A DNA stretch of 64,000 bases from an uncultured Gammaproteobacteria bacterium (lineage in GTDB: Bacteria; Pseudomonadota; Gammaproteobacteria; Pseudomonadales; Porticoccaceae): NCBI GenBank assembly GCA_913058345.1, contig CAJXQR010000003.1, forward strand, positions 62,001 through 126,000, in the 5' to 3' direction. The translations under genes and the position numbers were made by a program. Position 1 is the stretch's first letter; every line of letters begins with the position of its first letter. The notes below the pieces were generated by a model. The model was not told the DNA's origin, ran no database searches, and saw only the letters and a program-made list of their open reading frames with translations. Shown here piece by piece: positions 1 through 64,000 of the stretch.

Positions 1-166
1 TATCTGTTAAAGCAAATGTGGACTATATGTTTTTAATCACCGTCGCTTGTTACGGGGCTTCTCGACTTAATATTCAGCATTTCAGTGAATGCGGTAACGG
101 TATTGGTTTATTGTTGTTGGGCCGAGTATGACGGCTAACAGAGGGTTTGTCAGCAGAGATCAATGG

Positions 167-192
167 CACCCGTCATCAGTTGGTGACGGGTG
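167..192. terminator. Terminator-like hairpin at 3' end of the RluA-family gene
   Basis: A perfect 9-bp inverted repeat (CACCCGTCA / TGACGGGTG, 8-nt loop) overlaps the last codons and stop of the leftward pseudouridine synthase gene. There is no clear T-run, so it may be a bidirectional or mRNA-protecting hairpin. The first 175 bases hold no recognisable gene. One rightward frame is open from the window edge to about 130 and could be a gene tail, but I do not recognise it. Confidence 0.4.
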
Positions 193-1105
193 TTGTAAGC
201 AAAGGTTGCAGATTTTCGGGCACGAGAAAAAACTGTTCTGTTTTATTAACAGGGTCAATAAAAGATAGCTGATAGGCGAGTAATTGTAGATCCTCTTTCT
301 TTGGCTCGAATTCTTCTAGGCGGTTTTCTTCAGTGCGAGAATCGCTCAGGTTATCTGTAGTGCTAGCTTTAGTCCGATCGCTAGTAGAGCCATAGAGACG
401 ATCGCCAATAATAGGGTATCCGGCACTGCTCAGGTGGCGACGTATCTGATGCTTGCGCCCGGTCTCAATGTCGATCTCTATCAGGGAGCAGTTTTGCGCG
501 GCATCGTAATTGATACGTTGGGCATGACTGCGAGCCTTGCGGCCGTCAATGGCCTGGTCAAATAATTGTGGCTCGGCAGGAAATTGACCACGGACTCGCG
601 CGCGGTAGTGTTTGCGGATTTTTCGCTCGGCAAAAAGTGCGGACAGTTTGGCGGCAGTGCTTTTTTTATGGGCGAGCAGAATTAAACCACTTGCAGCCCT
701 GTCGAGGCGATGAACCGTAAACGTTGAACGCTCAAGATGACGCTCAACCCAACGCCCCACAGTGCAGTGGTCGCCCCATTTTGTACCCTGGCTATACATC
801 CCCCGGGGCTTGTACCACACGCTATAGTTGCCTTCATCGGCGATCATCAAGGGGACAGGTGGTACAGTAGATTGTATGGCAAGGTCGTAATACAGGTGGA
901 GCTCGTCACCGCTTTGCAATGGATGTTTGGCACGACGCAAGCGGCGGGTGTTGCCATTGTGAGTCAACCACACAGCACCATTTTGCATCGCCCGTTTAAC
1001 CTTTTGCTTTGATAAACCACTAGCCGTTGCCAGCAGGCTGATAGGTGATTGACCCTCATCACTGACAGGCAGATGTTGCTCACATTGTGCGGGGGCTGGG
1101 TCCAT
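176..1105 (-). CDS. RluA-family pseudouridine synthase
   Basis: Predicted to convert specific uridines in rRNA or tRNA to pseudouridine. Residues 30-72 resemble a short S4-like RNA-binding region. The catalytic motif HRLDRAASG lies at residues 132-140, with Asp135 as the nucleophile of the RluA/RluC/RluD family. The C-terminal GRKHQIRRHL block is also typical. At 309 residues it is close to family length; residues about 242-270 are an acidic, lineage-specific insertion. It stands alone, transcribed leftward. The exact target uridine cannot be told from sequence. Confidence 0.9.
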   Translation of the reverse strand: MDPAPAQCEQHLPVSDEGQSPISLLATASGLSKQKVKRAMQNGAVWLTHNGNTRRLRRAKHPLQSGDELHLYYDLAIQSTVPPVPLMIADEGNYSVWYKPRGMYSQGTKWGDHCTVGRWVERHLERSTFTVHRLDRAASGLILLAHKKSTAAKLSALFAERKIRKHYRARVRGQFPAEPQLFDQAIDGRKARSHAQRINYDAAQNCSLIEIDIETGRKHQIRRHLSSAGYPIIGDRLYGSTSDRTKASTTDNLSDSRTEENRLEEFEPKKEDLQLLAYQLSFIDPVNKTEQFFLVPENLQPLLTTPVTN

Positions 1106-1301
1106 GTGTGGTGTACCGAAATCGCTGTGCTGGTGGTCGGGTGCTTAGTCGGTGCATTTTAACGCTAAACAGGACCCCGAGTTAGCGTGTTTTGCTCAAG
1201 CTGGCTACTTTTCTATACCCCGCATTGTCTGCTAGGGTGCAGAGCATGACTGAGAACGACTACACGGCTGAGATCTACTAGATCTACTATAGGACGAATC
1301 A
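1106..1301 (+). promoter_or_regulatory. Upstream region of the alpha/beta hydrolase gene
   Basis: This gap holds an 8-bp inverted repeat (AACGCTAA / TTAGCGTG, about 1150-1180). It is followed by a possible sigma-70 promoter, TTGCTC, 16 bp, TATACC, near 1191-1218. Both precede the rightward hydrolase gene and could be an operator plus promoter. The ribosome site is AGGA just before the ATG at 1302. The promoter assignment is a by-eye match. Confidence 0.3.
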
Positions 1302-2297
1302 ATGAGTTGGCAAATTAAGCTGCTGAATATGACATCGCGAATTTTCGTTAAACCCTTTGCTAAATGGGCCACTCGACAAAGTAAACCTGGACAGGAGCAG
1401 CTAACGATCGACAAACTTCGTCGCCGGATGTGCCGATTTGATCATTTTATAATGCGCAAACACCGTTCAACGATACCGGTAGATGCTGTTGATGATTTTG
1501 ATGGTGTTGATGGAGAAGCTTCCTATTTGTGGATCAATAACAGCCCGGATGTTACCCGCACTATCCTTTACTTACATGGCGGCGGCATGATTATTCATAT
1601 GCCCGGGCTGTATCAAAAGTGGGCGCAGCGTTTTGGCCCGGCAGTCAATGCACGGGTACTGTTAGTCGATTACCGTCTGGTGCCAGAACATCCTTATCCA
1701 GCACCCAATGACGATTGTTTTGCCGCTTACGAATGGCTGGTCAAAGAGCAGGGTGTGAACCCCGATCATATTATTATCGCGGGTGATTCAGCGGGAGGCT
1801 ACCTCACTTTGGCTACGCTATTGCGTATAGGTCAGTCTGAATTGGCCAACCCCGCTTGCGCTATTGTTTTATCACCGTTAACCGACTTTTCCTTTGGTAG
1901 CCCATCATTATTTGCGAATGAAGGGAAAGACCCCCTCTTAAGCAACCAGTCTATGCCGGGGGTAAGGAACATGATATTCGGTGACCACCTGTGTACTGAT
2001 CCCATGGTTTCGCCTATTTATGCCGATTTAAGCGGTTTCCCCCCTTTACAAGTTCACGTCAGTAGCAATGAAATTTTGCGCGATGATGGCGTACGCATCG
2101 TCGAACGGATGAAACGGCAGGGCGGAACCAGTGAGCTTTGTGAATGGTATAACACCATCCATGTTCACCCAATCATGAATGGCTTGCCTGAAAGTGAGCT
2201 GGCACTGCAAAAAATGCAGGCGTTTATTGAACGCCACTGCGAAAATGGCAGTGCTGGGGACTTATCAGGAGCTACAGGGGCGCCAGCACAAGATTGA
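1302..2297 (+). CDS. Alpha/beta hydrolase of the HSL/acetyl-esterase type
   Basis: A 331-residue serine esterase or lipase-like hydrolase. The oxyanion-hole motif HGGG is at residues 92-95 and the nucleophile motif GDSAGG is at 161-166 (Ser163), which defines the hormone-sensitive-lipase family. A later Asp (LRDDG) and His (IHVHP) are in the expected order to complete the triad. No signal peptide is evident, so it is probably cytoplasmic. The start is the ATG preceded by AGGA. The substrate is unknown; related enzymes act on short- to medium-chain esters. It is monocistronic. Confidence 0.9.
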   Translation: MSWQIKLLNMTSRIFVKPFAKWATRQSKPGQEQLTIDKLRRRMCRFDHFIMRKHRSTIPVDAVDDFDGVDGEASYLWINNSPDVTRTILYLHGGGMIIHMPGLYQKWAQRFGPAVNARVLLVDYRLVPEHPYPAPNDDCFAAYEWLVKEQGVNPDHIIIAGDSAGGYLTLATLLRIGQSELANPACAIVLSPLTDFSFGSPSLFANEGKDPLLSNQSMPGVRNMIFGDHLCTDPMVSPIYADLSGFPPLQVHVSSNEILRDDGVRIVERMKRQGGTSELCEWYNTIHVHPIMNGLPESELALQKMQAFIERHCENGSAGDLSGATGAPAQD

Positions 2298-2509
2298 GCA
2301 ATAGGTGATATTCATCTGCTACCCGCCTGAAATCATTCCACGATGATCCACTCTCTCGAGTCGCTAGCCGTCTCAATTCATCAATCAGGGTGGTCTTATG
2401 ATCATTGCCGGAGTGCCTGGGAGTGCCCATATGATAGACGTTTACAAACCATTTGATTGGTTGCTATGAGTCGGTTATTTTTCAAGTGTGCATCAGAGCT
2501 TACTTGCCC

Positions 2510-3967
2510 CTAAGTTTTTGCTTGTTGAGACTCATTTAGTAATCTTGCCAGTGTCTGTAAGGCAGGGAATAATATTGATTCCCAGGGTATGGCACAGTTT
2601 ATTCGGAAATAGTTTTTAAACCGTTGATCGCTGGAAAATAAATAGCCAGGGGCAATGCTGATCTTGTGTGCCAGTGCCTTTTGGTAAAGCTCGGCGGTAT
2701 CGAATTCCCCGGGCAATTGCACCCAGAGGACAAAACCACCTCGGGGCTGCGAGGTTCGGGTGCCGTTTGGAAACGTCGCCTTAATCAAGTCAATAGATTG
2801 ACTCACACTGGTAGCGTAATGGTGGCGTATTTTCCGCACATGTCTGTCCATGCCGCCAGTGCGCAGATACTCATCCAGTACCTGTTGGTTTAAGGTGGCG
2901 CTGGCAATATTCTGGGTAAATTTTAAGTAGGCGGCTTTTTCTGCATAGCGACCGGGTGATAACCAACCCACCCGCAGGCCGGGGGAAACGGACTTGGAAA
3001 AGGAGCTGCAATAGAGTACCTCCCCATCGGTGTCAGCCGTAGCGAAATGTTTGTAGGGCGTAGGGCGATGACCGTCGAAAGCAAGGTCCCCATAAATATC
3101 GTCTTCCACTAAGGGCACGTTGAAGTCATTAAGCAGCGACAGCAAGCTCTGTTTTTGAGCCTTGTCTGGGCAACTCCCCAAGGGATTACTGAAGTTGCTG
3201 ACGACGATACAGGCTTTGACGTTCCACTGTTGGCAAGCGTCTTTGACCCTGCCCAGGTCCATGCCGGATTCTGGGTGGCAAGGGATTTCCACCGCGCGCA
3301 GTCCAAGGGTATCGACCACCTGCAGTAGACCATAGTAGGTGGGGGATTCCAGCAAGACCACATCGCCGGGATCGGCCACGCACTTGAGGGCGATAATCAG
3401 TGCTTCGTGACAGCCGTTGGTGATGAGAATATCTGCGGCACTCACGTCACAGCCATAGCCCAGCATGCGTAGTGCCAGGGATTCACAAAGTGATGGTAAT
3501 CCGGGTGGGACTTCGTAGCGCATAAAGCCGGTATCCTGGTTTCGGCTGATACGGGCAGCGATCCGTTGTAATTCCTGGCCTGGGAAGTAGCTTTCGTGGG
3601 GCAGTGCTGCGCCCAGTTGCACCAGAGTCTTACTGCCAGTGGCCTGAATCAAATCCAGCGCCAGTCGTTGGTGCTCCACCAGTATCGGTTTTAGCTGGGA
3701 CTTTGTTGGGCCTTTTACCAGAGGTGCGGGCTCTTCAGCGCGCCATTTGACGAAGAATCCCGAACGGGGGACTGCTTCGATCAAGCCCTGGTTTTCCAAT
3801 AGCTTCTGCGCCTGGAGGACCGTATTAATACTGACGCCATGGGTCTCCGCTAGCAGACGCGTCCCAGGGATTTTATCCCCTGGGCGGTAGCGCCCCGCCT
3901 GAATCTGTCCGGCCAGTTGTTTGGCAAGTTGCTCATAGCGATGCGGTTGAAGGGGTGCTTTGCTCAA
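2510..3967 (-). CDS. MocR-type GntR/aminotransferase regulator
   Basis: A 485-residue fusion of a GntR winged helix (residues about 8-75) with an aminotransferase class I fold. The PLP-binding lysine is Lys325 in SSFSKSVSPG. MocR proteins use PLP-bound sensing to control nearby metabolic genes. This one is divergent from a class IV aminotransferase gene, the usual arrangement. Translation appears to start at TTG without a strong ribosome site; another start is possible. Two direct repeats in the divergent gap are likely its binding sites. Confidence 0.92.
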   Translation of the reverse strand: MSKAPLQPHRYEQLAKQLAGQIQAGRYRPGDKIPGTRLLAETHGVSINTVLQAQKLLENQGLIEAVPRSGFFVKWRAEEPAPLVKGPTKSQLKPILVEHQRLALDLIQATGSKTLVQLGAALPHESYFPGQELQRIAARISRNQDTGFMRYEVPPGLPSLCESLALRMLGYGCDVSAADILITNGCHEALIIALKCVADPGDVVLLESPTYYGLLQVVDTLGLRAVEIPCHPESGMDLGRVKDACQQWNVKACIVVSNFSNPLGSCPDKAQKQSLLSLLNDFNVPLVEDDIYGDLAFDGHRPTPYKHFATADTDGEVLYCSSFSKSVSPGLRVGWLSPGRYAEKAAYLKFTQNIASATLNQQVLDEYLRTGGMDRHVRKIRHHYATSVSQSIDLIKATFPNGTRTSQPRGGFVLWVQLPGEFDTAELYQKALAHKISIAPGYLFSSDQRFKNYFRINCAIPWESILFPALQTLARLLNESQQAKT

Positions 3968-3968
3968 A

Positions 3969-4009
3969 ATCTGTACCCATCTAATTGGAATTAAACTGTA
4001 TCTGTACCC
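3969..4009. promoter_or_regulatory. Direct repeats ATCTGTACCC, likely MocR operator
   Basis: Two identical 10-bp direct repeats, ATCTGTACCC, begin at 3969 and 4000, so they are 31 bp (about three helical turns) apart. They lie between the divergent MocR regulator and the aminotransferase gene. MocR regulators typically bind direct repeats on one helix face in the shared promoter. The first repeat sits right at the regulator start codon, which suggests autorepression. Binding is inferred. Confidence 0.6.
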
Positions 4010-4106
4010 TATGTTTAGGAAGATTACACTGTCTCGATGGCCCCCTCAATAGCCCGGATGTGCTTCAGGGGATACAGACGCGTTAAGTTTTCGAGGAGGA
4101 TGCAGG

Positions 4107-5024
4107 ATGCAAGCCCAGGAACAAGCTCAAGTAAATTGTTCTACAAAAACAAAGTATGACTGCTGGAAAAACGGTGTACTGGTGGATGCTGATCAGGCGG
4201 TCGTGTCGATCTATGACCACGGCCTGCTTTATGGTGACGGCTGTTTCGAGGGCCTGCGTTTTTATCATCGGCAGCCCTTCCGGCTGGATCGTCATTTGGC
4301 TCGATTGCGTCGTTCCCTCAGTGCACTGATGATCACCATTCCCTATAGCGATGACACCCTCACCGAAGCTGTTATGGCCTGCATCACTCGTTCGGATATG
4401 GTTGATGGTTACCTGCGGATTCTGGTCACTCGAGGGGAAGGGGATATGGGGTTGAATCCCCTTAATTGCACCACCCCCGAGGTATTTATTATTCCCGCTT
4501 CGCTGTCTTTGGTCAGTGAGACGGTGTGCCGTCAGGGGGCTAGCCTCATTACCAGCAGTATCAAGCGAGCCGTTGGTACCGGGCTGGATGCCCGGGTGAA
4601 ATCCCTGAATTACCTGCATTCGATTCTGGCCAGGGTCGAAGCGAATACAGCGGGTGTAGATGAAGCCATTTTGCTCAACCAGTTTGGCTATGTGGCGGAA
4701 TGCAGCGCCGAGAATATTTTTGTTGTCAAGGCGGGAGCACTGCTAACACCCTCTGCCCAGGACGGTGCTCTGGAAGGCATTACCCGTGAAACAATTTTAG
4801 AGCTGGCGTCGCTGCAAAAGCTGGAGGCTCGCGAACAGTCCCTCACCAGCTATGATCTTTACACCGCTGAGGAGTGTTTTATCTGCGGCAGTGGTGCGCG
4901 CTTGATTCCCGTTAAAATAATCGATGGACGGCAAATTGCCCAGTGTCTGGGTCCGGTGTATCTAGCGTTGTCGCGTGCCTATCAGGCATTGATTGATGAC
5001 GAATGTGGGGGGGAGATGTCATGA
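4107..5024 (+). CDS. Class IV (branched-chain type) PLP aminotransferase
   Basis: A 305-residue fold-type IV aminotransferase similar to IlvE and D-amino-acid transaminase. The N-terminal block SIYDHGLLYGDGCFEGLR (about 34-51) and the PLP lysine Lys165 in ARVKSLNYL are family hallmarks; AECSAENIFVV follows. The ribosome site GAGGAGG precedes the ATG. It probably interconverts branched-chain or D-amino acids with their keto acids; the control by a MocR regulator fits a specialised amino-acid use rather than housekeeping valine/leucine synthesis. Its stop overlaps the next start as ATGA. Confidence 0.88.
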   Translation: MQAQEQAQVNCSTKTKYDCWKNGVLVDADQAVVSIYDHGLLYGDGCFEGLRFYHRQPFRLDRHLARLRRSLSALMITIPYSDDTLTEAVMACITRSDMVDGYLRILVTRGEGDMGLNPLNCTTPEVFIIPASLSLVSETVCRQGASLITSSIKRAVGTGLDARVKSLNYLHSILARVEANTAGVDEAILLNQFGYVAECSAENIFVVKAGALLTPSAQDGALEGITRETILELASLQKLEAREQSLTSYDLYTAEECFICGSGARLIPVKIIDGRQIAQCLGPVYLALSRAYQALIDDECGGEMS

Positions 5025-5415
5025 CCTTCGACCTGAACAGCTATACCAACACTATGGCCCGTTACAGCCAGTGGATGAATGGCAGCCTGTATTCAGCCGC
5101 TGCGTCCCTGGCTCTGTCCCAACAGGGTGTAGATTTCGGTGTGACAGATTTGATCTTTATGCTGGCGGCGGAATGAGCAACTTGCTGCCGATATTGATGT
5201 TCGTTATTGCCGCCCTGCACTGGCGGTTAAAAATAATTGGAGTCAGTTATCTGTTGATGCTCGCTTATAAGATCGCCTCACAGCCGATGACAGTGGAGGG
5301 CTTCTCTGGCTTGACGCCAAACTCATTTTTCGGTGGCGTGCTGTTTCAATGGATCAACCCCAAAGCCTGGGTGATTGCTATTGGTGGGATTTCCGCTGTG
5401 CGGGCGAGCAATTAG
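5021..5415 (+). pseudogene. Decayed DinB N-terminus fused to LysE/RhtB remnant
   Basis: From the ATG at 5021, coupled to the preceding stop by ATGA, the first 30 or so residues (motif ARYSQWMNGSLY) look like the start of a DinB-fold protein. The frame then runs into LysE-type sequence ending DLIFMLAAE and stops at 5176. A second frame continues as a LysE/RhtB exporter fragment, with GVSYLLMLAYKI and LFQWINPKAW, and ends at 5415 well short of the family's roughly 200 residues. This is best explained by a deletion joining two adjacent genes plus a frameshift. Intact MocR-aminotransferase-DinB-LysE clusters are the expected ancestor. Confidence 0.7.
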
Positions 5416-5459
5416 TGGAGAAATGAAACGTAAAACCAAACTATGAAGGAAACCAAACT

Positions 5460-5891
5460 ATGGACGCACAAGATGTCAATTACAGGGAAAAAGTACAGGA
5501 AAGTTTTAATCGACAGGTGGTGATGCACACTCTGGGAGCCGAGTTGAGTATTCAAGGGCCGGGAATTGTCTCTATCCGCTTTCCGTTCCAGCCAGAGTAT
5601 ACCCAACAGAATGGCTATATCCATGCGGGCATTGCTACAACGGTTTTGGATAGTGCTTGCGGCTACGCCGCTTTTACTCTGATGCCGCCGGAGGCGGATG
5701 TGCTTACCGTGGAATTCAAAGTAAATCTGTTGCGCCCCGCCATGGGGGAACATTTTACTGCACGGGCGAGGGTGATAAAACCGGGTAGAACTCTTTCTGT
5801 CGTGGATGCTGCTCTGTTCAGCCCAGCGTACGCTGAAGACAAACCTGTAGCGACGATGACGGGAACCATTATGGCGATAGTGCAACCCTGA
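5460..5891 (+). CDS. PaaI-type hotdog thioesterase
   Basis: A 143-residue hotdog-fold acyl-CoA thioesterase. The motif NGYIHAGIATTVLDSACGYAA (residues about 44-64) matches the PaaI family, where the HxG-like turn and a following acidic residue make the active site. The ribosome site AAGGAA precedes the ATG. A 13-bp direct repeat AAACCAAACTATG (5433 and 5450) duplicates the start-codon context. It probably shares a transcript with the flanking genes. The substrate is unknown. Confidence 0.85.
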   Translation: MDAQDVNYREKVQESFNRQVVMHTLGAELSIQGPGIVSIRFPFQPEYTQQNGYIHAGIATTVLDSACGYAAFTLMPPEADVLTVEFKVNLLRPAMGEHFTARARVIKPGRTLSVVDAALFSPAYAEDKPVATMTGTIMAIVQP

Positions 5892-5919
5892 GCCGAGCAA
5901 ACCGTGGCTGGAGATAATA

Positions 5920-6567
5920 GTGACAAACTACACAAGCCCTGACCTAATCCATAGCGCGTTGGTCAGTATCGATGTACAGAACGATTTCGTCCTTGATGAT
6001 GCCCCCGCTCGCATTCCAGGGACTCAGGAAGCGGTTCCAATAATAAAAAAAGTGGTTCAGTCTTTTCGAGACAGGGGCCTACCGGTTATTCATGTTATCC
6101 GTTTGTACATGTCGGATGGCTCCAACGTGGACTTATGCCGCCGTGAGGCAGTAGAGCGTGGTGCCCGTATCGCGGTACCGGAAAGTGATGGTGCTGAGCT
6201 CGTTGCATCATTGAAGCCCCACATAGATACCCGCTTGAACGCCCAGTTACTGTTGTCGGGTGGTCTCCAGGAAATCGGTAACAATGAATTTGTTCTTTTC
6301 AAGCCCCGGTGGGGCGCGTTTTACCAGACGGGACTGGAAGATTTCCTGCGAGGGCGAGGCATCAATACCTTGGTATTTCTGGGTTGTAACTACCCCAATT
6401 GCCCACGTACCAGTATCTACGAGGCCAGCGAGCGGGATTTCAAAATCATGCTGGTCACGGATGCGATTTCTCAGCTATACCCCAAGGGAGAGGAGGAAAT
6501 GAGTAATATTGGTGTCAGACTCTGCTCCTCCGATTATCTGGGTCAGCTGTTGCTGGCATCAATTTAA
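5920..6567 (+). CDS. Isochorismatase-family cysteine hydrolase
   Basis: A 215-residue member of the isochorismatase/nicotinamidase superfamily. The catalytic triad is visible as Asp18 (SIDVQNDF), Lys128 (FKPRWGAF) and Cys161 (GCNYPNCPRTS). The start is GTG, 28 bp after the thioesterase stop, preceded by GGAG. Such enzymes hydrolyse amides, carbamates or vinyl ethers; the substrate cannot be assigned. It probably belongs to the same transcript as the thioesterase and the following GFA protein. Confidence 0.88.
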   Translation: MTNYTSPDLIHSALVSIDVQNDFVLDDAPARIPGTQEAVPIIKKVVQSFRDRGLPVIHVIRLYMSDGSNVDLCRREAVERGARIAVPESDGAELVASLKPHIDTRLNAQLLLSGGLQEIGNNEFVLFKPRWGAFYQTGLEDFLRGRGINTLVFLGCNYPNCPRTSIYEASERDFKIMLVTDAISQLYPKGEEEMSNIGVRLCSSDYLGQLLLASI

Positions 6568-6590
6568 AAAAGTGATTTGGAGGAATCAGT

Positions 6591-7004
6591 GTGATTGGGC
6601 ATTGTAGATGTACGAATATTAAAGTGGAGTGGCGGTTTGATCGTGCCAGTGAAGTTCATCCCGTCATTTGCGACTGTCAATACTGCACAGCCCACAATGC
6701 TCAATACGTATTCCAAGCTGACACTTCTGCGGAAATTCACATAAGGGATTTTTCATTGTATCGTCAAATCCAGCAAGGAACGAAGACTGCTGTGTTTCAT
6801 GAATGTCTCAACTGTGGAATGTTGATTTGTGTGACCGTTGATTCAGGCGGACAAGTTTATGGGGCTATTAATCGTGACTGCTTTCCAGAGAAGCTGGTTT
6901 TCGCTGCGCCGCTCAAGGTTGATCATGATAGTGCTCCCATACGAGACCGAATAAAAAAATGGCAACGGAATTGGTGCTCTGCGGTGACTATTAATTCGAG
7001 ATAG
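6591..7004 (+). CDS. GFA-domain (CENP-V/Mss4-like zinc) protein
   Basis: A 137-residue protein with the zinc-binding GFA fold. Cys5 and Cys7, the CDCQYC cluster at 27-32 and ECLNCG near 72-77 are the expected metal ligands. Family members include glutathione-dependent formaldehyde-activating proteins, but most have no proven activity. The start is GTG with a strong GGAGGA ribosome site. It is the last recognisable gene of the rightward cluster. Confidence 0.85.
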   Translation: MIGHCRCTNIKVEWRFDRASEVHPVICDCQYCTAHNAQYVFQADTSAEIHIRDFSLYRQIQQGTKTAVFHECLNCGMLICVTVDSGGQVYGAINRDCFPEKLVFAAPLKVDHDSAPIRDRIKKWQRNWCSAVTINSR

Positions 7005-7354
7005 ATCGCAGAACACTGAGACAAATAAAAAAATAGATCGAGGGTGAACGGAGTATTGCGTGGGCAAAAAATATTCATCAATGAAGCGATCATTCAGCCA
7101 AAGAAGGTTTTAATGAAGTACCCCGCCATTGGGGATTCACTTTTCAAATGTTTATTGGGTAAGGCGCTATATTCATACAGTGACGCCAATGGCCGGAAAT
7201 CAGGGGGTAGATAGTTGGCAAGAACGCCGTTTGTTAGCAGAACCGGTGGATAGCGAAGAAATAACGCCCCAAGTATCTATCAGCCTCGTTAATAAAAATT
7301 TATATTACAAGCGCACGATACAGACCCCAAATCTACAGCCTGTCTGTTGAACCG
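7005..7354. other. Gap with possible small ORF remnant
   Basis: This 350-bp gap lies between the convergent GFA gene and thiD. A rightward frame at about 7180-7350 is open for some 55 codons but matches no family I know and lacks a ribosome site. I see no clear terminator. It may be decayed coding DNA. Confidence 0.3.
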
Positions 7355-8218
7355 TTAAGGCCATAAATCGACGAAATGGTGCAGGGGCCCTGCACCCGTG
7401 CCAACGTCGAGTTCTCCGGCACCTGCTAGAGCCTGTGTTAAATAATTCTTCGCGCTTGTCACCGCATCGGCTAAATCAGCGTTATTACACGCCAGATTGG
7501 CGGCAATGGCGGCGGACAGCGTACAGCCGGTGCCGTGTTTATTCGGTGTGTCAATGCGCCTACTGCAAAACCAATGACTGCTTGCCGCCTTGTCAACTAG
7601 CACATCGGGGCTTTCACTGCCGGGTAGATGCCCCCCTTTCAAGAGTGCAGAGCATTGACCGAGAGCTTGTAACTGTTCGGCCATGATGAGCATGTCTTGT
7701 CGTGACTCGGGTAGCTTTGATTCGAGCAGACAGGCGCCCTCATCTAAATTGGGGGTGTAGAGCCTGGCAATGGGTAGAAGCTCGTGAATCAGTGTATCCA
7801 CTGCATCAGGGTCGAGCAGTCGCTGGCCGCTGGAGGACAGCATGACCGGATCGACCACAATATTGCTGGCGCGGTAGTGTTTGAGTCGCGCCGCGACGCG
7901 GCGAATAATGTCGGCGTTGGCAAGCATGCCGATTTTTACCGCTGCGGGCTGAATATCGTCGAAAAGACAGTCTATTTGCGCCTCGACAAAACCCGGGTCG
8001 GGGCAGTGAATGGCTTTGACGCCACAGGTGTTTTGCGCGGTGAGGGCACTGATAACGGCCATGCCATAAACACCGTTAGCGGCGAAGGTTTTTAAATCGG
8101 CCTGAATACCGGCACCGCCGCTGGGGTCTGAACCGCCGATGCTTAAAACATTTTTTATTGGGCTTGCGCCGTTTGTGTCAATTGTGCCCATGTCTCCTGT
8201 CTTGTCGTTCACGTTCAA
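7355..8218 (-). CDS. thiD: Hydroxymethylpyrimidine/phosphomethylpyrimidine kinase
   Basis: ThiD phosphorylates HMP and HMP-P to HMP-PP, the pyrimidine half of thiamin. The N-terminal motif SIGGSDPSGGAGIQAD (about 27-42) and the C-terminal KHGTGCTLSAAIA anion-hole block are characteristic. At 287 residues it carries about 20 extra N-terminal residues relative to E. coli ThiD. It overlaps the upstream thiF stop by 4 bp and is the last gene of the thi operon. Confidence 0.95.
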   Translation of the reverse strand: MNVNDKTGDMGTIDTNGASPIKNVLSIGGSDPSGGAGIQADLKTFAANGVYGMAVISALTAQNTCGVKAIHCPDPGFVEAQIDCLFDDIQPAAVKIGMLANADIIRRVAARLKHYRASNIVVDPVMLSSSGQRLLDPDAVDTLIHELLPIARLYTPNLDEGACLLESKLPESRQDMLIMAEQLQALGQCSALLKGGHLPGSESPDVLVDKAASSHWFCSRRIDTPNKHGTGCTLSAAIAANLACNNADLADAVTSAKNYLTQALAGAGELDVGTGAGPLHHFVDLWP

Positions 8219-9198
8219 TCTTGCTCCAGGCTTAAAATAGCCAGGTTGGGATAGTGCTGGTCGGCCAGAATTTGCGCCGCGCTACTGGCGCGACGACCAC
8301 TCATACAGCACAGCACGACTCTTTGCTCGCGGGGTATCTCCGCAAGGCGTTGATGAATGTCTGCTAGAGGAATGTGCGTGGCGTAGGGCAGTGGCGGTGT
8401 CTGTAATTCATCGGCATTGCGCACGTCGATGAGGCTGTCGTGGGGGCTTAGCTCTTTGCTGTTTAAAACGGCAATGGGGGTGGCTGTTTCAGGTTCGGGC
8501 GCATGGGAAAAATCAATGCTGGAAAAGTGTTGGTGCCAAAGATCGACATTCAATAGCCTTGCAGGGCCCGGTTCACTGAGCAGTTGTTTAATGGCGGCCT
8601 GGGCCTGTAGGGCTCCGAGTACCGCGACAACGGGGCCGAGCACGCCGTCGCGCGCGCAGGATAAACCCTGGTCAGGGGGGCTGGGAAACAGCGCTCGGTA
8701 GCTGGGTGCATGCTGGCAAAAAACGCCCATATAGCCTTTCATGCCTGCCGCCGAGGCAGAGATTAAGGGTTTGTTTAAGAGCTGGCAGGTATCGCTGAGT
8801 AAATAGGTGGTGATGAAATTATCGGCGGCGTCGATGACACAATCGCAGTCTTTCAGTAGGGCTTTGCAATTGCTGGTAATAAGCCGCTCGCTAATGGCTT
8901 CAACAACAACCTCGCTATTTAATGCCGCCATTTTTCGGGCGGCCACAGCCACTTTGTACTGCCCTTCATCGGCTTCATTAAACAGCACTTGACGATGCAG
9001 GTTGTGAATCGCCACACGGTCGTTATCGACCAGGCGTATATGGCCGATGCCGGCACCCACCAGGTAGGTGAGAGCAGGCACGCCGAGACCACCAGCACCG
9101 ATGATGACAATGCGCGCGGCGGCGAGTTTGGCCTGCCCAGCGCTGCCAACGTCGGGCAGAGCGAGTTGTCTGGCATAGCGATTTTCACTCATGGACAT
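8215..9198 (-). CDS. thiF: ThiF/MoeB-type adenylyltransferase with rhodanese domain
   Basis: Predicted to adenylate the C-terminal Gly-Gly of ThiS so that sulfur can be loaded. The nucleotide motif GAGGLGVPAL is at about residues 34-43. A C-terminal rhodanese-like domain (about 235-327) ends with active-site Cys in CCMSGRRAS, as in MoeB-rhodanese fusions. The usual zinc-binding CxxC before the conserved LFP is missing: the sequence reads PSYRALFP, with only one Cys (LSCARDG) nearby. The operon context makes thiF the best name, though MoeB/HesA is structurally equivalent. Confidence 0.88.
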   Translation of the reverse strand: MSMSENRYARQLALPDVGSAGQAKLAAARIVIIGAGGLGVPALTYLVGAGIGHIRLVDNDRVAIHNLHRQVLFNEADEGQYKVAVAARKMAALNSEVVVEAISERLITSNCKALLKDCDCVIDAADNFITTYLLSDTCQLLNKPLISASAAGMKGYMGVFCQHAPSYRALFPSPPDQGLSCARDGVLGPVVAVLGALQAQAAIKQLLSEPGPARLLNVDLWHQHFSSIDFSHAPEPETATPIAVLNSKELSPHDSLIDVRNADELQTPPLPYATHIPLADIHQRLAEIPREQRVVLCCMSGRRASSAAQILADQHYPNLAILSLEQD

Positions 9199-9298
9199 CC
9201 TCTTATTCAGCGGCTTGTGGTGAGAGCCCTGACTTTAATTAACCGCTTCATTCATTGGTTTTATTCCGCTGTTTTATTCCCGTATTTTTTCATATGAT

Positions 9299-9937
9299 TT
9301 ATTGCCCTGCTGTGGCGAGCCATTCTTGCAGTCGTTGTTCGGGGTCTTGGTGCCAAAGTACATCGGTGACTACGGCAATGGCATCTGCTCCTGCACGATA
9401 GGCCCCTGCGGCGCGTTCGACACTCATACCCCCGATGGCAACTAATGGGGTTTCACCGACTAATTGCCGCCAGCGTGCCAGTTTTTCTAAACCCTGAGGT
9501 GCCCAGGGCATTTTCTTTAATTGTGTGGCGTACACGGGGCCAAGGGCGATGTAGTCGGGTTTAAGGCTTAATGCATAGGCCAGTTCTTTGCCGTCGTGGG
9601 TACTCACGCCCAGCTTAAGGCCCGCGCGGCGAATTTCTAGCAGGTCGGCACTGGCGAGATCTTCCTGGCCGAGGTGAATAAAGTCACACCCCAGGTCCAG
9701 GGCGAGCTGCCAGTGATCATTAATGATCAGTTGGCAGTCATAGGCGGCGCAGAGCACTTTAGCTTTGCTAATTTCAGCAGCCAATGCTGAGGCGGGCAAA
9801 TCTTTAATACGCAATTGCACCAGTTTTAAACCGAGGGGTAAAAAGCGTTCCAGCCACTGACTGTTATCGACAATTAAATAAAATTTGTGCAGCCAGTTGG
9901 CGGTGGGCTTTACTGGTAGAGTTTGCGAGTGAGGCAT
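9299..9937 (-). CDS. thiE: Thiamin-phosphate synthase
   Basis: ThiE joins HMP-PP and the thiazole phosphate to make thiamin phosphate. A 212-residue TIM-barrel protein with VQLRIKDL, IINDHW and the IGGMS phosphate-binding turn. The frame is open further upstream inside thiG, but the ATG at 9937 is preceded by GGGGGAG and begins where homologues begin. It starts one base after the thiG stop, so translation is probably coupled. Confidence 0.95.
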   Translation of the reverse strand: MPHSQTLPVKPTANWLHKFYLIVDNSQWLERFLPLGLKLVQLRIKDLPASALAAEISKAKVLCAAYDCQLIINDHWQLALDLGCDFIHLGQEDLASADLLEIRRAGLKLGVSTHDGKELAYALSLKPDYIALGPVYATQLKKMPWAPQGLEKLARWRQLVGETPLVAIGGMSVERAAGAYRAGADAIAVVTDVLWHQDPEQRLQEWLATAGQ

Positions 9938-9938
9938 T

Positions 9939-10781
9939 TTATGCTCCCCCTGTGCCGTGCCAAAAAGGGCTGCCCAGAACGGGCGTTGAGGGGCAGGCCA
10001 TATCGCGGGCTTCAATGGCTCCGGCGTTAAAAGCGGTGTGCCCCGCTTCGATCGCCTGGGCAAAGGCACTGGCCATGGCCACGGGGTCACCGGCTTTGGC
10101 GACGGCGGTGTTGAGCAAGATGGCGTCGTAACCCAGCTCCATGGCCTGGGCCGCCTGCGAGGGCAAGCCAATGCCGGCATCGACAATCAGTGTGGTGTCG
10201 GGGAAATGCGCCCGTAATGCTTTGAGGGCAAAGGGGTTGTTCAAACCGCGACCACTGCCAATGGGCGAACCCCAGGGCATTAAAACTTCGCAACCGGCAG
10301 CGAGCAGTTTATCGGCGACCACCAAATCGTCCGTCGTATAGGGAAAGACTTGAAAGCCTTCGGCACAGAGAATACGCGCTGCTTCCACCAGGCCGAAGAC
10401 GTCAGGCTGCAAGGTGTCGTCTTCGCCAATCACTTCGAGCTTCAGCCAGGGTGTGGCAAATAATTCCCGCGCCATATGGGCGGTATTCACCGCTTCTTTC
10501 ACGGTTTTACAACCGGCGGTATTGGGTAGCAGGCGCGCGCCGGATTGTTGAATGAGAGACCAAAACTGCTGCCCCGCACTGTCTTTACCAGTGTCTTTAT
10601 CCACGCCTTTACCTGCTTCGCGGCGCAGAGAGACGGTGACGATATCCGCCCCACTGGCGGCAATGGCGTCGAGCAAAATTGCTGGCGATGGGTACTGGGC
10701 GCTGCCAATTAAAAAGCGTGAAGTAAATTCACTGCCGTACAAATTCAGCGTTTCGCTGGGGGGCGCTTTTTCGGGGGTCAT
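9939..10781 (-). CDS. thiG: Thiazole synthase
   Basis: ThiG condenses deoxyxylulose phosphate, dehydroglycine and ThiS-thiocarboxylate into the thiazole phosphate. A 280-residue protein with the family blocks [25 protein letters not shown] and [12 protein letters not shown]. It overlaps thiS by one base at the start and abuts thiE. Its glycine-derived substrate is supplied by ThiO encoded two genes upstream, which is the aerobic version of the pathway. Confidence 0.96.
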
Positions 10782-10978
10782 CAGCCACCCTCCATGGGGG
10801 CCAGTATTTCGATGGCACAGCCTTCGCGTAAGGGGGTTTGCGCCCGGTCGCTGCGCGCGACGAACAGACCGTCAATAGCAGTGGCAACCTTGTCGGCTTC
10901 GTGGCCCAGGGCGGCGACCAAAGCGGCGAGGTCATTGTGTTCAGTGTCGAGGCTTGCGCCGTTAAGGTGTATTTTCAT
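10781..10978 (-). CDS. thiS: Sulfur-carrier protein ThiS
   Basis: A 65-residue ubiquitin-like sulfur carrier ending in Gly-Gly, which is adenylated by ThiF and then thiocarboxylated. It overlaps the thiO 3' end by 17 bp and its own stop overlaps the thiG start. Length, C-terminus and position identify it. Confidence 0.95.
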
Positions 10979-11975
10979 TCATTACCTCTGAGGGAATAAT
11001 GCCGTCGAGGGCGAACTCGACACAGCGTCGCGCCATGGCGGGGGCGGCGAGAAAGCCGTGGCGATACATGCCATTGACCGCCAGAGTTTTCCCTCGACGG
11101 CGTAATTGCGGCAGGTTGTCGGTGAAGGCTGGGCGGGCCTCGACGCCAATTTCGAGTATCTCGGCCTCACCAAAGGCCGGGTGCAGGGCATAGGCTGCCG
11201 ACAGGAGTTCGAGCACTGAACGCACACTGGCACGATGGCGCTCGGCACTCTCTATCATGGTTGCGCCAATCATAAAGAGGCCTTTTTCACGGGGCACAAT
11301 GTAGAGCGGAATGCGTGGGTGTAAAAGGCGTACTGGGCGCGTGAGCTTTATTTCGTCGCTGTGGAGATGCAGCATTTCACCTTTGACACCCCGCAGTTCG
11401 GGCAGTACATGCCGTGCGCCGAGGCCTCGACAGTCGATGATCCAGTCGGCTGTACTGCTGTACTGGTTACTCGGTCCGTCGTCAATGTGGCGCTGAGTAA
11501 AGGTCAGCCCGCGCTTTTTTAAAGTGTCCATTAAGTGGCCAAGCGTCTGGCGCGGATCGAGATGGGCCTCGTCGGCAAAAAAAAGAGCGCGGCTAAAACG
11601 CTCACCGAGGTCGGGCTCTAGCTGGTCTATCTCTTCGCCCTCGACCCGGTGCCAGCCCTCGGTATTTCGGGCGAAATTATTGAGCAGGGGCTGGTCGCGG
11701 GAAGTGGCCACTACCAGGGTACCGGCATTGGTGTAGGCGGGGGCGACGGTTTGCCAGAAGGCCATGCTTTCAGAAGCTAATGTGGTAATTAGCGGCTCCG
11801 CACTTTCGCCCTCGCAGCCCGGTGCCAGCATGCCGCCCGCCCACCAGGAGCAGCACGTGCTATCGAGGGCGTCACTGGCGGCAATAATGCTGACCTCGCA
11901 GTCGCGTTCGACAAAAGCGTGGGCGCAACACAGGCCGCTCACGCCGCTGCCGATAATTTCAATCTTCATTGTCAT
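10962..11975 (-). CDS. thiO: Glycine oxidase ThiO
   Basis: An FAD-dependent amine oxidase that oxidises glycine to iminoglycine for ThiG. The dinucleotide motif IGSGVSGLCCAHA is at residues 8-20, and the C-terminal GMYRHGFLAAP block matches DAO-family FAD enzymes. At 337 residues it has normal length. Presence of ThiO rather than ThiH indicates oxygen-dependent thiazole synthesis. It lies 8 bp after thiC. Confidence 0.93.
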   Translation of the reverse strand: MTMKIEIIGSGVSGLCCAHAFVERDCEVSIIAASDALDSTCCSWWAGGMLAPGCEGESAEPLITTLASESMAFWQTVAPAYTNAGTLVVATSRDQPLLNNFARNTEGWHRVEGEEIDQLEPDLGERFSRALFFADEAHLDPRQTLGHLMDTLKKRGLTFTQRHIDDGPSNQYSSTADWIIDCRGLGARHVLPELRGVKGEMLHLHSDEIKLTRPVRLLHPRIPLYIVPREKGLFMIGATMIESAERHRASVRSVLELLSAAYALHPAFGEAEILEIGVEARPAFTDNLPQLRRRGKTLAVNGMYRHGFLAAPAMARRCVEFALDGIIPSEVMNENTP

Positions 11976-11983
11976 TGTGTGCT

Positions 11984-13906
<1,923 letters not shown>

Positions 13907-13954
13907 TTAATGGTGCTGTAGATAGCACTAAAGATAACACTAAAAACATTGCTC

Positions 13955-14071
13955 TTTCCTACGCCGGTACTAGACGGTTCAGGTTCAACGGGTTCGCTAC
14001 GCAGTATGAAATCAAAAGTATGAAGTCAAAAGCTAGTAGCATCTCAGCCTTATTTTTAAGGCTCCCCGAGA
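13955..14071 (-). promoter_or_regulatory. TPP riboswitch (THI element)
   Basis: Read on the minus strand, the conserved THI-box segments appear in order: CGGGGAGCC, GGCTGAGATGC, GAACCCGTTGAACCTGA and GGCGTAGGAA. This is the TPP aptamer, upstream of thiC. Downstream, CTCCG (near 13878) can pair with CGGAG of the thiC ribosome site, which suggests that TPP binding represses translation initiation. A possible promoter, TTTCAC (14105-14110), 17 bp, TATATT (14082-14087), lies just upstream. Confidence 0.95.
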
Positions 14072-14170
14072 GTTGTAGTGGAATATAACAGTGAAACGAG
14101 CATTGTGAAACAATTATTTTTTATTAAATAATAATTTCACTTTTTTAGTACTTTTTACCTTATTAATGCA

Positions 14171-15739
14171 TTATGACGTATTTTGTTTGATGTCAAGACG
14201 CTGTAACAAACGATAAAAATTACTGCGATTCAGGCCGAGGTCGCGGGCGGTGGCAGCGAGATTACCGCCGCGCAGTTTAAGTTTTTCAGTAATTAACTGG
14301 CGCTGAAAATCATCAAGGGTTTCTTTTAGATCGATCTGTTCAGGCAGGTTGGCGAGCTCTGCCTGTACGTCGTGGGGCAAGTCGTTAAAGCTTATGCCTA
14401 ATTGCGATGCTTTGATAAGAGGGGCTTTCGTGCCCTTTTGTTCGGCCACAGCTTTAAGGCTTGCGCGCCTGAGCACCTGGTCGAGTTCGCGAATGTTTCC
14501 CGGCCAGAGGTAACGTTGCAGCAACTTTCGAGCATCGGTGTCGAGGCCTAGTGAAGGTAGCGCGAGTCGACGTCTTTGTTGTTCAAGAAAGTGTTTGCTG
14601 AGCAGTGGTATATCTTCAGTTCTTTCGCGCAGCGGCGGCACGGGGAGAGGGTAGAGCATTAACAGCCGATACAGCTCGGGGCGAAACTCACCACGACTCA
14701 CCGCTTGTTGTAGATTACAGCGTGTGGCGGCGATCAGTCGTACCTTGATGGGGAGCGTGGTCGCACTGTTAAGTGGCTGGATAGTGCCCGTTTTAAGTAC
14801 GTGCTCGAGCTGGCTTTGTACCTCGGCTGGCAGGGTGGCGACTTCATTAATAAATAATGTGCCCTGTTCGGCAAGCTGAAAGAGACCGGTTTCTTTAACC
14901 TTGTCGTCACTGGCCGCGACACCAAAGAGTTCGGCATAAGCGGTCTCGTCATTGAGACTGGCGATGTCAACATGAATAAACGCCTGTTCGCTGTGCGATG
15001 AGGCCAGGTGAATATCATGGGCCACCATACTTTTACCAACGCCGTCTTCGCCCTGTAGGAGGATAGTCAGCTCAGAGTCGGCGATGATGGCGATTTCTTC
15101 TTTGACTTGTGCCAGTGCGGGGCTGTTGCCGACTAAGGTTTTATTGTGAGCTGTTCGACGGAACGTTTGGTGCAAGCGTTGTTGCTGTTCTAACGTTGTG
15201 TGTAGCTTTTTACTGCGCTGTAAGACAGCGATAGCTGACTCAATAAAACGAATAAAACTGCGCAATTCTTGTTGGTCAATTTTATTCAGTGTGTCGGGTT
15301 GACGTGAATTAAAACACACTAGCCCCCAGGGTTTCCCCGCTACATGCAGGCTGATGCCGAGGCTGTCTCGCGGGCCTGTGCGTCGGTCGCCCGCTTTTAA
15401 AAAGGATTGAAAGGGGTTGGGTAATGGCGTTTCGGCGGGGAAAAACACCGGCTCTGTCGATTGTAGCCAGTGGGCAAAGCGTGGATGCTGTTCGACGTTA
15501 AAGCGCTGTTCGAGTAATTTGTCGTCAAGGCCGTCAATGGCAAGGGGGATTAATGTGCTGGGTGTTTTATTGTCGTCCTGCTCGTCACTGACTTGAAAAG
15601 CGAGTAGTGCAGCGGCGTCGCAGCTTAGCACCGAGAGAATGGCGTCGAGCAGACGCCAATAACGCAGGGGGTCGGGCAGCTCGCGAGATAAATCGGCAAC
15701 GATGGAAATGAGGTGCGCTGAAACGTCGAGTTTGGCCAT
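14171..15739 (-). CDS. NorR-like AAA+ regulator with degenerate sigma-54 motifs
   Basis: A 522-residue protein laid out like NorR: GAF-like sensor (about 20-170), AAA+ core (about 203-430) and a Fis-type HTH (about 480-515, NLAATARDLGLNRSNFYRLL). Walker A GEDGVGKS (230-237), RERTEDIPLL and WPGNIREL are kept. The sigma-54 contact loop GAFTGA is absent where expected: ELFG is followed directly by VAASDDKVKETG. Walker B reads LFINE instead of LFLDE. It may no longer drive sigma-54 transcription and could act as a repressor, or regulate sigma-70 promoters. Its ligand is unknown. Confidence 0.85.
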   Translation of the reverse strand: MAKLDVSAHLISIVADLSRELPDPLRYWRLLDAILSVLSCDAAALLAFQVSDEQDDNKTPSTLIPLAIDGLDDKLLEQRFNVEQHPRFAHWLQSTEPVFFPAETPLPNPFQSFLKAGDRRTGPRDSLGISLHVAGKPWGLVCFNSRQPDTLNKIDQQELRSFIRFIESAIAVLQRSKKLHTTLEQQQRLHQTFRRTAHNKTLVGNSPALAQVKEEIAIIADSELTILLQGEDGVGKSMVAHDIHLASSHSEQAFIHVDIASLNDETAYAELFGVAASDDKVKETGLFQLAEQGTLFINEVATLPAEVQSQLEHVLKTGTIQPLNSATTLPIKVRLIAATRCNLQQAVSRGEFRPELYRLLMLYPLPVPPLRERTEDIPLLSKHFLEQQRRRLALPSLGLDTDARKLLQRYLWPGNIRELDQVLRRASLKAVAEQKGTKAPLIKASQLGISFNDLPHDVQAELANLPEQIDLKETLDDFQRQLITEKLKLRGGNLAATARDLGLNRSNFYRLLQRLDIKQNTS

Positions 15740-15852
15740 TAAAACCTTTGCTCTTTTGTTGTTATTGAAGCGCCATTAAGGGTGCTCAATTAACATCATG
15801 CGGTGAAATTAGTCAAAAAACACGGGTTATTGCCGCTTCAATACGGGCGCTA

Positions 15853-16653
15853 TCAGGGCATCAGCTCAACACGATCGCCAGCTTTGACCATGCCTTCAAC
15901 CACCACGGCGGCGTAAATACCGGCATTGCGTTCATGATGTTGGGTGACCTGGCGCAATATCTTAGGGGTGGCCTCGCCGGTGTCCGGGTCGTAGGTAATC
16001 ATCGCGCAGCGTGGGTCGCGTTCGACAATGGTGATCACGACTTTATCGCCGAGCTTTAAGCTGCGGCCGACCAGCTTATCTTCGTCAAAACCCTGGCCAC
16101 TACTCAAGTCGAGATAAATGTTGGCTCTAAAACGCCGATGATCAATCTCAATGCCAGTTTCGTTGGCCAGCTGCTGAACCGTTTGCAAAGAGATTAATGA
16201 CAGGGGGCGGCAGTCGGTCATGGCGCGCTGGGAGTGGGTGAGCGAAACGTCATGACCTGCACCGGCACTTGTCGCGAGTTGTTTCGCGAGGGCTGGATCG
16301 TCGATGGCATAGACCTCGCCGTTAGGTGCGACGACATCCATCGCTAGCTCGTGGGCACTACTAAACACGGGTGTGATCCCGACACTCATTGCTTCGGCTT
16401 GTGCCCAGTTGACCGGTTGCTCGGCTTTGTCGGATTGGCGAAAGCGAGGGGTGTAGCGCAACATGTCCTGGGTTTCGCGGCCAGTGAGATAGGGGAAGAA
16501 ATCCGGGCCGGCACTGGTTTTAAAGGCATAAAGCCTATCACCATAAACACCGGCGTAGCCAATAAAGGCTTGCTCGATGCTTTGTCCGTGCATACTTTTT
16601 ACCGGGTAGCGCCATAGGGCGTCGATACTACCGATGACTTCAGTTTGGCTCAT
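15853..16653 (-). CDS. MOSC-domain protein
   Basis: A 266-residue protein with the MOSC N-terminal beta-barrel (LWRYPVKSMHG, about 13-23) and a C-terminal MOSC domain. The conserved Cys lies in ERDPRCAMITYD. MOSC proteins bind molybdenum cofactor or persulfide sulfur and often reduce N-hydroxylated compounds. It is 40 bp downstream of the PNPOx-like gene and is probably co-transcribed with it. Confidence 0.88.
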   Translation of the reverse strand: MSQTEVIGSIDALWRYPVKSMHGQSIEQAFIGYAGVYGDRLYAFKTSAGPDFFPYLTGRETQDMLRYTPRFRQSDKAEQPVNWAQAEAMSVGITPVFSSAHELAMDVVAPNGEVYAIDDPALAKQLATSAGAGHDVSLTHSQRAMTDCRPLSLISLQTVQQLANETGIEIDHRRFRANIYLDLSSGQGFDEDKLVGRSLKLGDKVVITIVERDPRCAMITYDPDTGEATPKILRQVTQHHERNAGIYAAVVVEGMVKAGDRVELMP

Positions 16654-16693
16654 AGGTGTGAATACCTGTTATTCATTACTATTGCTTGAGGAG

Positions 16694-17278
16694 CTAGGGT
16701 TTCTTTTCAGGCAGTACATCGGCGACGACGTCCCAGGATTTCCACTCTGGATCAGGTGTTTCCTGGCCCTCAACAGGCACGTAAATGGATTGCGCCTCGC
16801 TGGTGGCTGGATGGATATAGCGGGGACAATTAATAAAAGTATTGCTCACGGCGACTCTGACGATCAGTTGCGCTTCGTGGTAGCTGTCCATTAGTTCATC
16901 ATCGGCGCTGACGGTGGCCGTGCCATGTAGACGCAAACGGTGAGGGTTTTCAAAGTCGATAAACAGCAGGCCGACATTGGGGCAGGCTGTCATGTTGCCA
17001 GCACTGAGAAACATGCCGTTGCCATCGTAGAGGGGGAAGGCAATGGTTTGACTATCGAGCACGCGAACAAAACCCGTTTCGCCGCCCTTATATGACACTG
17101 TTGGTTGGCCACTGGGGTCGACAGTGCTGATGAAAAACATATTGCGCGAGGTGATAAATTCTCGTTCTTCATCGCCAATCTCTGGCTGAATAATGAGATC
17201 GTTGACACGATCTGCCAGAGGGCGGGTACCGAAGGCATCCTGTAATTCACGGTTGCCGGGGTGATAAATATCGCGCAT
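16694..17278 (-). CDS. Pyridoxamine 5'-phosphate oxidase-like flavoprotein
   Basis: A 194-residue split-barrel FMN-binding protein of the PNPOx-like superfamily. The block FFISTVDPSGQPTVSYKGG (about 48-66) is the typical flavin-binding start. It is not the vitamin B6 biosynthetic PdxH but one of the many relatives of unassigned redox function. It lies upstream of the MOSC gene in a probable two-gene operon. Confidence 0.85.
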   Translation of the reverse strand: MRDIYHPGNRELQDAFGTRPLADRVNDLIIQPEIGDEEREFITSRNMFFISTVDPSGQPTVSYKGGETGFVRVLDSQTIAFPLYDGNGMFLSAGNMTACPNVGLLFIDFENPHRLRLHGTATVSADDELMDSYHEAQLIVRVAVSNTFINCPRYIHPATSEAQSIYVPVEGQETPDPEWKSWDVVADVLPEKKP

Positions 17279-17349
17279 AGCGTTCTCTCGTTATTATTGT
17301 GTAAATCAGGTCGCTAGTGAAACTTGCCACCAGGGGCGATAGTCTGCTT

Positions 17350-18867
17350 TTAAAATGACTGGTGCGACTTGATCACTGAAAAGCCATTGTCTCTGGCTGC
17401 TGCCTGGCGGGCAAAATTATAGTCGGCATTAAACTCAGCGTAAATTGTATACAGGGCCTGGCCCTTTTCGACGCGGTCGTTGACTTTACAATGTAGATCA
17501 ACCCCGGCGCCTTTAACCATAGGGGCACCAGCGAGTCGGGCGATACGGGCAATTTGCAGGTTGTCGATGCTCCCCACGATACCATCGCAAAGGGCGACGA
17601 CAGGGTGTTGTAGCTGACCTGGTTTAATGCTGTCCTCATTGCGCCCCTGTGCTTGAATGATGGCCTCCATCTTCGCCAGCGCACGACCGGACTCAAGAAT
17701 ATCCCGTGCAATAATATAGCCCTGGCCACCGCGCACATCAGCATCGAACTCAAGGACGCGCCCGGCCAGCTGCAGGGCTTTCTCGCGCAGGTCACTGGGT
17801 GCGAGGGGACTATTGTTAAGTACCTGCATGACATCTCGTACTTCAAGCACCGGGCCAATACCCCGGCCGATAGGTTGGTGACCATCGGTAATGACCACGA
17901 CCAAATGCAAGCCCATGCGATCACCGACATATTCAAATAGTTTACGCAGGCGCATTGCGCTGGCCTGATCATGCATTTTAGCAGTCGGCCCAACGGGAAT
18001 ATCGATCAGCAGATGAGTGGTCCCCGCAGCTACCTTTTTAGACAAAATGGAAGCGACCAGTTGCCCTGGTGAGTCCATCGACAAGGGGCGTTCAACAGCA
18101 ATTAATATATCGTCTACCGGCGCTAATTTCGCAGTGCCACCCCAGGCCAGACAGCCCCGCTGCTGACGGACGATATCGAGCAGCTTGTGTGGGCTTAGCT
18201 CAACCTCTGCCAATACAGCCATCGTGTCAGCAGTTCCCGCTGGAGAGGTGATAGCACGGCTGGATGTTTTCGGCATCAACATGCCGTGGGCGGCAATAAT
18301 GGGCACCATCAACATCGTCGTACGGTTGCCGGGTATGCCGCCAATGCAGTGTTTGTCGACAACCAGGGATTCACCCCAATTGAGGCGTTCACCCGTTTTT
18401 ACCATGGCCTCGGTGAGGTTTAATACTTCATCCCGATCCATTCCGTTGTCGGAGCAGGCGACGAGAAAGGCGGCAATTTCGATTTTCGAATAACGGTTTT
18501 CGACCACATCATGGGTAATACCCAAGTACTCCTCGAAAGACAGACGCTCGCCGGCGATCTTGCGGTGTACAGCCCGCAGAGACTGGGGCGGGGTGGCATG
18601 TGCGACTTGCACGGCGGTACCCTCGGCCAAACTCAGTTGCTCGTAAGCCTGTTCACTAAGACCCAGCTGGCCGGGTTGAATGATGTTGTCACCATCGACG
18701 ACGTTGAGTACGGCTATAATGTGCTTGCCGTTGTCTTCCTGGAGAATTTCTACTTTATTCAGAGCTTGAAAGCCTTCGCTGCGATAATGGGCGCAGTTGC
18801 GGTGCAGATAGGCGACATTCTCTTTATTGGTGTCGATGGCGACACGGCGCAGTTTTAACGTAGGCAT
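17350..18867 (-). CDS. Type 2 thymidine phosphorylase / AMP phosphorylase-like
   Basis: A 505-residue enzyme of the archaeal AMP phosphorylase / bacterial type 2 thymidine phosphorylase group. It has an extra N-terminal domain of about 90 residues. The phosphate-site motif [16 protein letters not shown] corresponds to KHSGGVGD of classical DeoA. It should phosphorolyse a pyrimidine nucleoside or nucleotide. Whether the substrate is thymidine or a nucleoside monophosphate cannot be told here. It is monocistronic and divergent from the next gene. Confidence 0.87.
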
Positions 18868-19019
18868 GACTTGCTCTGACTGTTATCGAAAAGAATACAA
18901 CACGTCGACCTATTGTAATAAAGCTTGTTATGTACGCGATAGGTCATAAAATACCGCCTTTTTTCATTCCCAGACTCTCTTTCTCACTTTTCACGTTTAG
19001 AGTATAACGGCTGCGCATA

Positions 19020-20270
19020 GTGCAAGACACAACAGACCAATACGATGTCATTATCATAGGCGGTGGCGCTGCCGGTTTGCTGTGTGCGGCAACGGCCGCC
19101 GCACGGGGCCGCCGCGTATTGGTGTTGGAGAAAGCCAATAAAGTCGGCAAGAAAATATTGATGTCGGGCGGTGGGCGCTGCAATTTTACGAATTACAGTA
19201 TTGAGCCCGAGAACTATATTTCTAACAACACTCACTTTTGTAAATCGGCATTAAGCCGTTATACCCAGTGGGATTTTATTGCGTTAGTCGAGCGTTATGG
19301 CATTGCCTTTGAAGAGCGTCGGCATGGCCAGTTATTTTGTCAGGACTCGGCAAAAGATATTTTGGCAATGTTGCTGAGTGAGTGTGAGCAAGCGGGCGTT
19401 GAGATTCAAACGCGCCGTTCAGTCTCAGCTATTCAGGTTTTAAATAGAGAAATTACCGTTGCATCAACCGCTGCAGCAACAGAGAGAGGCTTTAATTATC
19501 AGCTGGTTATCGAGGGGCAAAGCGACAGTTTGTACTGCCAGTCACTCGTTGTGGCCAGTGGGGCGCTGTCGATTCCAACCCTGGGTGGCAGCGGCATCGG
19601 CTATGACATCGCCCGGCAGTTCGACCTTCCCGTCACCGAGTGCCGCGCCGGTTTAGTACCCTTGATGTTTAGCGATTTTATGAAGCCGATTTGTGAACGG
19701 CTTTCTGGACTGGCCCTGGAGGTGGAGGTACGTTGTCGAGAGCAGGTTTTTACGGAGAGCCTATTGTTCACTCACCGGGGACTTAGCGGCCCTGTGATAT
19801 TGCAAATTTCTAATTATTGGCAACCCGGCGATGCCATCAATATCAATCTGCTGCCTGAGCTTGATGCCTCTCAGTGGTTGTTGGCTGCGAAGCAGAGGCA
19901 GGGCAAGAGCCGCTTGAGTACACTGCTTAATAAGCATTTGGCGAAAGCCTTAGTGAATGAACTACAGGCCCTGTGGTGGCCGCAGCTGGCCACTAGTCCG
20001 CTGGCAGAATTTAGTGATAAGTACTTAAAGAGCATCGGCCAACAGTTTAATAGCTGGTGTTTGAAACCCTCTGCCAGCGAGGGTTATCGCACGGCGGAGG
20101 TCACATTGGGTGGCGTGGATACCCAGAGTATTCGCTCCAAAACGATGGAGGCGAAAGAACAACCTGGCCTTTACTTTATTGGTGAGGTGCTGGATGTGAG
20201 TGGTCATCTCGGGGGCTATAACTTTCAGTGGGCCTGGTCCTCCGGTTATAGCGCGGGATTATGTGTTTAA
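19020..20270 (+). CDS. HI0933/YhiN-family FAD oxidoreductase
   Basis: A 416-residue flavoprotein. The dinucleotide-binding motif IIIGGGAAGLLCA is at about residues 11-23, with MSGGGRCNFTN (about 51-61) and the C-terminal GEVLDVSGHLGGYNFQWA block typical of the HI0933 family. The start is a GTG. The biological reaction of this family is still unclear. Confidence 0.9.
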   Translation: MQDTTDQYDVIIIGGGAAGLLCAATAAARGRRVLVLEKANKVGKKILMSGGGRCNFTNYSIEPENYISNNTHFCKSALSRYTQWDFIALVERYGIAFEERRHGQLFCQDSAKDILAMLLSECEQAGVEIQTRRSVSAIQVLNREITVASTAAATERGFNYQLVIEGQSDSLYCQSLVVASGALSIPTLGGSGIGYDIARQFDLPVTECRAGLVPLMFSDFMKPICERLSGLALEVEVRCREQVFTESLLFTHRGLSGPVILQISNYWQPGDAININLLPELDASQWLLAAKQRQGKSRLSTLLNKHLAKALVNELQALWWPQLATSPLAEFSDKYLKSIGQQFNSWCLKPSASEGYRTAEVTLGGVDTQSIRSKTMEAKEQPGLYFIGEVLDVSGHLGGYNFQWAWSSGYSAGLCV

Positions 20271-20332
20271 TCGGGTGCTAAAATGACGCGTTTGCGTGTT
20301 GATCTAACGCTATTTCACGATCGTTTTATTCA

Positions 20333-21112
20333 ATGGATGAGAGCCGGGGCAGTCCAGTTATGCAGCTGAAGGAAAATACGGGAAGAGTCGCCCTAATAAC
20401 GGGTTCCACCTCGGGCATAGGATTGGCAATTGCTAGACAATTGGCGAAAGATGGATTTAGCATTGTATTTCACTCTAAATCCTCTGTTGAGGCCGGGCAA
20501 CAATTGGCAGGAGATCACCCCGGCTCAAGGTATGTACAAGCCGATTTAGAGAAGCAAGAAGACATCAAGTGCTTAGTGACGGAGGTGCTTTCTCAGTACG
20601 GTCGTTTAGATGTGTTAGTGAATAACGCGGGCATTAATGCCGTGATTCCCCATGATGCTCTAAAAGAGGCCAATGCAGACATTTGGCGACAACTCTATGA
20701 AGTGAACGTTATTGCACCATGGACACTGATTGCCGAGGCCGAAAGGGCTTTAGCTGAAGCGTCGAGCCCTCAACAGACGAGTTGTGTTGTCAATATTAGT
20801 TCCCATGCTGGGGTTCGTCCCAAGGGCGCATCCATTCCTTATGCAGCCAGTAAGGCGGCTTTAAACCATATGACTAAGTTACTGGCGAAGAGTCTTGCGC
20901 CCGCTATTCGCGTCAATGCTATTGCCCCAGGCTTGGTGGCAACGCCGATGACGGCGAGCTGGAGCGATGCGCACACACTTTGGCGAGAATGTTCGCCAAT
21001 GGGCAGGGGTGCACAGCCCGAAGAAATTGCAGAGCTCGCCGCTTTACTGGTGTCGAGCACGTATATTACCGGTGAAATTGTCATAGCCGATGGAGGCCTC
21101 AACCTAACCTGA
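20333..21112 (+). CDS. Short-chain dehydrogenase/reductase
   Basis: A 259-residue SDR similar to FabG. The cofactor motif TGSTSGIG (about 23-30), NNAG, catalytic Ser in VVNISSHAG and YAASK with catalytic Tyr and Lys are all present. The second ATG at 20360 gives a more typical N-terminus (MQLKENTGRVALITG), so it may be the real start. The substrate is unknown. It sits between two flavoprotein genes. Confidence 0.88.
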   Translation: MDESRGSPVMQLKENTGRVALITGSTSGIGLAIARQLAKDGFSIVFHSKSSVEAGQQLAGDHPGSRYVQADLEKQEDIKCLVTEVLSQYGRLDVLVNNAGINAVIPHDALKEANADIWRQLYEVNVIAPWTLIAEAERALAEASSPQQTSCVVNISSHAGVRPKGASIPYAASKAALNHMTKLLAKSLAPAIRVNAIAPGLVATPMTASWSDAHTLWRECSPMGRGAQPEEIAELAALLVSSTYITGEIVIADGGLNLT

Positions 21113-21182
21113 GCCTCAAGACGACTCGCCAGAGCGAGTCAGTAACGAATTTATTTATTCACCAATTGTTGCACCGATAATT

Positions 21183-22838
21183 ATGCTACGACTCTCAGAC
21201 ATCAAATTGCCCCTTGACCATAGTGAGGCTGACTTATATTTAGCCGCTGCCAATCACTTGGGGCTTGTCGAGCAAGACTTACTTGCATTGACTGTGATTA
21301 AACGCAGCTATGATGCTCGCAAAAAAAATAATATCTTACTGATTTATCAACTTGATGTTGAACTCGGCGAAGTGACTGAGAAAGAAGTACTGCAAACATT
21401 TTCGTCCCAGTCCTCGGTGCGCAAAGCACCCGATACACGTTACCAGTTTGTTACCCAGGCTCAAGCTGATTTCCCCCTACCGAGTCAACAGCGGCCGATT
21501 ATTATTGGTTTTGGCCCCTGCGGTCTTCTGGCGGCTTTGCTCTTAGCTCAGATGGGTTTAAAACCGATTGTGCTGGAACGGGGTGAAGAGGTACGCCAAC
21601 GCACGAAAGATACCTGGGACCTGTGGCGTAAGGGTCAGTTGAACACCGAGTCAAACGTGCAATTCGGAGAAGGCGGCGCGGGGACCTTTTCTGACGGCAA
21701 GCTCTATAGCCAGGTCAAAGACAAGCGCCATCTTGGCCGCAAAGTGTTAGAAGAATTTGTTAAAGCGGGTGCGCCGCAGGAAATCCTCTTCCTCAGTAAG
21801 CCTCATATTGGCACCTTTAAACTGGTAAAGATGGTGGAAACCATGCGCGGTGAAATACTTCGCCTCGGTGGAGAGATTCGTTTTGGTGCCAAAGTTGAAA
21901 CACTTCATCGTCAGCCCGGTGGTGTTGATGGTGAGAAAGGCGGCACTGGGCACGGACATGTCACAGCGGTGACCTTGAATAATGGTGAGACCCTGCACAG
22001 CCGGCACGTTGTGCTCGCCCCAGGTCACAGTGCGAGAGACAGTTTTGAAATGCTGCTGGCACAGGGCGTTTACATTGAAGCCAAACCCTTTTCCATCGGC
22101 TTTCGTATTGAGCACCCACAATCAGTGATCGATCAAGCGCGCTTTGGCGAACAGGCGGGCCATCCCATTCTCGGTGCCGCGGATTACAAACTGGTACATC
22201 ACTGCGCCAATGGCCGTAGTGTTTACAGTTTTTGCATGTGTCCCGGGGGCACTGTAGTGGCGGCGACCTCTGAAGAGGGGCGGGTGGTGACGAATGGCAT
22301 GTCGCAATATTCGCGCAACGAGCGCAATGCCAATGCCGCGATAGTGGTCGGTATTACACCTGAGCAGGATTATCCGGGAGATGTACTGGCCGGCATTGAT
22401 TTACAGCGCGACCTCGAAAGTCTGGCCTATCGACTGGGGGGTGAAAATTACTGCGCACCGGCACAATTGGTCGGTGATTTTTTACAACATAAAGCATCGA
22501 CGCAATTGGGCAGTGTGCAGCCTTCCTATCAGCCCGGGGTGAGCCTTGGTGATTTATCGCAAGCCCTGCCAGACTTTGCCGTGGCGGCCATACGCGAGGC
22601 AATTCCGGCCTTTGATAAAAAAATTAAAGGGTTTGCCATGGCTGATGCCTTATTAACCGGTGTTGAAACACGCACTTCGTCGCCGATCTGTATTCGTCGT
22701 GGTAAAGATTTTCAAAGTATTAACACTACGGGTTTATATCCGGCGGGCGAGGGTGCCGGATATGCGGGGGGTATATTATCGGCTGCTATTGATGGTATCA
22801 AAGTCGCGGAGGCTCTGGCTCTCGACCTGCTTAAATAA
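21183..22838 (+). CDS. FAD-dependent oxidoreductase of the COG2509 type
   Basis: A 551-residue flavoprotein with an N-terminal domain of about 95 residues before the nucleotide-binding motif IIIGFGPCGLLAALLLA. The C-terminal GLYPAGEGAGYAGGI block places the FAD. This matches the large uncharacterised dehydrogenases common in bacteria. No ribosome site is visible before the ATG. No function can be assigned. Confidence 0.87.
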   Translation: MLRLSDIKLPLDHSEADLYLAAANHLGLVEQDLLALTVIKRSYDARKKNNILLIYQLDVELGEVTEKEVLQTFSSQSSVRKAPDTRYQFVTQAQADFPLPSQQRPIIIGFGPCGLLAALLLAQMGLKPIVLERGEEVRQRTKDTWDLWRKGQLNTESNVQFGEGGAGTFSDGKLYSQVKDKRHLGRKVLEEFVKAGAPQEILFLSKPHIGTFKLVKMVETMRGEILRLGGEIRFGAKVETLHRQPGGVDGEKGGTGHGHVTAVTLNNGETLHSRHVVLAPGHSARDSFEMLLAQGVYIEAKPFSIGFRIEHPQSVIDQARFGEQAGHPILGAADYKLVHHCANGRSVYSFCMCPGGTVVAATSEEGRVVTNGMSQYSRNERNANAAIVVGITPEQDYPGDVLAGIDLQRDLESLAYRLGGENYCAPAQLVGDFLQHKASTQLGSVQPSYQPGVSLGDLSQALPDFAVAAIREAIPAFDKKIKGFAMADALLTGVETRTSSPICIRRGKDFQSINTTGLYPAGEGAGYAGGILSAAIDGIKVAEALALDLLK

Positions 22839-22864
22839 ATGCTAAGGGTTTTGAAAACTAGCCG

Positions 22865-23140
22865 TTAACTTTCGTGGCCGCTGCGTTCAACTGACCAAAT
22901 GTTGTTGTTTTTATTTTTAGTGTTTGAGCGCTTTGTCCAATCGGTTTTGATATAAAGCGCTTCCACTTTTGCACGCGCCCAGGGCGTTTTTCGTAGAAAT
23001 TTTAAACTAGAGCTAATGCTGGGGTCATTAGTGAAGCATTTAATAGTGATGCGTTGCCCTAATTCTTGCCAGCCGTATTCTTCGACCAGCTTTGAGAGTA
23101 TTTCTTTGAGGGTAATGCCGTGGAGGGGATCTTGATTCAT
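22865..23140 (-). CDS. VF530-family DNA-binding protein
   Basis: A 91-residue protein; residues 1-65 (from MNQDPLHGITLK to WARAKVEALYI) match the small VF530/DUF2132 fold, for which DNA binding has been proposed from structure. The C-terminal 25 residues are Asn/Lys-rich and probably disordered. The start is the ATG at 23140; the frame is open further up into the RRM gene end. It is probably transcribed with the RRM gene 8 bp away. Confidence 0.85.
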   Translation of the reverse strand: MNQDPLHGITLKEILSKLVEEYGWQELGQRITIKCFTNDPSISSSLKFLRKTPWARAKVEALYIKTDWTKRSNTKNKNNNIWSVERSGHES

Positions 23141-23147
23141 GATGTGT

Positions 23148-23414
23148 TCAGAGACTCCCTGGTGTATCGTCCGTTTTTGTTTCTGCTTTTTTAACACGAA
23201 TTTTATTGCCAGCGATTATTTTAGCATTGAGTTGTTTCATCGCCGCTTTACCATTGCCGGGTTTGGGCATTTCAACAAAACCAAAACTTTTGGACTGGCC
23301 GCTTTCATCATCCATCACCAGAGAGCAAGATTGCACGAGTCCGAAGGGCTCGAATAATGCCTTTAGTTCGGCTTCAGTAGTGCTGCGAGGAAGATTGCGG
23401 ACGAGTAATTTCAT
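23148..23414 (-). CDS. RRM-domain RNA-binding protein
   Basis: An 88-residue single RNA-recognition-motif protein. RNP2 is LLVRNLP (residues 3-9) and RNP1 is KSFGFVEM (about 42-49). Bacterial RRM proteins of this size bind single-stranded RNA and are often cold-induced. It is followed by the VF530 gene on the same strand. Confidence 0.9.
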   Translation of the reverse strand: MKLLVRNLPRSTTEAELKALFEPFGLVQSCSLVMDDESGQSKSFGFVEMPKPGNGKAAMKQLNAKIIAGNKIRVKKAETKTDDTPGSL

Positions 23415-23508
23415 GGGGGACCCATAGGAGTTGAGGACTGCTTCTGTGATTGGCTAGTATATCGCGTCAGTCCAACACGCGCAGTGGTGTTAGAGGTTTA
23501 CGGATTGA

Positions 23509-26500
23509 CTAGGCATCTAGTAGACCACGTATTTTATGTAACAAAGTTTGAGCTCGATAGGGTTTGAGCAACAGGTCGTGATGCAGAGTGTCATCAGCCA
23601 GGGCACTTTGTCGATCATCACTGAAACCACTTGCCATCTGGATTTTAATGGTAGGGTATTTTTCGGAGACGATCTGTGCCAACTCGTAGCCATCCATATC
23701 GGGCATGACTACATCACTGAACATGAGATCAACATGATTGCTTTCGAGAAGTGCTAATGCTTCCTTGCAGTTATGGGCGGGGAGAACCTGATAACCCTCT
23801 GCGCTGAGAATCTCTGTGCAGAGGCTGAGCAGCTTTTCCTCATCTTCCACCACGAGGATGGTTTCATTGCCACCCAGGCTCATTGGGGGAGGGAGGCTAT
23901 CCGACGGTTCTTTCGTGCAGTCGGCGTTGTATCTGGGGAAATACAGACGCAGCTGGGTACCGCGCCCTGGCATGGAGGTAACTTCTATCGCTCCCCTACT
24001 GCGTTCGACAAAACTATAGACCTGACTTAAACCCAGGCCTGTACCCTTATCGCCTTTAGTGGTGTAGAAAGGGTCGAAAATTTTCTGCTGGGTGGCATCG
24101 TCCATACCCCTGCCAGTATCGGTAATACTGAGTAGCACATAGTCGCCACTGGGCAGGTTTTTGAGTCGTGCATTAGCCGTGTTGAGTTGGATATTTTGAG
24201 TGTGAAGGGTGATTTGACCATTGCTGTCGATGGCGTGCATGGCGTTAATGCTGATATTAATGATGGCGTCTTCAAGATCGTCGCTGTCGATACAGATGGG
24301 CCAGGCATTTTCTGCCAATTCATAGACCAGTTTAATGCGTGGTGTTAGCGATGTTTCGAGCATATGTCGCTGGTTGCTAATTAAACTATTGATATCAACC
24401 CTGCTTGCACTAACAGCTGTTTGTTGGGAAAAGGATAAGAGTTTACGGGTGAGTTTGGCGCCACGTTCGCCGGCGCGGTGAATCTCATGGGCGTATTGGG
24501 CGAGTTTTTCCTGAGTGGATAGAGCGTTGATTAACAGGTCAGAGTAGCCAGTGACAATCCCCAGCATATTATTGAAATCGTGGGCAATGCCGCCAGTGAG
24601 TTTGCCGAGGCTGTCCATTTTTTGACTACGCCGTAGTTGTTCTTCCTGCCGTTTTAATGCGCTTAAATCACGAAAACTAATAATGAAACGTCGCTTTTCG
24701 TCGCTGTCTTTCGAGAGTTCGCCCACCGCCAGTAAGGTTGGAAATTCACTGCCGTTTTTACAAATAACACGAATTTCCTGGGTCGTGTCTATTTCCTGTA
24801 AATCCCCTGTGCTCAAGTATCTTTTCCAGTTGTGTTTTATTGTCTCGAGTGCTTTTTCATCGACTAATAAGAATACCGATTGACCTGCAATTTCTTCAGC
24901 GCTGTAGCCAAGTAAGTTTTCAGCCGCTCTGTTGAAGCTCAATATGGTGCCATTTTCATCGCTGACAATGACGCCTTCAACCATGGAATCGAGAATTTCA
25001 CGCTGTGTTTTCTCACTGTCGCGTAGGTTTTTTTGAGCCGCTAGCTCATCGGTAACATCACGAATAATAGCCCCAGCACCGAAGGTGTGGCCAGACTCGT
25101 CTATAAAAGGCACATTATGGCTTTGGGCATAGAAAGTGTGGCCATCTTTGTGTTGGAACTCACTGATAAAGGTTTCACCGGTTTTTGTATCGTTCAGACT
25201 TTTGATGGCGCGGGTGATATTTTCCCTGGAAAGAGTGTCGGGGAGGATGAACTCCAGATTTTCGTTGATGACTTGTTCATACGAATAACCAAACATTTTT
25301 TCGGCTGCAATATTCCAGCCCACCACGCGTTGTTTATTGTCGATTTCAATGGCCGCGAGAGGAGCCTGGTCGCGATAACGTTTGAGCTGTCGCTCGGACG
25401 CACGTAAATTATTTTCAATTGTTTTCCTCTTGGTGATATCGCGTGCTTCGCCTAAAATTTGTACCACTTGCCCCTGGTCGTTGGTGACCGGGTGAAAGCT
25501 CAATGTTATCCACAATTTCTTGCCACTGGTCGACATCACTTCAATATCTGAAAGCGTGTTGCTACCGGCAGCAGCTCGTCGCATTTCGCGGCGGACGTGC
25601 GCTTTGCTTTTTTCTGAATAGTTAAAAAAGGGCGTATCCCACAGTTTCTTGCCGATAGTCTCTTCTTGTGTATAGCCAGTGATCAGCAGTGGCGTATTGT
25701 TTAAAAAAGTGGTGGTGCCTTCAGGGGAATAAAGACCGACCATGGTTTGCATATCGTCGAATAAGCTCTGTAGTTGCTTCTGTATCGATGCAGCTTGTTC
25801 GCGTAAGCGATATTGTTCACTAATGTCCCTGAATACCAGAATGGCGCCCAGTATTTTGTCATCATTATCGCGAATGGGTGCCGCCGAACTGGACACCTGG
25901 TATTCACTGCCATCACGTGCACGTAGAGTCGTGTGATTGCTTAGTTGCACAGTGTTGCCGGTGGCGATGAGTTGATCGATGGGGCTACCCGGCGGCTCAT
26001 TGGTGGTGGCATTAAAAATCGGGAAAATACGTTCCAGCGTCTGGTTTTTTGCCTCTGTAAATGTCCAACCAGTCAGTTGTTCTGCGACGGGGTTCATGCG
26101 AGTCACATGGCCCTGGGCATCGGTTGCAATTACCGCATCGCCAATACTATCGAGGGTAATGGCAAGGTTTCGTTCCCTTTCCTGAAGCTCAAGCAGTGCT
26201 TGTTCGCGTTCTTCTTCAACTTGTCTGCGGCTGCTGGGGTTGTTGGCCTCCGCAACTAACTGAACCACCTTACCCCTATCATCAAATACAGGGTGGATAT
26301 TTAATTCCAGCCAAATGAGTCCCTCAGTGGTGATGCTTTGAATGTCATTACGCACCGATTGGCCAGCGGCGGCAGCGGCAATATTCTCATGCAGCGTTCG
26401 TTGCACTTCGTTGTTACCGTTAAACCAGGCGCAGTCCCATAAGGGACGGCCGACAACATCATCCCGATGCATAGCATTAGCGAGTAGTGGCGTGTTGTTA

Positions 26501-26985
26501 ACCAGGGTGACCCGACCGCTTATATCGAGGATGGCGACCATGGTTTTCATACCATCAAACAATGCTTGCAAGCGATGCCGTGCCGTTTGAGTTTCTTCAA
26601 AGAGCTGTTTTTTCTCAGTAATATCGTGCCCTTCAACGGCTAAGTTGACGACTTCCCCCGCTTCGATGACAGGTTGCAGGGTGAAATTCACCCACACGGG
26701 TGTTTCAATGAGAGACATTTGAAACTCACAGTTGATGGTTTCTCCCGCGGCTGCACGGGCTACTGCATTTTGTATAAGAGTCTGTGTTTCAGGGTTGCGC
26801 TCAAACCAGGGACAATTCCAAAAATATTTACCGTATACGTCCTCAGACTTTAAGTTAGCCAAGACCAAGGGTCTTCTATTGCAGTAGCTGAGACTACCGT
26901 CAGTGCTGAGGATGCCGATAAAAGTCTGCACAGTATCTAACAGGGCTTGTAGTGTTTTATCGGCGATTGTTGTTGTATCTGGCAT
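23509..26985 (-). CDS. Six-PAS hybrid sensor histidine kinase
   Basis: A 1158-residue cytoplasmic hybrid kinase with no membrane segment. About six PAS domains span residues 5-780. PAS 1, 2 and 4 are recent paralogues sharing the pattern YG/GRPLWDCAWF-like and AAAG. HisKA follows with the phospho-His in GGIAHDFNNMLG (about 805), then HATPase (TGRGMD, GTGLGLS) and a C-terminal receiver (about 1037-1155) with the acceptor Asp in LMFSDVVMPDMDG. The HDFNN-type kinase and terminal receiver suggest an internal or external phosphorelay. No partner regulator is adjacent. Confidence 0.92.
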   Translation of the reverse strand: MPDTTTIADKTLQALLDTVQTFIGILSTDGSLSYCNRRPLVLANLKSEDVYGKYFWNCPWFERNPETQTLIQNAVARAAAGETINCEFQMSLIETPVWVNFTLQPVIEAGEVVNLAVEGHDITEKKQLFEETQTARHRLQALFDGMKTMVAILDISGRVTLVNNTPLLANAMHRDDVVGRPLWDCAWFNGNNEVQRTLHENIAAAAAGQSVRNDIQSITTEGLIWLELNIHPVFDDRGKVVQLVAEANNPSSRRQVEEEREQALLELQERERNLAITLDSIGDAVIATDAQGHVTRMNPVAEQLTGWTFTEAKNQTLERIFPIFNATTNEPPGSPIDQLIATGNTVQLSNHTTLRARDGSEYQVSSSAAPIRDNDDKILGAILVFRDISEQYRLREQAASIQKQLQSLFDDMQTMVGLYSPEGTTTFLNNTPLLITGYTQEETIGKKLWDTPFFNYSEKSKAHVRREMRRAAAGSNTLSDIEVMSTSGKKLWITLSFHPVTNDQGQVVQILGEARDITKRKTIENNLRASERQLKRYRDQAPLAAIEIDNKQRVVGWNIAAEKMFGYSYEQVINENLEFILPDTLSRENITRAIKSLNDTKTGETFISEFQHKDGHTFYAQSHNVPFIDESGHTFGAGAIIRDVTDELAAQKNLRDSEKTQREILDSMVEGVIVSDENGTILSFNRAAENLLGYSAEEIAGQSVFLLVDEKALETIKHNWKRYLSTGDLQEIDTTQEIRVICKNGSEFPTLLAVGELSKDSDEKRRFIISFRDLSALKRQEEQLRRSQKMDSLGKLTGGIAHDFNNMLGIVTGYSDLLINALSTQEKLAQYAHEIHRAGERGAKLTRKLLSFSQQTAVSASRVDINSLISNQRHMLETSLTPRIKLVYELAENAWPICIDSDDLEDAIINISINAMHAIDSNGQITLHTQNIQLNTANARLKNLPSGDYVLLSITDTGRGMDDATQQKIFDPFYTTKGDKGTGLGLSQVYSFVERSRGAIEVTSMPGRGTQLRLYFPRYNADCTKEPSDSLPPPMSLGGNETILVVEDEEKLLSLCTEILSAEGYQVLPAHNCKEALALLESNHVDLMFSDVVMPDMDGYELAQIVSEKYPTIKIQMASGFSDDRQSALADDTLHHDLLLKPYRAQTLLHKIRGLLDA

Positions 26986-27147
26986 AGGTGTTTGGGTTCT
27001 TTAAAGATCATATGGTTGAGAAACAGGCTTCGATTTACACCGTGGTGAGATGTATTTCATTGCCTGTTCGCTAATTTGATACTAGCTTTATTATGGATGA
27101 GACGCTACATAGAGGGCTTTCAAACTGGAATTGTTCCCGCGCTACTT

Positions 27148-27906
27148 CTAGGGACTGAGTAAGCTGAGACCGCCCTCATAGAGCAGTTTGAGGCCAATAA
27201 GCATGAGAAAGAAATAGCAAATGCGATAGACTAATTCTTCACTGATTTTGTGCAGTAAAAAATATCCCAGTCGAACCCCGATGGGCGCCACGGGAATTAA
27301 TACTGCAGAGGTGAACAGGTTGGTGCCGTCAAACTGGCCGAGCCAGGTGTAAGGGATGAGTTTGACGGTATTCACGACCGCAAAAAAGAGGGCAAAGGTG
27401 CCCATCAGTACAATTTTGTCCAAACGTTGAGGTAACAGGTAGATATTCATGGGGGGGCCGCCAGCGTGAATGCCAAAACTGGTGAATCCAGCAATGGCGC
27501 CCCAAAAGCTACCGGCGATTAAGCTTGCTTCCGTCTTCGCTTTGAGCCCCGATCGCAGCCAGTAATTAAGACAGAACGTAACGCAAATAAAACCAATTAA
27601 CAGACGTATAGCCGCCTCTGATAAATAATGGAAGGTAAAAGTGCCAGCGACAATGCCGAGCATAGCTCCGGGCAGTGTACGGATAAGATTTTCTCGACTC
27701 CACTGCCCTCTAAAGCTCCAGATGGCCGCGCCATCCATAACAACTAACAAGGGTAATAAAATAGCGGCAGCCTGTACCGGCGGCACGGCCAGTGACATCA
27801 GTGGCACGGAAATCATCGCAATGCCACCGCCGAAACCGCCTTTAGCCATGGCGAAAACGAGCACAGCTGGAATGGCACAAAGGTAAAAGAAGGGGTCGGT
27901 GATCAT
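27148..27906 (-). CDS. TSUP-family (TauE/SafE) membrane transporter
   Basis: A 252-residue polytopic membrane protein with about eight hydrophobic segments. The glycine-rich start AKGGFGGGIAMISVPLMSL and the second-half repeat FTSFGIHAGGPPMNIYLLP are typical of the sulfite/sulfonate exporter TSUP family. The substrate is probably a sulfur anion or organic acid but cannot be assigned from sequence. It is monocistronic. Confidence 0.88.
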   Translation of the reverse strand: MITDPFFYLCAIPAVLVFAMAKGGFGGGIAMISVPLMSLAVPPVQAAAILLPLLVVMDGAAIWSFRGQWSRENLIRTLPGAMLGIVAGTFTFHYLSEAAIRLLIGFICVTFCLNYWLRSGLKAKTEASLIAGSFWGAIAGFTSFGIHAGGPPMNIYLLPQRLDKIVLMGTFALFFAVVNTVKLIPYTWLGQFDGTNLFTSAVLIPVAPIGVRLGYFLLHKISEELVYRICYFFLMLIGLKLLYEGGLSLLSP

Positions 27907-28245
27907 CGCTTACCGCTAAAGACACAGTGGAAAAGGGGCGCTATTCTAGCGGGCAGTCCGGCAAATATCGACGATAGTGGAAGGCATTTTTACTGTAGTT
28001 GCTTATGTAGCTGTACTTGCTCATACACCAGACCTTACTGGCAAAGAAGGCCGACTTCAAGCGGGTGAGGCCTAATGATAGTATGCTCACTGCAGGAAAC
28101 GAAACAAGCGATTGGGCAAAGCATTTAATTGCCAAAAGTAGCCATGCCCATGCCCATTCAGTCAAAGTTGCGGTCTAGCTGTTATCTTGGCGCACTGAGC
28201 TAAAGCTTGATAAACGTTGGATTGAAATAATTTACCAAGAGATAC
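27907..28245. other. Gap between TSUP and HemD-like genes
   Basis: This 339-bp gap separates divergent genes. A leftward frame at 27941-28165 is open for 74 codons and starts hydrophobic, but it has no recognisable homology or ribosome site and may be spurious. The rest presumably holds the two promoters; I see no strong consensus. Confidence 0.3.
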
Positions 28246-29079
28246 GTGTCACCAATGACTGAACCTGAAGCGACCTTACGTCATAGAACAATTGCCATTC
28301 CCGAGTCTCGTCAGCAGGACGTAATGGCCGACTTACTGGCGCGCCGCGGTGCGACCGTACTGCGCTGTCCACTTATTGCGATTAAAGATAGCCCCGATGT
28401 TGATGCCGTAGCGCAATGGATGGCCGCCATGACAGCGGGCAAGTTTGATGACTTTATTATTCTCACCGGTGAAGGTATGCGCCGTCTTGAAGGCTTCGCC
28501 GAGCGTTTGGGTTATCAGCAGGACTGGCATCGAGCTCTGGCAGCGGTGCGTAAAATCGTTCGCGGCCCGAAACCGGTTCGCGAGCTGCGTAAACTTCGCC
28601 TTCACGCTGACTTGGCAGGCACTGCACCGACGACCGATGGCATTATTGAATCTCTGCGTGATACCGATCTGGCGGGGCGGCATATCGCCGTGCAGCTCTA
28701 TGGCAGTGATCCCAACGAAAAGCTGATCAGCTTTTTGCAGAAAAAGGGCGCAACAGTGAGCACAGTAGCACCCTACATTTACGCCTCCGAATCGGATCAA
28801 CAACAGGTAGAGGCATTGATTCACCAACTCGCGGAAGGTGCTATTGATGCAATACTCTTTACCAGTCAGCCACAGTATAAACATCTGGCGAATGTGGCTA
28901 AAAAAACAGGGCTTGAAATGCTGTTAAAGGCCGGTTTAGAGGTCACGATAGTGGGTGCCATTGGCCCGGTGATGGCCGATTACTTAAAAGAAGAAGGAGT
29001 GCGGGTCGACTTTATGCCCGAGAGCAATTTTTTTATGAAACCTTTTGTGACGGCACTGGGCACCTTATTAGCCACTTAA
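28246..29079 (+). CDS. HemD-like uroporphyrinogen-III synthase family protein
   Basis: A 277-residue protein with the two-lobed HemD fold. FDDFIILTGEG (about 65-75) and AIDAILFTSQPQY (about 200-212) are the paired conserved segments, and VGAIGPVMADYL follows. HemD closes the tetrapyrrole ring with inversion of ring D. The gene stands alone, away from any hemC, so it may be a second, specialised copy, for example linked to siroheme or cobalamin. Starts at GTG 28246 or ATG 28255 are both possible. Confidence 0.8.
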   Translation: MSPMTEPEATLRHRTIAIPESRQQDVMADLLARRGATVLRCPLIAIKDSPDVDAVAQWMAAMTAGKFDDFIILTGEGMRRLEGFAERLGYQQDWHRALAAVRKIVRGPKPVRELRKLRLHADLAGTAPTTDGIIESLRDTDLAGRHIAVQLYGSDPNEKLISFLQKKGATVSTVAPYIYASESDQQQVEALIHQLAEGAIDAILFTSQPQYKHLANVAKKTGLEMLLKAGLEVTIVGAIGPVMADYLKEEGVRVDFMPESNFFMKPFVTALGTLLAT

Positions 29080-29279
29080 TAAAAAGAGTGAGGGCTGGAG
29101 TTTATCGAGTCGGTTCTGTAAACCATTGTGTTGTACAAGCCGTTCTTTACAGTCAGTCCTTTACAGACAGAAGCGTCCTGAGCAGAAAATAGTGCAGGCT
29201 ACTGCCGTTTACTCGTTTGACTGTATGTCACTCTACCCGGCATTTAAAATGCTAATGAATTGTGAAAAAAGGATATACC

Positions 29280-29636
29280 GTGAGCTTAGATGATCTTATT
29301 CAACAAATAAAAAACCGGCCAAATACGGTCGAATTTGAACAAGTTATGGCGGTGATAGATGCCTGCTACGACTATACAGAAAGCGCATTCAGCAATGGTG
29401 TTGGAGATGACCGGGTTGATAATGCCGCAGGTGAAAATGCCGGTTCTTGTCGAATTTTTGCTTTTGCTCAAATTAACGGCCTCAATCAATCAGAAACACT
29501 GGTTTGTTTTGGCCGGTATTTTCGCGAGGATGTGATCGGTCACCCAGAGGGATGTGATCATGCTAATATTCGAACTTTTATGCGTCACGGCTGGCAGGGT
29601 ATTCGCTTTGAGAAAACAGTTTTAGTTGCAAAATAG
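29280..29636 (+). CDS. HopJ-type family protein
   Basis: A 118-residue protein matching the HopJ type III effector family: FEQVMAVIDACYDYTESAF and CFGRYFREDVIGHPEG are conserved. The GTG at 29280 is preceded by AAGGA at good spacing, so it is preferred over the in-frame GTG at 29262. Despite the name, the family is widespread in free-living marine bacteria without type III secretion, and no such system is seen here. Role unknown. Confidence 0.82.
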   Translation: MSLDDLIQQIKNRPNTVEFEQVMAVIDACYDYTESAFSNGVGDDRVDNAAGENAGSCRIFAFAQINGLNQSETLVCFGRYFREDVIGHPEGCDHANIRTFMRHGWQGIRFEKTVLVAK

Positions 29637-29733
29637 TCTTGGCTTTAGCGGTGACAGTAAGTGAGGCATTGGATTTATCTCTTTGTCTGATGCTTAACGT
29701 CAATCATTAAAATACCAACCTTGGATCAATAAT

Positions 29734-30942
29734 ATGGATGTTTCTTTCGCAGGTATTAAGCACAGCGTTTTTATTAATTCTTTAAAGGCTTTGATTAAAC
29801 TGGCCCCTTCGGCAACGACACCAATGTCATTTGTTGGCGCTGGTAGTGCGGCGCAGTTGAGTGAACATATTGCACGCCTGGGTTTGAAGCGAGTAATGAT
29901 CGTTACCGATAAAGCATTGATTGAGCTGGGTATTGTTGCCAAGGCAGGCGATGTGCTAACAGCGGCAGGTGTTGAAGTCATAATTTATGATGGCGTTTTA
30001 CCGGACCCCACGTTCGAACTGGTGGAAATGGGCCTCTTGATGCAACGCCAACATCAGTGTGATGGTGTGCTGGCCATCGGTGGTGGTTCCGCCATTGATA
30101 CGGCGAAAACCATTGCCGCAGCGGCAACCAATGGCGGCAATGCCAGGGCGATGGTCGGTTATTTTAAAGCGAAAGTTCAGCCTCTGCCTCTATTCGCCAT
30201 TCCAACGACTTCGGGTACCGGCTCTGAAGTCACCTTCGGGGCGGTGATCTCCGATGCCGTTAGCCATGAAAAATTTATTGTCGGTGATTCTAAACTTGTA
30301 CCTCGTGCAGTGGCTCTCGATCCGGAATTACTGACGGGTTTACCTCCGGCCATTACCGCTACGACAGGTATGGATGCATTGACCCATGCCGTTGAAGCCT
30401 ATTTAAGTACGTGGGCTACGCCGCAAAATGACGCCTACGCGAAAATGGCAATAAAAATGATTTTTGAATATTTACCGGTAGCTTATGACGAGGGTGCAAA
30501 TTTGCACGCTAGAGAGCAAATGTCGATTGCTGCTTACTATGCTGGTTTGACTATTAACGAAGCTGTCGTAGGCAACGTACATGCCATCGCTCATCAGCTG
30601 GGTGCCTGGTACGGTACACCCCATGGTTTGGCCAATGCCATAGTGATGCCTGAAGTACTCCGTTTTAGTAAAGATGCTGTGACTGATCAACTCGCGGAGC
30701 TTGCCGATTTAATCGACATTGGCAATAGCACTGACACGGCCAGTGTGAAAGCAGATCACTTTATTACAGCGATTGTGCAATTGAATGAGCGTCTGGGTAT
30801 AGGCACTACGCTGGACGCGATCCGCATACCGGATATTACGGCGATTGCAGCACGGGCAGTAAAAGAGGGTGCGGGTTATCCGGTGCCTAAGCTGATGGAT
30901 CAACAAGAGTGCGAGCAGATGATTCGCGCTCTGTGTGTTTGA
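29734..30942 (+). CDS. Iron-containing alcohol dehydrogenase
   Basis: A 402-residue group III alcohol dehydrogenase. The NAD-binding GGGSAID block is at about residues 114-120. Metal ligands are in DALTHAVEAYLS and in NVHAIAHQLGAWYGTPHG. It should reduce aldehydes or oxidise alcohols with NAD(P). An N-terminal extension of about 40 residues precedes the canonical fold. It converges on the efflux operon; a 6-bp hairpin (CTGGGC / GCCCAG, 30968-30987) may end transcription in both directions. Confidence 0.9.
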   Translation: MDVSFAGIKHSVFINSLKALIKLAPSATTPMSFVGAGSAAQLSEHIARLGLKRVMIVTDKALIELGIVAKAGDVLTAAGVEVIIYDGVLPDPTFELVEMGLLMQRQHQCDGVLAIGGGSAIDTAKTIAAAATNGGNARAMVGYFKAKVQPLPLFAIPTTSGTGSEVTFGAVISDAVSHEKFIVGDSKLVPRAVALDPELLTGLPPAITATTGMDALTHAVEAYLSTWATPQNDAYAKMAIKMIFEYLPVAYDEGANLHAREQMSIAAYYAGLTINEAVVGNVHAIAHQLGAWYGTPHGLANAIVMPEVLRFSKDAVTDQLAELADLIDIGNSTDTASVKADHFITAIVQLNERLGIGTTLDAIRIPDITAIAARAVKEGAGYPVPKLMDQQECEQMIRALCV

Positions 30943-31013
30943 CGTTTAACTGATATCAACCAAGTCACTGGGCTTTGTATTGCCCAGCTAGCCCGGTGCT
31001 TGCGAGAGCCATT

Positions 31014-32444
31014 TTAAAGTTCCCCCGTCATACGCTGTAAACGAATCCAGGCCAGAGCAGAATCGTAGATTGCATTGGTGTGATTACCAAGGCTTTGCTG
31101 TCGCAGGTTTTGAGCTTCTAGCACCTCAGTACTACTGGCCAGACCTTCTCGGTAACGGTTGTTAGTCATCTTTAAATTTTCTGCCGATTGTTCCAGCACT
31201 TGCCCCAGGGCATTAATGCGCTGCTGTGTTTCGTCAAGATTTAGCCAGGCCTGGGTGACTTGCAGTTCAATTAATTGTTGGTAGTCGTCGATTTGAGCCT
31301 GTAGTGCTGCGGCCTTACGTTTAAGTTCGCCGCTCCTGTGGTGCGTAATACCCCCGTCGTAGAGTGACCACACAAGATTGACGCCATAGGCAATGACGTG
31401 ATCGTCTATCAGTAGGTCGTTATCGACATCCTGGTAGGAGCCACTGAGATAAAGCTGGGGCAGAGTGACGGCTTTAATCGTTTTTGCGGTAAAGCCAAGA
31501 GCCTCGATTTTGTTCTTGAGGGCCGACAATTCAGGCCGTAGAGCCAAGGCGAGGGCAGTCATTGCGTGTATGTCAGCTTCACACGTGGGGCTTAGCTTTT
31601 GCATGCGGTGCCCACATCGGGGGCCTGGTGGCAAGGCTTCTAGTGTGAAGGGGGTGTTCAAGGGACGATTAAGTAGTTGATTGTAACGGGCACTGGCAAT
31701 GGCTAACTGGTTTTTGACGCTTATGGCATCGTGTGTTGCATTGCTTAAAGCGACACTGGCCATGAGTTCGTCATTGCGCGAGACCAGACCTTGCCGGTGT
31801 AAGTTGGTCACATCATTTTTGTAACTGCTTAGGGTCGCAATGTGAGCACTGGCAATGGTGTTGAGCTCGCTGATTTTCAGGACTTGAATATAGGCTTCGG
31901 CGACGGCCATTTTAATATCCAGGATGGCCTGCTGCGTGTCGTTACGGCTGGCTGAAGCCTGAGCTTCGGCGGCGCTAATGCCTGCACTAATCCGGCCACT
32001 GGTGTATAGCGGCAGGGTGGCCACCGCGCTGTAGAGCATGGCGTTATCGTCGGCGAGTTGCACTTCAAAGGGCACATTCACCAGACCCTGGCCCACGGGT
32101 GCGTTGGGGAGCATTGCCAGTGAATTGCCGTTGAGGGTAGGGGAATTGTCCAGTGTCAGATATTCGGCGTTAAGGGCCAGGTTTGGCAGTCGTGCCGCTT
32201 TGGCAATAGCGATCTGTTTAAGGGCGGCCGACTGATTTTGTCGGGCGGCTTCGATCCGCTTGTTTTGACTCAAGGCCATTTGCCAGGCGTTATCGAGATT
32301 TTCAGCTGTGGCGAGAAGGCTGCTTAAACTAATTGTGGCTGCGACGATAAAAAGGCGTAACAAACTTTTATAAAATCCTTTATTGAACGAAAAAATCGCC
32401 ACAAATAATCTCCAGAAATAGTGTAAATACGCCCGCACCGCCAT
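31014..32444 (-). CDS. TolC-family outer-membrane efflux channel
   Basis: A 476-residue TolC/OEP protein and the last gene of the efflux operon. An N-terminal signal peptide (hydrophobic stretch about 12-45, ending near LLATAEN) precedes two internally repeated coiled-coil regions: ALSQNKRIEAARQ, and YREGLASSTEVLEAQNLRQQSLG near the end. It should form the outer-membrane exit duct for the RND pump encoded upstream. Confidence 0.9.
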   Translation of the reverse strand: MAVRAYLHYFWRLFVAIFSFNKGFYKSLLRLFIVAATISLSSLLATAENLDNAWQMALSQNKRIEAARQNQSAALKQIAIAKAARLPNLALNAEYLTLDNSPTLNGNSLAMLPNAPVGQGLVNVPFEVQLADDNAMLYSAVATLPLYTSGRISAGISAAEAQASASRNDTQQAILDIKMAVAEAYIQVLKISELNTIASAHIATLSSYKNDVTNLHRQGLVSRNDELMASVALSNATHDAISVKNQLAIASARYNQLLNRPLNTPFTLEALPPGPRCGHRMQKLSPTCEADIHAMTALALALRPELSALKNKIEALGFTAKTIKAVTLPQLYLSGSYQDVDNDLLIDDHVIAYGVNLVWSLYDGGITHHRSGELKRKAAALQAQIDDYQQLIELQVTQAWLNLDETQQRINALGQVLEQSAENLKMTNNRYREGLASSTEVLEAQNLRQQSLGNHTNAIYDSALAWIRLQRMTGEL

Positions 32445-32489
32445 CCGAGCTTCTGGATAACCGTCGTGTAGTGCCTGCGACCCCTGTGG

Positions 32490-35400
32490 TTACAACTTGC
32501 TCGCGCGCTTATCTTCATTGAGCAAGAATTGATAAAACAGCAGGGGAACGACGATAACCGTCAGTATTGTCGAGATGATGGTGCCGTAAATTAAAGAAAT
32601 CGCCAGACCACCAAAAATGGGGTCGCTAATCATAATACCGCTGCCGAGAATGGTAGACAGTGCGGTGAGTAGTATGGGCCGCAAGCGCAGTAGAGTGCCG
32701 GTGAGGGTGGCCTCGCGCAGAGATTTGCCCTCTTTACGCAGGTCGAGGACGAAATCAATAATCAACAGGGAATTTCTGACCACAATGCCAGCCAGGGCGA
32801 TAATGCCGATGATGGATGTGGCGGTGAACGATTGCCCCATTATCCAGTGGCCGGGAAAAACGCCAATTAAGCCAAGAGGAATGGCCGACATAGCAATTAA
32901 TGGGATTTTGAAAGACTGGTAATAGGCGACTAACAAGATATAAATAAATAATACGGCGAGGCCAAAAGCCTTCAACATATCGTTGTAGGTATCGAGTGTG
33001 AGACGGATCTCACCATCCCAGAGAATGCGATAACCCTCAAGCGTGTTGGGACTGACCCGGCTAAAGTTTAAACCAGTGGTGATCGCCAGGTTATCGCTGG
33101 CGGTGATGTTTTCCAGCTGCTTGTTAATGTGCAAGATGGCGTAGAGCGGGGCCGACTGAGTAAGTTCGCCAAGGACATAGACGACGCGCTCAAAATCTTT
33201 GCGAAAAATAGGTTTTTCGGCAATGACTTTTTCGACACGGGTTAATTCGGAGAGAGGAATACTCTGGCCCTGGGCGTTGCCAACGTAGTACATGGACAGT
33301 CCCTCGGGCTCCATGTTGAAGCGCCGGGGCACCATCATTTTAATTGGGACGGCCTGACGTTCATCGTTGAGGTGAAGGCGACCTATTTCCTCACCCAGGG
33401 TAATTCGCTGCAATAGGGTGGCAATCTGCGCGGCGTTGACACCAGCCAGGGCCGCTTTCTCTTTGTCGACGACAATATGGTATTGCTCAATACTATCGGG
33501 CAGTGAATCGTGAACCTCAACGACGTCGTAGGTGTTATTGAAAGCGGTACTCACCTGTGCGGCGATATCTTCCATAATGTTGAGGTCGCGGCCATAAATT
33601 TCTGCCAGCACAGTGGCCTGCATAGGTGGGCCGGGCGGGTCTTCAACCAGTTGGATGAGACTGCCGGGATAGCGCGTCTGGATGGGTGTCAGCAGGGGTC
33701 TCAGCTCACGAACGATATCAATAGAGCTGACTTTTCTTTCGCTTTTATCACTGAGATTAACGCGTATTTCCCCTACATGGGGGCCTTTCTTATTGTCCGC
33801 ACCTCGCAATAGACCATTAAAGTCGATGACGCCGGACTCTCCTATCCAGGTTTGATAGTTGGTAATATAAGGTTGCTCGCGCAGTCTATGGCCAATTTCT
33901 CGGGCGATTTGATCGGTCACTTCAATGGCGGTGTTCTCTGGCATATCAATGGTAATGTTGAAGGTGTTTTTGCTGTCTTTTGGCAGCATGGCCAGCTCTA
34001 CGCCGAGGAAGGATTGCGGCCCACTAATACCTGCTGGGCGCAGGAACTGCCAGGCAGGTTGTAATACGGCCAGACCGATGGCGATGATAATGAGAGCAAA
34101 GACCTGCAGGCGTAAAGAACGATTATCGATTAACGGTTTGAGAATGTTTTCGTAAATACGTGTCAGCCGGGAGCTGGCATCATATTCATTGATGTCGGTA
34201 TTTTCTTTACCTGCGTGGCCAGTTTTAATCCAACGACAGCAAGCCCACGGTGTCACGATGTAAGCGATAAGGACTGAGGCAAACATGGCGATAGGCACAT
34301 TGAAAGCGAGAGGATAAAAGTATTGGCCGACCATGCCGCTGAGAATAAATTGCGAGGCAAAAACAAGCATCACCGCGAAAGTGGCCAGATTGGTGGGATT
34401 ACCGATTTCATTGGTGGCGAGAATAGCAGCCTTCGCTTTATCGCCACTATTGAGGGAGCTGTAGTGACGGTGAATATTCTCGACCACCACGATGGCGCCA
34501 TCGACCAGCATGCCCAGAGCTAAAATCAGGGCAAACAGTGTCACTCGATTAATGGTGGGGCCAAACAGATAATCGGCGCCTAAGGTTAAAGCGAGAATCA
34601 AGGGGACCGCGAGGCCAACGATCGCTGCCTCTTTCCAGCCGAGGAAAAAGACGGTAACGACGAAGACGGAAATAAGGGCAATGCCCAGGTTTTCTATCAA
34701 CAGGTTGACGGCGTCGTTGGCTTTTTTGCCATCATTGCGGGTAATCACCACTTCAATACCGGCCGGAATAATGGTGCGTTTCATCACCTCAATGCGTGCC
34801 AACACTTCGTCAGCCATTAGCACAGCATTGCTACCGGTGATTTTTGCGACGGTGAGAGTCACAGCCGCCAGCTCCGGGTCAGCGTAGTGGTCAAAGCGTG
34901 GGTCGGCCTGACCAAAGGCAATGCGACTGAGCTTAGTACGCTCGGTGGTGGGGCCATCGACGATGGTAGCAATGTCGTCTAAATAAACTGGGCGTTGACG
35001 ATGGGTGCCGATGACCAGCTTTTTCAGGTCATCGGCACTGGAAAACTCGCCCCTAAATAAGACCTTTGACAGGCTGTTGTGATTGACTTTATCGCCAAGC
35101 GGTGTGGACAGATTGGCCGTAACCAGGGCTTGTTTAACGTCTTCAAGAGACACATTAAACGCCATAATTCTGCCGGGGTCGATTTCAATAGTGATCTGCC
35201 GGTCGCGACCACCCCGCACCGCTGTAGCTGAGACGGTTTTCAAACTGTGTAGGCCTTCGAGAACGCGATCGGCAACACGTTTGAGTTGATAATCGTTGTA
35301 GGTCTGCGAAGCCAAGGTGACGGTGACAATAGGAACAGTGTCAACATCAATACTTTTGATGAGAGGGATTGAGGTGCCCGCAGGCAGTTTGTCTCGTTGA

Positions 35401-35765
35401 CCGAGTATGTGGTCGTAAAGCTTGACCAGTGATAGCTGCTTGTCTTCTCCGACTTCAAACTGCACCATCAAAATGCCGACCGAATTCATCGAGGTAGATA
35501 TCACATGATCGACACCGGTGATTTGTTTAACGATGTTTTCTAAGGGTTGTACCACGAGGTGTTCAACCTCCCCAGGGGAGGCGCCCGGCAGTGTGACAAT
35601 AACGTGAGCCCCGGGGACGATGATTTGAGGGTTCTCTTCACGGGGCGTATAGGTAATGGCAACGACGCCGAGTAACAGGCAGCCGACGACGAATAATGGG
35701 GTGATTTTTGATTGAACAAAAAAACTGGCTAATAGTCCCGCGGGGTTAAGGCGAGGTTTACTCAC
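32490..35765 (-). CDS. RND efflux transporter permease
   Basis: A 1091-residue inner-membrane RND pump. Membrane segments cluster near residues 20-40, about 340-480 and about 870-1070, with two large periplasmic loops. The TM4 proton-relay region reads LGMLVDGAIVVVENI. The sequence is of the AcrB-like short-signature type often annotated as hydrophobe/multidrug RND. The GTG start at 35765 has GAGGGAG upstream and overlaps the adaptor stop. It functions with the adaptor and TolC gene products; substrates are unknown. Confidence 0.92.
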   Translation of the reverse strand: MSKPRLNPAGLLASFFVQSKITPLFVVGCLLLGVVAITYTPREENPQIIVPGAHVIVTLPGASPGEVEHLVVQPLENIVKQITGVDHVISTSMNSVGILMVQFEVGEDKQLSLVKLYDHILGQRDKLPAGTSIPLIKSIDVDTVPIVTVTLASQTYNDYQLKRVADRVLEGLHSLKTVSATAVRGGRDRQITIEIDPGRIMAFNVSLEDVKQALVTANLSTPLGDKVNHNSLSKVLFRGEFSSADDLKKLVIGTHRQRPVYLDDIATIVDGPTTERTKLSRIAFGQADPRFDHYADPELAAVTLTVAKITGSNAVLMADEVLARIEVMKRTIIPAGIEVVITRNDGKKANDAVNLLIENLGIALISVFVVTVFFLGWKEAAIVGLAVPLILALTLGADYLFGPTINRVTLFALILALGMLVDGAIVVVENIHRHYSSLNSGDKAKAAILATNEIGNPTNLATFAVMLVFASQFILSGMVGQYFYPLAFNVPIAMFASVLIAYIVTPWACCRWIKTGHAGKENTDINEYDASSRLTRIYENILKPLIDNRSLRLQVFALIIIAIGLAVLQPAWQFLRPAGISGPQSFLGVELAMLPKDSKNTFNITIDMPENTAIEVTDQIAREIGHRLREQPYITNYQTWIGESGVIDFNGLLRGADNKKGPHVGEIRVNLSDKSERKVSSIDIVRELRPLLTPIQTRYPGSLIQLVEDPPGPPMQATVLAEIYGRDLNIMEDIAAQVSTAFNNTYDVVEVHDSLPDSIEQYHIVVDKEKAALAGVNAAQIATLLQRITLGEEIGRLHLNDERQAVPIKMMVPRRFNMEPEGLSMYYVGNAQGQSIPLSELTRVEKVIAEKPIFRKDFERVVYVLGELTQSAPLYAILHINKQLENITASDNLAITTGLNFSRVSPNTLEGYRILWDGEIRLTLDTYNDMLKAFGLAVLFIYILLVAYYQSFKIPLIAMSAIPLGLIGVFPGHWIMGQSFTATSIIGIIALAGIVVRNSLLIIDFVLDLRKEGKSLREATLTGTLLRLRPILLTALSTILGSGIMISDPIFGGLAISLIYGTIISTILTVIVVPLLFYQFLLNEDKRASKL

Positions 35766-36843
35766 CGTGGACTCCCTCTGCCACGATACGGTCATTTTCG
35801 CTCGGACCTGCTGTGGCTGTCACGACAATGCGCTCTCCCGCTGTTAAGCCGGCAGCAACCTCCATTATTTCAGGCCATTGGCGTCTGGTTCTTACCCAGC
35901 GAAAATGTATGCGTTGGTTTTCATCCACCATATAGACGCCCTCAAGTCCGCCTTTAATAATAATAGCGCTGCGGGGCACGACCAGGTTCGGCGTTTCTCC
36001 GACCTTGAAATGGGCGCGACCAAACATACCTGAGTGTAGCTCCGTGGTATTGGGTAGTTTGATTTTGACTTTGTAGGTGCGGGAGATGGGGTCGCCCGCA
36101 TGGACTATTTGCGCGACGTTACCGACAAAGTTGTTAGATGCATTGTCGATAGTCAGGCGCACAGCATCACCGATATCAATGTGGGGTAGCTGGGACTCCG
36201 CAACGTGAGTTTCAAACAGTAAATGGTCGCGGGATTCCAGCATCAGCAAAGGCACACCAGGGGAAGCCAGGTCCCCTGTTTGCTTGTAGCGGGCAGCAAT
36301 TATACCGTCGGAGGGGCTCTGAATATGACTGTACTGACGCTGGGAAAGTGCCGTGGCGAGGGCGGCTTTGGCGCTAGCCAGGCTCTCTAGTGCGGTGTTG
36401 TATTGCAGTCGAGTTTTGCGTAATTTGACTTCTGAAATACTGCCTTCTTTCACCAGTTTTTCAAAACGCTGGACATCCGCTGAGAGATCTTTACTGAGCA
36501 CACTTGCAGAGTCGACGCCGGCCTGGGCTTGCACGATGGCATTTTCAATACCGACATTATCGAGATTAAGCAGTAACTGTCCACGCTTGACCAGATCACC
36601 TTCACGCACTGTTAGTGTCTTGATATAACCGCTTATTTTAGAGCTAATGTCGATGCGGTAATCAGATATAACGGAGCCAATTACTGTGTATTCATCGGAT
36701 AGTGTCGTCTCGCTGAGCGTCATCACCGGCAGCGTCCACTCTTGACTAGTACGAGTGAGCTCTGTCGCTTTTTCACCGCAGCCTAGTAGTAGGCTAGATA
36801 AAAGTAAAAGGCTTGCGAGTGTTATGTGGTGGGGTGTCGACAT
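35758..36843 (-). CDS. RND periplasmic adaptor lipoprotein
   Basis: A 361-residue membrane-fusion protein linking the RND pump to TolC. From the ATG at 36843 it has a lipoprotein signal with lipobox LLLGCGE, so Cys is expected to be acylated. The lipoyl/barrel-sandwich halves (REGDLVKRGQLLLNLD) flank an alpha-hairpin. The open frame extends 21 codons upstream to a TTG, but that start would not give an export signal. It lies between the TetR gene and the permease. Confidence 0.9.
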   Translation of the reverse strand: MSTPHHITLASLLLLSSLLLGCGEKATELTRTSQEWTLPVMTLSETTLSDEYTVIGSVISDYRIDISSKISGYIKTLTVREGDLVKRGQLLLNLDNVGIENAIVQAQAGVDSASVLSKDLSADVQRFEKLVKEGSISEVKLRKTRLQYNTALESLASAKAALATALSQRQYSHIQSPSDGIIAARYKQTGDLASPGVPLLMLESRDHLLFETHVAESQLPHIDIGDAVRLTIDNASNNFVGNVAQIVHAGDPISRTYKVKIKLPNTTELHSGMFGRAHFKVGETPNLVVPRSAIIIKGGLEGVYMVDENQRIHFRWVRTRRQWPEIMEVAAGLTAGERIVVTATAGPSENDRIVAEGVHGE

Positions 36844-36909
36844 GGCAACGCGTTTTCCAGAAAAGTAATGTGGCCGCTGAGTGATGATCTCAATCACAGC
36901 CCCCAATTA

Positions 36910-37503
36910 TTAAGTGGCGGATAGGCCGTTTTTTAAGAGATTGACGATATGTGCGCTTATCACCTTTGGTTTGTCGTGTACCGCTTTGTTGCCGGGTAAA
37001 AACTGTCGGCCCTGCTGGCTTTGAAAATGGCAGAGTACCAGGCCGATAATGGAGATTGATAACATGTGAGGGTCGTAAGGGGGGGTGAATTTTTCCGCGA
37101 GCTTCCGGGTCACCATAAACAAATCCGAAAACACACCTTTAACAAGATTTTGCATGCGCACTGGATTACTGTCGAGCAGTACCCATTGCAGTAGTTTTTG
37201 GAAATCGTTTTCCCTGTCTAATGTCTGAACAAACCAGGTAATAAAATGTTCGAGATTAACGATTGGGTCGGCGTTACTTTCGGTAAGGCTTTGCGCTACA
37301 TCCGTTTTGGTTGCAAAGGCATGTTTAACCGTTTCGAAGTACAGCTCTTCTTTGTCTTTAAAATGGTAGTACAGAGCGGCGGGTGTTAAGTCTATTTGAT
37401 TAGCGATGTTGCGTATGGAGACTCCATCGAAACCCGACTTGGCAAATAGCGGTATGGCGAAGCAGAGAATATCTTCTCGTGATTTGCGTGGTGAATTAAG
37501 CAT
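36910..37503 (-). CDS. TetR-family regulator of the efflux operon
   Basis: A 197-residue TetR repressor. The HTH is GVSIRNIANQIDLTPAALYYHFKDKEELY (about 25-54). The C-terminal part should bind the inducer. It is the first gene of the TetR-adaptor-permease-TolC operon, and an upstream palindrome may be its operator, implying autoregulation and derepression by pump substrates. Confidence 0.9.
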   Translation of the reverse strand: MLNSPRKSREDILCFAIPLFAKSGFDGVSIRNIANQIDLTPAALYYHFKDKEELYFETVKHAFATKTDVAQSLTESNADPIVNLEHFITWFVQTLDRENDFQKLLQWVLLDSNPVRMQNLVKGVFSDLFMVTRKLAEKFTPPYDPHMLSISIIGLVLCHFQSQQGRQFLPGNKAVHDKPKVISAHIVNLLKNGLSAT

Positions 37504-37532
37504 GCGGTGAACTCTAATTAGCTAAAGAAGTC

Positions 37533-37550
37533 ACTTAACGAACGTTTAGT
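37533..37550. promoter_or_regulatory. Candidate TetR operator palindrome
   Basis: ACTTAACGAACGTTTAGT is a near-perfect 18-bp palindrome located 30 bp upstream of the tetR-like start. AACGTT-centred palindromes with half-sites of about nine bases are common TetR-family operators. It is the clearest dyad in the 155-bp gap. Binding is inferred. Confidence 0.45.
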
Positions 37551-37658
37551 CAATTTTAATCACTGCATTAGATTAAAGCAATAGAGATTAAAATGAAGGG
37601 TAGAACTGGCTTGTGTGACCGCTAATTTAGCCGTTGGCAGTCGATAGGGCGTGGTGGC

Positions 37659-38153
37659 TTATAGCCACCGTCTGACCAGGGATTGATAATCTTGAAAATC
37701 TGCTTCGAAGCGCTCCTTGAGATGTTTCTCCTCCGGCAAAATCACATAATGCTGTAGTAGCCATAGATTCAAAGGCAAAAGAATTACCAGCCAGACATTT
37801 AGTGTGGAAAAGAACATGGCGAGGAGCAGCAGGCTGAACCCTAGATAAATTGGATTACGAGAATATTGAAAGGGCCCGCTGGTGACTAAACGGCTAACAG
37901 CCCTGTGCGGCAGCAGGGTCGTTTCATTGCGCCTTAAAGTAAATATTGACCAGGCAATAAGTAGCAGTGAACTGATCAGAACGACAGCGGCAAGCTTGTC
38001 GTTAATGGCAGCGTCTGTGGTCAAAAATGCAGGCGCAGTAAGCGGTATATATTTATTGAGAAAGTAGCCGCCGCCAACGCAAATTAAAGGGTAGATGGCG
38101 GGAGGTAACGGCATGTCTGCGCCGTCAATAGGGTCTGGCGTTGAATCGGTCAT
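37659..38153 (-). CDS. Isoprenylcysteine-methyltransferase-like membrane protein
   Basis: A 164-residue integral-membrane methyltransferase of the ICMT/PEMT type. It has three to four hydrophobic segments and the SAM-binding signature GPFQYSRNPIYLG with the C-terminal PEEKHLKERFEADFQDY. Bacterial relatives methylate small or lipid thiols or amines; the substrate is unknown. It stands between the efflux operon and rsmE on the same strand. Confidence 0.85.
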   Translation of the reverse strand: MTDSTPDPIDGADMPLPPAIYPLICVGGGYFLNKYIPLTAPAFLTTDAAINDKLAAVVLISSLLLIAWSIFTLRRNETTLLPHRAVSRLVTSGPFQYSRNPIYLGFSLLLLAMFFSTLNVWLVILLPLNLWLLQHYVILPEEKHLKERFEADFQDYQSLVRRWL

Positions 38154-38198
38154 TGGCTGTCCTGAGTTATGTGAGGGACACAGTCTTGCTAGCTTTGT

Positions 38199-38942
38199 TT
38201 AATTATGAGTGCTGCGATCGTCATTTTCCAGATTGACGGCGAAGCGGCTTATCAAGCTGCTGACGGCGACTTCAACAGTCAAAATTCTAGGCCCCAGGGA
38301 AGCGGCGACAAAACCGAATTCGGCAAATTTTTCAATTTCATAGGGAATGAAGCCACCTTCTGGTCCGATAGCAAGAGTCAGTGCGTTCAGCGGGGCCGTT
38401 CCTATCGCTTCTGTCGCCCGGGGGTGAGCCACTATCCGTGTTGAATGAGCGGCGATCGTGTCGAGCTCGTCTTCAACAAAAGGCTTGAAGCGGGGGTGGA
38501 GATGAATGTCGGGTAATTGGGTGTCGATGGACTGCTCAAGACCGAGTATGAGTTGCTCGCGTGTTTTTTCTGCCTCCAGAAAAGGACTCTGCCAATAGCT
38601 TTTTTCCACCCGCCAGCTAGCAATTAAGTGTATTTCTTTGATGCCCAAGCTGGTAGCTGCTTGCAAGATACGACGCAGCATTTTCGGGCGGGGCAGGGCC
38701 AGGATCAGCTTGATGGGAAGTGGCGTCGGTGGGGGCTCGGTGAGTTCAATTCGCAGCTCAGCGACATCACTATTGATGGTAAGAAGGTGTGCTTTACCGA
38801 TTTTCCCGTTGAGCAAACCGGCTATTAAACAATCACCAGCGTTAGCGTTGATGACGGTGTTTAAATGTCGTAAACGCCGACCACGTATTTGTACGTGGTC
38901 GGCGCTAATAAAGTCGTCGGGGTGAAGAAGTAAGAGATTCAT
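38199..38942 (-). CDS. rsmE: 16S rRNA (uracil1498-N3)-methyltransferase
   Basis: RsmE methylates U1498 in the decoding region of 16S rRNA using SAM. The N-terminal PUA-like domain (HVQIRGRRLRHLNTV) and the C-terminal SPOUT knot with LTLAIGPEGGFIPYEIE are diagnostic. The ATG at 38942 gives a 247-residue protein of normal length. It is the last host gene before the prophage. A 7-bp dyad GGGTAAC / GTTACCC (38949-38972) lies just upstream. Confidence 0.93.
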   Translation of the reverse strand: MNLLLLHPDDFISADHVQIRGRRLRHLNTVINANAGDCLIAGLLNGKIGKAHLLTINSDVAELRIELTEPPPTPLPIKLILALPRPKMLRRILQAATSLGIKEIHLIASWRVEKSYWQSPFLEAEKTREQLILGLEQSIDTQLPDIHLHPRFKPFVEDELDTIAAHSTRIVAHPRATEAIGTAPLNALTLAIGPEGGFIPYEIEKFAEFGFVAASLGPRILTVEVAVSSLISRFAVNLENDDRSTHN

Positions 38943-39000
38943 TAGCTTGGGTAACAAAAGTGTATGTTACCCGTGGCACCATTTTGTTGAGGGGTCATTG

Positions 39001-39021
39001 ATTGGTGCCCCGGAGAGGCGG
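39001..39021 (-). other. Possible attL: tRNA 3'-end-like sequence
   Basis: On the minus strand this segment ends in CTCTCCGGGGCACCA, like the acceptor stem and CCA of a bacterial tRNA (leucine-type acceptors often end GGGGCACCA). The preceding bases do not form a proper T-arm, so it is at most a displaced 3' fragment. Its orientation, pointing from prophage into host, is that expected if the intact tRNA lies at the far, unseen end. Not proven. Confidence 0.35.
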
Positions 39022-39055
39022 CGATTTATTCCTTAAAAACAAACAGTTATGTGAT

Positions 39056-39358
39056 TTAGGCGCGCCTTTGTCGGCGCGTTTTTTCTGTTTTTTCGGATTC
39101 AAATACGTTTGAGTTAACCCATTCTACTACATCAGCAGCGCGCCACACAGGTCTTCCGACGCCTTTGCTGGATGGGAGGCGCCCTGGTGCGGGGAAGCTG
39201 GGCAGCGTGGCGTAGTAGTGATTGAACCGCGACTTGCTGATATTGAGGTAGTCGGCGACCTTTCCTGCGTCCCAGAGGTCGATAGCCAAGGGGAAGCGGG
39301 ACGTGCCTAGCTTTGCGATGGCGTCGGTTAGGGCTTGAATATCTGGAGAGGTGTTCAT
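39056..39358 (-). CDS. AlpA-like HTH protein, possible excisionase
   Basis: A 100-residue phage protein with a MerR/AlpA-like helix-turn-helix: LWDAGKVADYLNISKSRFNHYYATL followed by the wing GRPVWRAADVVEWVN. Such proteins act as excisionases or regulators of int. Its place next to the host boundary fits Xis, but the expected neighbouring integrase is missing. Its last codons form a CGCGCC / GGCGCG stem followed by T6 on the plus strand (39061-39084), a possible rightward terminator. Confidence 0.75.
   Translation of the reverse strand: MNTSPDIQALTDAIAKLGTSRFPLAIDLWDAGKVADYLNISKSRFNHYYATLPSFPAPGRLPSSKGVGRPVWRAADVVEWVNSNVFESEKTEKTRRQRRA
39061..39084 (+). terminator. Candidate rho-independent terminator at the host-prophage border
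   Basis: CGCGCC, a TTTGTC loop, GGCGCG and then six T form a rightward intrinsic terminator. It overlaps the 3' codons of the leftward AlpA-like gene, so codon constraint could also explain it. If active, it would stop host-derived rightward transcription from entering the prophage. Confidence 0.4.
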
Positions 39359-39403
39359 GGGTCGCCTGTCTCTTTGTTGTGCTTTGGTTGCTGTGATGAT
39401 TTG

Positions 39404-39664
39404 TTATTTAGCTAAGTGCTTCACTGCCATTGCGTAAATTGCTTTAATTGTTGGCCAGTCAATCGGTATCTCTATATGGACCTCGCCTTGGCCTTCGCAA
39501 AGCTCGCACTCTTCATAGTCTCCATCGGGATCAATTTTTGCATCGCCCTCGTCGCAGTATCCACATTCAATGAAATGCCCTACACTAAATTCGCCAGAAA
39601 GCAGACATTTTGCTCCATTTTCTGCCGTAAGTTCGCGAGGCATTATTACTGTATTAGGTCTCAT
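39404..39664 (-). CDS. Small phage protein with two CxxC pairs
   Basis: From the ATG at 39664, 86 residues. CGYC and CELC are separated by an acidic stretch (EGDAKIDPDGDYEE) and followed by GQGEV, like half of a DnaJ-type zinc module. The open frame extends further upstream, but that part overlaps a terminator hairpin. Function unknown; it lies in the left early operon. Confidence 0.6.
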   Translation of the reverse strand: MRPNTVIMPRELTAENGAKCLLSGEFSVGHFIECGYCDEGDAKIDPDGDYEECELCEGQGEVHIEIPIDWPTIKAIYAMAVKHLAK

Positions 39665-39702
39665 TCGGGATTCTCTAATTTGCTTTGCTGTTGATTTCAC
39701 CC

Positions 39703-39727
39703 AAAAAGCCCCAGTGAAGGGGCTTGG
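39703..39727 (-). terminator. Rho-independent terminator, leftward
   Basis: On the minus strand AAGCCCCTTCACTGGGGCTTTTT forms a 6- to 7-bp GC stem followed by a T-run. It lies directly downstream of the MazG-like gene and upstream of the CxxC gene, so it would end or attenuate the left operon here. Confidence 0.8.
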
Positions 39728-39752
39728 TTTGTTGCTGGTTTGTTTTAGCTTG

Positions 39753-40159
39753 CTAGTACGCTTTGCCTCCGGCAGCGCGCACTTCGGGTTTATGGTCATG
39801 GCGAGTGGTGTTGTAAATCAGCTTATCCACAATAGCCCCAGCTACATCCAGCTTTAAACCGCCCGCCATATCAAAAATACGAATTACAGCGTCTGCGAGC
39901 TCAACTTCAAGCATTTTTCGATCAGGTAGGTGTCATCCATTAATTTCTTTCTGTCACCCTCCATTGCCTCTGCAACCTCGGATACAATCAGCATTAGCAA
40001 TCGGGGCACGTCACGCTCAGTGGTTGTTTCCCACCAGCCGCATTCCTTTGCTATGCCGTGACAAAAACCGGTAAGGCTGTTGCCATTGCGAGCCAGCATC
40101 TTTTGGACGTCTTCTCTTTTAAGTGCGTCGATGTTTGATTGCCTGTCGTTTGTGGTCAT
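39753..40159 (-). pseudogene. Frameshifted MazG-like NTP pyrophosphohydrolase
   Basis: The upstream frame carries GWWETTTERDVPRLLMLIVSEVAEAMEG, the EExxE-like helix of phage MazG-related proteins, up to KKLMDD. Near 39930 the homology jumps to another frame, continuing LPDRKMLEVELADAVIRIFD and ending KPEVRAAGGKAY at 39753. One missing base explains this. The ATG at 40159 has GGAG in front. It is either a true frameshift mutation or a sequencing error. An intact version would hydrolyse nucleoside triphosphates to monophosphates. Confidence 0.8.
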
Positions 40160-40244
40160 GTCTAACTCCATATAATTTATAAAATAGTAATAGGAAGAAT
40201 CTTTAAAAAGCCCGGTGATAGCTTGGTTTGTTGGTGGTTTGTCG

Positions 40245-41087
40245 TTACAGGGTGAACGTTCCGCTATAAACGCTGACTTGGTCTGAGTTGAATGAGGACC
40301 CTATTTTTTCTTTAAATTCTTCACTGATTTCAAGATTGATGTCTTCTTCGCGCACTATGCGTAGCTTTAGCATCGGTTTGTCTTCGCTTGTGATGGTGGA
40401 TAGCTCAATTTTAAAATCTCGTGGTTCGAATCCTTGGTGCGGGCGGCAAGTAAAGGTGAAGTAAGTGGGTTTGTCGTTGTTTTTATTGGCGTCGATGCTT
40501 TCAAGCACGCTGCGGGTTGCCGAGAGATTGCCAGCTTCGTTGGTGGCAGTACGGGCTTGTTCGATGGTAATTTTTCGCACGGCGTTAATCGCGTGTTTTA
40601 TGTCCATGCTCTCGCCGTCTGATTTTTCGGCTTTGAGGTAGTTGGCCCAGTCTTCTAGCCATGCGGCTAGATCAAGTTGTGATAATCGTTTGCCGCAAAT
40701 GTCACGCAGGCTGGCGAGTGGTGGGTTTGTTTCGAGGGTTAGTATCGCGGTGTCGTCACCGTGGCCGGGGTAGTCATCGTTGCCAAGGTTGAAAAAGGCT
40801 TTTGCTGTCATTTTCTTGCCGTCAACCATTATCTGGTAGGGGCGTGCGGCGCGGACTGTGAGATCGTCGAAAAGTCGGGCTTTTGTGTAGTTGATAAAAT
40901 CGTTAATAAAGCCAGTGCTAAGCTGGCCCCTGAAGCGATAGCGGGCGGGTTGCAGGTGCTCAATATCTTTAACTGAATAGCCGTCGGGTAAAAGCAGAGC
41001 AGGCAAGCCTTCGCTTAAGATGCCGCTGTTGATGGGCTGAGTGATGGTGGCTTCTTGCAGGGCTTTTAGGGTTTCTTTATTAAGCAT
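40245..41087 (-). CDS. DUF2303 family phage protein
   Basis: A 280-residue phage protein matching DUF2303 (GYSVKDIEHLQPARYRFRG near the N-terminus, LSQLDLAAWLEDW in the middle). The family is common in left early operons of temperate phages of gammaproteobacteria; its role is unknown. It overlaps the upstream gene by 8 bp, so the two are probably translated together. Confidence 0.8.
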   Translation of the reverse strand: MLNKETLKALQEATITQPINSGILSEGLPALLLPDGYSVKDIEHLQPARYRFRGQLSTGFINDFINYTKARLFDDLTVRAARPYQIMVDGKKMTAKAFFNLGNDDYPGHGDDTAILTLETNPPLASLRDICGKRLSQLDLAAWLEDWANYLKAEKSDGESMDIKHAINAVRKITIEQARTATNEAGNLSATRSVLESIDANKNNDKPTYFTFTCRPHQGFEPRDFKIELSTITSEDKPMLKLRIVREEDINLEISEEFKEKIGSSFNSDQVSVYSGTFTL

Positions 41088-41415
41088 GGCTGTTTTCCTT
41101 GTTTTTGCCGAACATTTCGACTTGGTTTTCTGGGAAGAAGCTCATGTCGCCGCCGGTGCCGACGTGCATAGGCGTGACGGTGGTTTCTTCTTCGTTTTGC
41201 TTGCCGCGCGCAGTGGGTCTGGCGTAGGCGAGCTTGTTGCTGATCTCAACCTGGTGGCTGTTGCCGATTTGTTTGATGTCAAACGAGATGGCAACTTTGC
41301 CTTGCTTGCCGGTGTCGACAACTGAAGCGGCGACCAGTGAGAGCATGGTGCCGAGTTTGTCTTGCACTGTGCCGGCGTCGAGGTCGGCCATGAAGGTTTC
41401 TACATTGGTGCTCAT
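41080..41415 (-). CDS. Conserved early phage protein
   Basis: 111 residues; no function recognised. N-terminal LDAGTVQDKLGTMLSLVAASV is helical, and the middle (GKVAISFDIKQIGNSHQVEISNKLAY) looks beta-rich. It directly precedes and overlaps the DUF2303 gene, and such pairs recur in phage early operons, so the two may work together. That is inference from position. Confidence 0.65.
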   Translation of the reverse strand: MSTNVETFMADLDAGTVQDKLGTMLSLVAASVVDTGKQGKVAISFDIKQIGNSHQVEISNKLAYARPTARGKQNEEETTVTPMHVGTGGDMSFFPENQVEMFGKNKENSHA

Positions 41416-41439
41416 GGGTTGGTTCCTTTTGTTGTGAGG

Positions 41440-41727
41440 CTAGCCAGCCTGGGGTGTTAGGTGTGTGAGGCCGAGGGTGTCGATAAATTTATCGTCGTCG
41501 GCTTTGGTGTTTTGCTCGCTTCGTGATTTTTCGGTTAGTGCTATTTCTAGCGCCCGACTTAAATCCGTGGCCAAGGCAAAAAGCTCGGCGATATGGGTAG
41601 CGATTTCTTTAAACCAATAAGCATCACTTTTGTTCTCTTGCATTTCGCTGATAGCGTTCAGTTTTGCGGCCAGCTCTTTCGAGTCGTTAAAAACTTCAAC
41701 GCGGTCGATTAGGTCTCTTTCTGTCAC
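41440..41727 (-). CDS. Hypothetical early phage protein
   Basis: 95 residues, mostly alpha-helical and acidic, not recognised. Its start overlaps the previous gene's stop by 4 bp (ATGA-type coupling), and it is inside the tightly packed left operon, which supports it being real. Confidence 0.6.
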   Translation of the reverse strand: MTERDLIDRVEVFNDSKELAAKLNAISEMQENKSDAYWFKEIATHIAELFALATDLSRALEIALTEKSRSEQNTKADDDKFIDTLGLTHLTPQAG

Positions 41728-41963
41728 TTGCGCACCTCTTTTATTATTTTTTTCTTGTTTAATGCCCGCTCGCCGATGGCTTTTAGCCAGGTGCGCGATG
41801 GTACTTTTTTATTTGTTATTGGTACGACTTTCGGTGTTTTTGGCACCAGTGTGGCGTAGTTTTGGCCGGGTGTTGGTACTGCTATGCGGTTGGTGCTGGC
41901 TTGTAGGTGGCGCAGCAATGTGGGGTTGGTGGCGGTGGTGGGGTGTATGGCGATGTTGCTCAT
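41724..41963 (-). CDS. Hypothetical early phage protein
   Basis: 79 residues, basic, Thr/Pro/Lys-rich, ending in RALNKKKIIKEVRK. It could bind nucleic acid, but no family is recognised. It is coupled to the next gene by a 4-bp overlap and lies 2 bp after the preceding stop. Confidence 0.55.
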   Translation of the reverse strand: MSNIAIHPTTATNPTLLRHLQASTNRIAVPTPGQNYATLVPKTPKVVPITNKKVPSRTWLKAIGERALNKKKIIKEVRK

Positions 41964-41965
41964 TA

Positions 41966-42232
41966 TTACTGCTCCGTGAGTTGTTGGAATTCTCTTTCGG
42001 CGCGTTCGGCGCGTTTTTTTATAATCTCTTTTGATTGCTCGTCGCTGAGAATTTGGCCGCTGGGCACTATTGAGAGGCTGATTGAGGGCTCATTGGTTTT
42101 AAAGTAGCGCTCGTCCCCCTCGTCGCTAGGTATCGGCTCGATGGCCACGGCCTTGCTCATGGCGCTTATCAGGGGTACCACGTCGCTGGGATTAATGGCG
42201 AATTGCTGAAAGCCGATGGTGGCAATAATCAT
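41966..42232 (-). CDS. Hypothetical early phage protein
   Basis: 88 residues, not recognised. The C-terminal third (QSKEIIKKRAERAEREFQQL) is predicted coiled coil. Its start overlaps the LuxR-type gene stop by 4 bp. Packed position in the PL operon supports it. Confidence 0.6.
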   Translation of the reverse strand: MIIATIGFQQFAINPSDVVPLISAMSKAVAIEPIPSDEGDERYFKTNEPSISLSIVPSGQILSDEQSKEIIKKRAERAEREFQQLTEQ

Positions 42233-42657
42233 GCTGTTTGCTCCGGGTTGTTAGCCCCGCAAGGCCAGCTTAGGGCGCCGGTGTCGGGGTCAATGGTGAA
42301 GAGGTCGCTGTCTGTTTTGCTGCGCCCGGTGCGACGGGCTTTACCCCCGGCCCCCCGGCGTGCGATGGCGGTGTTTTGGTCGAGCAGGCTTTCAGTAATA
42401 GGCAGCCAAAGGCAAAGGCCCAGAAAAAGGCAGGCGACGTATTTGATGTGGCCTTGTGCCCACAGCAGACTGACGGCGTGGGGTGTGGTTTCGGCGTTGA
42501 GTTTGTTTTTGGCCTGGTCCACATAGCCGTAGGTGGTGTCGCGGGCGATGCGCATAACGCGGGCAGCATCTTTGATGGTTTTGCCCTGGGCGACAAACAG
42601 CATGGCTTGTTCTTCGCGAGGGGTGAGTAGTCCGTTGGTGTTGATTTGTGTGTTCAT
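42229..42657 (-). CDS. LuxR-type HTH protein with membrane segment, first PL gene
   Basis: 142 residues. A LuxR/sigma-70-region-4-like HTH is at about 9-60 (LTPREEQAMLFVAQGKTIKDAARVM). A short hydrophobic segment KYVACLFLGLCLWLPI (about 72-87) then suggests membrane association. The start ATG at 42657 lies 7 bp after a consensus -10, with no ribosome site, so the transcript may be leaderless. As the first gene of the leftward early operon it occupies the place of lambda N. Its role is unknown. Confidence 0.7.
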   Translation of the reverse strand: MNTQINTNGLLTPREEQAMLFVAQGKTIKDAARVMRIARDTTYGYVDQAKNKLNAETTPHAVSLLWAQGHIKYVACLFLGLCLWLPITESLLDQNTAIARRGAGGKARRTGRSKTDSDLFTIDPDTGALSWPCGANNPEQTA

Positions 42658-42664
42658 GGGAAAT

Positions 42665-42706
42665 ATATTAGTGATACAAATTAAACCTGTCAATAGTATT
42701 GCTAAT
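42665..42706 (-). promoter_or_regulatory. Prophage PL promoter with operator
   Basis: On the minus strand TTGACA (42688-42693), 17 bp and TATAAT-like TAATAT (42665-42670) form a near-consensus sigma-70 promoter. The operator ATTAGCAATACTATTGAC (42689-42706) overlaps the -35 box. It matches the PR operator ATTAGCAACGCTATTGAC at 45533-45550 in 16 of 18 positions, so CI/Cro should control both. Confidence 0.85.
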
Positions 42707-42758
42707 AATAATTTGCTGACCTGTGTGGCATGATTGCTTTTTTAGCAGGATTGGCTGA

Positions 42759-43112
42759 ATGAAACGGGTAATGGCGGTGCTGTTTTTTTTGTCGGCCTAT
42801 GGTGTTGCGAGTGCCGGCGATGAGGATGATCCTTGTTTATGGGACTACGAAATAGCAGAAATGATGATGGATAGCAGGCAGGCCGGTGTATCTATGCCCT
42901 CGCTGATGAAGGTGGGCAGAAACTTTGGGACAGGCGTGTCCGGACAGGATGTTGTTCAGGCGGAGGCGGCGTCAAGGTTTGTGATAGAGGTGGTCAGATC
43001 TGCTTTTGATGTCTCGTTGTATTACAGTAAAAGTAGTAAGGCGCGCGCAATAAAAGAGTTTTCCAATGCTTGGTATGCAGCATGTTTACGTGAATATGAT
43101 GAGGGAGATTGA
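42759..43112 (+). CDS. Exported small protein, prophage moron
   Basis: 117 residues with an N-terminal signal peptide (MKRVMAVLFFLSAYGVASAG). The mature part has two Cys (DDPCLW and AACLRE) that could form a disulfide in the periplasm. It is transcribed against the surrounding leftward operon and forms a pair with the next gene, which is typical of lysogenic morons. No homology recognised; a role in host envelope or superinfection is a guess. Confidence 0.65.
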   Translation: MKRVMAVLFFLSAYGVASAGDEDDPCLWDYEIAEMMMDSRQAGVSMPSLMKVGRNFGTGVSGQDVVQAEAASRFVIEVVRSAFDVSLYYSKSSKARAIKEFSNAWYAACLREYDEGD

Positions 43113-43115
43113 AAG

Positions 43116-43721
43116 GTGGCGTTAGTTAAGTGCAGGGAGTGTGGTGCGCAGGTGTCAAAAAAGGCGGCGGCCTGTCCGGAGTGTGGGGCGCCGGCGAAAA
43201 AGAAAACGTCGATGTTTACCTGGCTGGTGCTGGTTGTGATTGGTGCGGTGATCTTCGCGAACTTGTCATCGCCGCCAGACCGCGCTTCGGTTGCAGCGCC
43301 CGTGGTGTTAACGGATGAGCAGAAGAAGGCGCGTGAGGCTGAGCTGGTCGTCGAATTAAAAACCATACCGGCGGCAGAGGTGCAGAAAAACCTTGATGGT
43401 TACCGGGAGCTGGCCGAGTTAAACCCGGCAAATGAGAAATATCACAAAAAAGTAGCGTACTACGAAGAAAAAATGACGCGCTATAGGCAAATTCAAGCGC
43501 AGTTCAGCGCATGGTCTGGCGCGCATAAGGATCTTGAGCGGTATATAAAGAAGCGTTTAAAAGACCCGGATTCTTACGAGCATATCGAGACAGGTTATAA
43601 CGATAACGGTGACCACATTATGGTGCTGATGCGCTATAGGGCAAAAAATAGTTTTGGGGGTTTTGCGCTTGAGTCTGTGCGGGCGCGTTGCACGATTGAA
43701 GGGCAATGCACGGTGCTTTGA
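43116..43721 (+). CDS. Zinc-ribbon, membrane-anchored protein, prophage moron
   Basis: 201 residues. An N-terminal zinc ribbon (CRECG and CPECG, residues 6-24) is followed by one membrane segment (FTWLVLVVIGAVIFANL), a coiled-coil region and a conserved-looking C-terminal domain with YIKKRLKDPDSYEHIETGY. The zinc ribbon would face the cytoplasm. The C-terminal motif resembles host zinc-ribbon membrane proteins of unknown function. GTG start, 3 bp after the exported partner. Confidence 0.75.
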   Translation: MALVKCRECGAQVSKKAAACPECGAPAKKKTSMFTWLVLVVIGAVIFANLSSPPDRASVAAPVVLTDEQKKAREAELVVELKTIPAAEVQKNLDGYRELAELNPANEKYHKKVAYYEEKMTRYRQIQAQFSAWSGAHKDLERYIKKRLKDPDSYEHIETGYNDNGDHIMVLMRYRAKNSFGGFALESVRARCTIEGQCTVL

Positions 43722-43744
43722 CAGTGTTTTGTTATTGAGCGGAT

Positions 43745-43772
43745 AAAAAGCCCTGCATTGCGGGGCTTTTTT
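43745..43772. terminator. Rho-independent terminator after the moron pair
   Basis: AAAAGCCCTGCATTGCGGGGCTTTTTT: a GCCC(T)G / CGGGGC stem flanked by A- and T-runs. It closes the rightward moron pair and, read the other way, the leftward gene at 43790-44353. Confidence 0.85.
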
Positions 43773-43789
43773 GTGTTCTGGTTGTCTGG

Positions 43790-44353
43790 CTATTCGTCAA
43801 TGAGATCGGGATAGTAGGTGCTGGCTTTATATTCGCAGTGCGGGTTGGTTTTATAAACTAGCTGTTCAAGGAAAATAGAGACAAAGTGAAACACCGCAGA
43901 TGGCTCTATGTTGCCCTGGCTAAAGGCTCTTATGGTGTCGATATAGGCGTGGTCTGATAAGTAGATAGGTTGGTCGATGGTGACCTGGGTGTCGTTGTTG
44001 CGAAGCAGTGTTGAGTTCTGGAGAATGCAGATGGCGACGTCAAAGGCGATAACTGCGTTTGGGTTGTGTTCTGGGCCAGATAATTGTGTGCCTTCTTTAA
44101 GTAAAGGGCTTTTAATGGGTTGCTTCGCTAAAAACCAGACAATAAAGTTGGCCGCTTTTTTGAATGTGCTGGCCTTGGCTGCACCGCCTTCGTAAGGGAA
44201 GTTGTTGGTGTAGTTTGATATGGTCTCTAACAATGCGTCGGTGTCTACAGATATGATGGCATCGGGGTCTGATGCTTTGGCGAAAGCGCTTATGTGTGTT
44301 AAGAGATTGTTGTAGTCGTCAAAAGGTTTCTCGTTGTAGATCATTTTTTTCAA
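43790..44353 (-). CDS. Hypothetical phage protein
   Basis: 187 residues, no function recognised. It is mainly helical (SDHAYIDTIRAFSQG, FHFVSIFLEQLVYK) with no export signal or membrane segment. It sits between two terminators, so it may be a stand-alone accessory gene expressed in the lysogen. Confidence 0.6.
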   Translation of the reverse strand: MKKMIYNEKPFDDYNNLLTHISAFAKASDPDAIISVDTDALLETISNYTNNFPYEGGAAKASTFKKAANFIVWFLAKQPIKSPLLKEGTQLSGPEHNPNAVIAFDVAICILQNSTLLRNNDTQVTIDQPIYLSDHAYIDTIRAFSQGNIEPSAVFHFVSIFLEQLVYKTNPHCEYKASTYYPDLIDE

Positions 44354-44360
44354 TCCATAA

Positions 44361-44386
44361 AAAACCCCCGCGTAGAAGGCGAGGGC
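44361..44386 (-). terminator. Rho-independent terminator, leftward
   Basis: Minus-strand CCCTCGC, a short loop, GCGGGGG and T6 form an intrinsic terminator between the gene starting at 44611 and the gene starting at 44353. One G-U pair is in the stem. Confidence 0.75.
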
Positions 44387-44401
44387 TGGTTGCGATACTG
44401 C

Positions 44402-44611
44402 TTAAGAGGTGGCTGCTAGCGATGCTTTTGCCAAGCGTGAGGCGCGCATTGTGATTTCGCTGGTGGTTCTGGTTTTTATTTGCCCGGTGGCGTTGGTTGT
44501 GCCTAGCGATTTGGCTGGTATTTTTGCCTTAATGGCTTTTCCGTAATCGTCTGTTTTAACGTTGGCCTCAATAAGATTGTCAAAAACAACCTCTTTGTTG
44601 TCGGCATTCAC
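44402..44611 (-). CDS. Small hypothetical phage protein
   Basis: 69 residues, not recognised; basic with Thr/Ala-rich C-terminus. GTG start with a good AGGAGAG ribosome site. It is driven by its own consensus promoter and closed by its own terminator, so it is probably strongly expressed. Confidence 0.65.
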   Translation of the reverse strand: MNADNKEVVFDNLIEANVKTDDYGKAIKAKIPAKSLGTTNATGQIKTRTTSEITMRASRLAKASLAATS

Positions 44612-44679
44612 GATATCTCTCCTTTTTTCTGCAGTTGTCCCGCTTTGTGTTTTTAAGTGCCGCCCAAAATCGGGCGCGA

Positions 44680-44708
44680 ATTCTATTGATTTTGTTTTGG
44701 TATGTCAA
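44680..44708 (-). promoter_or_regulatory. Consensus promoter for the small gene at 44402-44611
   Basis: TTGACA (44703-44708), 17 bp and TAGAAT (44680-44685) on the minus strand. The predicted leader of about 60 nt contains a CGCCC / GGGCG hairpin (44661-44676). No CI-type operator is visible here, so it may be active in the lysogen. Confidence 0.75.
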
Positions 44709-44769
44709 GGCATCAACACGCCATTGCGCCACTATAGCATAGTTAAGAATGCGGTAAAGCGGTGCTGGA

Positions 44770-45498
44770 TCACGCTTGGCGCAGGCTGGCAGCCACGACC
44801 ATGGTAATGGGTTGTATGCGGGTGATGTTGGTTTTTTGGACGGTCATGGCGGGGTGTTGGTCGTTAATGCTGCCGAAGGTGTATTCCTCGTCGGTCTCAT
44901 TGTAGAGGCGGTATTCTTTGATCATGCAGAGCCCGTCGGTGGTGCAGACGAGCACGTTTTCGCCCTGGTGTACGGGGCTGTTGGGTTCTATGACAACAAT
45001 CTGGCCGTTTTTTATAGCGGGGGCCATACTGTCGCCGCGCACACGCAGTGCGTAGGCGTCGGGGTCTTTTGATGACGCTACGATAAATCCGTCGCCGTGT
45101 TCAAGGTGACCCATATCATCCCAATAGCCATCGGGGCCTGCCTGGGCGTTGCCGACAATGGCGATTCTGGTGTTATATGTCCTGCTAGGTTCGCGTATGC
45201 GCTGCGTAGTTTGCTCGCTATCTCGAGTGAAGGCATAGTCAGCAATAGAAGGGCGAACCTCGGTAGGGTCGAAACCAAGCCTGTTGGCTAGCCAAACCAT
45301 TCGTTTATCGGGTATTTTTGTAATTCCTTTTAGCCACTGCCCGACGACGCCCTGGGTTATGCTCATTTCAATAGCAAGCTGTTCTTGGGTTAGGTTTGGT
45401 TCTGCGGTTTTTTTCTGCTGAAATTTGTTATCGACAAAAGCGGCTTCTGCTGCCATTAATCGAGCTTTATCAAGGATATCTGGGGTTTCTCTTTTCAT
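44770..45498 (-). CDS. CI-like repressor, S24/LexA family
   Basis: 242 residues. An N-terminal HTH (LTQEQLAIEMSITQGVVGQWLKG, about 37-59) is joined to a C-terminal S24 peptidase. The self-cleavage Ala-Gly is in NAQAGPDGYWDD; catalytic Ser is in RGDSMAP and Lys in LCMIKEY. RecA-stimulated cleavage should induce the prophage. The ATG has no strong ribosome site and lies 7 bp from a TAATAAT box, so its mRNA may also be leaderless. Confidence 0.93.
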   Translation of the reverse strand: MKRETPDILDKARLMAAEAAFVDNKFQQKKTAEPNLTQEQLAIEMSITQGVVGQWLKGITKIPDKRMVWLANRLGFDPTEVRPSIADYAFTRDSEQTTQRIREPSRTYNTRIAIVGNAQAGPDGYWDDMGHLEHGDGFIVASSKDPDAYALRVRGDSMAPAIKNGQIVVIEPNSPVHQGENVLVCTTDGLCMIKEYRLYNETDEEYTFGSINDQHPAMTVQKTNITRIQPITMVVAASLRQA

Positions 45499-45508
45499 AG
45501 CCTAATTA

Positions 45509-45574
45509 TTAGCCTTTGTAATAATAAAAACTATTAGCAACGCTATTGACTTAAATAATTCGCAACGCTAATAT
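45509..45574. promoter_or_regulatory. CI/Cro operators and PR promoter
   Basis: Three related 13-bp sites start at 45509 (TTAGCCTTTGTAA), 45534 (TTAGCAACGCTAT) and 45559 (TTCGCAACGCTAA), exactly 25 bp apart; the consensus TTAGCAACGCTAA is a pseudo-palindrome. PR is TTGACT (45546-45551), 17 bp, TAATAT (45569-45574). The second and third sites overlap its -35 and -10. The first site is next to the probable PRM -10. The array parallels lambda OR1-OR3. Confidence 0.88.
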
Positions 45575-45580
45575 TCAGGA

Positions 45581-45790
45581 ATGAATGAAATAAGTTTAAG
45601 CAAGTTTTGCGAAGGTAAAACTCAAGAGCAAGTTGCTAACGAGCTTGGATACTCCCAAGGCTGGATTTCACAAACTTTAAAAAATGGTCGTGATGTGGTT
45701 ATTCGCCTGCATCCGCAGGGGGGGCTGTCTGTTGTAGAGCGGCGCGTGCTGCGAGACGTTGAGGCTTTGTCAGTAGTTGCCGCCCAGTGA
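45581..45790 (+). CDS. Cro-like repressor
   Basis: 69 residues with an HTH (KTQEQVANELGYSQGWISQTLKNG, about 13-36). It is divergent from the CI-like gene and directly behind PR. The start ATG begins 6 bp after the -10 box, so the transcript probably starts at or beside the A of ATG. AGGA touches the start codon, too close to act as a ribosome site. Confidence 0.85.
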   Translation: MNEISLSKFCEGKTQEQVANELGYSQGWISQTLKNGRDVVIRLHPQGGLSVVERRVLRDVEALSVVAAQ

Positions 45791-45857
45791 TTACTATCCA
45801 TACCGCTATCGTAAGTCAGCGGTTTTTTTTTGCATCGTCGGAAAATTAGGGGTTGCC

Positions 45858-46319
45858 GTGAAAAGTTCAGGAAGTCGAGAGCGCCACCACCGCAACCAGT
45901 TTGTTGGCTGGGGCCTTGCGGTTTTGTTTTTTTGGCTGTTTGCGGTGGTGCTGGTGATTAGCCTGGTGGCTTGCCCACATTTTGCCCATGCGCTTGAAAG
46001 CGATTACGCAGCACCGTGGTGTGCCGAGCGCGGTGGCGTGGCCGAGAAGGTGTTGGCCGATCGCACGCGGGTCGATTGTTTATTGCCGGGTTTTGCGGTT
46101 GAGGTGGACTACGGGCACAACTGGGCAGAGGCGATGGGGCAGGCGCTGCATTATGCGCGCATGACCGGCCGTATGCCGGGTGTGATGTTGATTTTGCAGC
46201 GCCCGGCTGATGAGCGATATGTGCGCCGCTTGTACGGCGATGCGGAGTACTGGTCGATACCGCTGTTTGTATGGACAGTGAAAGATTATGAGCTGCAGGG
46301 CAAGCAGCAAGAAAAATAA
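45858..46319 (+). CDS. Membrane-anchored or exported endonuclease-like phage protein
   Basis: 153 residues from the GTG at 45858 (AGGGG upstream). One hydrophobic segment (about 17-40, FFWLFAVVLVISLVA) acts as signal or anchor. The rest has WCAERGG, then RVDCLLPGFAVEVDYGHNW and EAMGQALHYA, a D-xxx-ExD plus QxxxYA pattern suggestive of the PD-(D/E)XK nuclease fold, with Asp in place of the usual Lys. If exported, it would act in the periplasm. Activity is inferred. Confidence 0.65.
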   Translation: MKSSGSRERHHRNQFVGWGLAVLFFWLFAVVLVISLVACPHFAHALESDYAAPWCAERGGVAEKVLADRTRVDCLLPGFAVEVDYGHNWAEAMGQALHYARMTGRMPGVMLILQRPADERYVRRLYGDAEYWSIPLFVWTVKDYELQGKQQEK

Positions 46320-46444
46320 TGCGGGAGCGAGCCTCCTCAACCTGGTCACGGCCCCAGGTGATTGCGCAATGGCTGGCTGGGTGCGCCCGCAGGCATTCTC
46401 GCCCCAGCAACGGAAACCTCCCTCGCACAAAATTGAAGGGGTAA
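46319..46444 (+). CDS. Small phage ORF coupled by TAATG
   Basis: A 41-residue basic peptide (MRERASSTWSRPQVIAQW...) starting in the TAATG of the previous stop. It has Trp/Arg-rich composition and SNGNLP near the end. No clear ribosome site; reinitiation after the preceding stop would be needed. Not recognised. Confidence 0.4.
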   Translation: MRERASSTWSRPQVIAQWLAGCARRHSRPSNGNLPRTKLKG

Positions 46445-46494
46445 TTGCGCAAGGCCGTGTTTTTAATCAATCAATTGTATGAAGAAGGATTGTT

Positions 46495-46662
46495 ATGACG
46501 GAGTTTAGAGATAGCTATTTAAGCCGTGCAAAAAAGGCTGCCCCGCGCGCGCCGTTGTTGCCGCGCCCCGGCACTATGTTGGCCGCCATCGCCGCGCTTG
46601 AGGCTCAGCGTGACGTTGCCCGAGCTAAGAAGGTGCGGGCATTGTTGAGTGCACAGTCGTGA
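46495..46662 (+). CDS. Small phage protein
   Basis: 55 residues (MTEFRDSYLSRAKKAAPR...), basic with an Ala-rich helix. AAGGA precedes the ATG at good spacing. Its stop overlaps the next GTG start as GTGA. Function unknown; it lies in the replication operon. Confidence 0.55.
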   Translation: MTEFRDSYLSRAKKAAPRAPLLPRPGTMLAAIAALEAQRDVARAKKVRALLSAQS

Positions 46663-46778
46663 GTTGGAGTGAGTACCGTCGCTTGCGCTTGCTGGGCTTA
46701 AGCCGCGCTGAAATTGAGTGTGGTTTGTACCGCACTGGGCCTTGGTTTGAGTCGGCGGGGAGTGTGGGTGATGAGTGA
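46659..46778 (+). CDS. Very small phage protein
   Basis: 39 residues (MSWSEYRRLRLLGLSRAEIE...) with a GTG start overlapping the preceding stop, and a stop overlapping the DUF6378 gene start at 46771. The chain of overlaps supports translation. Function unknown. Confidence 0.5.
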   Translation: MSWSEYRRLRLLGLSRAEIECGLYRTGPWFESAGSVGDE

Positions 46779-47070
46779 TGAGATATATAGCGACCCTTAC
46801 GACATGAGTGTGGATGAAATTCTCGCTCAGCGCGGTGAGCGCTATGGTTTGTTTGCCGAGCATGCGCGCATAACGCAGAGCATTAAAAGAGCAATGGTCG
46901 ATAGCCCCAACTGGGCTGGCTTGAGTGATGATAAAAAAGAGGGGCTTGAGATGGTGGCTCACAAAATAGGGCGCATTCTTAATGGCGACCCTGAGTACCT
47001 CGACAGCTGGGACGATGTCGAGGGCTATACCAAGCTGGTGTCTAACATTCTGCGGGGTAAGCCGCAGTGA
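46771..47070 (+). CDS. DUF6378-type phage protein
   Basis: 99 residues; ILAQRGERYGLFAEHARITQSIK and EGLEMVAHKIGRILNGDPEYLDSWDDVEGY match the small phage family often placed next to replication or nucleotide-metabolism genes. The helix with paired acidic residues loosely recalls all-alpha NTP pyrophosphatases; function unproven. Overlaps the primase start by 4 bp. Confidence 0.75.
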   Translation: MSDEIYSDPYDMSVDEILAQRGERYGLFAEHARITQSIKRAMVDSPNWAGLSDDKKEGLEMVAHKIGRILNGDPEYLDSWDDVEGYTKLVSNILRGKPQ

Positions 47071-49571
47071 AAGAGTATCAATTCACCCTGGCCGATGCCG
47101 ACGATGCGCTGGCCCATATAAACCCCGATTTGCCCCGCGACGAGTGGGCGCAAATTGCTATGGCGCTAAAAGCCGAGTTTGGCGACGAGGGTTTTGATGC
47201 CTTCGATAATTGGAGCCAGGGCGGGGCCAGCTACAAGCCTGACGATGCGCGGGCCACCTGGCGGTCGGTTAAGGCCAGTGGCGGCATTACCATTGGTACG
47301 TTAATTGCCCAGGCTAAAGATGGTGGCTGGCAGCCGGCAAAGGCTGAGCCCAGCGCTGAAGAAAAAATTGAATTAATGAAAGCCCAGGCGCAGCGGCGCG
47401 AAAAAGTGGCCGCGCAGCAGGCGAAGGCTGAAGCGGCCCATGCCTCGAAAGTGGAGGATTGTATTGAACGCAGCGCGAAGATTTGGGATGCCTTGCCCGA
47501 TGCTGGGGCGAGTGATTATTTAGCTTGCAAGCAAGTAAAAGCCTGGGGCCTGCGTTTTAGCCGGGGCAGTGTGGTGGTGCCGGTGCGCAATGCCGAACGC
47601 GCCCTGGTGGGCCTGCAGTTTATTCAAGGCAACGGCGATAAGAAGTTTTTGACCGGTACGCAAAAGCGGGGCAGTTGGCATTTGTTGGGGGATATTACCC
47701 CCCGCGCCCCCATTGCTATTGTAGAGGGTTACGTCACCGGCGCCAGCATTCGCCAAGCCATGGGCTGGACAGTCGCCGTGGCGTTTGACGCAGGCAACGT
47801 GCTGGCCGTGGCTAAGGCGCTGCATGCGCAACACCCAGACGCTATTTTCATGATTTGCGCCGACGATGACTATAAAACACAGGGTAACCCGGGTGTTGCT
47901 GCTGCCACTAAAGCGGCCCAGCATTGCGGTGGCCGTGTGGTGGTTCCTGAGTTTGCACCCGATGCCGAGCGTGGCACGGATTGGAATGATTTACACGTGC
48001 AGGCGGGCTTGGCTGAGGTGAAAAAGCAGTTGTTGGCTGCCACGCAGCGCCCGTGTGAAACCCCCGCGCCCCCGGTGAGTGCTGGTGGCGCGCTGACGCT
48101 CGACAAAGCACTTGAGCGATTTGCGCTGGCTATGCCTGATGCCAAGGTGTGGGATTACAAATACAAGCGTTTGATGAACAAGCAAGCTGCCAAGACATTG
48201 CTGGCTAATTTGTGGGACGCGTGGGTAAAAGACCCTGCGCGTAAAGAGGTGCAGCAGCTCGACCTGTTGGATGATATTGCGGCCGCCAAGGCTGAGGGGC
48301 GCGGGGGGCTGACAGATGCCTTAAAGCGCTTTGTTTACCTTGCGGGCACCACTGATGTGTGGGACCGGTTGCGCCGCGAGCGGGTGAATGTTAACGCGCT
48401 GCGCTTGCAGTTGGCTGACGATTACGAAGACTGGCTGAAGCACCCTAAACGCCACGAGTTGCATCACACTGATTTGTTGTTCGACCCTCGGCAGAAGGGC
48501 CGCGACGGCGCTTACATTAATATGTTTCGGGGCCTGCCCTTGCAGCCTGTGCGCAATGACAGTGCGTGTGTGGGCATTCAAAAACTGGTGTTTAGTTTGT
48601 GTAATGAAGACCAGGACGACTGGCGCTGGCTAATGAGTTGGCTGGCTCTGCCTTTGCAGCAGGTGGGCGCGAAAATGGCCACGGCTGTATTAATGCACAG
48701 TAATAAGCAGGGTGCGGGTAAAAGCCTGTTTTTCGACGGTGTAATGCGCCAGATTTATGGCGAATACAGTGCCACGGTGAGCCAGCACGAGCTTGAAGAC
48801 AAGTACACGGTGTGGCGTAGCCAAAAGCTGTACGCGGTGTTTGAGGAGATTTTCTCTCGTGGCCAAAAGTACGACTATATGGGCCTTGTGAAGCAGATGG
48901 TGACCGGCGAGACCTTCCGGGTTGAACAGAAGTTCGTTACCGGCTGGGAAGAGATGAACTGCATGAATTCGGTGTTTTTGTCGAACGAGGTGCAACCCAT
49001 GTACATCGAGGACGAGGACCGGCGGTTTTTCGTGGTGTGGCCCCGCTGGAAGCTCAGCGACGAGCTGCAGCAGCAGGTGGCCCATGAGATAGCCAACGGT
49101 GGCATTGAAGCGTTTTATGCCTATTTGCTGGCGTGGGATCTAAAAGATTTTAACACCCACACCAAACCGCCCCGCAGTGCTGCTAAAGAGCGATTGATTA
49201 ACTTTGGCCGGGCGGGGTGGGAGTTGTTCGCTCTGCAATGGCAGGCGGGTGAAACCGACGCGCCGTATGTGCCAGTGCGCAATAAAGACCTGTACAAATT
49301 TTACGAGCGCTGGTGCAAGGGCCAGGGCGAGCGGGCGATTAGTAGCAATAAGTTTACCGGGCTAATTAAAACCCTCGACTGGTTGCGTAGTCGGGCGGGT
49401 GTGCATTACGAGAGTGGGCACTCAACAGCCAAGGCGCGCTTCTTTCTGCCCCGCGATGTTGCTATGCCACCGGGGAAAACGCAAGGCGAGTGGCTGGGTG
49501 ACTGTGTTGAGCAGTGGGATAAATTGCTTGCCGCGCCCGTTTCTGGCGGAGGTTTTAGCAATGTTGCGTAA
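47067..49571 (+). CDS. Phage primase-helicase (PriCT-2, Toprim, DUF5906)
   Basis: 834 residues. Residues 1-90 are a PriCT-2 domain (DEWAQIAMALKAEFG, WRSVKASGGITIGTLI). Residues about 175-320 form a Toprim domain with IAIVEGYVTGAS and ICADDDYKT carrying the metal acidic residues. Residues about 480-760 are a D5/SF3-like helicase with Walker A HSNKQGAGKSLFF and Walker B AVFEEIF. It should make primers and open the phage origin. GTG start overlaps the previous stop. Confidence 0.9.
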   Translation: MKEYQFTLADADDALAHINPDLPRDEWAQIAMALKAEFGDEGFDAFDNWSQGGASYKPDDARATWRSVKASGGITIGTLIAQAKDGGWQPAKAEPSAEEKIELMKAQAQRREKVAAQQAKAEAAHASKVEDCIERSAKIWDALPDAGASDYLACKQVKAWGLRFSRGSVVVPVRNAERALVGLQFIQGNGDKKFLTGTQKRGSWHLLGDITPRAPIAIVEGYVTGASIRQAMGWTVAVAFDAGNVLAVAKALHAQHPDAIFMICADDDYKTQGNPGVAAATKAAQHCGGRVVVPEFAPDAERGTDWNDLHVQAGLAEVKKQLLAATQRPCETPAPPVSAGGALTLDKALERFALAMPDAKVWDYKYKRLMNKQAAKTLLANLWDAWVKDPARKEVQQLDLLDDIAAAKAEGRGGLTDALKRFVYLAGTTDVWDRLRRERVNVNALRLQLADDYEDWLKHPKRHELHHTDLLFDPRQKGRDGAYINMFRGLPLQPVRNDSACVGIQKLVFSLCNEDQDDWRWLMSWLALPLQQVGAKMATAVLMHSNKQGAGKSLFFDGVMRQIYGEYSATVSQHELEDKYTVWRSQKLYAVFEEIFSRGQKYDYMGLVKQMVTGETFRVEQKFVTGWEEMNCMNSVFLSNEVQPMYIEDEDRRFFVVWPRWKLSDELQQQVAHEIANGGIEAFYAYLLAWDLKDFNTHTKPPRSAAKERLINFGRAGWELFALQWQAGETDAPYVPVRNKDLYKFYERWCKGQGERAISSNKFTGLIKTLDWLRSRAGVHYESGHSTAKARFFLPRDVAMPPGKTQGEWLGDCVEQWDKLLAAPVSGGGFSNVA

Positions 49572-49770
49572 AAATGCCCCGATTTGCCCCGGATGCCCCG
49601 TTTTTTTTGCAAAGCCGGGGCAAGCTAAGCCCTTGAAAACCAAGGGAATGCCCCGCATGCCACGCTTGCCACGGGGTTTCCCGCGCGCACGTGTGTATGT
49701 TTTTAAAATAAAAAAACTCTCCCGTGTGCGCGTAAACAGGCGTGGCATGCGGGGCATGCGGGGCAAATAG
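49561..49770 (+). CDS. Doubtful small ORF in repeat region
   Basis: 69 codons starting inside the primase 3' end. The peptide is Arg/Pro/Gly-rich and mirrors the DNA repeats (GMPRMPRLPRG, RGMRGMRGK), so the open frame may be a by-product of the repeats. No ribosome site. Confidence 0.2.
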   Translation: MLRKNAPICPGCPVFFAKPGQAKPLKTKGMPRMPRLPRGFPRARVYVFKIKKLSRVRVNRRGMRGMRGK

Positions 49771-49835
49771 AATTAAATCAATAACTTACGTTGCCCCGGT
49801 TAGGGTTTAAAAACGGGGCAACCGGGGCAGGGTAA
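49574..49835. repeat. GGGGCA-repeat region with long dyad, candidate phage origin
   Basis: About ten copies of TGCCCCG or its complement CGGGGCA occur in 260 bp, directly after the primase gene. An 18-bp perfect inverted repeat ATGCCCCGCATGCCACGC (49648-49665) / its complement (49740-49757) encloses a loop of about 74 nt that itself contains CGCGCAC / GTGCGCG arms and an A/T-rich core of A and T runs. Iterated sites plus an AT-rich core next to the primase suggest an origin. Attenuation or a structured RNA are alternatives. Confidence 0.55.
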
Positions 49836-49869
49836 AAAAGGCTTAAAAACCCAGAAAGAGGACCAAGAA

Positions 49870-50169
49870 ATGCGAAAAACATTAAGTGTAGAGAAAAAAG
49901 CGAAGCTGGCGCAGTACGAGCGGGATGTTGCCGCATGGGTTGCTAAACACGGGCCGATACCACTGGTGCCCGTGCAACAGCTGAGGTTGACAGCAGGTCG
50001 CTTAGGCAGCGTGAGAGAGAGCGGTTTCAGCGGGAGTGTGCTGGGTGATGCAGGGCACGATGCACCAACACGCGAAGTATTGGTCGAGACTCTTCAGATA
50101 AAGCCCATGCTCAGCGGTGAGCGTAGCGGGTCCGCTGGAGCTACTGGTTATATTTTAAGTAATGGGTAA
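49870..50169 (+). CDS. Hypothetical phage protein
   Basis: 99 residues, unknown. The N-terminus is basic and helical (EKKAKLAQYERDVAAWVAKHG). AGAGGACC lies before the ATG. The last codons run into the left arm of a 17-bp inverted repeat, so the 3' half could be non-coding DNA read by chance. Confidence 0.45.
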   Translation: MRKTLSVEKKAKLAQYERDVAAWVAKHGPIPLVPVQQLRLTAGRLGSVRESGFSGSVLGDAGHDAPTREVLVETLQIKPMLSGERSGSAGATGYILSNG

Positions 50170-50293
50170 ATGAGGTATGCCTTGTGGGATTGCTAATCAA
50201 ACCGTCCCGGTCGATACATAAAAGGTTTGGCGAAAGAGTGATAGACCTACCGCGTAGCCACCAGAAGAGCGCGGCTCATTACTTAAAATATAA
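50148..50293. repeat. 146-bp element bounded by 17-bp perfect inverted repeats
   Basis: TTATATTTTAAGTAATG (50148-50164) and its exact complement (50277-50293) bound the element. Inside, CAAACC / GGTTTG and ACCG / CGGT arms allow a branched fold. No target-site duplication is visible at the ends. It fills most of the gap before ssb. It could be a structured RNA, a regulatory hairpin or a small MITE-like element. Confidence 0.6.
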
Positions 50294-50348
50294 CAGCGTG
50301 TTCTACGGGATGAAATTCCACATAACGAAGTATTGACGAGAATCAACC

Positions 50349-50834
50349 ATGGCTAGAGGCATCAACAAAGTTATTTTAATCGGCAACCTGGGGCAAGACC
50401 CAGACACCCGCTACATGCCCTCGGGCGGTGCGGTGACCAATGTGAATATTGCCACCAGCGAGACCTGGAAGGATAAGCAAACCGGGCAACCTCAGGAACG
50501 TACGGAGTGGCACCGGGTAATTTTCTTTAACCGCCTGGCGGAGGTTGCCGGGGAGTATTTGCGCAAGGGTAGCAAGGTTTACATTGAGGGTTCGCTGCGC
50601 ACGCGTAAATGGCAAGACAAAACCACCGGCGCCGACCGCTACACCACGGAGATTGTGGCGGGTGAAATGCAGATGCTGGATAGCCGAGGGGCTGAGAGTG
50701 CGGGTAATACCGCTGCGTATGCTCAACAGCAGGCGCCCGGTGCGGGGGCACAACCAGGGCAACCAGCCGCGCCGCAAGCGGCACCTGCTCAGGGTGGCGG
50801 GTTTGACAATTTTGATGATGATATTCCGTTTTAG
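50349..50834 (+). CDS. ssb: Single-stranded DNA-binding protein
   Basis: 161 residues: an N-terminal OB fold ([47 protein letters not shown]), a Gln/Ala/Pro-rich linker and the canonical acidic tip DNFDDDIPF that recruits replication partners. It acts with the primase-helicase in phage replication. The stop overlaps the next gene's GTG. Confidence 0.95.
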
Positions 50835-51052
50835 TGCGCGACGAGCTGCGCCCTCGGCATTATGCAGCCAAGTGCTGCGCCCTGCCGAGCCGAGCCGAGC
50901 GGCGGGCGTATTTGGAAGAGGTGGTTCCGGGCCATTTTAGGGATTGGGTGCGCTTGTATGTTGAGTTTGAATTTGAGCGCAAGGAAAAGAAGAGAAGGCA
51001 AGAAAAGGGCAAAGGAAATGATGAGCAATGCTTCAATAATCGGGATTATTAG
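50834..51052 (+). CDS. Small conserved-looking phage protein
   Basis: 72 residues with GTG start overlapping ssb. RHYAAKCCALPSRAERRAYLEEVVPGHFRDWVRLYVE resembles small helical proteins frequent in phage replication operons; the C-terminus is highly charged. Function unknown. Confidence 0.6.
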   Translation: MRDELRPRHYAAKCCALPSRAERRAYLEEVVPGHFRDWVRLYVEFEFERKEKKRRQEKGKGNDEQCFNNRDY

Positions 51053-51209
51053 TGATATCGAGGCCGTTGTGCAAATGGGAAACGGAGGGTTTTCTCTGCG
51101 TTGTGGTGAAAGAAAAGCAGCCGTGAAAACTGGTGCGCCGGGAGTGAAGCGGCGCAAAGCGAAGAGAAAAGCGAAAAAAATGGCTAGGCGGGTGAGTCGA
51201 AAGAAATAA
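51018..51209 (+). CDS. Small basic phage protein
   Basis: 63 residues from ATG at 51018, preceded by AAAGGA. The second half is strongly basic (KRRKAKRKAKKMARRVSRKK), so it probably binds nucleic acid. It overlaps the previous gene's end in another frame. Not recognised. Confidence 0.45.
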   Translation: MMSNASIIGIISDIEAVVQMGNGGFSLRCGERKAAVKTGAPGVKRRKAKRKAKKMARRVSRKK

Positions 51210-51233
51210 CAGAGTTAATAAGTGGGGTGGGTA

Positions 51234-51797
51234 ATGGTTTTACGGTCGGCAAGGCAAGCGTGGGCGGTGGTGTTTGAAGGTTTGCGGGCGCAAAGCTGGG
51301 GCGAGGGTGCTGGTGGTGGCGGGCGCAATACGGCTGATTACCGCATTCTCGACGGCCTGGTGGCGGGGCGGGTGATGGCGATTATCGATAACTTACCGGA
51401 GCAGTGCTACACCTGGGGTATGTGGGCGTACACCGAGCCCCGCGAGGGCGACGTAAAAAAACAAGCTGACCGGGAGATGTTTTTGCTTGAATGGCTGGTG
51501 AAGGCGCTGGATGCCGCCGGGGTGCCCGATGTGCGCAGCGATGCCGAGGGCGAGGCGGAGGAGCGTCTGCTGCTGATGCTGTTGCACGACACTCGCCAGC
51601 GCGAGCGCAATGGCCGAGAGTTGCACAGCAAGGCAGATATGGCGCGTGCGCTGGGTGTTGATCGGCGCTGTCTTGATGCTCGGTATAAGTGGGGGCGGCG
51701 TTGTGCTGTTGCTAGAGCGTCGCTAGATGAGTTGATCGGTGGTGCCCTGGGGCCGGTGGCGCGGGTGCTGGGTGAGATTAATGCGCGGGCGGCTTAA
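51234..51797 (+). CDS. Phage protein in the position of antiterminator Q
   Basis: 187 residues from the ATG at 51234 (GGGGTGG upstream). The C-terminal half contains an HTH-like stretch SKADMARALGVDRRCLDARYKWGRR. It is the last gene of the rightward early operon, just ahead of the accessory cassette and the late promoter. Position and HTH suggest a late-gene activator or antiterminator analogous to lambda Q. I do not recognise sequence homology to a named Q family. Confidence 0.55.
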   Translation: MVLRSARQAWAVVFEGLRAQSWGEGAGGGGRNTADYRILDGLVAGRVMAIIDNLPEQCYTWGMWAYTEPREGDVKKQADREMFLLEWLVKALDAAGVPDVRSDAEGEAEERLLLMLLHDTRQRERNGRELHSKADMARALGVDRRCLDARYKWGRRCAVARASLDELIGGALGPVARVLGEINARAA

Positions 51798-51871
51798 TGT
51801 TGTAATAAAAGTCGCAATTTATTGAAATAAACTCTTGCTATCTAAGCTGCCTTTTTGTATTGTTACGACAT

Positions 51872-51886
51872 CTGCTGCACAAGCAG
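51872..51886. promoter_or_regulatory. Palindrome CTGCT-N5-AGCAG, copy 1
   Basis: CTGCTGCACAAGCAG lies 35 bp before the gene at 51922. The same CTGCY-N5-RGCAG dyad recurs at 52609 and 52657. Likely operator of a dimeric regulator; a possible promoter TTGCTA, 17 bp, TATTGT (about 51834-51862) lies just upstream. Confidence 0.5.
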
Positions 51887-51921
51887 GTATTAATCAAATA
51901 ACTTCGCTCAGGAGAATCAAT

Positions 51922-52311
51922 ATGTACACTCAATCAGAAGCCATAAAAGAAATACGCGAAATCGCTAAAGACAACGGTCTCACGTTTAAGCGCGGAAACA
52001 TAACTATAAACGGCAAACCTTCTTACAGATTCTGTGAGCGCGGCACCGATAATGTTGTGCTTGATAATCAGCTTTTTTGGACAGCTTACGAAAATTGCAT
52101 GAATGGTTGCATTGAAAAAATCACGGGGAACACTCCCGCGCCTGCGGTCACCATCACTTGTGAAGAATATGAAATCTGCGGGGAAAGACGCTGGCTCGTC
52201 GAAGAGGATGGTGTGGGCGGCTTTCTCGATGCAGACGAGCTTGTTGGCGTTCTTGGCGCTGAAAGAGCTGAAATGGTCATCAATAATGAGCCTTGCGATT
52301 ATCAGTGGTAG
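51922..52311 (+). CDS. Hypothetical protein of the prophage accessory cassette
   Basis: 129 residues from the ATG with AGGAGA upstream. MYTQSEAIKEIREIAKDNGLTFKRGNITINGKPSYRF looks like a small alpha/beta domain common in phage accessory proteins; function unknown. The codons are A/T-richer than those of neighbours on either side, which suggests separate acquisition. Confidence 0.65.
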   Translation: MYTQSEAIKEIREIAKDNGLTFKRGNITINGKPSYRFCERGTDNVVLDNQLFWTAYENCMNGCIEKITGNTPAPAVTITCEEYEICGERRWLVEEDGVGGFLDADELVGVLGAERAEMVINNEPCDYQW

Positions 52312-52322
52312 CAGGATTTTAG

Positions 52323-52586
52323 ATGACAAATAACCACATCTTCAATCGCCTATTGCATCTCACCGGGTGCAGCAGGCATCCCGAGTTAACGATAGAAATA
52401 TTTAAACTAGGCGGCATTCGTGCTTCAAAATCACTGATTAAGGGCTGGCGCACAACCAAAGGCTCCAGAGCAACGCATATGCCCGACCAGGTGCTTGATG
52501 GCTTTATATCCGGGTTGTTCGAATATCGAGATAAGCAGCAAGAGAAAGGTATTGATCTTTTTTATACTGACGAGAAGTCAGTTTAG
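52323..52586 (+). CDS. DUF1456-like protein
   Basis: 87 residues. IEIFKLGGIRASKSLIKGWR and MPDQVLDGFISGLFEYRDK resemble one repeat of DUF1456 (YehS-like) proteins, whose role is unknown. Normal family members carry two repeats; this one has about one. It starts 11 bp after the previous stop, so the two are co-transcribed. Confidence 0.65.
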   Translation: MTNNHIFNRLLHLTGCSRHPELTIEIFKLGGIRASKSLIKGWRTTKGSRATHMPDQVLDGFISGLFEYRDKQQEKGIDLFYTDEKSV

Positions 52587-52608
52587 TAAAATGCGTTATT
52601 GCTGATAA

Positions 52609-52671
52609 CTGCTGAACAAGCAGCTTAAAAAAATATGTTCCACTTTTTCAATTTCACTGCCGGTCAGGCAG
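52609..52671. promoter_or_regulatory. Palindromes CTGCY-N5-RGCAG, copies 2 and 3
   Basis: CTGCTGAACAAGCAG (52609-52623) and CTGCCGGTCAGGCAG (52657-52671) both run on into CTTA and are 48 bp apart. They precede the ATG at 52689. With copy 1 at 51872 they form a set not seen in the rest of the prophage arm that I read. Confidence 0.5.
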
Positions 52672-52688
52672 CTTATGGAAACAGATCA

Positions 52689-52964
52689 ATGGCACGTAAA
52701 CACAATATTACAGGCATAGCCGGGCTCAGTATTGGTGAAACAAAAAATGATCGGGGCTACTCGATGACTCGCTACACTGTAAATCATAAAGTGGATGGAA
52801 AGGCCAAGGCAAAATCGTTTTATTTCGGGGCGCGACAATCTCAAAAAGACGCATTTATTAAAGCCTGCGCTTATATGCTAGAGAGCGGATTGATTGAGGA
52901 AAGCCTTGATCCTATGAGTATTTATATTGAATTTGGCCATAGCAGGTTGGGTTGTCGAGACTAA
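52689..52964 (+). CDS. Hypothetical accessory-cassette protein, AP2-like look
   Basis: 91 residues from ATG 52689. ITGIAGLSIGE, RYTVNHKVDGKAKAKSFYFGARQSQKDAFIKACAYM resembles the three-strand-plus-helix AP2 DNA-binding domain found in phage HNH proteins, but without a nuclease part. An in-frame ATG at 52635 would place the third palindrome inside the gene, so 52689 is preferred. Function unproven. Confidence 0.5.
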   Translation: MARKHNITGIAGLSIGETKNDRGYSMTRYTVNHKVDGKAKAKSFYFGARQSQKDAFIKACAYMLESGLIEESLDPMSIYIEFGHSRLGCRD

Positions 52965-53024
52965 GAAGAGCGAAAAAATATAGCCTGCAGTTTGCATCGC
53001 TGAATTAATAAAGTGGTGAGTGAC

Positions 53025-53079
53025 GAGCCTTAAACAAGGCTCTAGTTAAAAGGCGGGTGCTTTTGCCCGTCCATTTTTC
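53025..53079 (+). terminator. Tandem hairpins, probable terminator
   Basis: GAGCCTT-AAAC-AAGGCTC (53025-53042) is followed by GGCGGG / CCCGTCC and ATTTTTC (53052-53079). The second hairpin with T-run looks like an intrinsic terminator for the accessory genes. Confidence 0.6.
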
Positions 53080-53107
53080 AACGACTTGTTATATTTTGGG
53101 GAATATT

Positions 53108-53329
53108 ATGGAGCGTGAAAACAGATACGTGGTTGTTAAACGTAAAGATATTTTGCGGTACTTGTCTGCGGTCGAAGAAAAACAGCTTGGATTGTTGGTT
53201 GAAAAAATCGACGAGGGCCGCAAACAGGATAATCGATGCGTTCTGCAATGTGTTGTTGTTGAATCTGATTGGCCTGAATACGAGCCCACATGGAACGCTG
53301 TTGAGAAACGTGCTGATGCTGAAATATAA
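53108..53329 (+). CDS. Small phage protein
   Basis: 73 residues; starts MERENRYVVVKRKDI and ends with VVVESDWPEYEPTWNAVEKRAD, a pattern common in small phage proteins of unknown role. GGGGAA lies before the ATG. It lies between a terminator and the late promoter. Confidence 0.6.
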   Translation: MERENRYVVVKRKDILRYLSAVEEKQLGLLVEKIDEGRKQDNRCVLQCVVVESDWPEYEPTWNAVEKRADAEI

Positions 53330-53369
53330 CAGGGCGTTAACAGGAAATAAAAAATATAGAAAACAGCAC

Positions 53370-53399
53370 TTGACGAAATACGACACTTTGCCCTAGTAT
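53370..53399 (+). promoter_or_regulatory. Candidate late promoter (PR'-like)
   Basis: TTGACG (53370-53375), 18 bp, TAGTAT (53394-53399). It is followed after about 55-75 nt by an intrinsic terminator and then by lysis, packaging and structural genes. The arrangement matches lambda PR'-tR', where Q lets polymerase pass the terminator. Confidence 0.75.
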
Positions 53400-53453
53400 T
53401 CCCCATGCTGGCGCTAATTGCATTAAACATGTAGTTCGCGCTATTTTTATATC

Positions 53454-53480
53454 AAAAGCCCGCTTCTTGCGGGTTTTTTT
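53454..53480 (+). terminator. Intrinsic terminator between late promoter and lysis genes
   Basis: AAAAGCCCGC, TTCTT loop, GCGGG and seven T. It ends directly before the endolysin ribosome site. Late genes downstream would be silent unless transcription is antiterminated. Confidence 0.88.
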
Positions 53481-53495
53481 ATGCCCGGAGTTTAT

Positions 53496-54038
53496 ATGAG
53501 AGGTCACAGCGATGCTTTAGTTGAAAGCTGGTTGGTGCGCATTGTTGGGCACGAGGGTGAGTTCTCTGACAATCCTTTGGACCCCGGCAACTGGACGGGC
53601 GGCATTGTTGGCCAGGGCGAGCTGAAGGGCACTAAATTTGGTATTAGTGCGAAGACGTATCCCGATTTAAATATTGCTGGACTGACGTTGCCTGACACGG
53701 TGGCGATTTACCAGCGCGATTTTGTGCGCCCACTAAAGCTGGGGCGCTATCGCGATGGCGTGGCGTATCAGTTGCTGGATTTTGCGGTTAACGCGGGGCC
53801 TGGTCGTGCGGTTCGTCGTTTGCAGCGAGCCGTTGGTGTTGCTGATGACGGTGTTGTCGGCCCGGTAACATTAGCTGCGCTTGAGGCGCTTAGTGAGGGC
53901 GATGTGATTATGTTGCTGTTAGCTGAGCGCATTGAGTTTATGACGTATTTGCGTAATTGGGCTGATGCGAGCAAGGGCTGGATGCGCCGTATTGCTGATA
54001 ATTTACGGTTTGGCGCTGTGGACACTGGCGACAAATGA
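53496..54038 (+). CDS. Endolysin, glycoside hydrolase 108 family
   Basis: 180 residues from the ATG at 53496 (GGAG upstream; an earlier ATG at 53481 touches the terminator). Catalytic Glu is expected in GHEGEFSDNPLDPGNW. DFAVNAGPGRAVRRLQ leads into the C-terminal PG_binding_3-type helical part (VGVADDGVVGPVTLAAL). It should cut peptidoglycan glycan strands at lysis. No signal peptide, so it depends on the holin. Confidence 0.9.
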   Translation: MRGHSDALVESWLVRIVGHEGEFSDNPLDPGNWTGGIVGQGELKGTKFGISAKTYPDLNIAGLTLPDTVAIYQRDFVRPLKLGRYRDGVAYQLLDFAVNAGPGRAVRRLQRAVGVADDGVVGPVTLAALEALSEGDVIMLLLAERIEFMTYLRNWADASKGWMRRIADNLRFGAVDTGDK

Positions 54039-54289
54039 GTCAGGGTGATCCCGTAGGCGAGGTTGGCCTTGCATTAGCCGGGCATAAATTAACGGCGGCA
54101 GGTGGTGGTTTGGCGGTGAGTAGCGGTGCGGTAGGTTGGCTGGCAGATAATCATCTACTGTTGTCGAGCGTGGGTATTCTGGTGGGCATTGCGGTTGGCC
54201 TGTATGGGCTGGTGTTACAGCGCCGGCGAGACAGGCGCGAGCATGCTGAGCATATTGCAAGGATGTCTAGGATAGTGTCAGGTGAGTAG
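54035..54289 (+). CDS. Phage holin
   Basis: 84 residues with two to three hydrophobic segments (KLTAAGGGLAVSSGAVGWLA, LLLSSVGILVGIAVGLYGLVL) and a charged C-terminus RRRDRREHAEH. Similar to HP1-type holins. It overlaps the endolysin stop by 4 bp, as in many lysis cassettes. Confidence 0.78.
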   Translation: MSQGDPVGEVGLALAGHKLTAAGGGLAVSSGAVGWLADNHLLLSSVGILVGIAVGLYGLVLQRRRDRREHAEHIARMSRIVSGE

Positions 54290-54896
54290 GCCGCTGGCGA
54301 TACTTATTCACGGCTTTAATGTGTGGGACGGAGGCAGGGCGACAGTGGGCAAGCTGCGCCCTTTTTTGTCAGCACGCGATGTGTCTTATATCTCAATCAA
54401 TTACGGTCATGTAGGCCTAATCGGCACGCGGTTTAAAAATCGCGCGATAGCGAGCACTGTGGCTAAAGCGGTTAAAACAGCAGTTTGTAACGAGTTTAGG
54501 CCAGTTGTTATAGGGCACTCAAACGGGTGTGCGATAGCTCATTTAGCACTGGAAGAGGTCGAGGCTGAATGCGCGGTTGATGCAATTTATATCAACCCTG
54601 CGCTGAAAGAAACTGTTGATATTGCGCCGTCTGTTGCGCAGCTAGCGGTGTGGCACAGCCCGAGCGACGGGCCTGTGCGCTGGAGCAAGTGGCTGCCTGT
54701 TTCAGATGCTCGCCCTTGGGGGGAGATGGGCGCGGTTGGTTATATTGGCGAAGATAAGCGCGTGACTAACTACAACAAGGAGTTGATGGAGCCGCCGAGC
54801 ACCGAGCACTCTGACTTATTCAGCGCGGAGCTGTTGCCGTTTTACGGGCCGCTGATAGCCGATGGTGTGGTGATGGGTGGCGTGGATGTCTGGTAG
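54282..54896 (+). CDS. Alpha/beta hydrolase within the lysis cassette
   Basis: 204 residues, GTG start overlapping the holin. ILIHGFNVWDGG (7-18) gives the oxyanion region and VIGHSNGCAIAHLAL the nucleophile Ser; the late TEHSDLF carries the likely His. It is a compact esterase without export signal. Its position in the slot usually held by spanins suggests a lysis or envelope-lipid role, though it may be a passenger. Confidence 0.78.
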   Translation: MSRPLAILIHGFNVWDGGRATVGKLRPFLSARDVSYISINYGHVGLIGTRFKNRAIASTVAKAVKTAVCNEFRPVVIGHSNGCAIAHLALEEVEAECAVDAIYINPALKETVDIAPSVAQLAVWHSPSDGPVRWSKWLPVSDARPWGEMGAVGYIGEDKRVTNYNKELMEPPSTEHSDLFSAELLPFYGPLIADGVVMGGVDVW

Positions 54897-55239
54897 GGCG
54901 CGTAGGTGGTGTGCTAAGTGCAAAAAACCTCATGCGGGATTATGCCCAAAGAGCGGCTGGAAAGGTTACCGGAGCAAGCAAGGAACTTCTGGCCGTGGTG
55001 GCACTACATGGCAGAACAAGCGCAAGCGAATTTTTGAGCGTGACGGCTATCTATGTCAAATACATAAGAAGAAAGGAAAGCTTGTATCGGTTTCTCTGCA
55101 CGGACCAAACCACGGAGTTTGCGATCACGACGTTCCTCTTGCAGAGGGTGGCAGCGATGAAGATGAGAATCTACAAACGATCTGCCAAGCGTGTGACAAG
55201 AGAAAAACAGCGGAAGAAGCTCGCAGGGGTAGGGGGTAG
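54886..55239 (+). CDS. HNH endonuclease (packaging-associated)
   Basis: 117 residues. CAKCKK at the N-terminus and the HNH core CDHDVPLAEGGSDEDENLQTICQACDKRKT with zinc Cys pairs are clear. HNH proteins next to terminase genes assist cos cleavage in HK97-like phages. It lies directly upstream of terS. Confidence 0.9.
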   Translation: MSGRARRWCAKCKKPHAGLCPKSGWKGYRSKQGTSGRGGTTWQNKRKRIFERDGYLCQIHKKKGKLVSVSLHGPNHGVCDHDVPLAEGGSDEDENLQTICQACDKRKTAEEARRGRG

Positions 55240-55345
55240 TCAAAACCTCACGCCTTTCAGCATATACACCGCATCCTAACTTACATTTTATGAGTGTTGA
55301 ATTTTATGGGGGGGGGGTTAAAGCCCGGAGGGGTTTTGTAATTAA
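55240..55345. other. HNH-terS gap with G10 tract, candidate cos region
   Basis: A run of ten G (55308-55317) follows an AT-rich stretch. In HNH-bearing cos phages the cos site usually lies between the HNH and small-terminase genes, and this is the only gap there. Homopolymer length may vary between copies. Inference. Confidence 0.35.
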
Positions 55346-55801
55346 ATGAATAAACCGATGGCCGCAGTGATCCCGCTGGGGTTGGCGGAGACAAGCAATA
55401 AAAAGCCGACAGCTAACGAGCCTGCTGCCGATTTATTCCAGGGTTTGAAGCCAAAAATACCACCGGTCCCTGGTGGTATTTCTGACGAGGCTCGCAAGCA
55501 CTGGTACTACATCGGTGAGCGGTTAGTCGGCTTAAACCTTCTAGCTGAAGTTGACCTCGGCCAGTTTCGCATCATGTGTGAAACCTGGGCATTGTATGTT
55601 GAGGCTCAGCGTGAAGTTGAGGACAAAGGGGAATACCAATCTACGCCAAACAACTACATGCAATTATCGCCTTGGGCAGTTGCTCGCGAGCGCCACGCTA
55701 ATCGATACCAGAAAATTGCCGACAAGTTTTTCCTCAGCCCCCGCGCGCGAAAAGCTATCACTATCGACAACCCCAACCAGGGCGGCCTCGATCTCGATTA
55801 A
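55346..55801 (+). CDS. Terminase small subunit, P27 family
   Basis: 151 residues. PPVPGGISDEARKHWYYIGERL and LSPWAVARERHANRYQKIADKFFLSPRARKAI match P27-like TerS. It recognises phage DNA and starts packaging with TerL, whose start overlaps its stop by one base. Confidence 0.92.
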   Translation: MNKPMAAVIPLGLAETSNKKPTANEPAADLFQGLKPKIPPVPGGISDEARKHWYYIGERLVGLNLLAEVDLGQFRIMCETWALYVEAQREVEDKGEYQSTPNNYMQLSPWAVARERHANRYQKIADKFFLSPRARKAITIDNPNQGGLDLD

Positions 55802-57480
55802 TGAGCGTCCCTGATGTCGGCAGGGCCTGGCTAGACCGCGCCTATCAATACGCCGACGACGTAAAAAGCGGCGTAATACCTAGCTGTAAATACATACAGC
55901 TTGCTGTTGATCGCTGGTTTGACGACATGGTCAACGGTCCCTCGCGGGGCCTTCAGTTCAGTGAATATCACGCGGCGCGATACTTTCGCTTTGTTGGCCG
56001 GCACTGTCGCCACTACGAAGGCGAATGGGCCGGTAAGAAAATAGACTTTGAACCCTGGCAATGCTTTGCCGACGCCAACCTATTCGGCTGGATACGTGAA
56101 GACGGCACCCGCCGCTTTCGCCAGTCTTACGAAGAAGTCGCCCGCAAAAATGGCAAATCAACACGCCTCGCCGCCGCTGGCAACTTCTACCTCATCGGCG
56201 ACAACGAACCCGGCGCGCAAATTTACAGCGCAGCTACAAAAAAAGAACAAGCCCGGCTTATTTTTGAATCCAGCAAAGCCATGCTTGAGCAAAGCCCTGC
56301 GTTAACCAAGCTCTGCACAATTGAAGAACACAAGCTTAAATACCAGCGCAGCAAATACCTGCCGCTCAGTAAAGACAGCAAACGCATGGACGGCTTCAAC
56401 GTTCACGCAGGGCTTGTTGACGAACTCCACGCCCACCCAAACTCAGGGCTCTGGGACGTCATGCGCAGCGCCATGGGCGCCCGCAAACAGCCCATAATGC
56501 GCGCTATAACCACAGCAGGCTTTGACCACAACAGCTACTGCTACCAGCGCCGACGTTATGCAATACAAGTACTCGAGGGTGCCGTCAAAGACGACGCCTT
56601 CTTTACCACAATTTACACCCTCGACGACCCCGAAAAATGGGACGACCCCGCCGAGTGGCCCAAAGCCAACCCAAACTTAGGCGTCTCCGTATCGCTCACC
56701 GACCTACAAGAGCAATGCGAAGAAGCTAAGCACCTACCCAGTGCCAAAACAGAATTCCTCACCAAACGCCTTAACCTATGGGTCTACGGTGAAACCGCCT
56801 GGATGCCCATGCAACACTGGCACCAATGCAAAGACTCCAGCCTTAACAGCTGGGACAACGCTACCGAGCTCGACGGCCAAGAATGTTACGGTGGCCTCGA
56901 CCTCTCAGCCGTAGAGGACATGACCACCTTCGGCCTCGTCTTTCCCGGTGAAAGCGGCCAGCGCACAGTGCTCTCGCGATCCTACTTACCGCAAGCCGCA
57001 CTAGAGCGCAGGCTAAACAAGGGCGACAAAACGCTCGAAACATTCCGCGACAGCGGCCACCTCATTGTGCTACCCGGCCAAACCGTCGACTACAACTTTA
57101 TCAAAACCGACATTATGGCCGCCGCTGAGCGGTTTGACCTGCAATCCATCGCCTTCGACCGCTGGAACAGCAGTCAGCTCGTTAGCGATTTAATCGACGA
57201 AGGCATCGACTTTATTGAATTTGGCCAGGGTTACGGCAGCATGAGTGCCCCCAGCAAAGAACTACTGCGCCTCGTGCTCAACCAACAACTGCGCCACAAC
57301 GACCCCCTCCTTACCTGGGCCGTTAGCAACGTTGTTGTGCAAACCGACCCCGCCGGCAACATAAAGCCCGACAAAGGCAAAGTGTCAGAAAAAATCGACC
57401 CCGCCGTCGCCCTTATCATGGGCATTGCGCTGGCTATGGCGTCAGATGACACAGAATCACCTGAGATATTTATTCTATGA
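55801..57480 (+). CDS. Terminase large subunit
   Basis: 559 residues. The ATPase has Walker A-like ARKNGKSTRLAA (about 118-129) and Walker B GLVDELHAHPN. The C-terminal nuclease has GGLDLSAVEDMTTFGLVFPG and later acidic residues. It drives DNA into proheads through the portal. The coding strand from here on is C-rich, opposite to the early genes. Confidence 0.95.
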   Translation: MSVPDVGRAWLDRAYQYADDVKSGVIPSCKYIQLAVDRWFDDMVNGPSRGLQFSEYHAARYFRFVGRHCRHYEGEWAGKKIDFEPWQCFADANLFGWIREDGTRRFRQSYEEVARKNGKSTRLAAAGNFYLIGDNEPGAQIYSAATKKEQARLIFESSKAMLEQSPALTKLCTIEEHKLKYQRSKYLPLSKDSKRMDGFNVHAGLVDELHAHPNSGLWDVMRSAMGARKQPIMRAITTAGFDHNSYCYQRRRYAIQVLEGAVKDDAFFTTIYTLDDPEKWDDPAEWPKANPNLGVSVSLTDLQEQCEEAKHLPSAKTEFLTKRLNLWVYGETAWMPMQHWHQCKDSSLNSWDNATELDGQECYGGLDLSAVEDMTTFGLVFPGESGQRTVLSRSYLPQAALERRLNKGDKTLETFRDSGHLIVLPGQTVDYNFIKTDIMAAAERFDLQSIAFDRWNSSQLVSDLIDEGIDFIEFGQGYGSMSAPSKELLRLVLNQQLRHNDPLLTWAVSNVVVQTDPAGNIKPDKGKVSEKIDPAVALIMGIALAMASDDTESPEIFIL

Positions 57481-57629
57481 AACAATCAATTTTCGACGCC
57501 GTTGGTATTTTCGGCATCGGCTTTATTGCCTATGGCTCGTGGCTTATTTACGAGCCAGCTGGTTTTATTGTTGGCGGCTTATTGCTGATTGGCGTTGCAT
57601 TTATAGCTAGTCGCGGCCCCATCGCCTGA
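57477..57629 (+). CDS. Small membrane protein between terL and portal
   Basis: 50 residues with two hydrophobic segments (FDAVGIFGIGFIAYGSWLIY, GFIVGGLLLIGVAFIA). ATGA overlaps couple it to terL and to the portal gene. Small membrane ORFs occur at this place in several HK97-like phages; function unknown. Confidence 0.65.
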   Translation: MKQSIFDAVGIFGIGFIAYGSWLIYEPAGFIVGGLLLIGVAFIASRGPIA

Positions 57630-58852
57630 TGATTTTTGACCGCTTGCAAAAAAGCACAACTATTAGCACCTCGGCAGAGCTGGCAGAAGCGCTCGGTGTT
57701 GGTTATCAATCCAGCGCTGGAGTCTCAGTTACACCAAAAGAAGCCGCCCGCTTTGCCCCGGTGTATAGCTGCATAAAAGTGCTGGCAGAGTCCGTCGGCA
57801 TGCTGCCTTTAAATCTATTTGAGCAGAAAGGCAAAGTGCGCGAAAAAGCCCGCAGCCATAGCCTGTTTAACTTAATAAACCTTGCCCCAAACAGCTACAT
57901 GACCAGCCAGGAGTGGCGCGAGACAATGGTCGCCCACCTATGCCTTCGGGGCAACCACTACTCCTGGGTCAACCGCATAAATGGGCAGGTACGCGAACTA
58001 CTTCCATTAAATCCCGATGGCGTCACCCCAGTCATAAATAGTGACTGGTCAGTTGATTACAAAGTTACCTTCCCCGATGGCAGCCAGCGAACATTGGCCG
58101 AAAACCAAATATTCCATGTGCGCCTCATGTCAATGGACGGACTCACAGGTCTTAGTCCTATTGCCCAGGCGCGAAACAGTATTGGCTTAGGCATGGCTGC
58201 CGAGCGCTTTGGTTCGCGTCTTTTTAAAAACGGCACGCGCCCCAGTGGTTTATTGAGTACAGACACGAAGCTGAATCAAGAGCAAATGCAGCTCATGTCA
58301 AAATCGTGGCGCGAGGCTAACAGCGGTGAAGACGAGCTGCGCACCGCTATTCTCGGTGGCGGCCTGAAATGGACAGCTATATCAATATCACCAGAAGACG
58401 CCCAATTTCTCGAAACACGCAAATATCAGCGCAGCGAAATAGCCGGCATTTTTCGGGTACCCGCCCACATGATCAACGACATGGAAAAGGCCACTTTTTC
58501 TAATATCGAACATCAAGACATTGCCTTCGTTGTTCACACGCTCACGCCCTGGGTAACGCGCTTCGAGCAGCGCATAGCCGTCAGTTTATTGACGGCACAA
58601 GAGCGGGCAAAGTTTTTTGCCAAGTTCAACGTCAACGCCCTATTGCGTGGCGACATGAAATCCCGCGCAGACTACATGTGGAAGCGTTTTCAAATGGGCT
58701 CGCTGTCACCTAATGATATTCGCGACTTTGAAGACGAAAACCCAATTGAAAACGGCGACACATATTGGGTGCCCGCCAACATGATAGATCCAAAAGACAA
58801 CACCGAAATGCAACAGATCGGTGACAAAAACACAGGTGACGACAATGCTTAA
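57629..58852 (+). CDS. Portal protein, HK97 family
   Basis: 407 residues. FAPVYSCIKVLAESVGMLPLNLF near the N-terminus, GNHYSWVNRINGQVRELLPL and the C-terminal RADYMWKRFQMGSLSPNDIRD are typical of HK97-type portals. It forms the dodecameric DNA channel at one capsid vertex. Confidence 0.95.
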   Translation: MIFDRLQKSTTISTSAELAEALGVGYQSSAGVSVTPKEAARFAPVYSCIKVLAESVGMLPLNLFEQKGKVREKARSHSLFNLINLAPNSYMTSQEWRETMVAHLCLRGNHYSWVNRINGQVRELLPLNPDGVTPVINSDWSVDYKVTFPDGSQRTLAENQIFHVRLMSMDGLTGLSPIAQARNSIGLGMAAERFGSRLFKNGTRPSGLLSTDTKLNQEQMQLMSKSWREANSGEDELRTAILGGGLKWTAISISPEDAQFLETRKYQRSEIAGIFRVPAHMINDMEKATFSNIEHQDIAFVVHTLTPWVTRFEQRIAVSLLTAQERAKFFAKFNVNALLRGDMKSRADYMWKRFQMGSLSPNDIRDFEDENPIENGDTYWVPANMIDPKDNTEMQQIGDKNTGDDNA

Positions 58853-59516
58853 GCAAAAACTACACGCGCCACTAAGGATCAAAGAAGTCAGTAATAGCGG
58901 TGAGTTCTCTGGTTACGGCTCTGTTTTCGGCACCACCGACAGCTATGGCGATGTTGTTGTTAAAGGCGCATTTAGCCAGTCGCTATCTGACTGGTCCAGC
59001 AAAGGCCGTATGCCGTCATTGTTATGGCAGCACGACACCAAAGAGCCTATTGGCGTTTACACCAAAATGGAAGAAGACGACGAAGGCCTTTACGTTGAGG
59101 GCCGTTTACTTATTGACGACGACCCGCTCGCCAAGCGTGCCCACGCTCACTTAAAAGCGGGCAGCCTGTCGGGCATGTCAATCGGCTACTCCCTGCCCGG
59201 CGACGGCTGGCATTACGACAAAGAAAAAGACGTTTTTGTTCTGTCAAAAATAGACCTCTGGGAAGTTTCCCTGGTTACTTTCCCTGCGAACGACGAAGCG
59301 AGAGTGGCGCAAGTTAAATCAATGCTTACCCACGGCGACACCCCAAATATCAGACAAGTCGAGCACTGCCTACGCGACGTAGGTTTTAGCGCCCGGCAAG
59401 CCAAGGCCTTTATTGCCGACGGCTACAGCGGCATCGGCCCTCGCGACGAAGGCGGCGACGCGGAGTTAATTAAATCCATTAATGAATTAACCCAATCAAT
59501 GAGACCACAAACATGA
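58845..59516 (+). CDS. Prohead protease, HK97 family
   Basis: 223 residues from the ATG at 58845, overlapping the portal end by 8 bp. FSGYGSVFGTTDSYGDVV, LLWQHDTKEPIG with catalytic His and AGSLSGMSIGYSL with catalytic Ser match S78 proteases. The C-terminal part may act as scaffold. It cleaves the capsid delta domain. Confidence 0.93.
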   Translation: MLKQKLHAPLRIKEVSNSGEFSGYGSVFGTTDSYGDVVVKGAFSQSLSDWSSKGRMPSLLWQHDTKEPIGVYTKMEEDDEGLYVEGRLLIDDDPLAKRAHAHLKAGSLSGMSIGYSLPGDGWHYDKEKDVFVLSKIDLWEVSLVTFPANDEARVAQVKSMLTHGDTPNIRQVEHCLRDVGFSARQAKAFIADGYSGIGPRDEGGDAELIKSINELTQSMRPQT

Positions 59517-60733
59517 ACGAACTAAAAGAAACCATTGACGAACTCGCCTCCGTCTTTCACGAATTTAAAAAAACCAACGATACCAGATTGAAGGCGGTCG
59601 AAGAGGGTGGTGCCGTCGGCGACCTCGAAGGTAAGCTGGTCGCTATTAACGAAAAAATGTCTGAATTAACCGACGTTAAAACCAAGCTCGAAGCCCTTGA
59701 AACAAAAAGCAACCGCATCCCCGGTGGTGGACAAGAAGACGGCGAAAAAGCAGCTAATGTCGCGGCTCATGTTAAAGGCTTTAATCAATATTTTCGCAAG
59801 GGCACCATCGATGGTTTGCGTGAGCTAGAGCAAAAAGCCTTGTCGGTTGGCACAGACCCCAGCGGTGGTTATACCGTGCATGCTGAAATCGAAAAATCGA
59901 TTGACCGCATCATGGGTGATTTTGGTGCCATGCGCAGTCTTTGCACCGTAATGCCTATTACAACCAGCGAATACAAGCGCTTCGTTTGCCTCGGTGGTGC
60001 AACATCTGGCTGGGTTGGTGAAACCCAGTCCAGGTCAGAAACCGACACTCCAGCGCTCGCAGAGTTAGCCTTTAATGTCAAAGAGCTGTACTCCGAGCCT
60101 AAGACTACGCAAGAGTTGCTAGATGACTCTATTGCCAACATAGCAGACTGGCTAGCCGACGAAGTGGGTGTTGAATTTGCCGAACAAGAAGGTGACAAAT
60201 TTCTCACCGGCAACGGGGTCAAACAACCACGCGGGCTGCTCACCTACCCTGTTGTGGACAACGACAGCTGGAGCTGGGGCAAAATTGGTAGCGTTAACTC
60301 AGGTGCTGCCGGTGCGTTTGCTGTAGCCCCAAATGGTGGCGATGCATTAATAGATCTTACCCACGCCCTTAAGCGTGGTTATCGCGCCAACGCCTCCTGG
60401 CTGATGAACGACCTAACACTGGCAGAAGTGCGCAAGCTCAAAGATTCCAACGGCGCTTATTTATGGCGCCCTGGTATCGAAGCAGGCGCACCAGAAACCT
60501 TGCTCGGTAAACCTATCGAAATTGACGACTTTATGCCAGATGTGGCTGCTAACAGCCTGTCGATTGCCTTCGGCGATTTTAAGCGTGCCTATCGCATTGT
60601 TGACCGTGTAGGTGTGCGAGTACTGCGAGACGACCTCACAGAAAAAGGCTTCGTTAAATTTTACACAACCAAGCGCGTCGGTGGCGGCATCAATCATTAC
60701 GAAGCCGTTAAATTTATGAAATTTGCAGTGTAA
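59513..60733 (+). CDS. Major capsid protein, HK97 family
   Basis: 406 residues. Residues about 1-70 are coiled coil (the cleaved delta domain). The HK97 fold follows from about 100: GGYTVHAEIEKSIDRIM, GWVGETQSRSETDTPAL, SWLMNDLTLAEVRKLKDSNG. Maturation cleavage probably occurs near residues 80-110. Overlaps the protease stop by 4 bp. Confidence 0.95.
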   Translation: MNELKETIDELASVFHEFKKTNDTRLKAVEEGGAVGDLEGKLVAINEKMSELTDVKTKLEALETKSNRIPGGGQEDGEKAANVAAHVKGFNQYFRKGTIDGLRELEQKALSVGTDPSGGYTVHAEIEKSIDRIMGDFGAMRSLCTVMPITTSEYKRFVCLGGATSGWVGETQSRSETDTPALAELAFNVKELYSEPKTTQELLDDSIANIADWLADEVGVEFAEQEGDKFLTGNGVKQPRGLLTYPVVDNDSWSWGKIGSVNSGAAGAFAVAPNGGDALIDLTHALKRGYRANASWLMNDLTLAEVRKLKDSNGAYLWRPGIEAGAPETLLGKPIEIDDFMPDVAANSLSIAFGDFKRAYRIVDRVGVRVLRDDLTEKGFVKFYTTKRVGGGINHYEAVKFMKFAV

Positions 60734-60770
60734 TAGCTGACCAAAATCATATTCGTTTTTAATTAACATC

Positions 60771-60804
60771 CAGCGGGCAAGGGCTTTACGTGCGTTGCCC
60801 GCTG
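60771..60804 (+). terminator. Perfect 10-bp hairpin after the capsid gene
   Basis: CAGCGGGCAA, 14-nt loop, TTGCCCGCTG. There is no T-run, so it is more likely an mRNA-stabilising or processing hairpin that keeps capsid mRNA abundant than a true terminator. Confidence 0.5.
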
Positions 60805-60822
60805 GGCTATTGAGGCATACCC

Positions 60823-61218
60823 ATGAAAGACCTTAAAAACAACCTATCCGTCAGCCAATCTCTTTTACCTGCCGAGCAAACAGCGGCAGCTAACGGGGCA
60901 AGCGCCGACTTGCAGGGGTTTAATTCCGCCTGTGTCATTATCGACGCCGGTGCGTCTGGCGGCACCACACCTGATTTCACTTTCGAAATACAAGAGTCTG
61001 ACGACGATACAACATTCACCGCTGTAGCAGCAGTAGACCTGCAAGGGGCAGAGCCTCAAATCACGAGTGCTAACGATAACGACATCTACCGTGTTGGTTA
61101 TATCGGCAATAAGCGCTACATACGCGCGGTGATCTCAGCAGTAACGGGCTCCTCGCCAACCCTTTTGTGCAGCGCCAGCATCATTCGCAGCCACGCAGAG
61201 CAGGCACCTGTCGCCTAA
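60823..61218 (+). CDS. Probable capsid decoration or virion protein
   Basis: 131 residues, beta-rich (ACVIIDAGASGGTTPDFTFEIQESDDDTTF, YIGNKRYIRAVISAVTGSS). This Ig-like/trimer-type small protein directly follows the capsid gene, a common place for decoration proteins. Function inferred from position. Confidence 0.6.
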   Translation: MKDLKNNLSVSQSLLPAEQTAAANGASADLQGFNSACVIIDAGASGGTTPDFTFEIQESDDDTTFTAVAAVDLQGAEPQITSANDNDIYRVGYIGNKRYIRAVISAVTGSSPTLLCSASIIRSHAEQAPVA

Positions 61219-61243
61219 CCAGACAGCATATTCACGTACACAC

Positions 61244-61277
61244 AAAAAGGCCCTCGCTTCAGCCGGGCCTTTTTTTG
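61244..61277 (+). terminator. Rho-independent terminator in the late operon
   Basis: AAAAAGGCCC, loop, GGGCC and seven T. It lies between the decoration gene and the next small gene, and may lower expression of connector and tail genes relative to capsid. An antiterminated polymerase could read through. Confidence 0.85.
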
Positions 61278-61286
61278 GAGAACAAA

Positions 61287-61514
61287 ATGAAGGCGCCAAA
61301 AAAGTTTAAATATTCCCCAAACGGTTTCATCGTGATTCAGGTTGCTAAAGATGAAGAAATGTCTGAGGCGGCAATTAAGGCCGCTATTGACCTAGAAATT
61401 ATTAATAAGGCAAAAGTCCCCGCAGCGAATAAAGCGAAGGCTCCCTCTGCAAACAAAGCGAAAGCCGCTGGCCCCCAGCCTACCACCAGCAACGACGAAG
61501 CCAGCAACGACTAA
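61287..61514 (+). CDS. Small structural-region protein with ANKAK repeats
   Basis: 75 residues from ATG 61287. The first 40 (KYSPNGFIVIQVAKDEEMSEAAIKAAIDL) form a small domain; the rest is a disordered tail with three ANKAK/NKAK repeats. A similar tail occurs in the small gene at 63724. Function unknown. Confidence 0.6.
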   Translation: MKAPKKFKYSPNGFIVIQVAKDEEMSEAAIKAAIDLEIINKAKVPAANKAKAPSANKAKAAGPQPTTSNDEASND

Positions 61515-62117
61515 ATGCCCCACATCCCCGTACACACAGCGCTGCTAACACCCGCGCCCTTAGCCCCGGTTAGCGTTGCCGACCTGCAAAGCCACACCGT
61601 GGTCGAGCATGATGACGACGACGACCTGCTGGCCATTTATATTGACGTAGCCACCGCACAAGTGCAGGCCGATACCGGCCGCGCCATCGTCAAGCAGCAA
61701 TGGCAGGCATCGTTAGAGTGCTTTCCGGCGGTTATTTACCTGCCAAAACCGCCTTTATTAGCGGTCGAAAGTATCAAATATTTCGATACCGACGGCGTAG
61801 AACAAACCCTCGACCCCGCCGACTATCAAGTGTCGACCATTGGCATTGTTGGCCGCATTGCTCCAGCCCCCGGCGCCAGCTGGCCCAGTGTGCAAGCGGG
61901 CCGTTTTAATGGCGTAAACGTCGTTTATCAAGCGGGTCATGTCGACGTTGTCGGCGATGTTGCCCAGGGCGAAGCCCCCGCGCAACTTCGCCAGGCTATT
62001 TACTTGCTCGCCGCCCATTTTTATGAAAACCGCGAAGCCAGCGCACCCGGCAATATCAGCGAAACCCCAATGGCTTACCAAATGCTCGTCGACAGCATGG
62101 CAGTCAGCGGCCTGTGA
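61515..62117 (+). CDS. Head-tail connector (phiE125 gp8 / HK97 gp6 type)
   Basis: 200 residues. LAIYIDVATAQVQADTGRAIVKQQWQ and the YLPKPPLLAVESIKYFD block are typical; the C-terminal helix region (LRQAIYLLAAHFYENREAS) binds the portal. It should form the adaptor ring beneath the portal. Confidence 0.88.
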   Translation: MPHIPVHTALLTPAPLAPVSVADLQSHTVVEHDDDDDLLAIYIDVATAQVQADTGRAIVKQQWQASLECFPAVIYLPKPPLLAVESIKYFDTDGVEQTLDPADYQVSTIGIVGRIAPAPGASWPSVQAGRFNGVNVVYQAGHVDVVGDVAQGEAPAQLRQAIYLLAAHFYENREASAPGNISETPMAYQMLVDSMAVSGL

Positions 62118-62434
62118 AAGCGGGCAAGCTGCGCTATGTGGCCGAACTACTCAAGCCCGCCGCCACAGGCGACGCCTACAGCACCGGTACTGGCTTTACC
62201 AGCGTCGGCACCGCTCGGGTTGACCTCGCCCCGTTAAATGGCAGCGAAATACACAGCGCCCACCAAACGCAGGGCAAATTAGTCGCCCGTGTATGGATGC
62301 GCTACCGCGCCGACATTAAAGCCAGCTGGCGCCTGGTCGTCGACGGCAACACTTGGGAGATTGCCAGCCCGCCCATGGATAAAAAGGGCCACAAAACACA
62401 ACTTGAAATGCTCGTTTATTTAATTGACGGATAA
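62114..62434 (+). CDS. Phage head closure protein
   Basis: 106 residues of the SPP1 gp16 / HK97 gp7-like type: GKLRYVAELLKPA, FTSVGTARVDLAPLNGSE and KASWRLVVDGNTWEIASPP. The GTG start overlaps the connector stop. It should cap the filled head and join the tail. Confidence 0.85.
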   Translation: MKAGKLRYVAELLKPAATGDAYSTGTGFTSVGTARVDLAPLNGSEIHSAHQTQGKLVARVWMRYRADIKASWRLVVDGNTWEIASPPMDKKGHKTQLEMLVYLIDG

Positions 62435-62445
62435 ACAGCCAGCCC

Positions 62446-62955
62446 ATGATTGATTTTGAATTCTCCCCCTCCGTTGCTCACATGCTTAAAGAGCTTGAAT
62501 CAATGGAGTCAGGCCTGGGTAAAAAAGCCCAGCAACAAGCGCTTACCTTTGCTTCTGCGCCTGTAAAAAAGGCGATAAAACGGCAAGCCCCTGTAAAAAC
62601 CGGCGCACTGAAAAAGTCGATAGGCCACCGCAAATTCAAGCCCGCCGAGCGCACCGAGCTGGGCATCGCCCCCGACGATGCCGCTATTTACATCGGCCCC
62701 AAAAACAAACTGCAATACAAAGCCAACTGGCTAGAAAACACCGGCGCAAAAGCCCACAAAATTAAACCCAGCCGCAAGAGCGGCCATAAATACCTGCGTT
62801 TTTACGGCACATTCGCCAAAAAAGTGAACCACCCCGGCATGAAGGCAAAACCTTTTATTGGTAGCGGTTGGGAACAAACCGACGAAGTCTTTCAAACCCG
62901 TTTTTTTAACAAAGTACAAACATTTTTAGAGAAAGCCAGTGCAAAATCTGCTTGA
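62446..62955 (+). CDS. HK97 gp10-like tail/neck protein
   Basis: 169 residues. ALTFASAPVKKAIKRQAPVKTGALKKSIGHRK and the YKANWLENTGAKAHKI and AKPFIGSGWEQT segments match the gp10 family of neck or tail-completion proteins. Confidence 0.88.
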   Translation: MIDFEFSPSVAHMLKELESMESGLGKKAQQQALTFASAPVKKAIKRQAPVKTGALKKSIGHRKFKPAERTELGIAPDDAAIYIGPKNKLQYKANWLENTGAKAHKIKPSRKSGHKYLRFYGTFAKKVNHPGMKAKPFIGSGWEQTDEVFQTRFFNKVQTFLEKASAKSA

Positions 62956-63676
62956 CCAAATAATCAACAACACCACTGGCTTTAATGTCGTGGCCGAGGC
63001 CCCCAGCAGCGAATCACTCGCCACTGTTGACGCATCCGCAGCCAGCGCCGCGCTAAAAACAATGCTCGAATTAACCGGCGCCAGCGTTTACCCCCTCGAT
63101 GCGCAAGCGGGCAACACTCCGCCCGACGCTATTTATCAAGTGGTTGGCGCCAACCCCATCACCATTGGCGCTGCCCGCATCGCCACACAGGTCACGTTCG
63201 ACGTCACCCTGCGCGAATCTAGCTATAGCGCACTACTGGCCCTGCTCACAGCCACCGAAACACAAGTGCAAGCCGCCGCTGGTGCCATCTCCATCACCGG
63301 TGCCGCCGCCGCGTTTGACGACAAAACCGGCCTGCACATGTTCGGGCTTGAGCTGCAATACATAGTGCCTGCAGTTTCAGGTGTAAGTGGTGATTACCCG
63401 GCGGTACTGGTCGATTTGCCCAGCGTTTCAGCAGTGGAATCAGTCTATGACAACATCGTAAAGCAGCGGGTAACCCGCAATTACGGCATAACCCTTTTGT
63501 CGTCAAGCAACAACATCACAGCCCTGCGACAAGAGCTTCAAACAGCGCTACTGGGCTGGCAAGAGCAAGCCACCTATTTCGAAATGCAGTATTCCAGTGG
63601 CTCGGCCATCGACATTGGCGGTGGTCTTTACGCCTGGCGCGAGCAGTACCAGGACGGCTTGTTTATATCCCAGTAA
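62939..63676 (+). CDS. Tail terminator/completion-like protein
   Basis: 245 residues, GTG start, overlapping the gp10-like gene by 17 bp. The first 140 residues look like a gp17/DUF3168-type fold (AIYQVVGANPITIGAARIATQVTFDVTLR). The second half (VYDNIVKQRVTRNYGITLLSSSN...) looks like a second related domain, making it about twice the usual length. Position before the tail tube gene supports tail termination. Confidence 0.65.
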   Translation: MQNLLDQIINNTTGFNVVAEAPSSESLATVDASAASAALKTMLELTGASVYPLDAQAGNTPPDAIYQVVGANPITIGAARIATQVTFDVTLRESSYSALLALLTATETQVQAAAGAISITGAAAAFDDKTGLHMFGLELQYIVPAVSGVSGDYPAVLVDLPSVSAVESVYDNIVKQRVTRNYGITLLSSSNNITALRQELQTALLGWQEQATYFEMQYSSGSAIDIGGGLYAWREQYQDGLFISQ

Positions 63677-63723
63677 CAAAACCTATAACCCGCAACAATC
63701 CCAACAAATAAAGAGGCACCACC

Positions 63724-63894
63724 ATGGCCAACGCAGGCGGCAGCTACACGGCTGACAAAAAAGGCGACAAACCCGAATTAGTTCACTGCACGCAAGAGCC
63801 AGCGCGCGACAAAAACGGCAAGCGTTTACCCACCCAGCCTTCTGCCAGCAAAGCGCAGGCTGCCCCCGCTAACAAACAAAAGGCCACCGACTAA
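63724..63894 (+). CDS. Small Lys/Ala-rich structural-region protein
   Basis: 56 residues, hydrophilic, ending in QAAPANKQKATD, similar in style to the ANKAK tail at 61287. Its stop overlaps the next ATG. Function unknown. Confidence 0.6.
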   Translation: MANAGGSYTADKKGDKPELVHCTQEPARDKNGKRLPTQPSASKAQAAPANKQKATD

Positions 63895-64000
63895 TGCTCT
63901 ATCGTAAAAAGTACATTCTCGCCAAAATTGAAAGCACCTACGGCACCGACCCCACCCCGGCGGGGGCCAATGCCATACTCACCAAAAACCTGCAAATAAA
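63894..64000 (+). CDS. Tail tube protein, 5' end only
   Basis: The first 35 codons before the window edge read MLYRKKYILAKIESTYGTDP followed by TPAGANAILTKNLQI. This N-terminus is typical of phage tail tube proteins of the Phage_tube_2 type. The gene continues outside the window. Confidence 0.75.
   Translation, partial: MLYRKKYILAKIESTYGTDPTPAGANAILTKNLQI

Follow-up and report, generated by a model that had tools for sequence, protein, structure and literature searches.

The genetic switch of phage lambda combines divergent genes for the repressor CI, a protein with an S24 domain, and for Cro with three operators located between them (OR) and three further operators (OL) at the promoter PL. 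These operators cover the −35 and −10 boxes, their spacing is similar to that described below, and CI binds them cooperatively. In the Rac prophage of E. coli K-12, three palindromic TTAGGC/GCCTAA repeats lie between the divergent genes of the repressor RacR and of YdaS, and RacR forms three complexes in EMSA; the protein is described as at best a very distant relative of lambda CI (PMC5700373).

RacR/YdaS is the closest experimentally studied relative that we found for the operator architecture reported below. The racR-ydaS intergenic region of strain MG1655 reads TTAGGC-ACA-GCCTATTGACA...TTAGGC-GTC-GCCTAATATT and, as in our locus, the pair of sites is fused to a promoter (TTGACA-18-TAATAT). 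In contrast, the Rac half-site is one base longer (TAGGC), the two sites are 26 bp apart with an 18-bp promoter spacer (counted by hand), and RacR has 158 residues. Escherichia phage Rac-SA53 (DicA/DicC-type) also resembles our locus, as divergent HTH genes flank the sites TTAGCCTCACTAA and ATAGTCAGACTAT at a distance of 25 bp, but its proteins differ and its sites have 1 and 2 mismatches to TAGC-N3-GCTA. Hence, it fails a strict pair test (two sites with at most 1 mismatch each, 20-30 bp apart) and passes only when up to 2 mismatches are allowed. The strict test gave a pair in none of the 13 named-phage regions scanned out of 15, the other two (MR13 and Aurca01) having been judged by eye only.

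The stretch of DNA analyzed here (the window) is 64 kb long and comes from an uncultured gammaproteobacterium. It holds a region which, judging from the genes described below and from phage-type ORFs, is a prophage immunity region (Table 1). The operator region is flanked by divergent genes for a CI-type repressor and a Cro-like protein. The CI-like repressor matches Pfam PF00717 (8.3e-16) and HTH_3 (2.8e-4, below the curated cut-off), and in PHROGs it matches phrog_4, transcriptional repressor (8.8e-27). Compared with solved structures at a limit of E ≤ 0.1, it matches lambda repressor alone (3bdn, E 0.0011). Its residues A120-G121, S157, and K194 are invariant in a two-sequence alignment with the CI of a sibling prophage presented below; from the LexA/CI family, we take them to be the cleavage site and the catalytic pair, respectively. 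A search of genome contigs confirmed no close relatives of this protein; among 390 genomes of the order, 41 match at E ≤ 0.001, its own genome included, and the best match in another genome (9.4e-15) is of 35% over residues 109-196, which correspond to the peptidase part, the remainder being at 1.2e-6 or weaker. The Cro-like protein matches Pfam Cro PF09048 (1.6e-5) with 25.3 bits, under the cut-off of 32.7, as well as Pfl6 Cro (2pij, E 3.3e-4); in PHROGs it matches only phrog_2119, a family of unknown function. Predicted structures of the two proteins, with mean pLDDT of 41 for CI and 53 for Cro, were too poor for use. The first gene of the PL side, searched as 42229-42654 (that is, devoid of the initial Met), had no match among named phages at E 1e-5. 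Further genes downstream of it include a DUF2303 gene, and a PriCT-2/Toprim primase-like gene lies to the right of the immunity region.

Table 1. Coordinates of the features of the immunity region, numbered from the first letter of the window.
Feature	Position	Strand	Description
CI-like repressor	44770..45498	-	HTH and S24 peptidase domain; profile and structure matches
Cro-like protein	45581..45790	+	Divergent from the CI-like gene
First PL gene	42229..42657	-	LuxR/GerE-type HTH protein; GerE 9.3e-7; phrog_3282 "sigma factor" 1.5e-11
PR	45546..45574	+	TTGACT - 17 bp - TAATAT; promoter scan
PL	42665..42693	-	TTGACA - 17 bp - TAATAT; promoter scan
PRM (putative)	45505..45533	-	Weak TAGTTT - 17 bp - AATAAT; by reading
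OR1	45559..45571 (centre 45565)	+	TTCGCAACGCTAA; in the PR spacer, overlaps the PR -10
OR2	45534..45546 (centre 45540)	+	TTAGCAACGCTAT; ends on the first T of the PR -35
OR3	45509..45521 (centre 45515)	+	TTAGCCTTTGTAA; lies over the PRM -10 region; the weakest of the OR sites
OL1	42693..42705	-	TTAGCAATACTAT; one base in common with the PL -35
OL2	42668..42680 (centre 42674)	-	TTAGTGATACAAA, minus strand TTTGTATCACTAA; overlaps the PL -10

A sequence-only reading had proposed three 13-bp sites 25 bp apart, and its coordinates were correct. It had also noted that an 18-mer at PR, ATTAGCAACGCTATTGAC (45533-45550), returns at PL. Indeed, this 18-mer is found at 42706-42689 of the minus strand as ATTAGCAATACTATTGAC, with two changes, and it overlaps the TTGAC in both places. 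Of the single matching OL site that was claimed, OL1 is real, but a second site, OL2, had been overlooked; its centre is exactly 25 bp from that of OL1. The operators at OR and OL have a common 13-bp form resembling TTAGC-N3-GCTAA, and their mismatches to TAGC/GCTA number 0 in OR2, 1 in OR1 and in OL1, 2 in OR3, and 3 in OL2.

Like lambda, the locus has divergent CI-like and Cro-like genes, a repressor with an S24 domain, and operators over −35 and −10 boxes, three of them at OR and others at PL. Unlike lambda, the first PL gene is LuxR-like, two OL sites were found instead of three, and the cro and PL-gene mRNAs appear leaderless. The operators are also different, TTAGC-N3-GCTAA in the window vs. 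TAtCACCGCcaGTGaTA for the lambda consensus (PMC10742460). Going by the features that can be tested in sequence, which are found here with a Cro Pfam score below the cut-off, the switch of the window is best read as one of the lambda CI/Cro kind.

The promoters PR and PL are superimposable. In each, one site (site A) has a base in common with TTGAC and the next (site B) overlaps TAATAT. Measured from the site centres, the −35 box begins at +6 of site A and the −10 box at +4 of site B. With a 17-bp spacer, this register places the operator centres 25 bp apart, which amounts to a simple rule, operator spacing being the promoter spacer + 8. Promoter geometry accounts for the spacing most simply and, in our reading, explains it best. 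The "25-bp helical phasing" of the sequence-only reading found no support, since 25 bp correspond to about 2.4 helical turns, which is no whole number, and the spacing fits a promoter spacer of 17 bp. The putative PRM escaped the promoter scan that gave PR and PL; the start codon of CI falls at the +1 expected from it, and the centre of OR2 is 42 bp upstream of this codon.

An equal density of sites elsewhere in the prophage had been named beforehand as counting against operators. Isolated sites do occur at chance density: with ≤3 mismatches allowed, the window has 20 matches vs. 19.6 expected, and there are, in the whole genome, 132 matches per strand to TTAGCNNNGCTAA at ≤1 mismatch vs. 124 for the reversed control. 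The density of single sites was therefore rejected as evidence. The paired arrangement, in contrast, goes beyond chance. A symmetric matrix built from OR1-3 and scored across all positions of the 64 kb recovers the held-out OL1 at the 4th rank (OL2 alone is 32nd) and the OL pair as such. At 25 bp, OR2-OR1, OR3-OR2, and OL2-OL1 outscore all other pairs with 38.7, 35.9, and 23.9; the fourth reaches 10.1, and the top pair at the other spacings from 18 to 32 bp reaches 16.8. In 200 whole-window shuffles, the held-out OL pair was never equaled at 25 bp, and 3/200 equaled it when any spacing from 18 to 32 bp was accepted; local shuffles of 42600-42760 gave no equal pair in 5000. In the reverse hold-out, a matrix made from OL1-2 ranks OR2 3rd, OR1 4th, and OR3 13th. 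One exact TTAGCAACGCTAA is present elsewhere in the host chromosome (G000:C4:52417-52429); as an isolated single site, it is probably due to chance.

Across the stretches compared, the IMG/VR contig 3300038761_000007 does not differ from the window and adds no information, and L031, L034, and L035 are identical to it over 10.7-12.2 kb (L038 and L041 are from the same contig). Only one independent sibling was found (L032, the same as L033; the identity of the two contigs, designated L037 and L036 in the comparison, extends over 10,858 bases). Its CI is 59% identical overall to that of the window, with a largely conserved C-terminal half and a different N-terminal half. The small gene after cI and the PL gene are 90 and 78% identical, respectively, and another gene is found at the Cro position. 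Homology at the DNA level covers 43789-45171 and starts again from 45984; on the left-hand side, it resumes at 42670, on the −10 of PL, and there is also a 43-bp block at 43744-43785. The sibling operator reads ACTA-N6-TAGT, with two OR sites 24 bp apart and one PL site; no clear third site of this type was found at its OR. The three occurrences of the motif in the 16.4-kb sibling locus are all at OR or PL, and this number was reached in 0/500 shuffles, a generous figure because the motif was chosen after reading the sequence. The two prophages differ in the DNA-binding half of CI, in Cro, and in both operator regions, as would be expected of partners. The proposal of a lambda-like switch, with CI, Cro, and one type of operator at OR and OL, is supported, and the joint change in the sibling resembles a natural swap of specificity between sibling prophages.

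Similar pairs of sites recur in viral contigs. When two exact WTAGC-N3-GCTAW sites were required at a distance of 25 bp, 89 stretches matched; among the 80 listed, there were 88 matches and 61 distinct 38-mers, 16 of which lie between two divergent HTH genes, as judged by reading the translations. The remaining 38-mers adjoin other genes, some at OL-like positions. An earlier scan for exact TTAGC pairs had given 19 stretches, mostly repeats or coding sequence by reading; in L051/L057 (identical over 9,218 bases), the pair is between divergent HTH genes. A BLAST comparison of the L051 repressor with the CI of the window gave no useful similarity (E 2.5). Contig L051 has one TAGC pair at 25 bp between its CI-like gene and its Cro-like gene and another such pair at a putative OL, at a distance of 662 bp; apart from these four sites, the 9.5-kb locus has no TAGC-N3-GCTA. 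The sites of the window itself are missed by the exact scans, since they need one or more mismatches; they otherwise have the arrangement that defines the class, with a site A holding the first T of the −35, a site B overlapping the −10, and a distance in the range of 24-26 bp.

When the spacing was allowed to vary from 20 to 30 bp, at least 120 loci were obtained. Among the 80 listed there are 77 distinct pairs, of which 37 are spaced by 25 bp, 12 by 24 bp, 8 by 21 bp, 8 by 22 bp, 3 by 26 bp, 3 by 27 bp, 2 by 29 bp, and 1 each by 20, 23, 28, and 30 bp. A −35-like TTG/TGA box abuts the listed pairs in 30/37 cases at 25 bp, 9/12 at 24 bp, 3/3 at 26 bp, and 1/1 at 23 bp, compared with 1/3 at 27 bp, 1/8 at 22 bp, and 0/8 at 21 bp. 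With the three scans pooled (137 loci), 57/81 distinct 25-bp pairs have a promoter in the exact register of the window vs. 0-5/81 in 50 shuffles that permuted the non-site bases, the 81 being inflated by the inclusion of the scan fixed at 25 bp. At 26 bp, the same register is kept in 4/5 pairs, whose promoters have an 18-bp spacer. For pairs at 24 bp, it is ambiguous, with 7/10 having the −10 at +5 with a 17-bp spacer and 3/10 at +4 with a 16-bp spacer, and the score favors 17. Promoter-like sequences in other registers accompany 5/13 pairs at 22 bp and 1/12 at 21 bp. A third site on the −35 side (≤2/8 mismatches) was found among 56 oriented promoter pairs most often at 23 bp (7), 25 bp (6), and 42 bp (5). 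All these counts are partial, coming from the 80/89 and 80 of at least 120 stretches listed, and they refer to distinct site pairs and not to independent origins, many contigs being near copies.

In genomes at large, the frequency of TAGC pairs is near chance: among 369 genomes of the bacterial class, 3 have a pair at ≤1 mismatch, that of the window included, vs. 1 for the reversed control. The other two are G734 and G715. In the latter, the pair (L156 1501-1538, G715:C59) is accompanied by a PL-like TTGACT upstream of another LuxR-type HTH gene, by reading.

CI and Cro of the window also have a feature in common. A Q-G-x-x-x-Q pattern is found in the recognition helix of the two proteins, and both have Gln at the helix position that aligns with an Ala of lambda repressor. 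The position of the second Q was followed in other phages. Since a first HTH profile had been seeded mostly with members of the class, the class side was redone with a profile seeded without class proteins: in 30 distinct helix tails near TAGC pairs (one being a second match in a protein already counted), this position is Gln in 23, His in 4, and Gly in 1, and it is not covered in 2. In comparison phages without a TAGC pair, Gln is found in 1/12 helices, here aligned with the class-seeded profile, which aligned 20/29 comparison and reference proteins, the two of the window included. One of these 12 helices is from MR13, judged pair-free by eye. Those of H4907, K-12 YdaS, L032, and Rac-SA53 were set aside; they have Q in CI and Cro of H4907, YdaS, CI of L032, and CI of Rac-SA53, and R in Cro of Rac-SA53. 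As the helix rows are related to each other, the link between Gln and TAGC is a lead, not proof. If true, it extends the recognition code of CI and Cro.

Taken together, these data make it very probable in our opinion that the window carries a lambda-type switch in which five operators serve both CI and Cro, promoters are built of operator pairs, and the spacing is set by promoter geometry. A chance likeness of AT-rich promoter sequences, with no operators involved, is hardly credible. Single sites are at chance density, and the sites overlap promoter boxes, which are mutually alike anyway; however, the hold-outs between OR and OL and the shuffles argue against chance, the match between PR and PL extends upstream of the −35, beyond the boxes, and similar pairs are found between divergent HTH genes in other phages. 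It may also be imagined that the sites are used by just one protein, CI or Cro. In PY54, unlike in the window, a single Cro operator is reported; Cro of this phage binds OR3 only, and its CI sites are marginally alike (PMC4488713). This reading seems improbable to us, if less so than mere chance, because the Q-G-x-x-x-Q pattern is common to CI and Cro of the window and the sites are alike at OR and OL.

The most serious competitor concerns the spacing alone: 25 bp might have been selected for cooperative binding of CI through contacts between dimers, the fit to the promoter being secondary. The OR3-OR2 distance is also 25 bp, even though OR3 is outside PR, the commonest distances of a third site in the class are 23, 25, and 42 bp (7, 6, and 5 of 56), and the operators of lambda, where CI is cooperative, are similarly spaced. 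Against these points stand the 2.4 helical turns, the fixed promoter register in 57/81 pairs vs. 0-5 in shuffles, and its maintenance in 4/5 pairs at 26 bp with an 18-bp spacer. In addition, the putative PRM would give OR3-OR2 nearly the same geometry. We therefore hold selection for cooperativity to be possible, but rather unlikely.

According to the preferred reading, with spacing set by the promoters, CI-like dimers and Cro-like dimers would bind the five operators, three at OR and two at OL. As each promoter is made of an operator pair, CI at OR1/OR2 and OL1/OL2 would block PR and PL. CI at OR2 would probably activate the weak PRM, and Cro at OR3 would probably shut it off. On SOS induction, CI would be cut between Ala120 and Gly121, S157/K194 being the catalytic pair. 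The sites, their registers, the similarities of the genes, and a sibling with another specificity at the two operator regions are observed here; in this scheme, we infer binding, site preference, activation of PRM, cleavage, and transcription starts from sequence. The locus would thereby offer a predicted operator for a phage lineage for which the searches run found no named relative. Seen more broadly, it varies a circuit known from textbooks; its generalization may interest specialists.

The start codons of CI and Cro are 6 nt past their respective −10 boxes, and that of the PL gene is 7 nt past, at distances at which mRNA synthesis should begin. Hence, going by the transcription starts deduced from the promoters, the Cro and PL-gene mRNAs of the window appear to be leaderless. 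There is a precedent for a leaderless cro, as RACE revealed that the cI and cro mRNAs of PY54 are both leaderless (PMC4488713). Among 70 promoters of the class, the first ATG of an ORF is located 5-9 nt after the −10 in 15 (for example, L080, L113, L115, L164, L171, L181, L114, and L195), 25-60 nt in 29, 10-24 nt in 4, 0-4 nt in 1, and more than 60 nt in 2, with none in 19; this count considers ORFs of at least 40 codons and ATG only, has no chance control, and skips one more promoter at a contig end. It suggests that part of the TAGC class may have leaderless early lytic mRNAs. If true, a leaderless cro mRNA would tie the mode of translation to the lytic decision.

Whether the recurrent pairs amount to a widespread and so far unnamed class of phage switches, in which a promoter-fused TAGC-N3-GCTA pair, spaced according to the promoter spacer, goes with dissimilar repressors, CI and Cro having a common Gln, and partly with leaderless mRNAs, is in our view an evenly balanced matter. 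No description of a TAGC operator class was found in the open-licence literature searched. Part of it may already be covered by Hall et al. (2005), who reportedly dealt with Cro helices and half-sites. The "new operator consensus" announced for the window was only partly right, because TAGC-N3-GCTA pairs recur in viral contigs and a TTAGGC version is known in Rac (PMC5700373).

Finally, some other features of the region deserve mention. On the minus strand, 44680-44708 is a strong promoter-like sequence, TTGACA-17-TAGAAT (11/12), ahead of a small gene at 44402-44611. As no top-ranked operator lies at this promoter, the small gene may be expressed in the lysogen. Just past the primase-like gene, 49585-49829 can be aligned with its own reverse complement (68.5% matching in 251 columns), forming a long imperfect palindrome that is possibly related to an origin or a hairpin. 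Genes starting with a zinc ribbon lie within the immunity region or adjoin an operator pair in several otherwise unlike contigs, at 43116-43721 in the window, from ~6734 in L032, near 1363 in L072 (where the gene runs off the contig end), and near 4676 in L100; the ribbon was tested with a profile in the window protein and recognized by reading in the others. The zinc-ribbon gene is a possible lysogenic-conversion gene.
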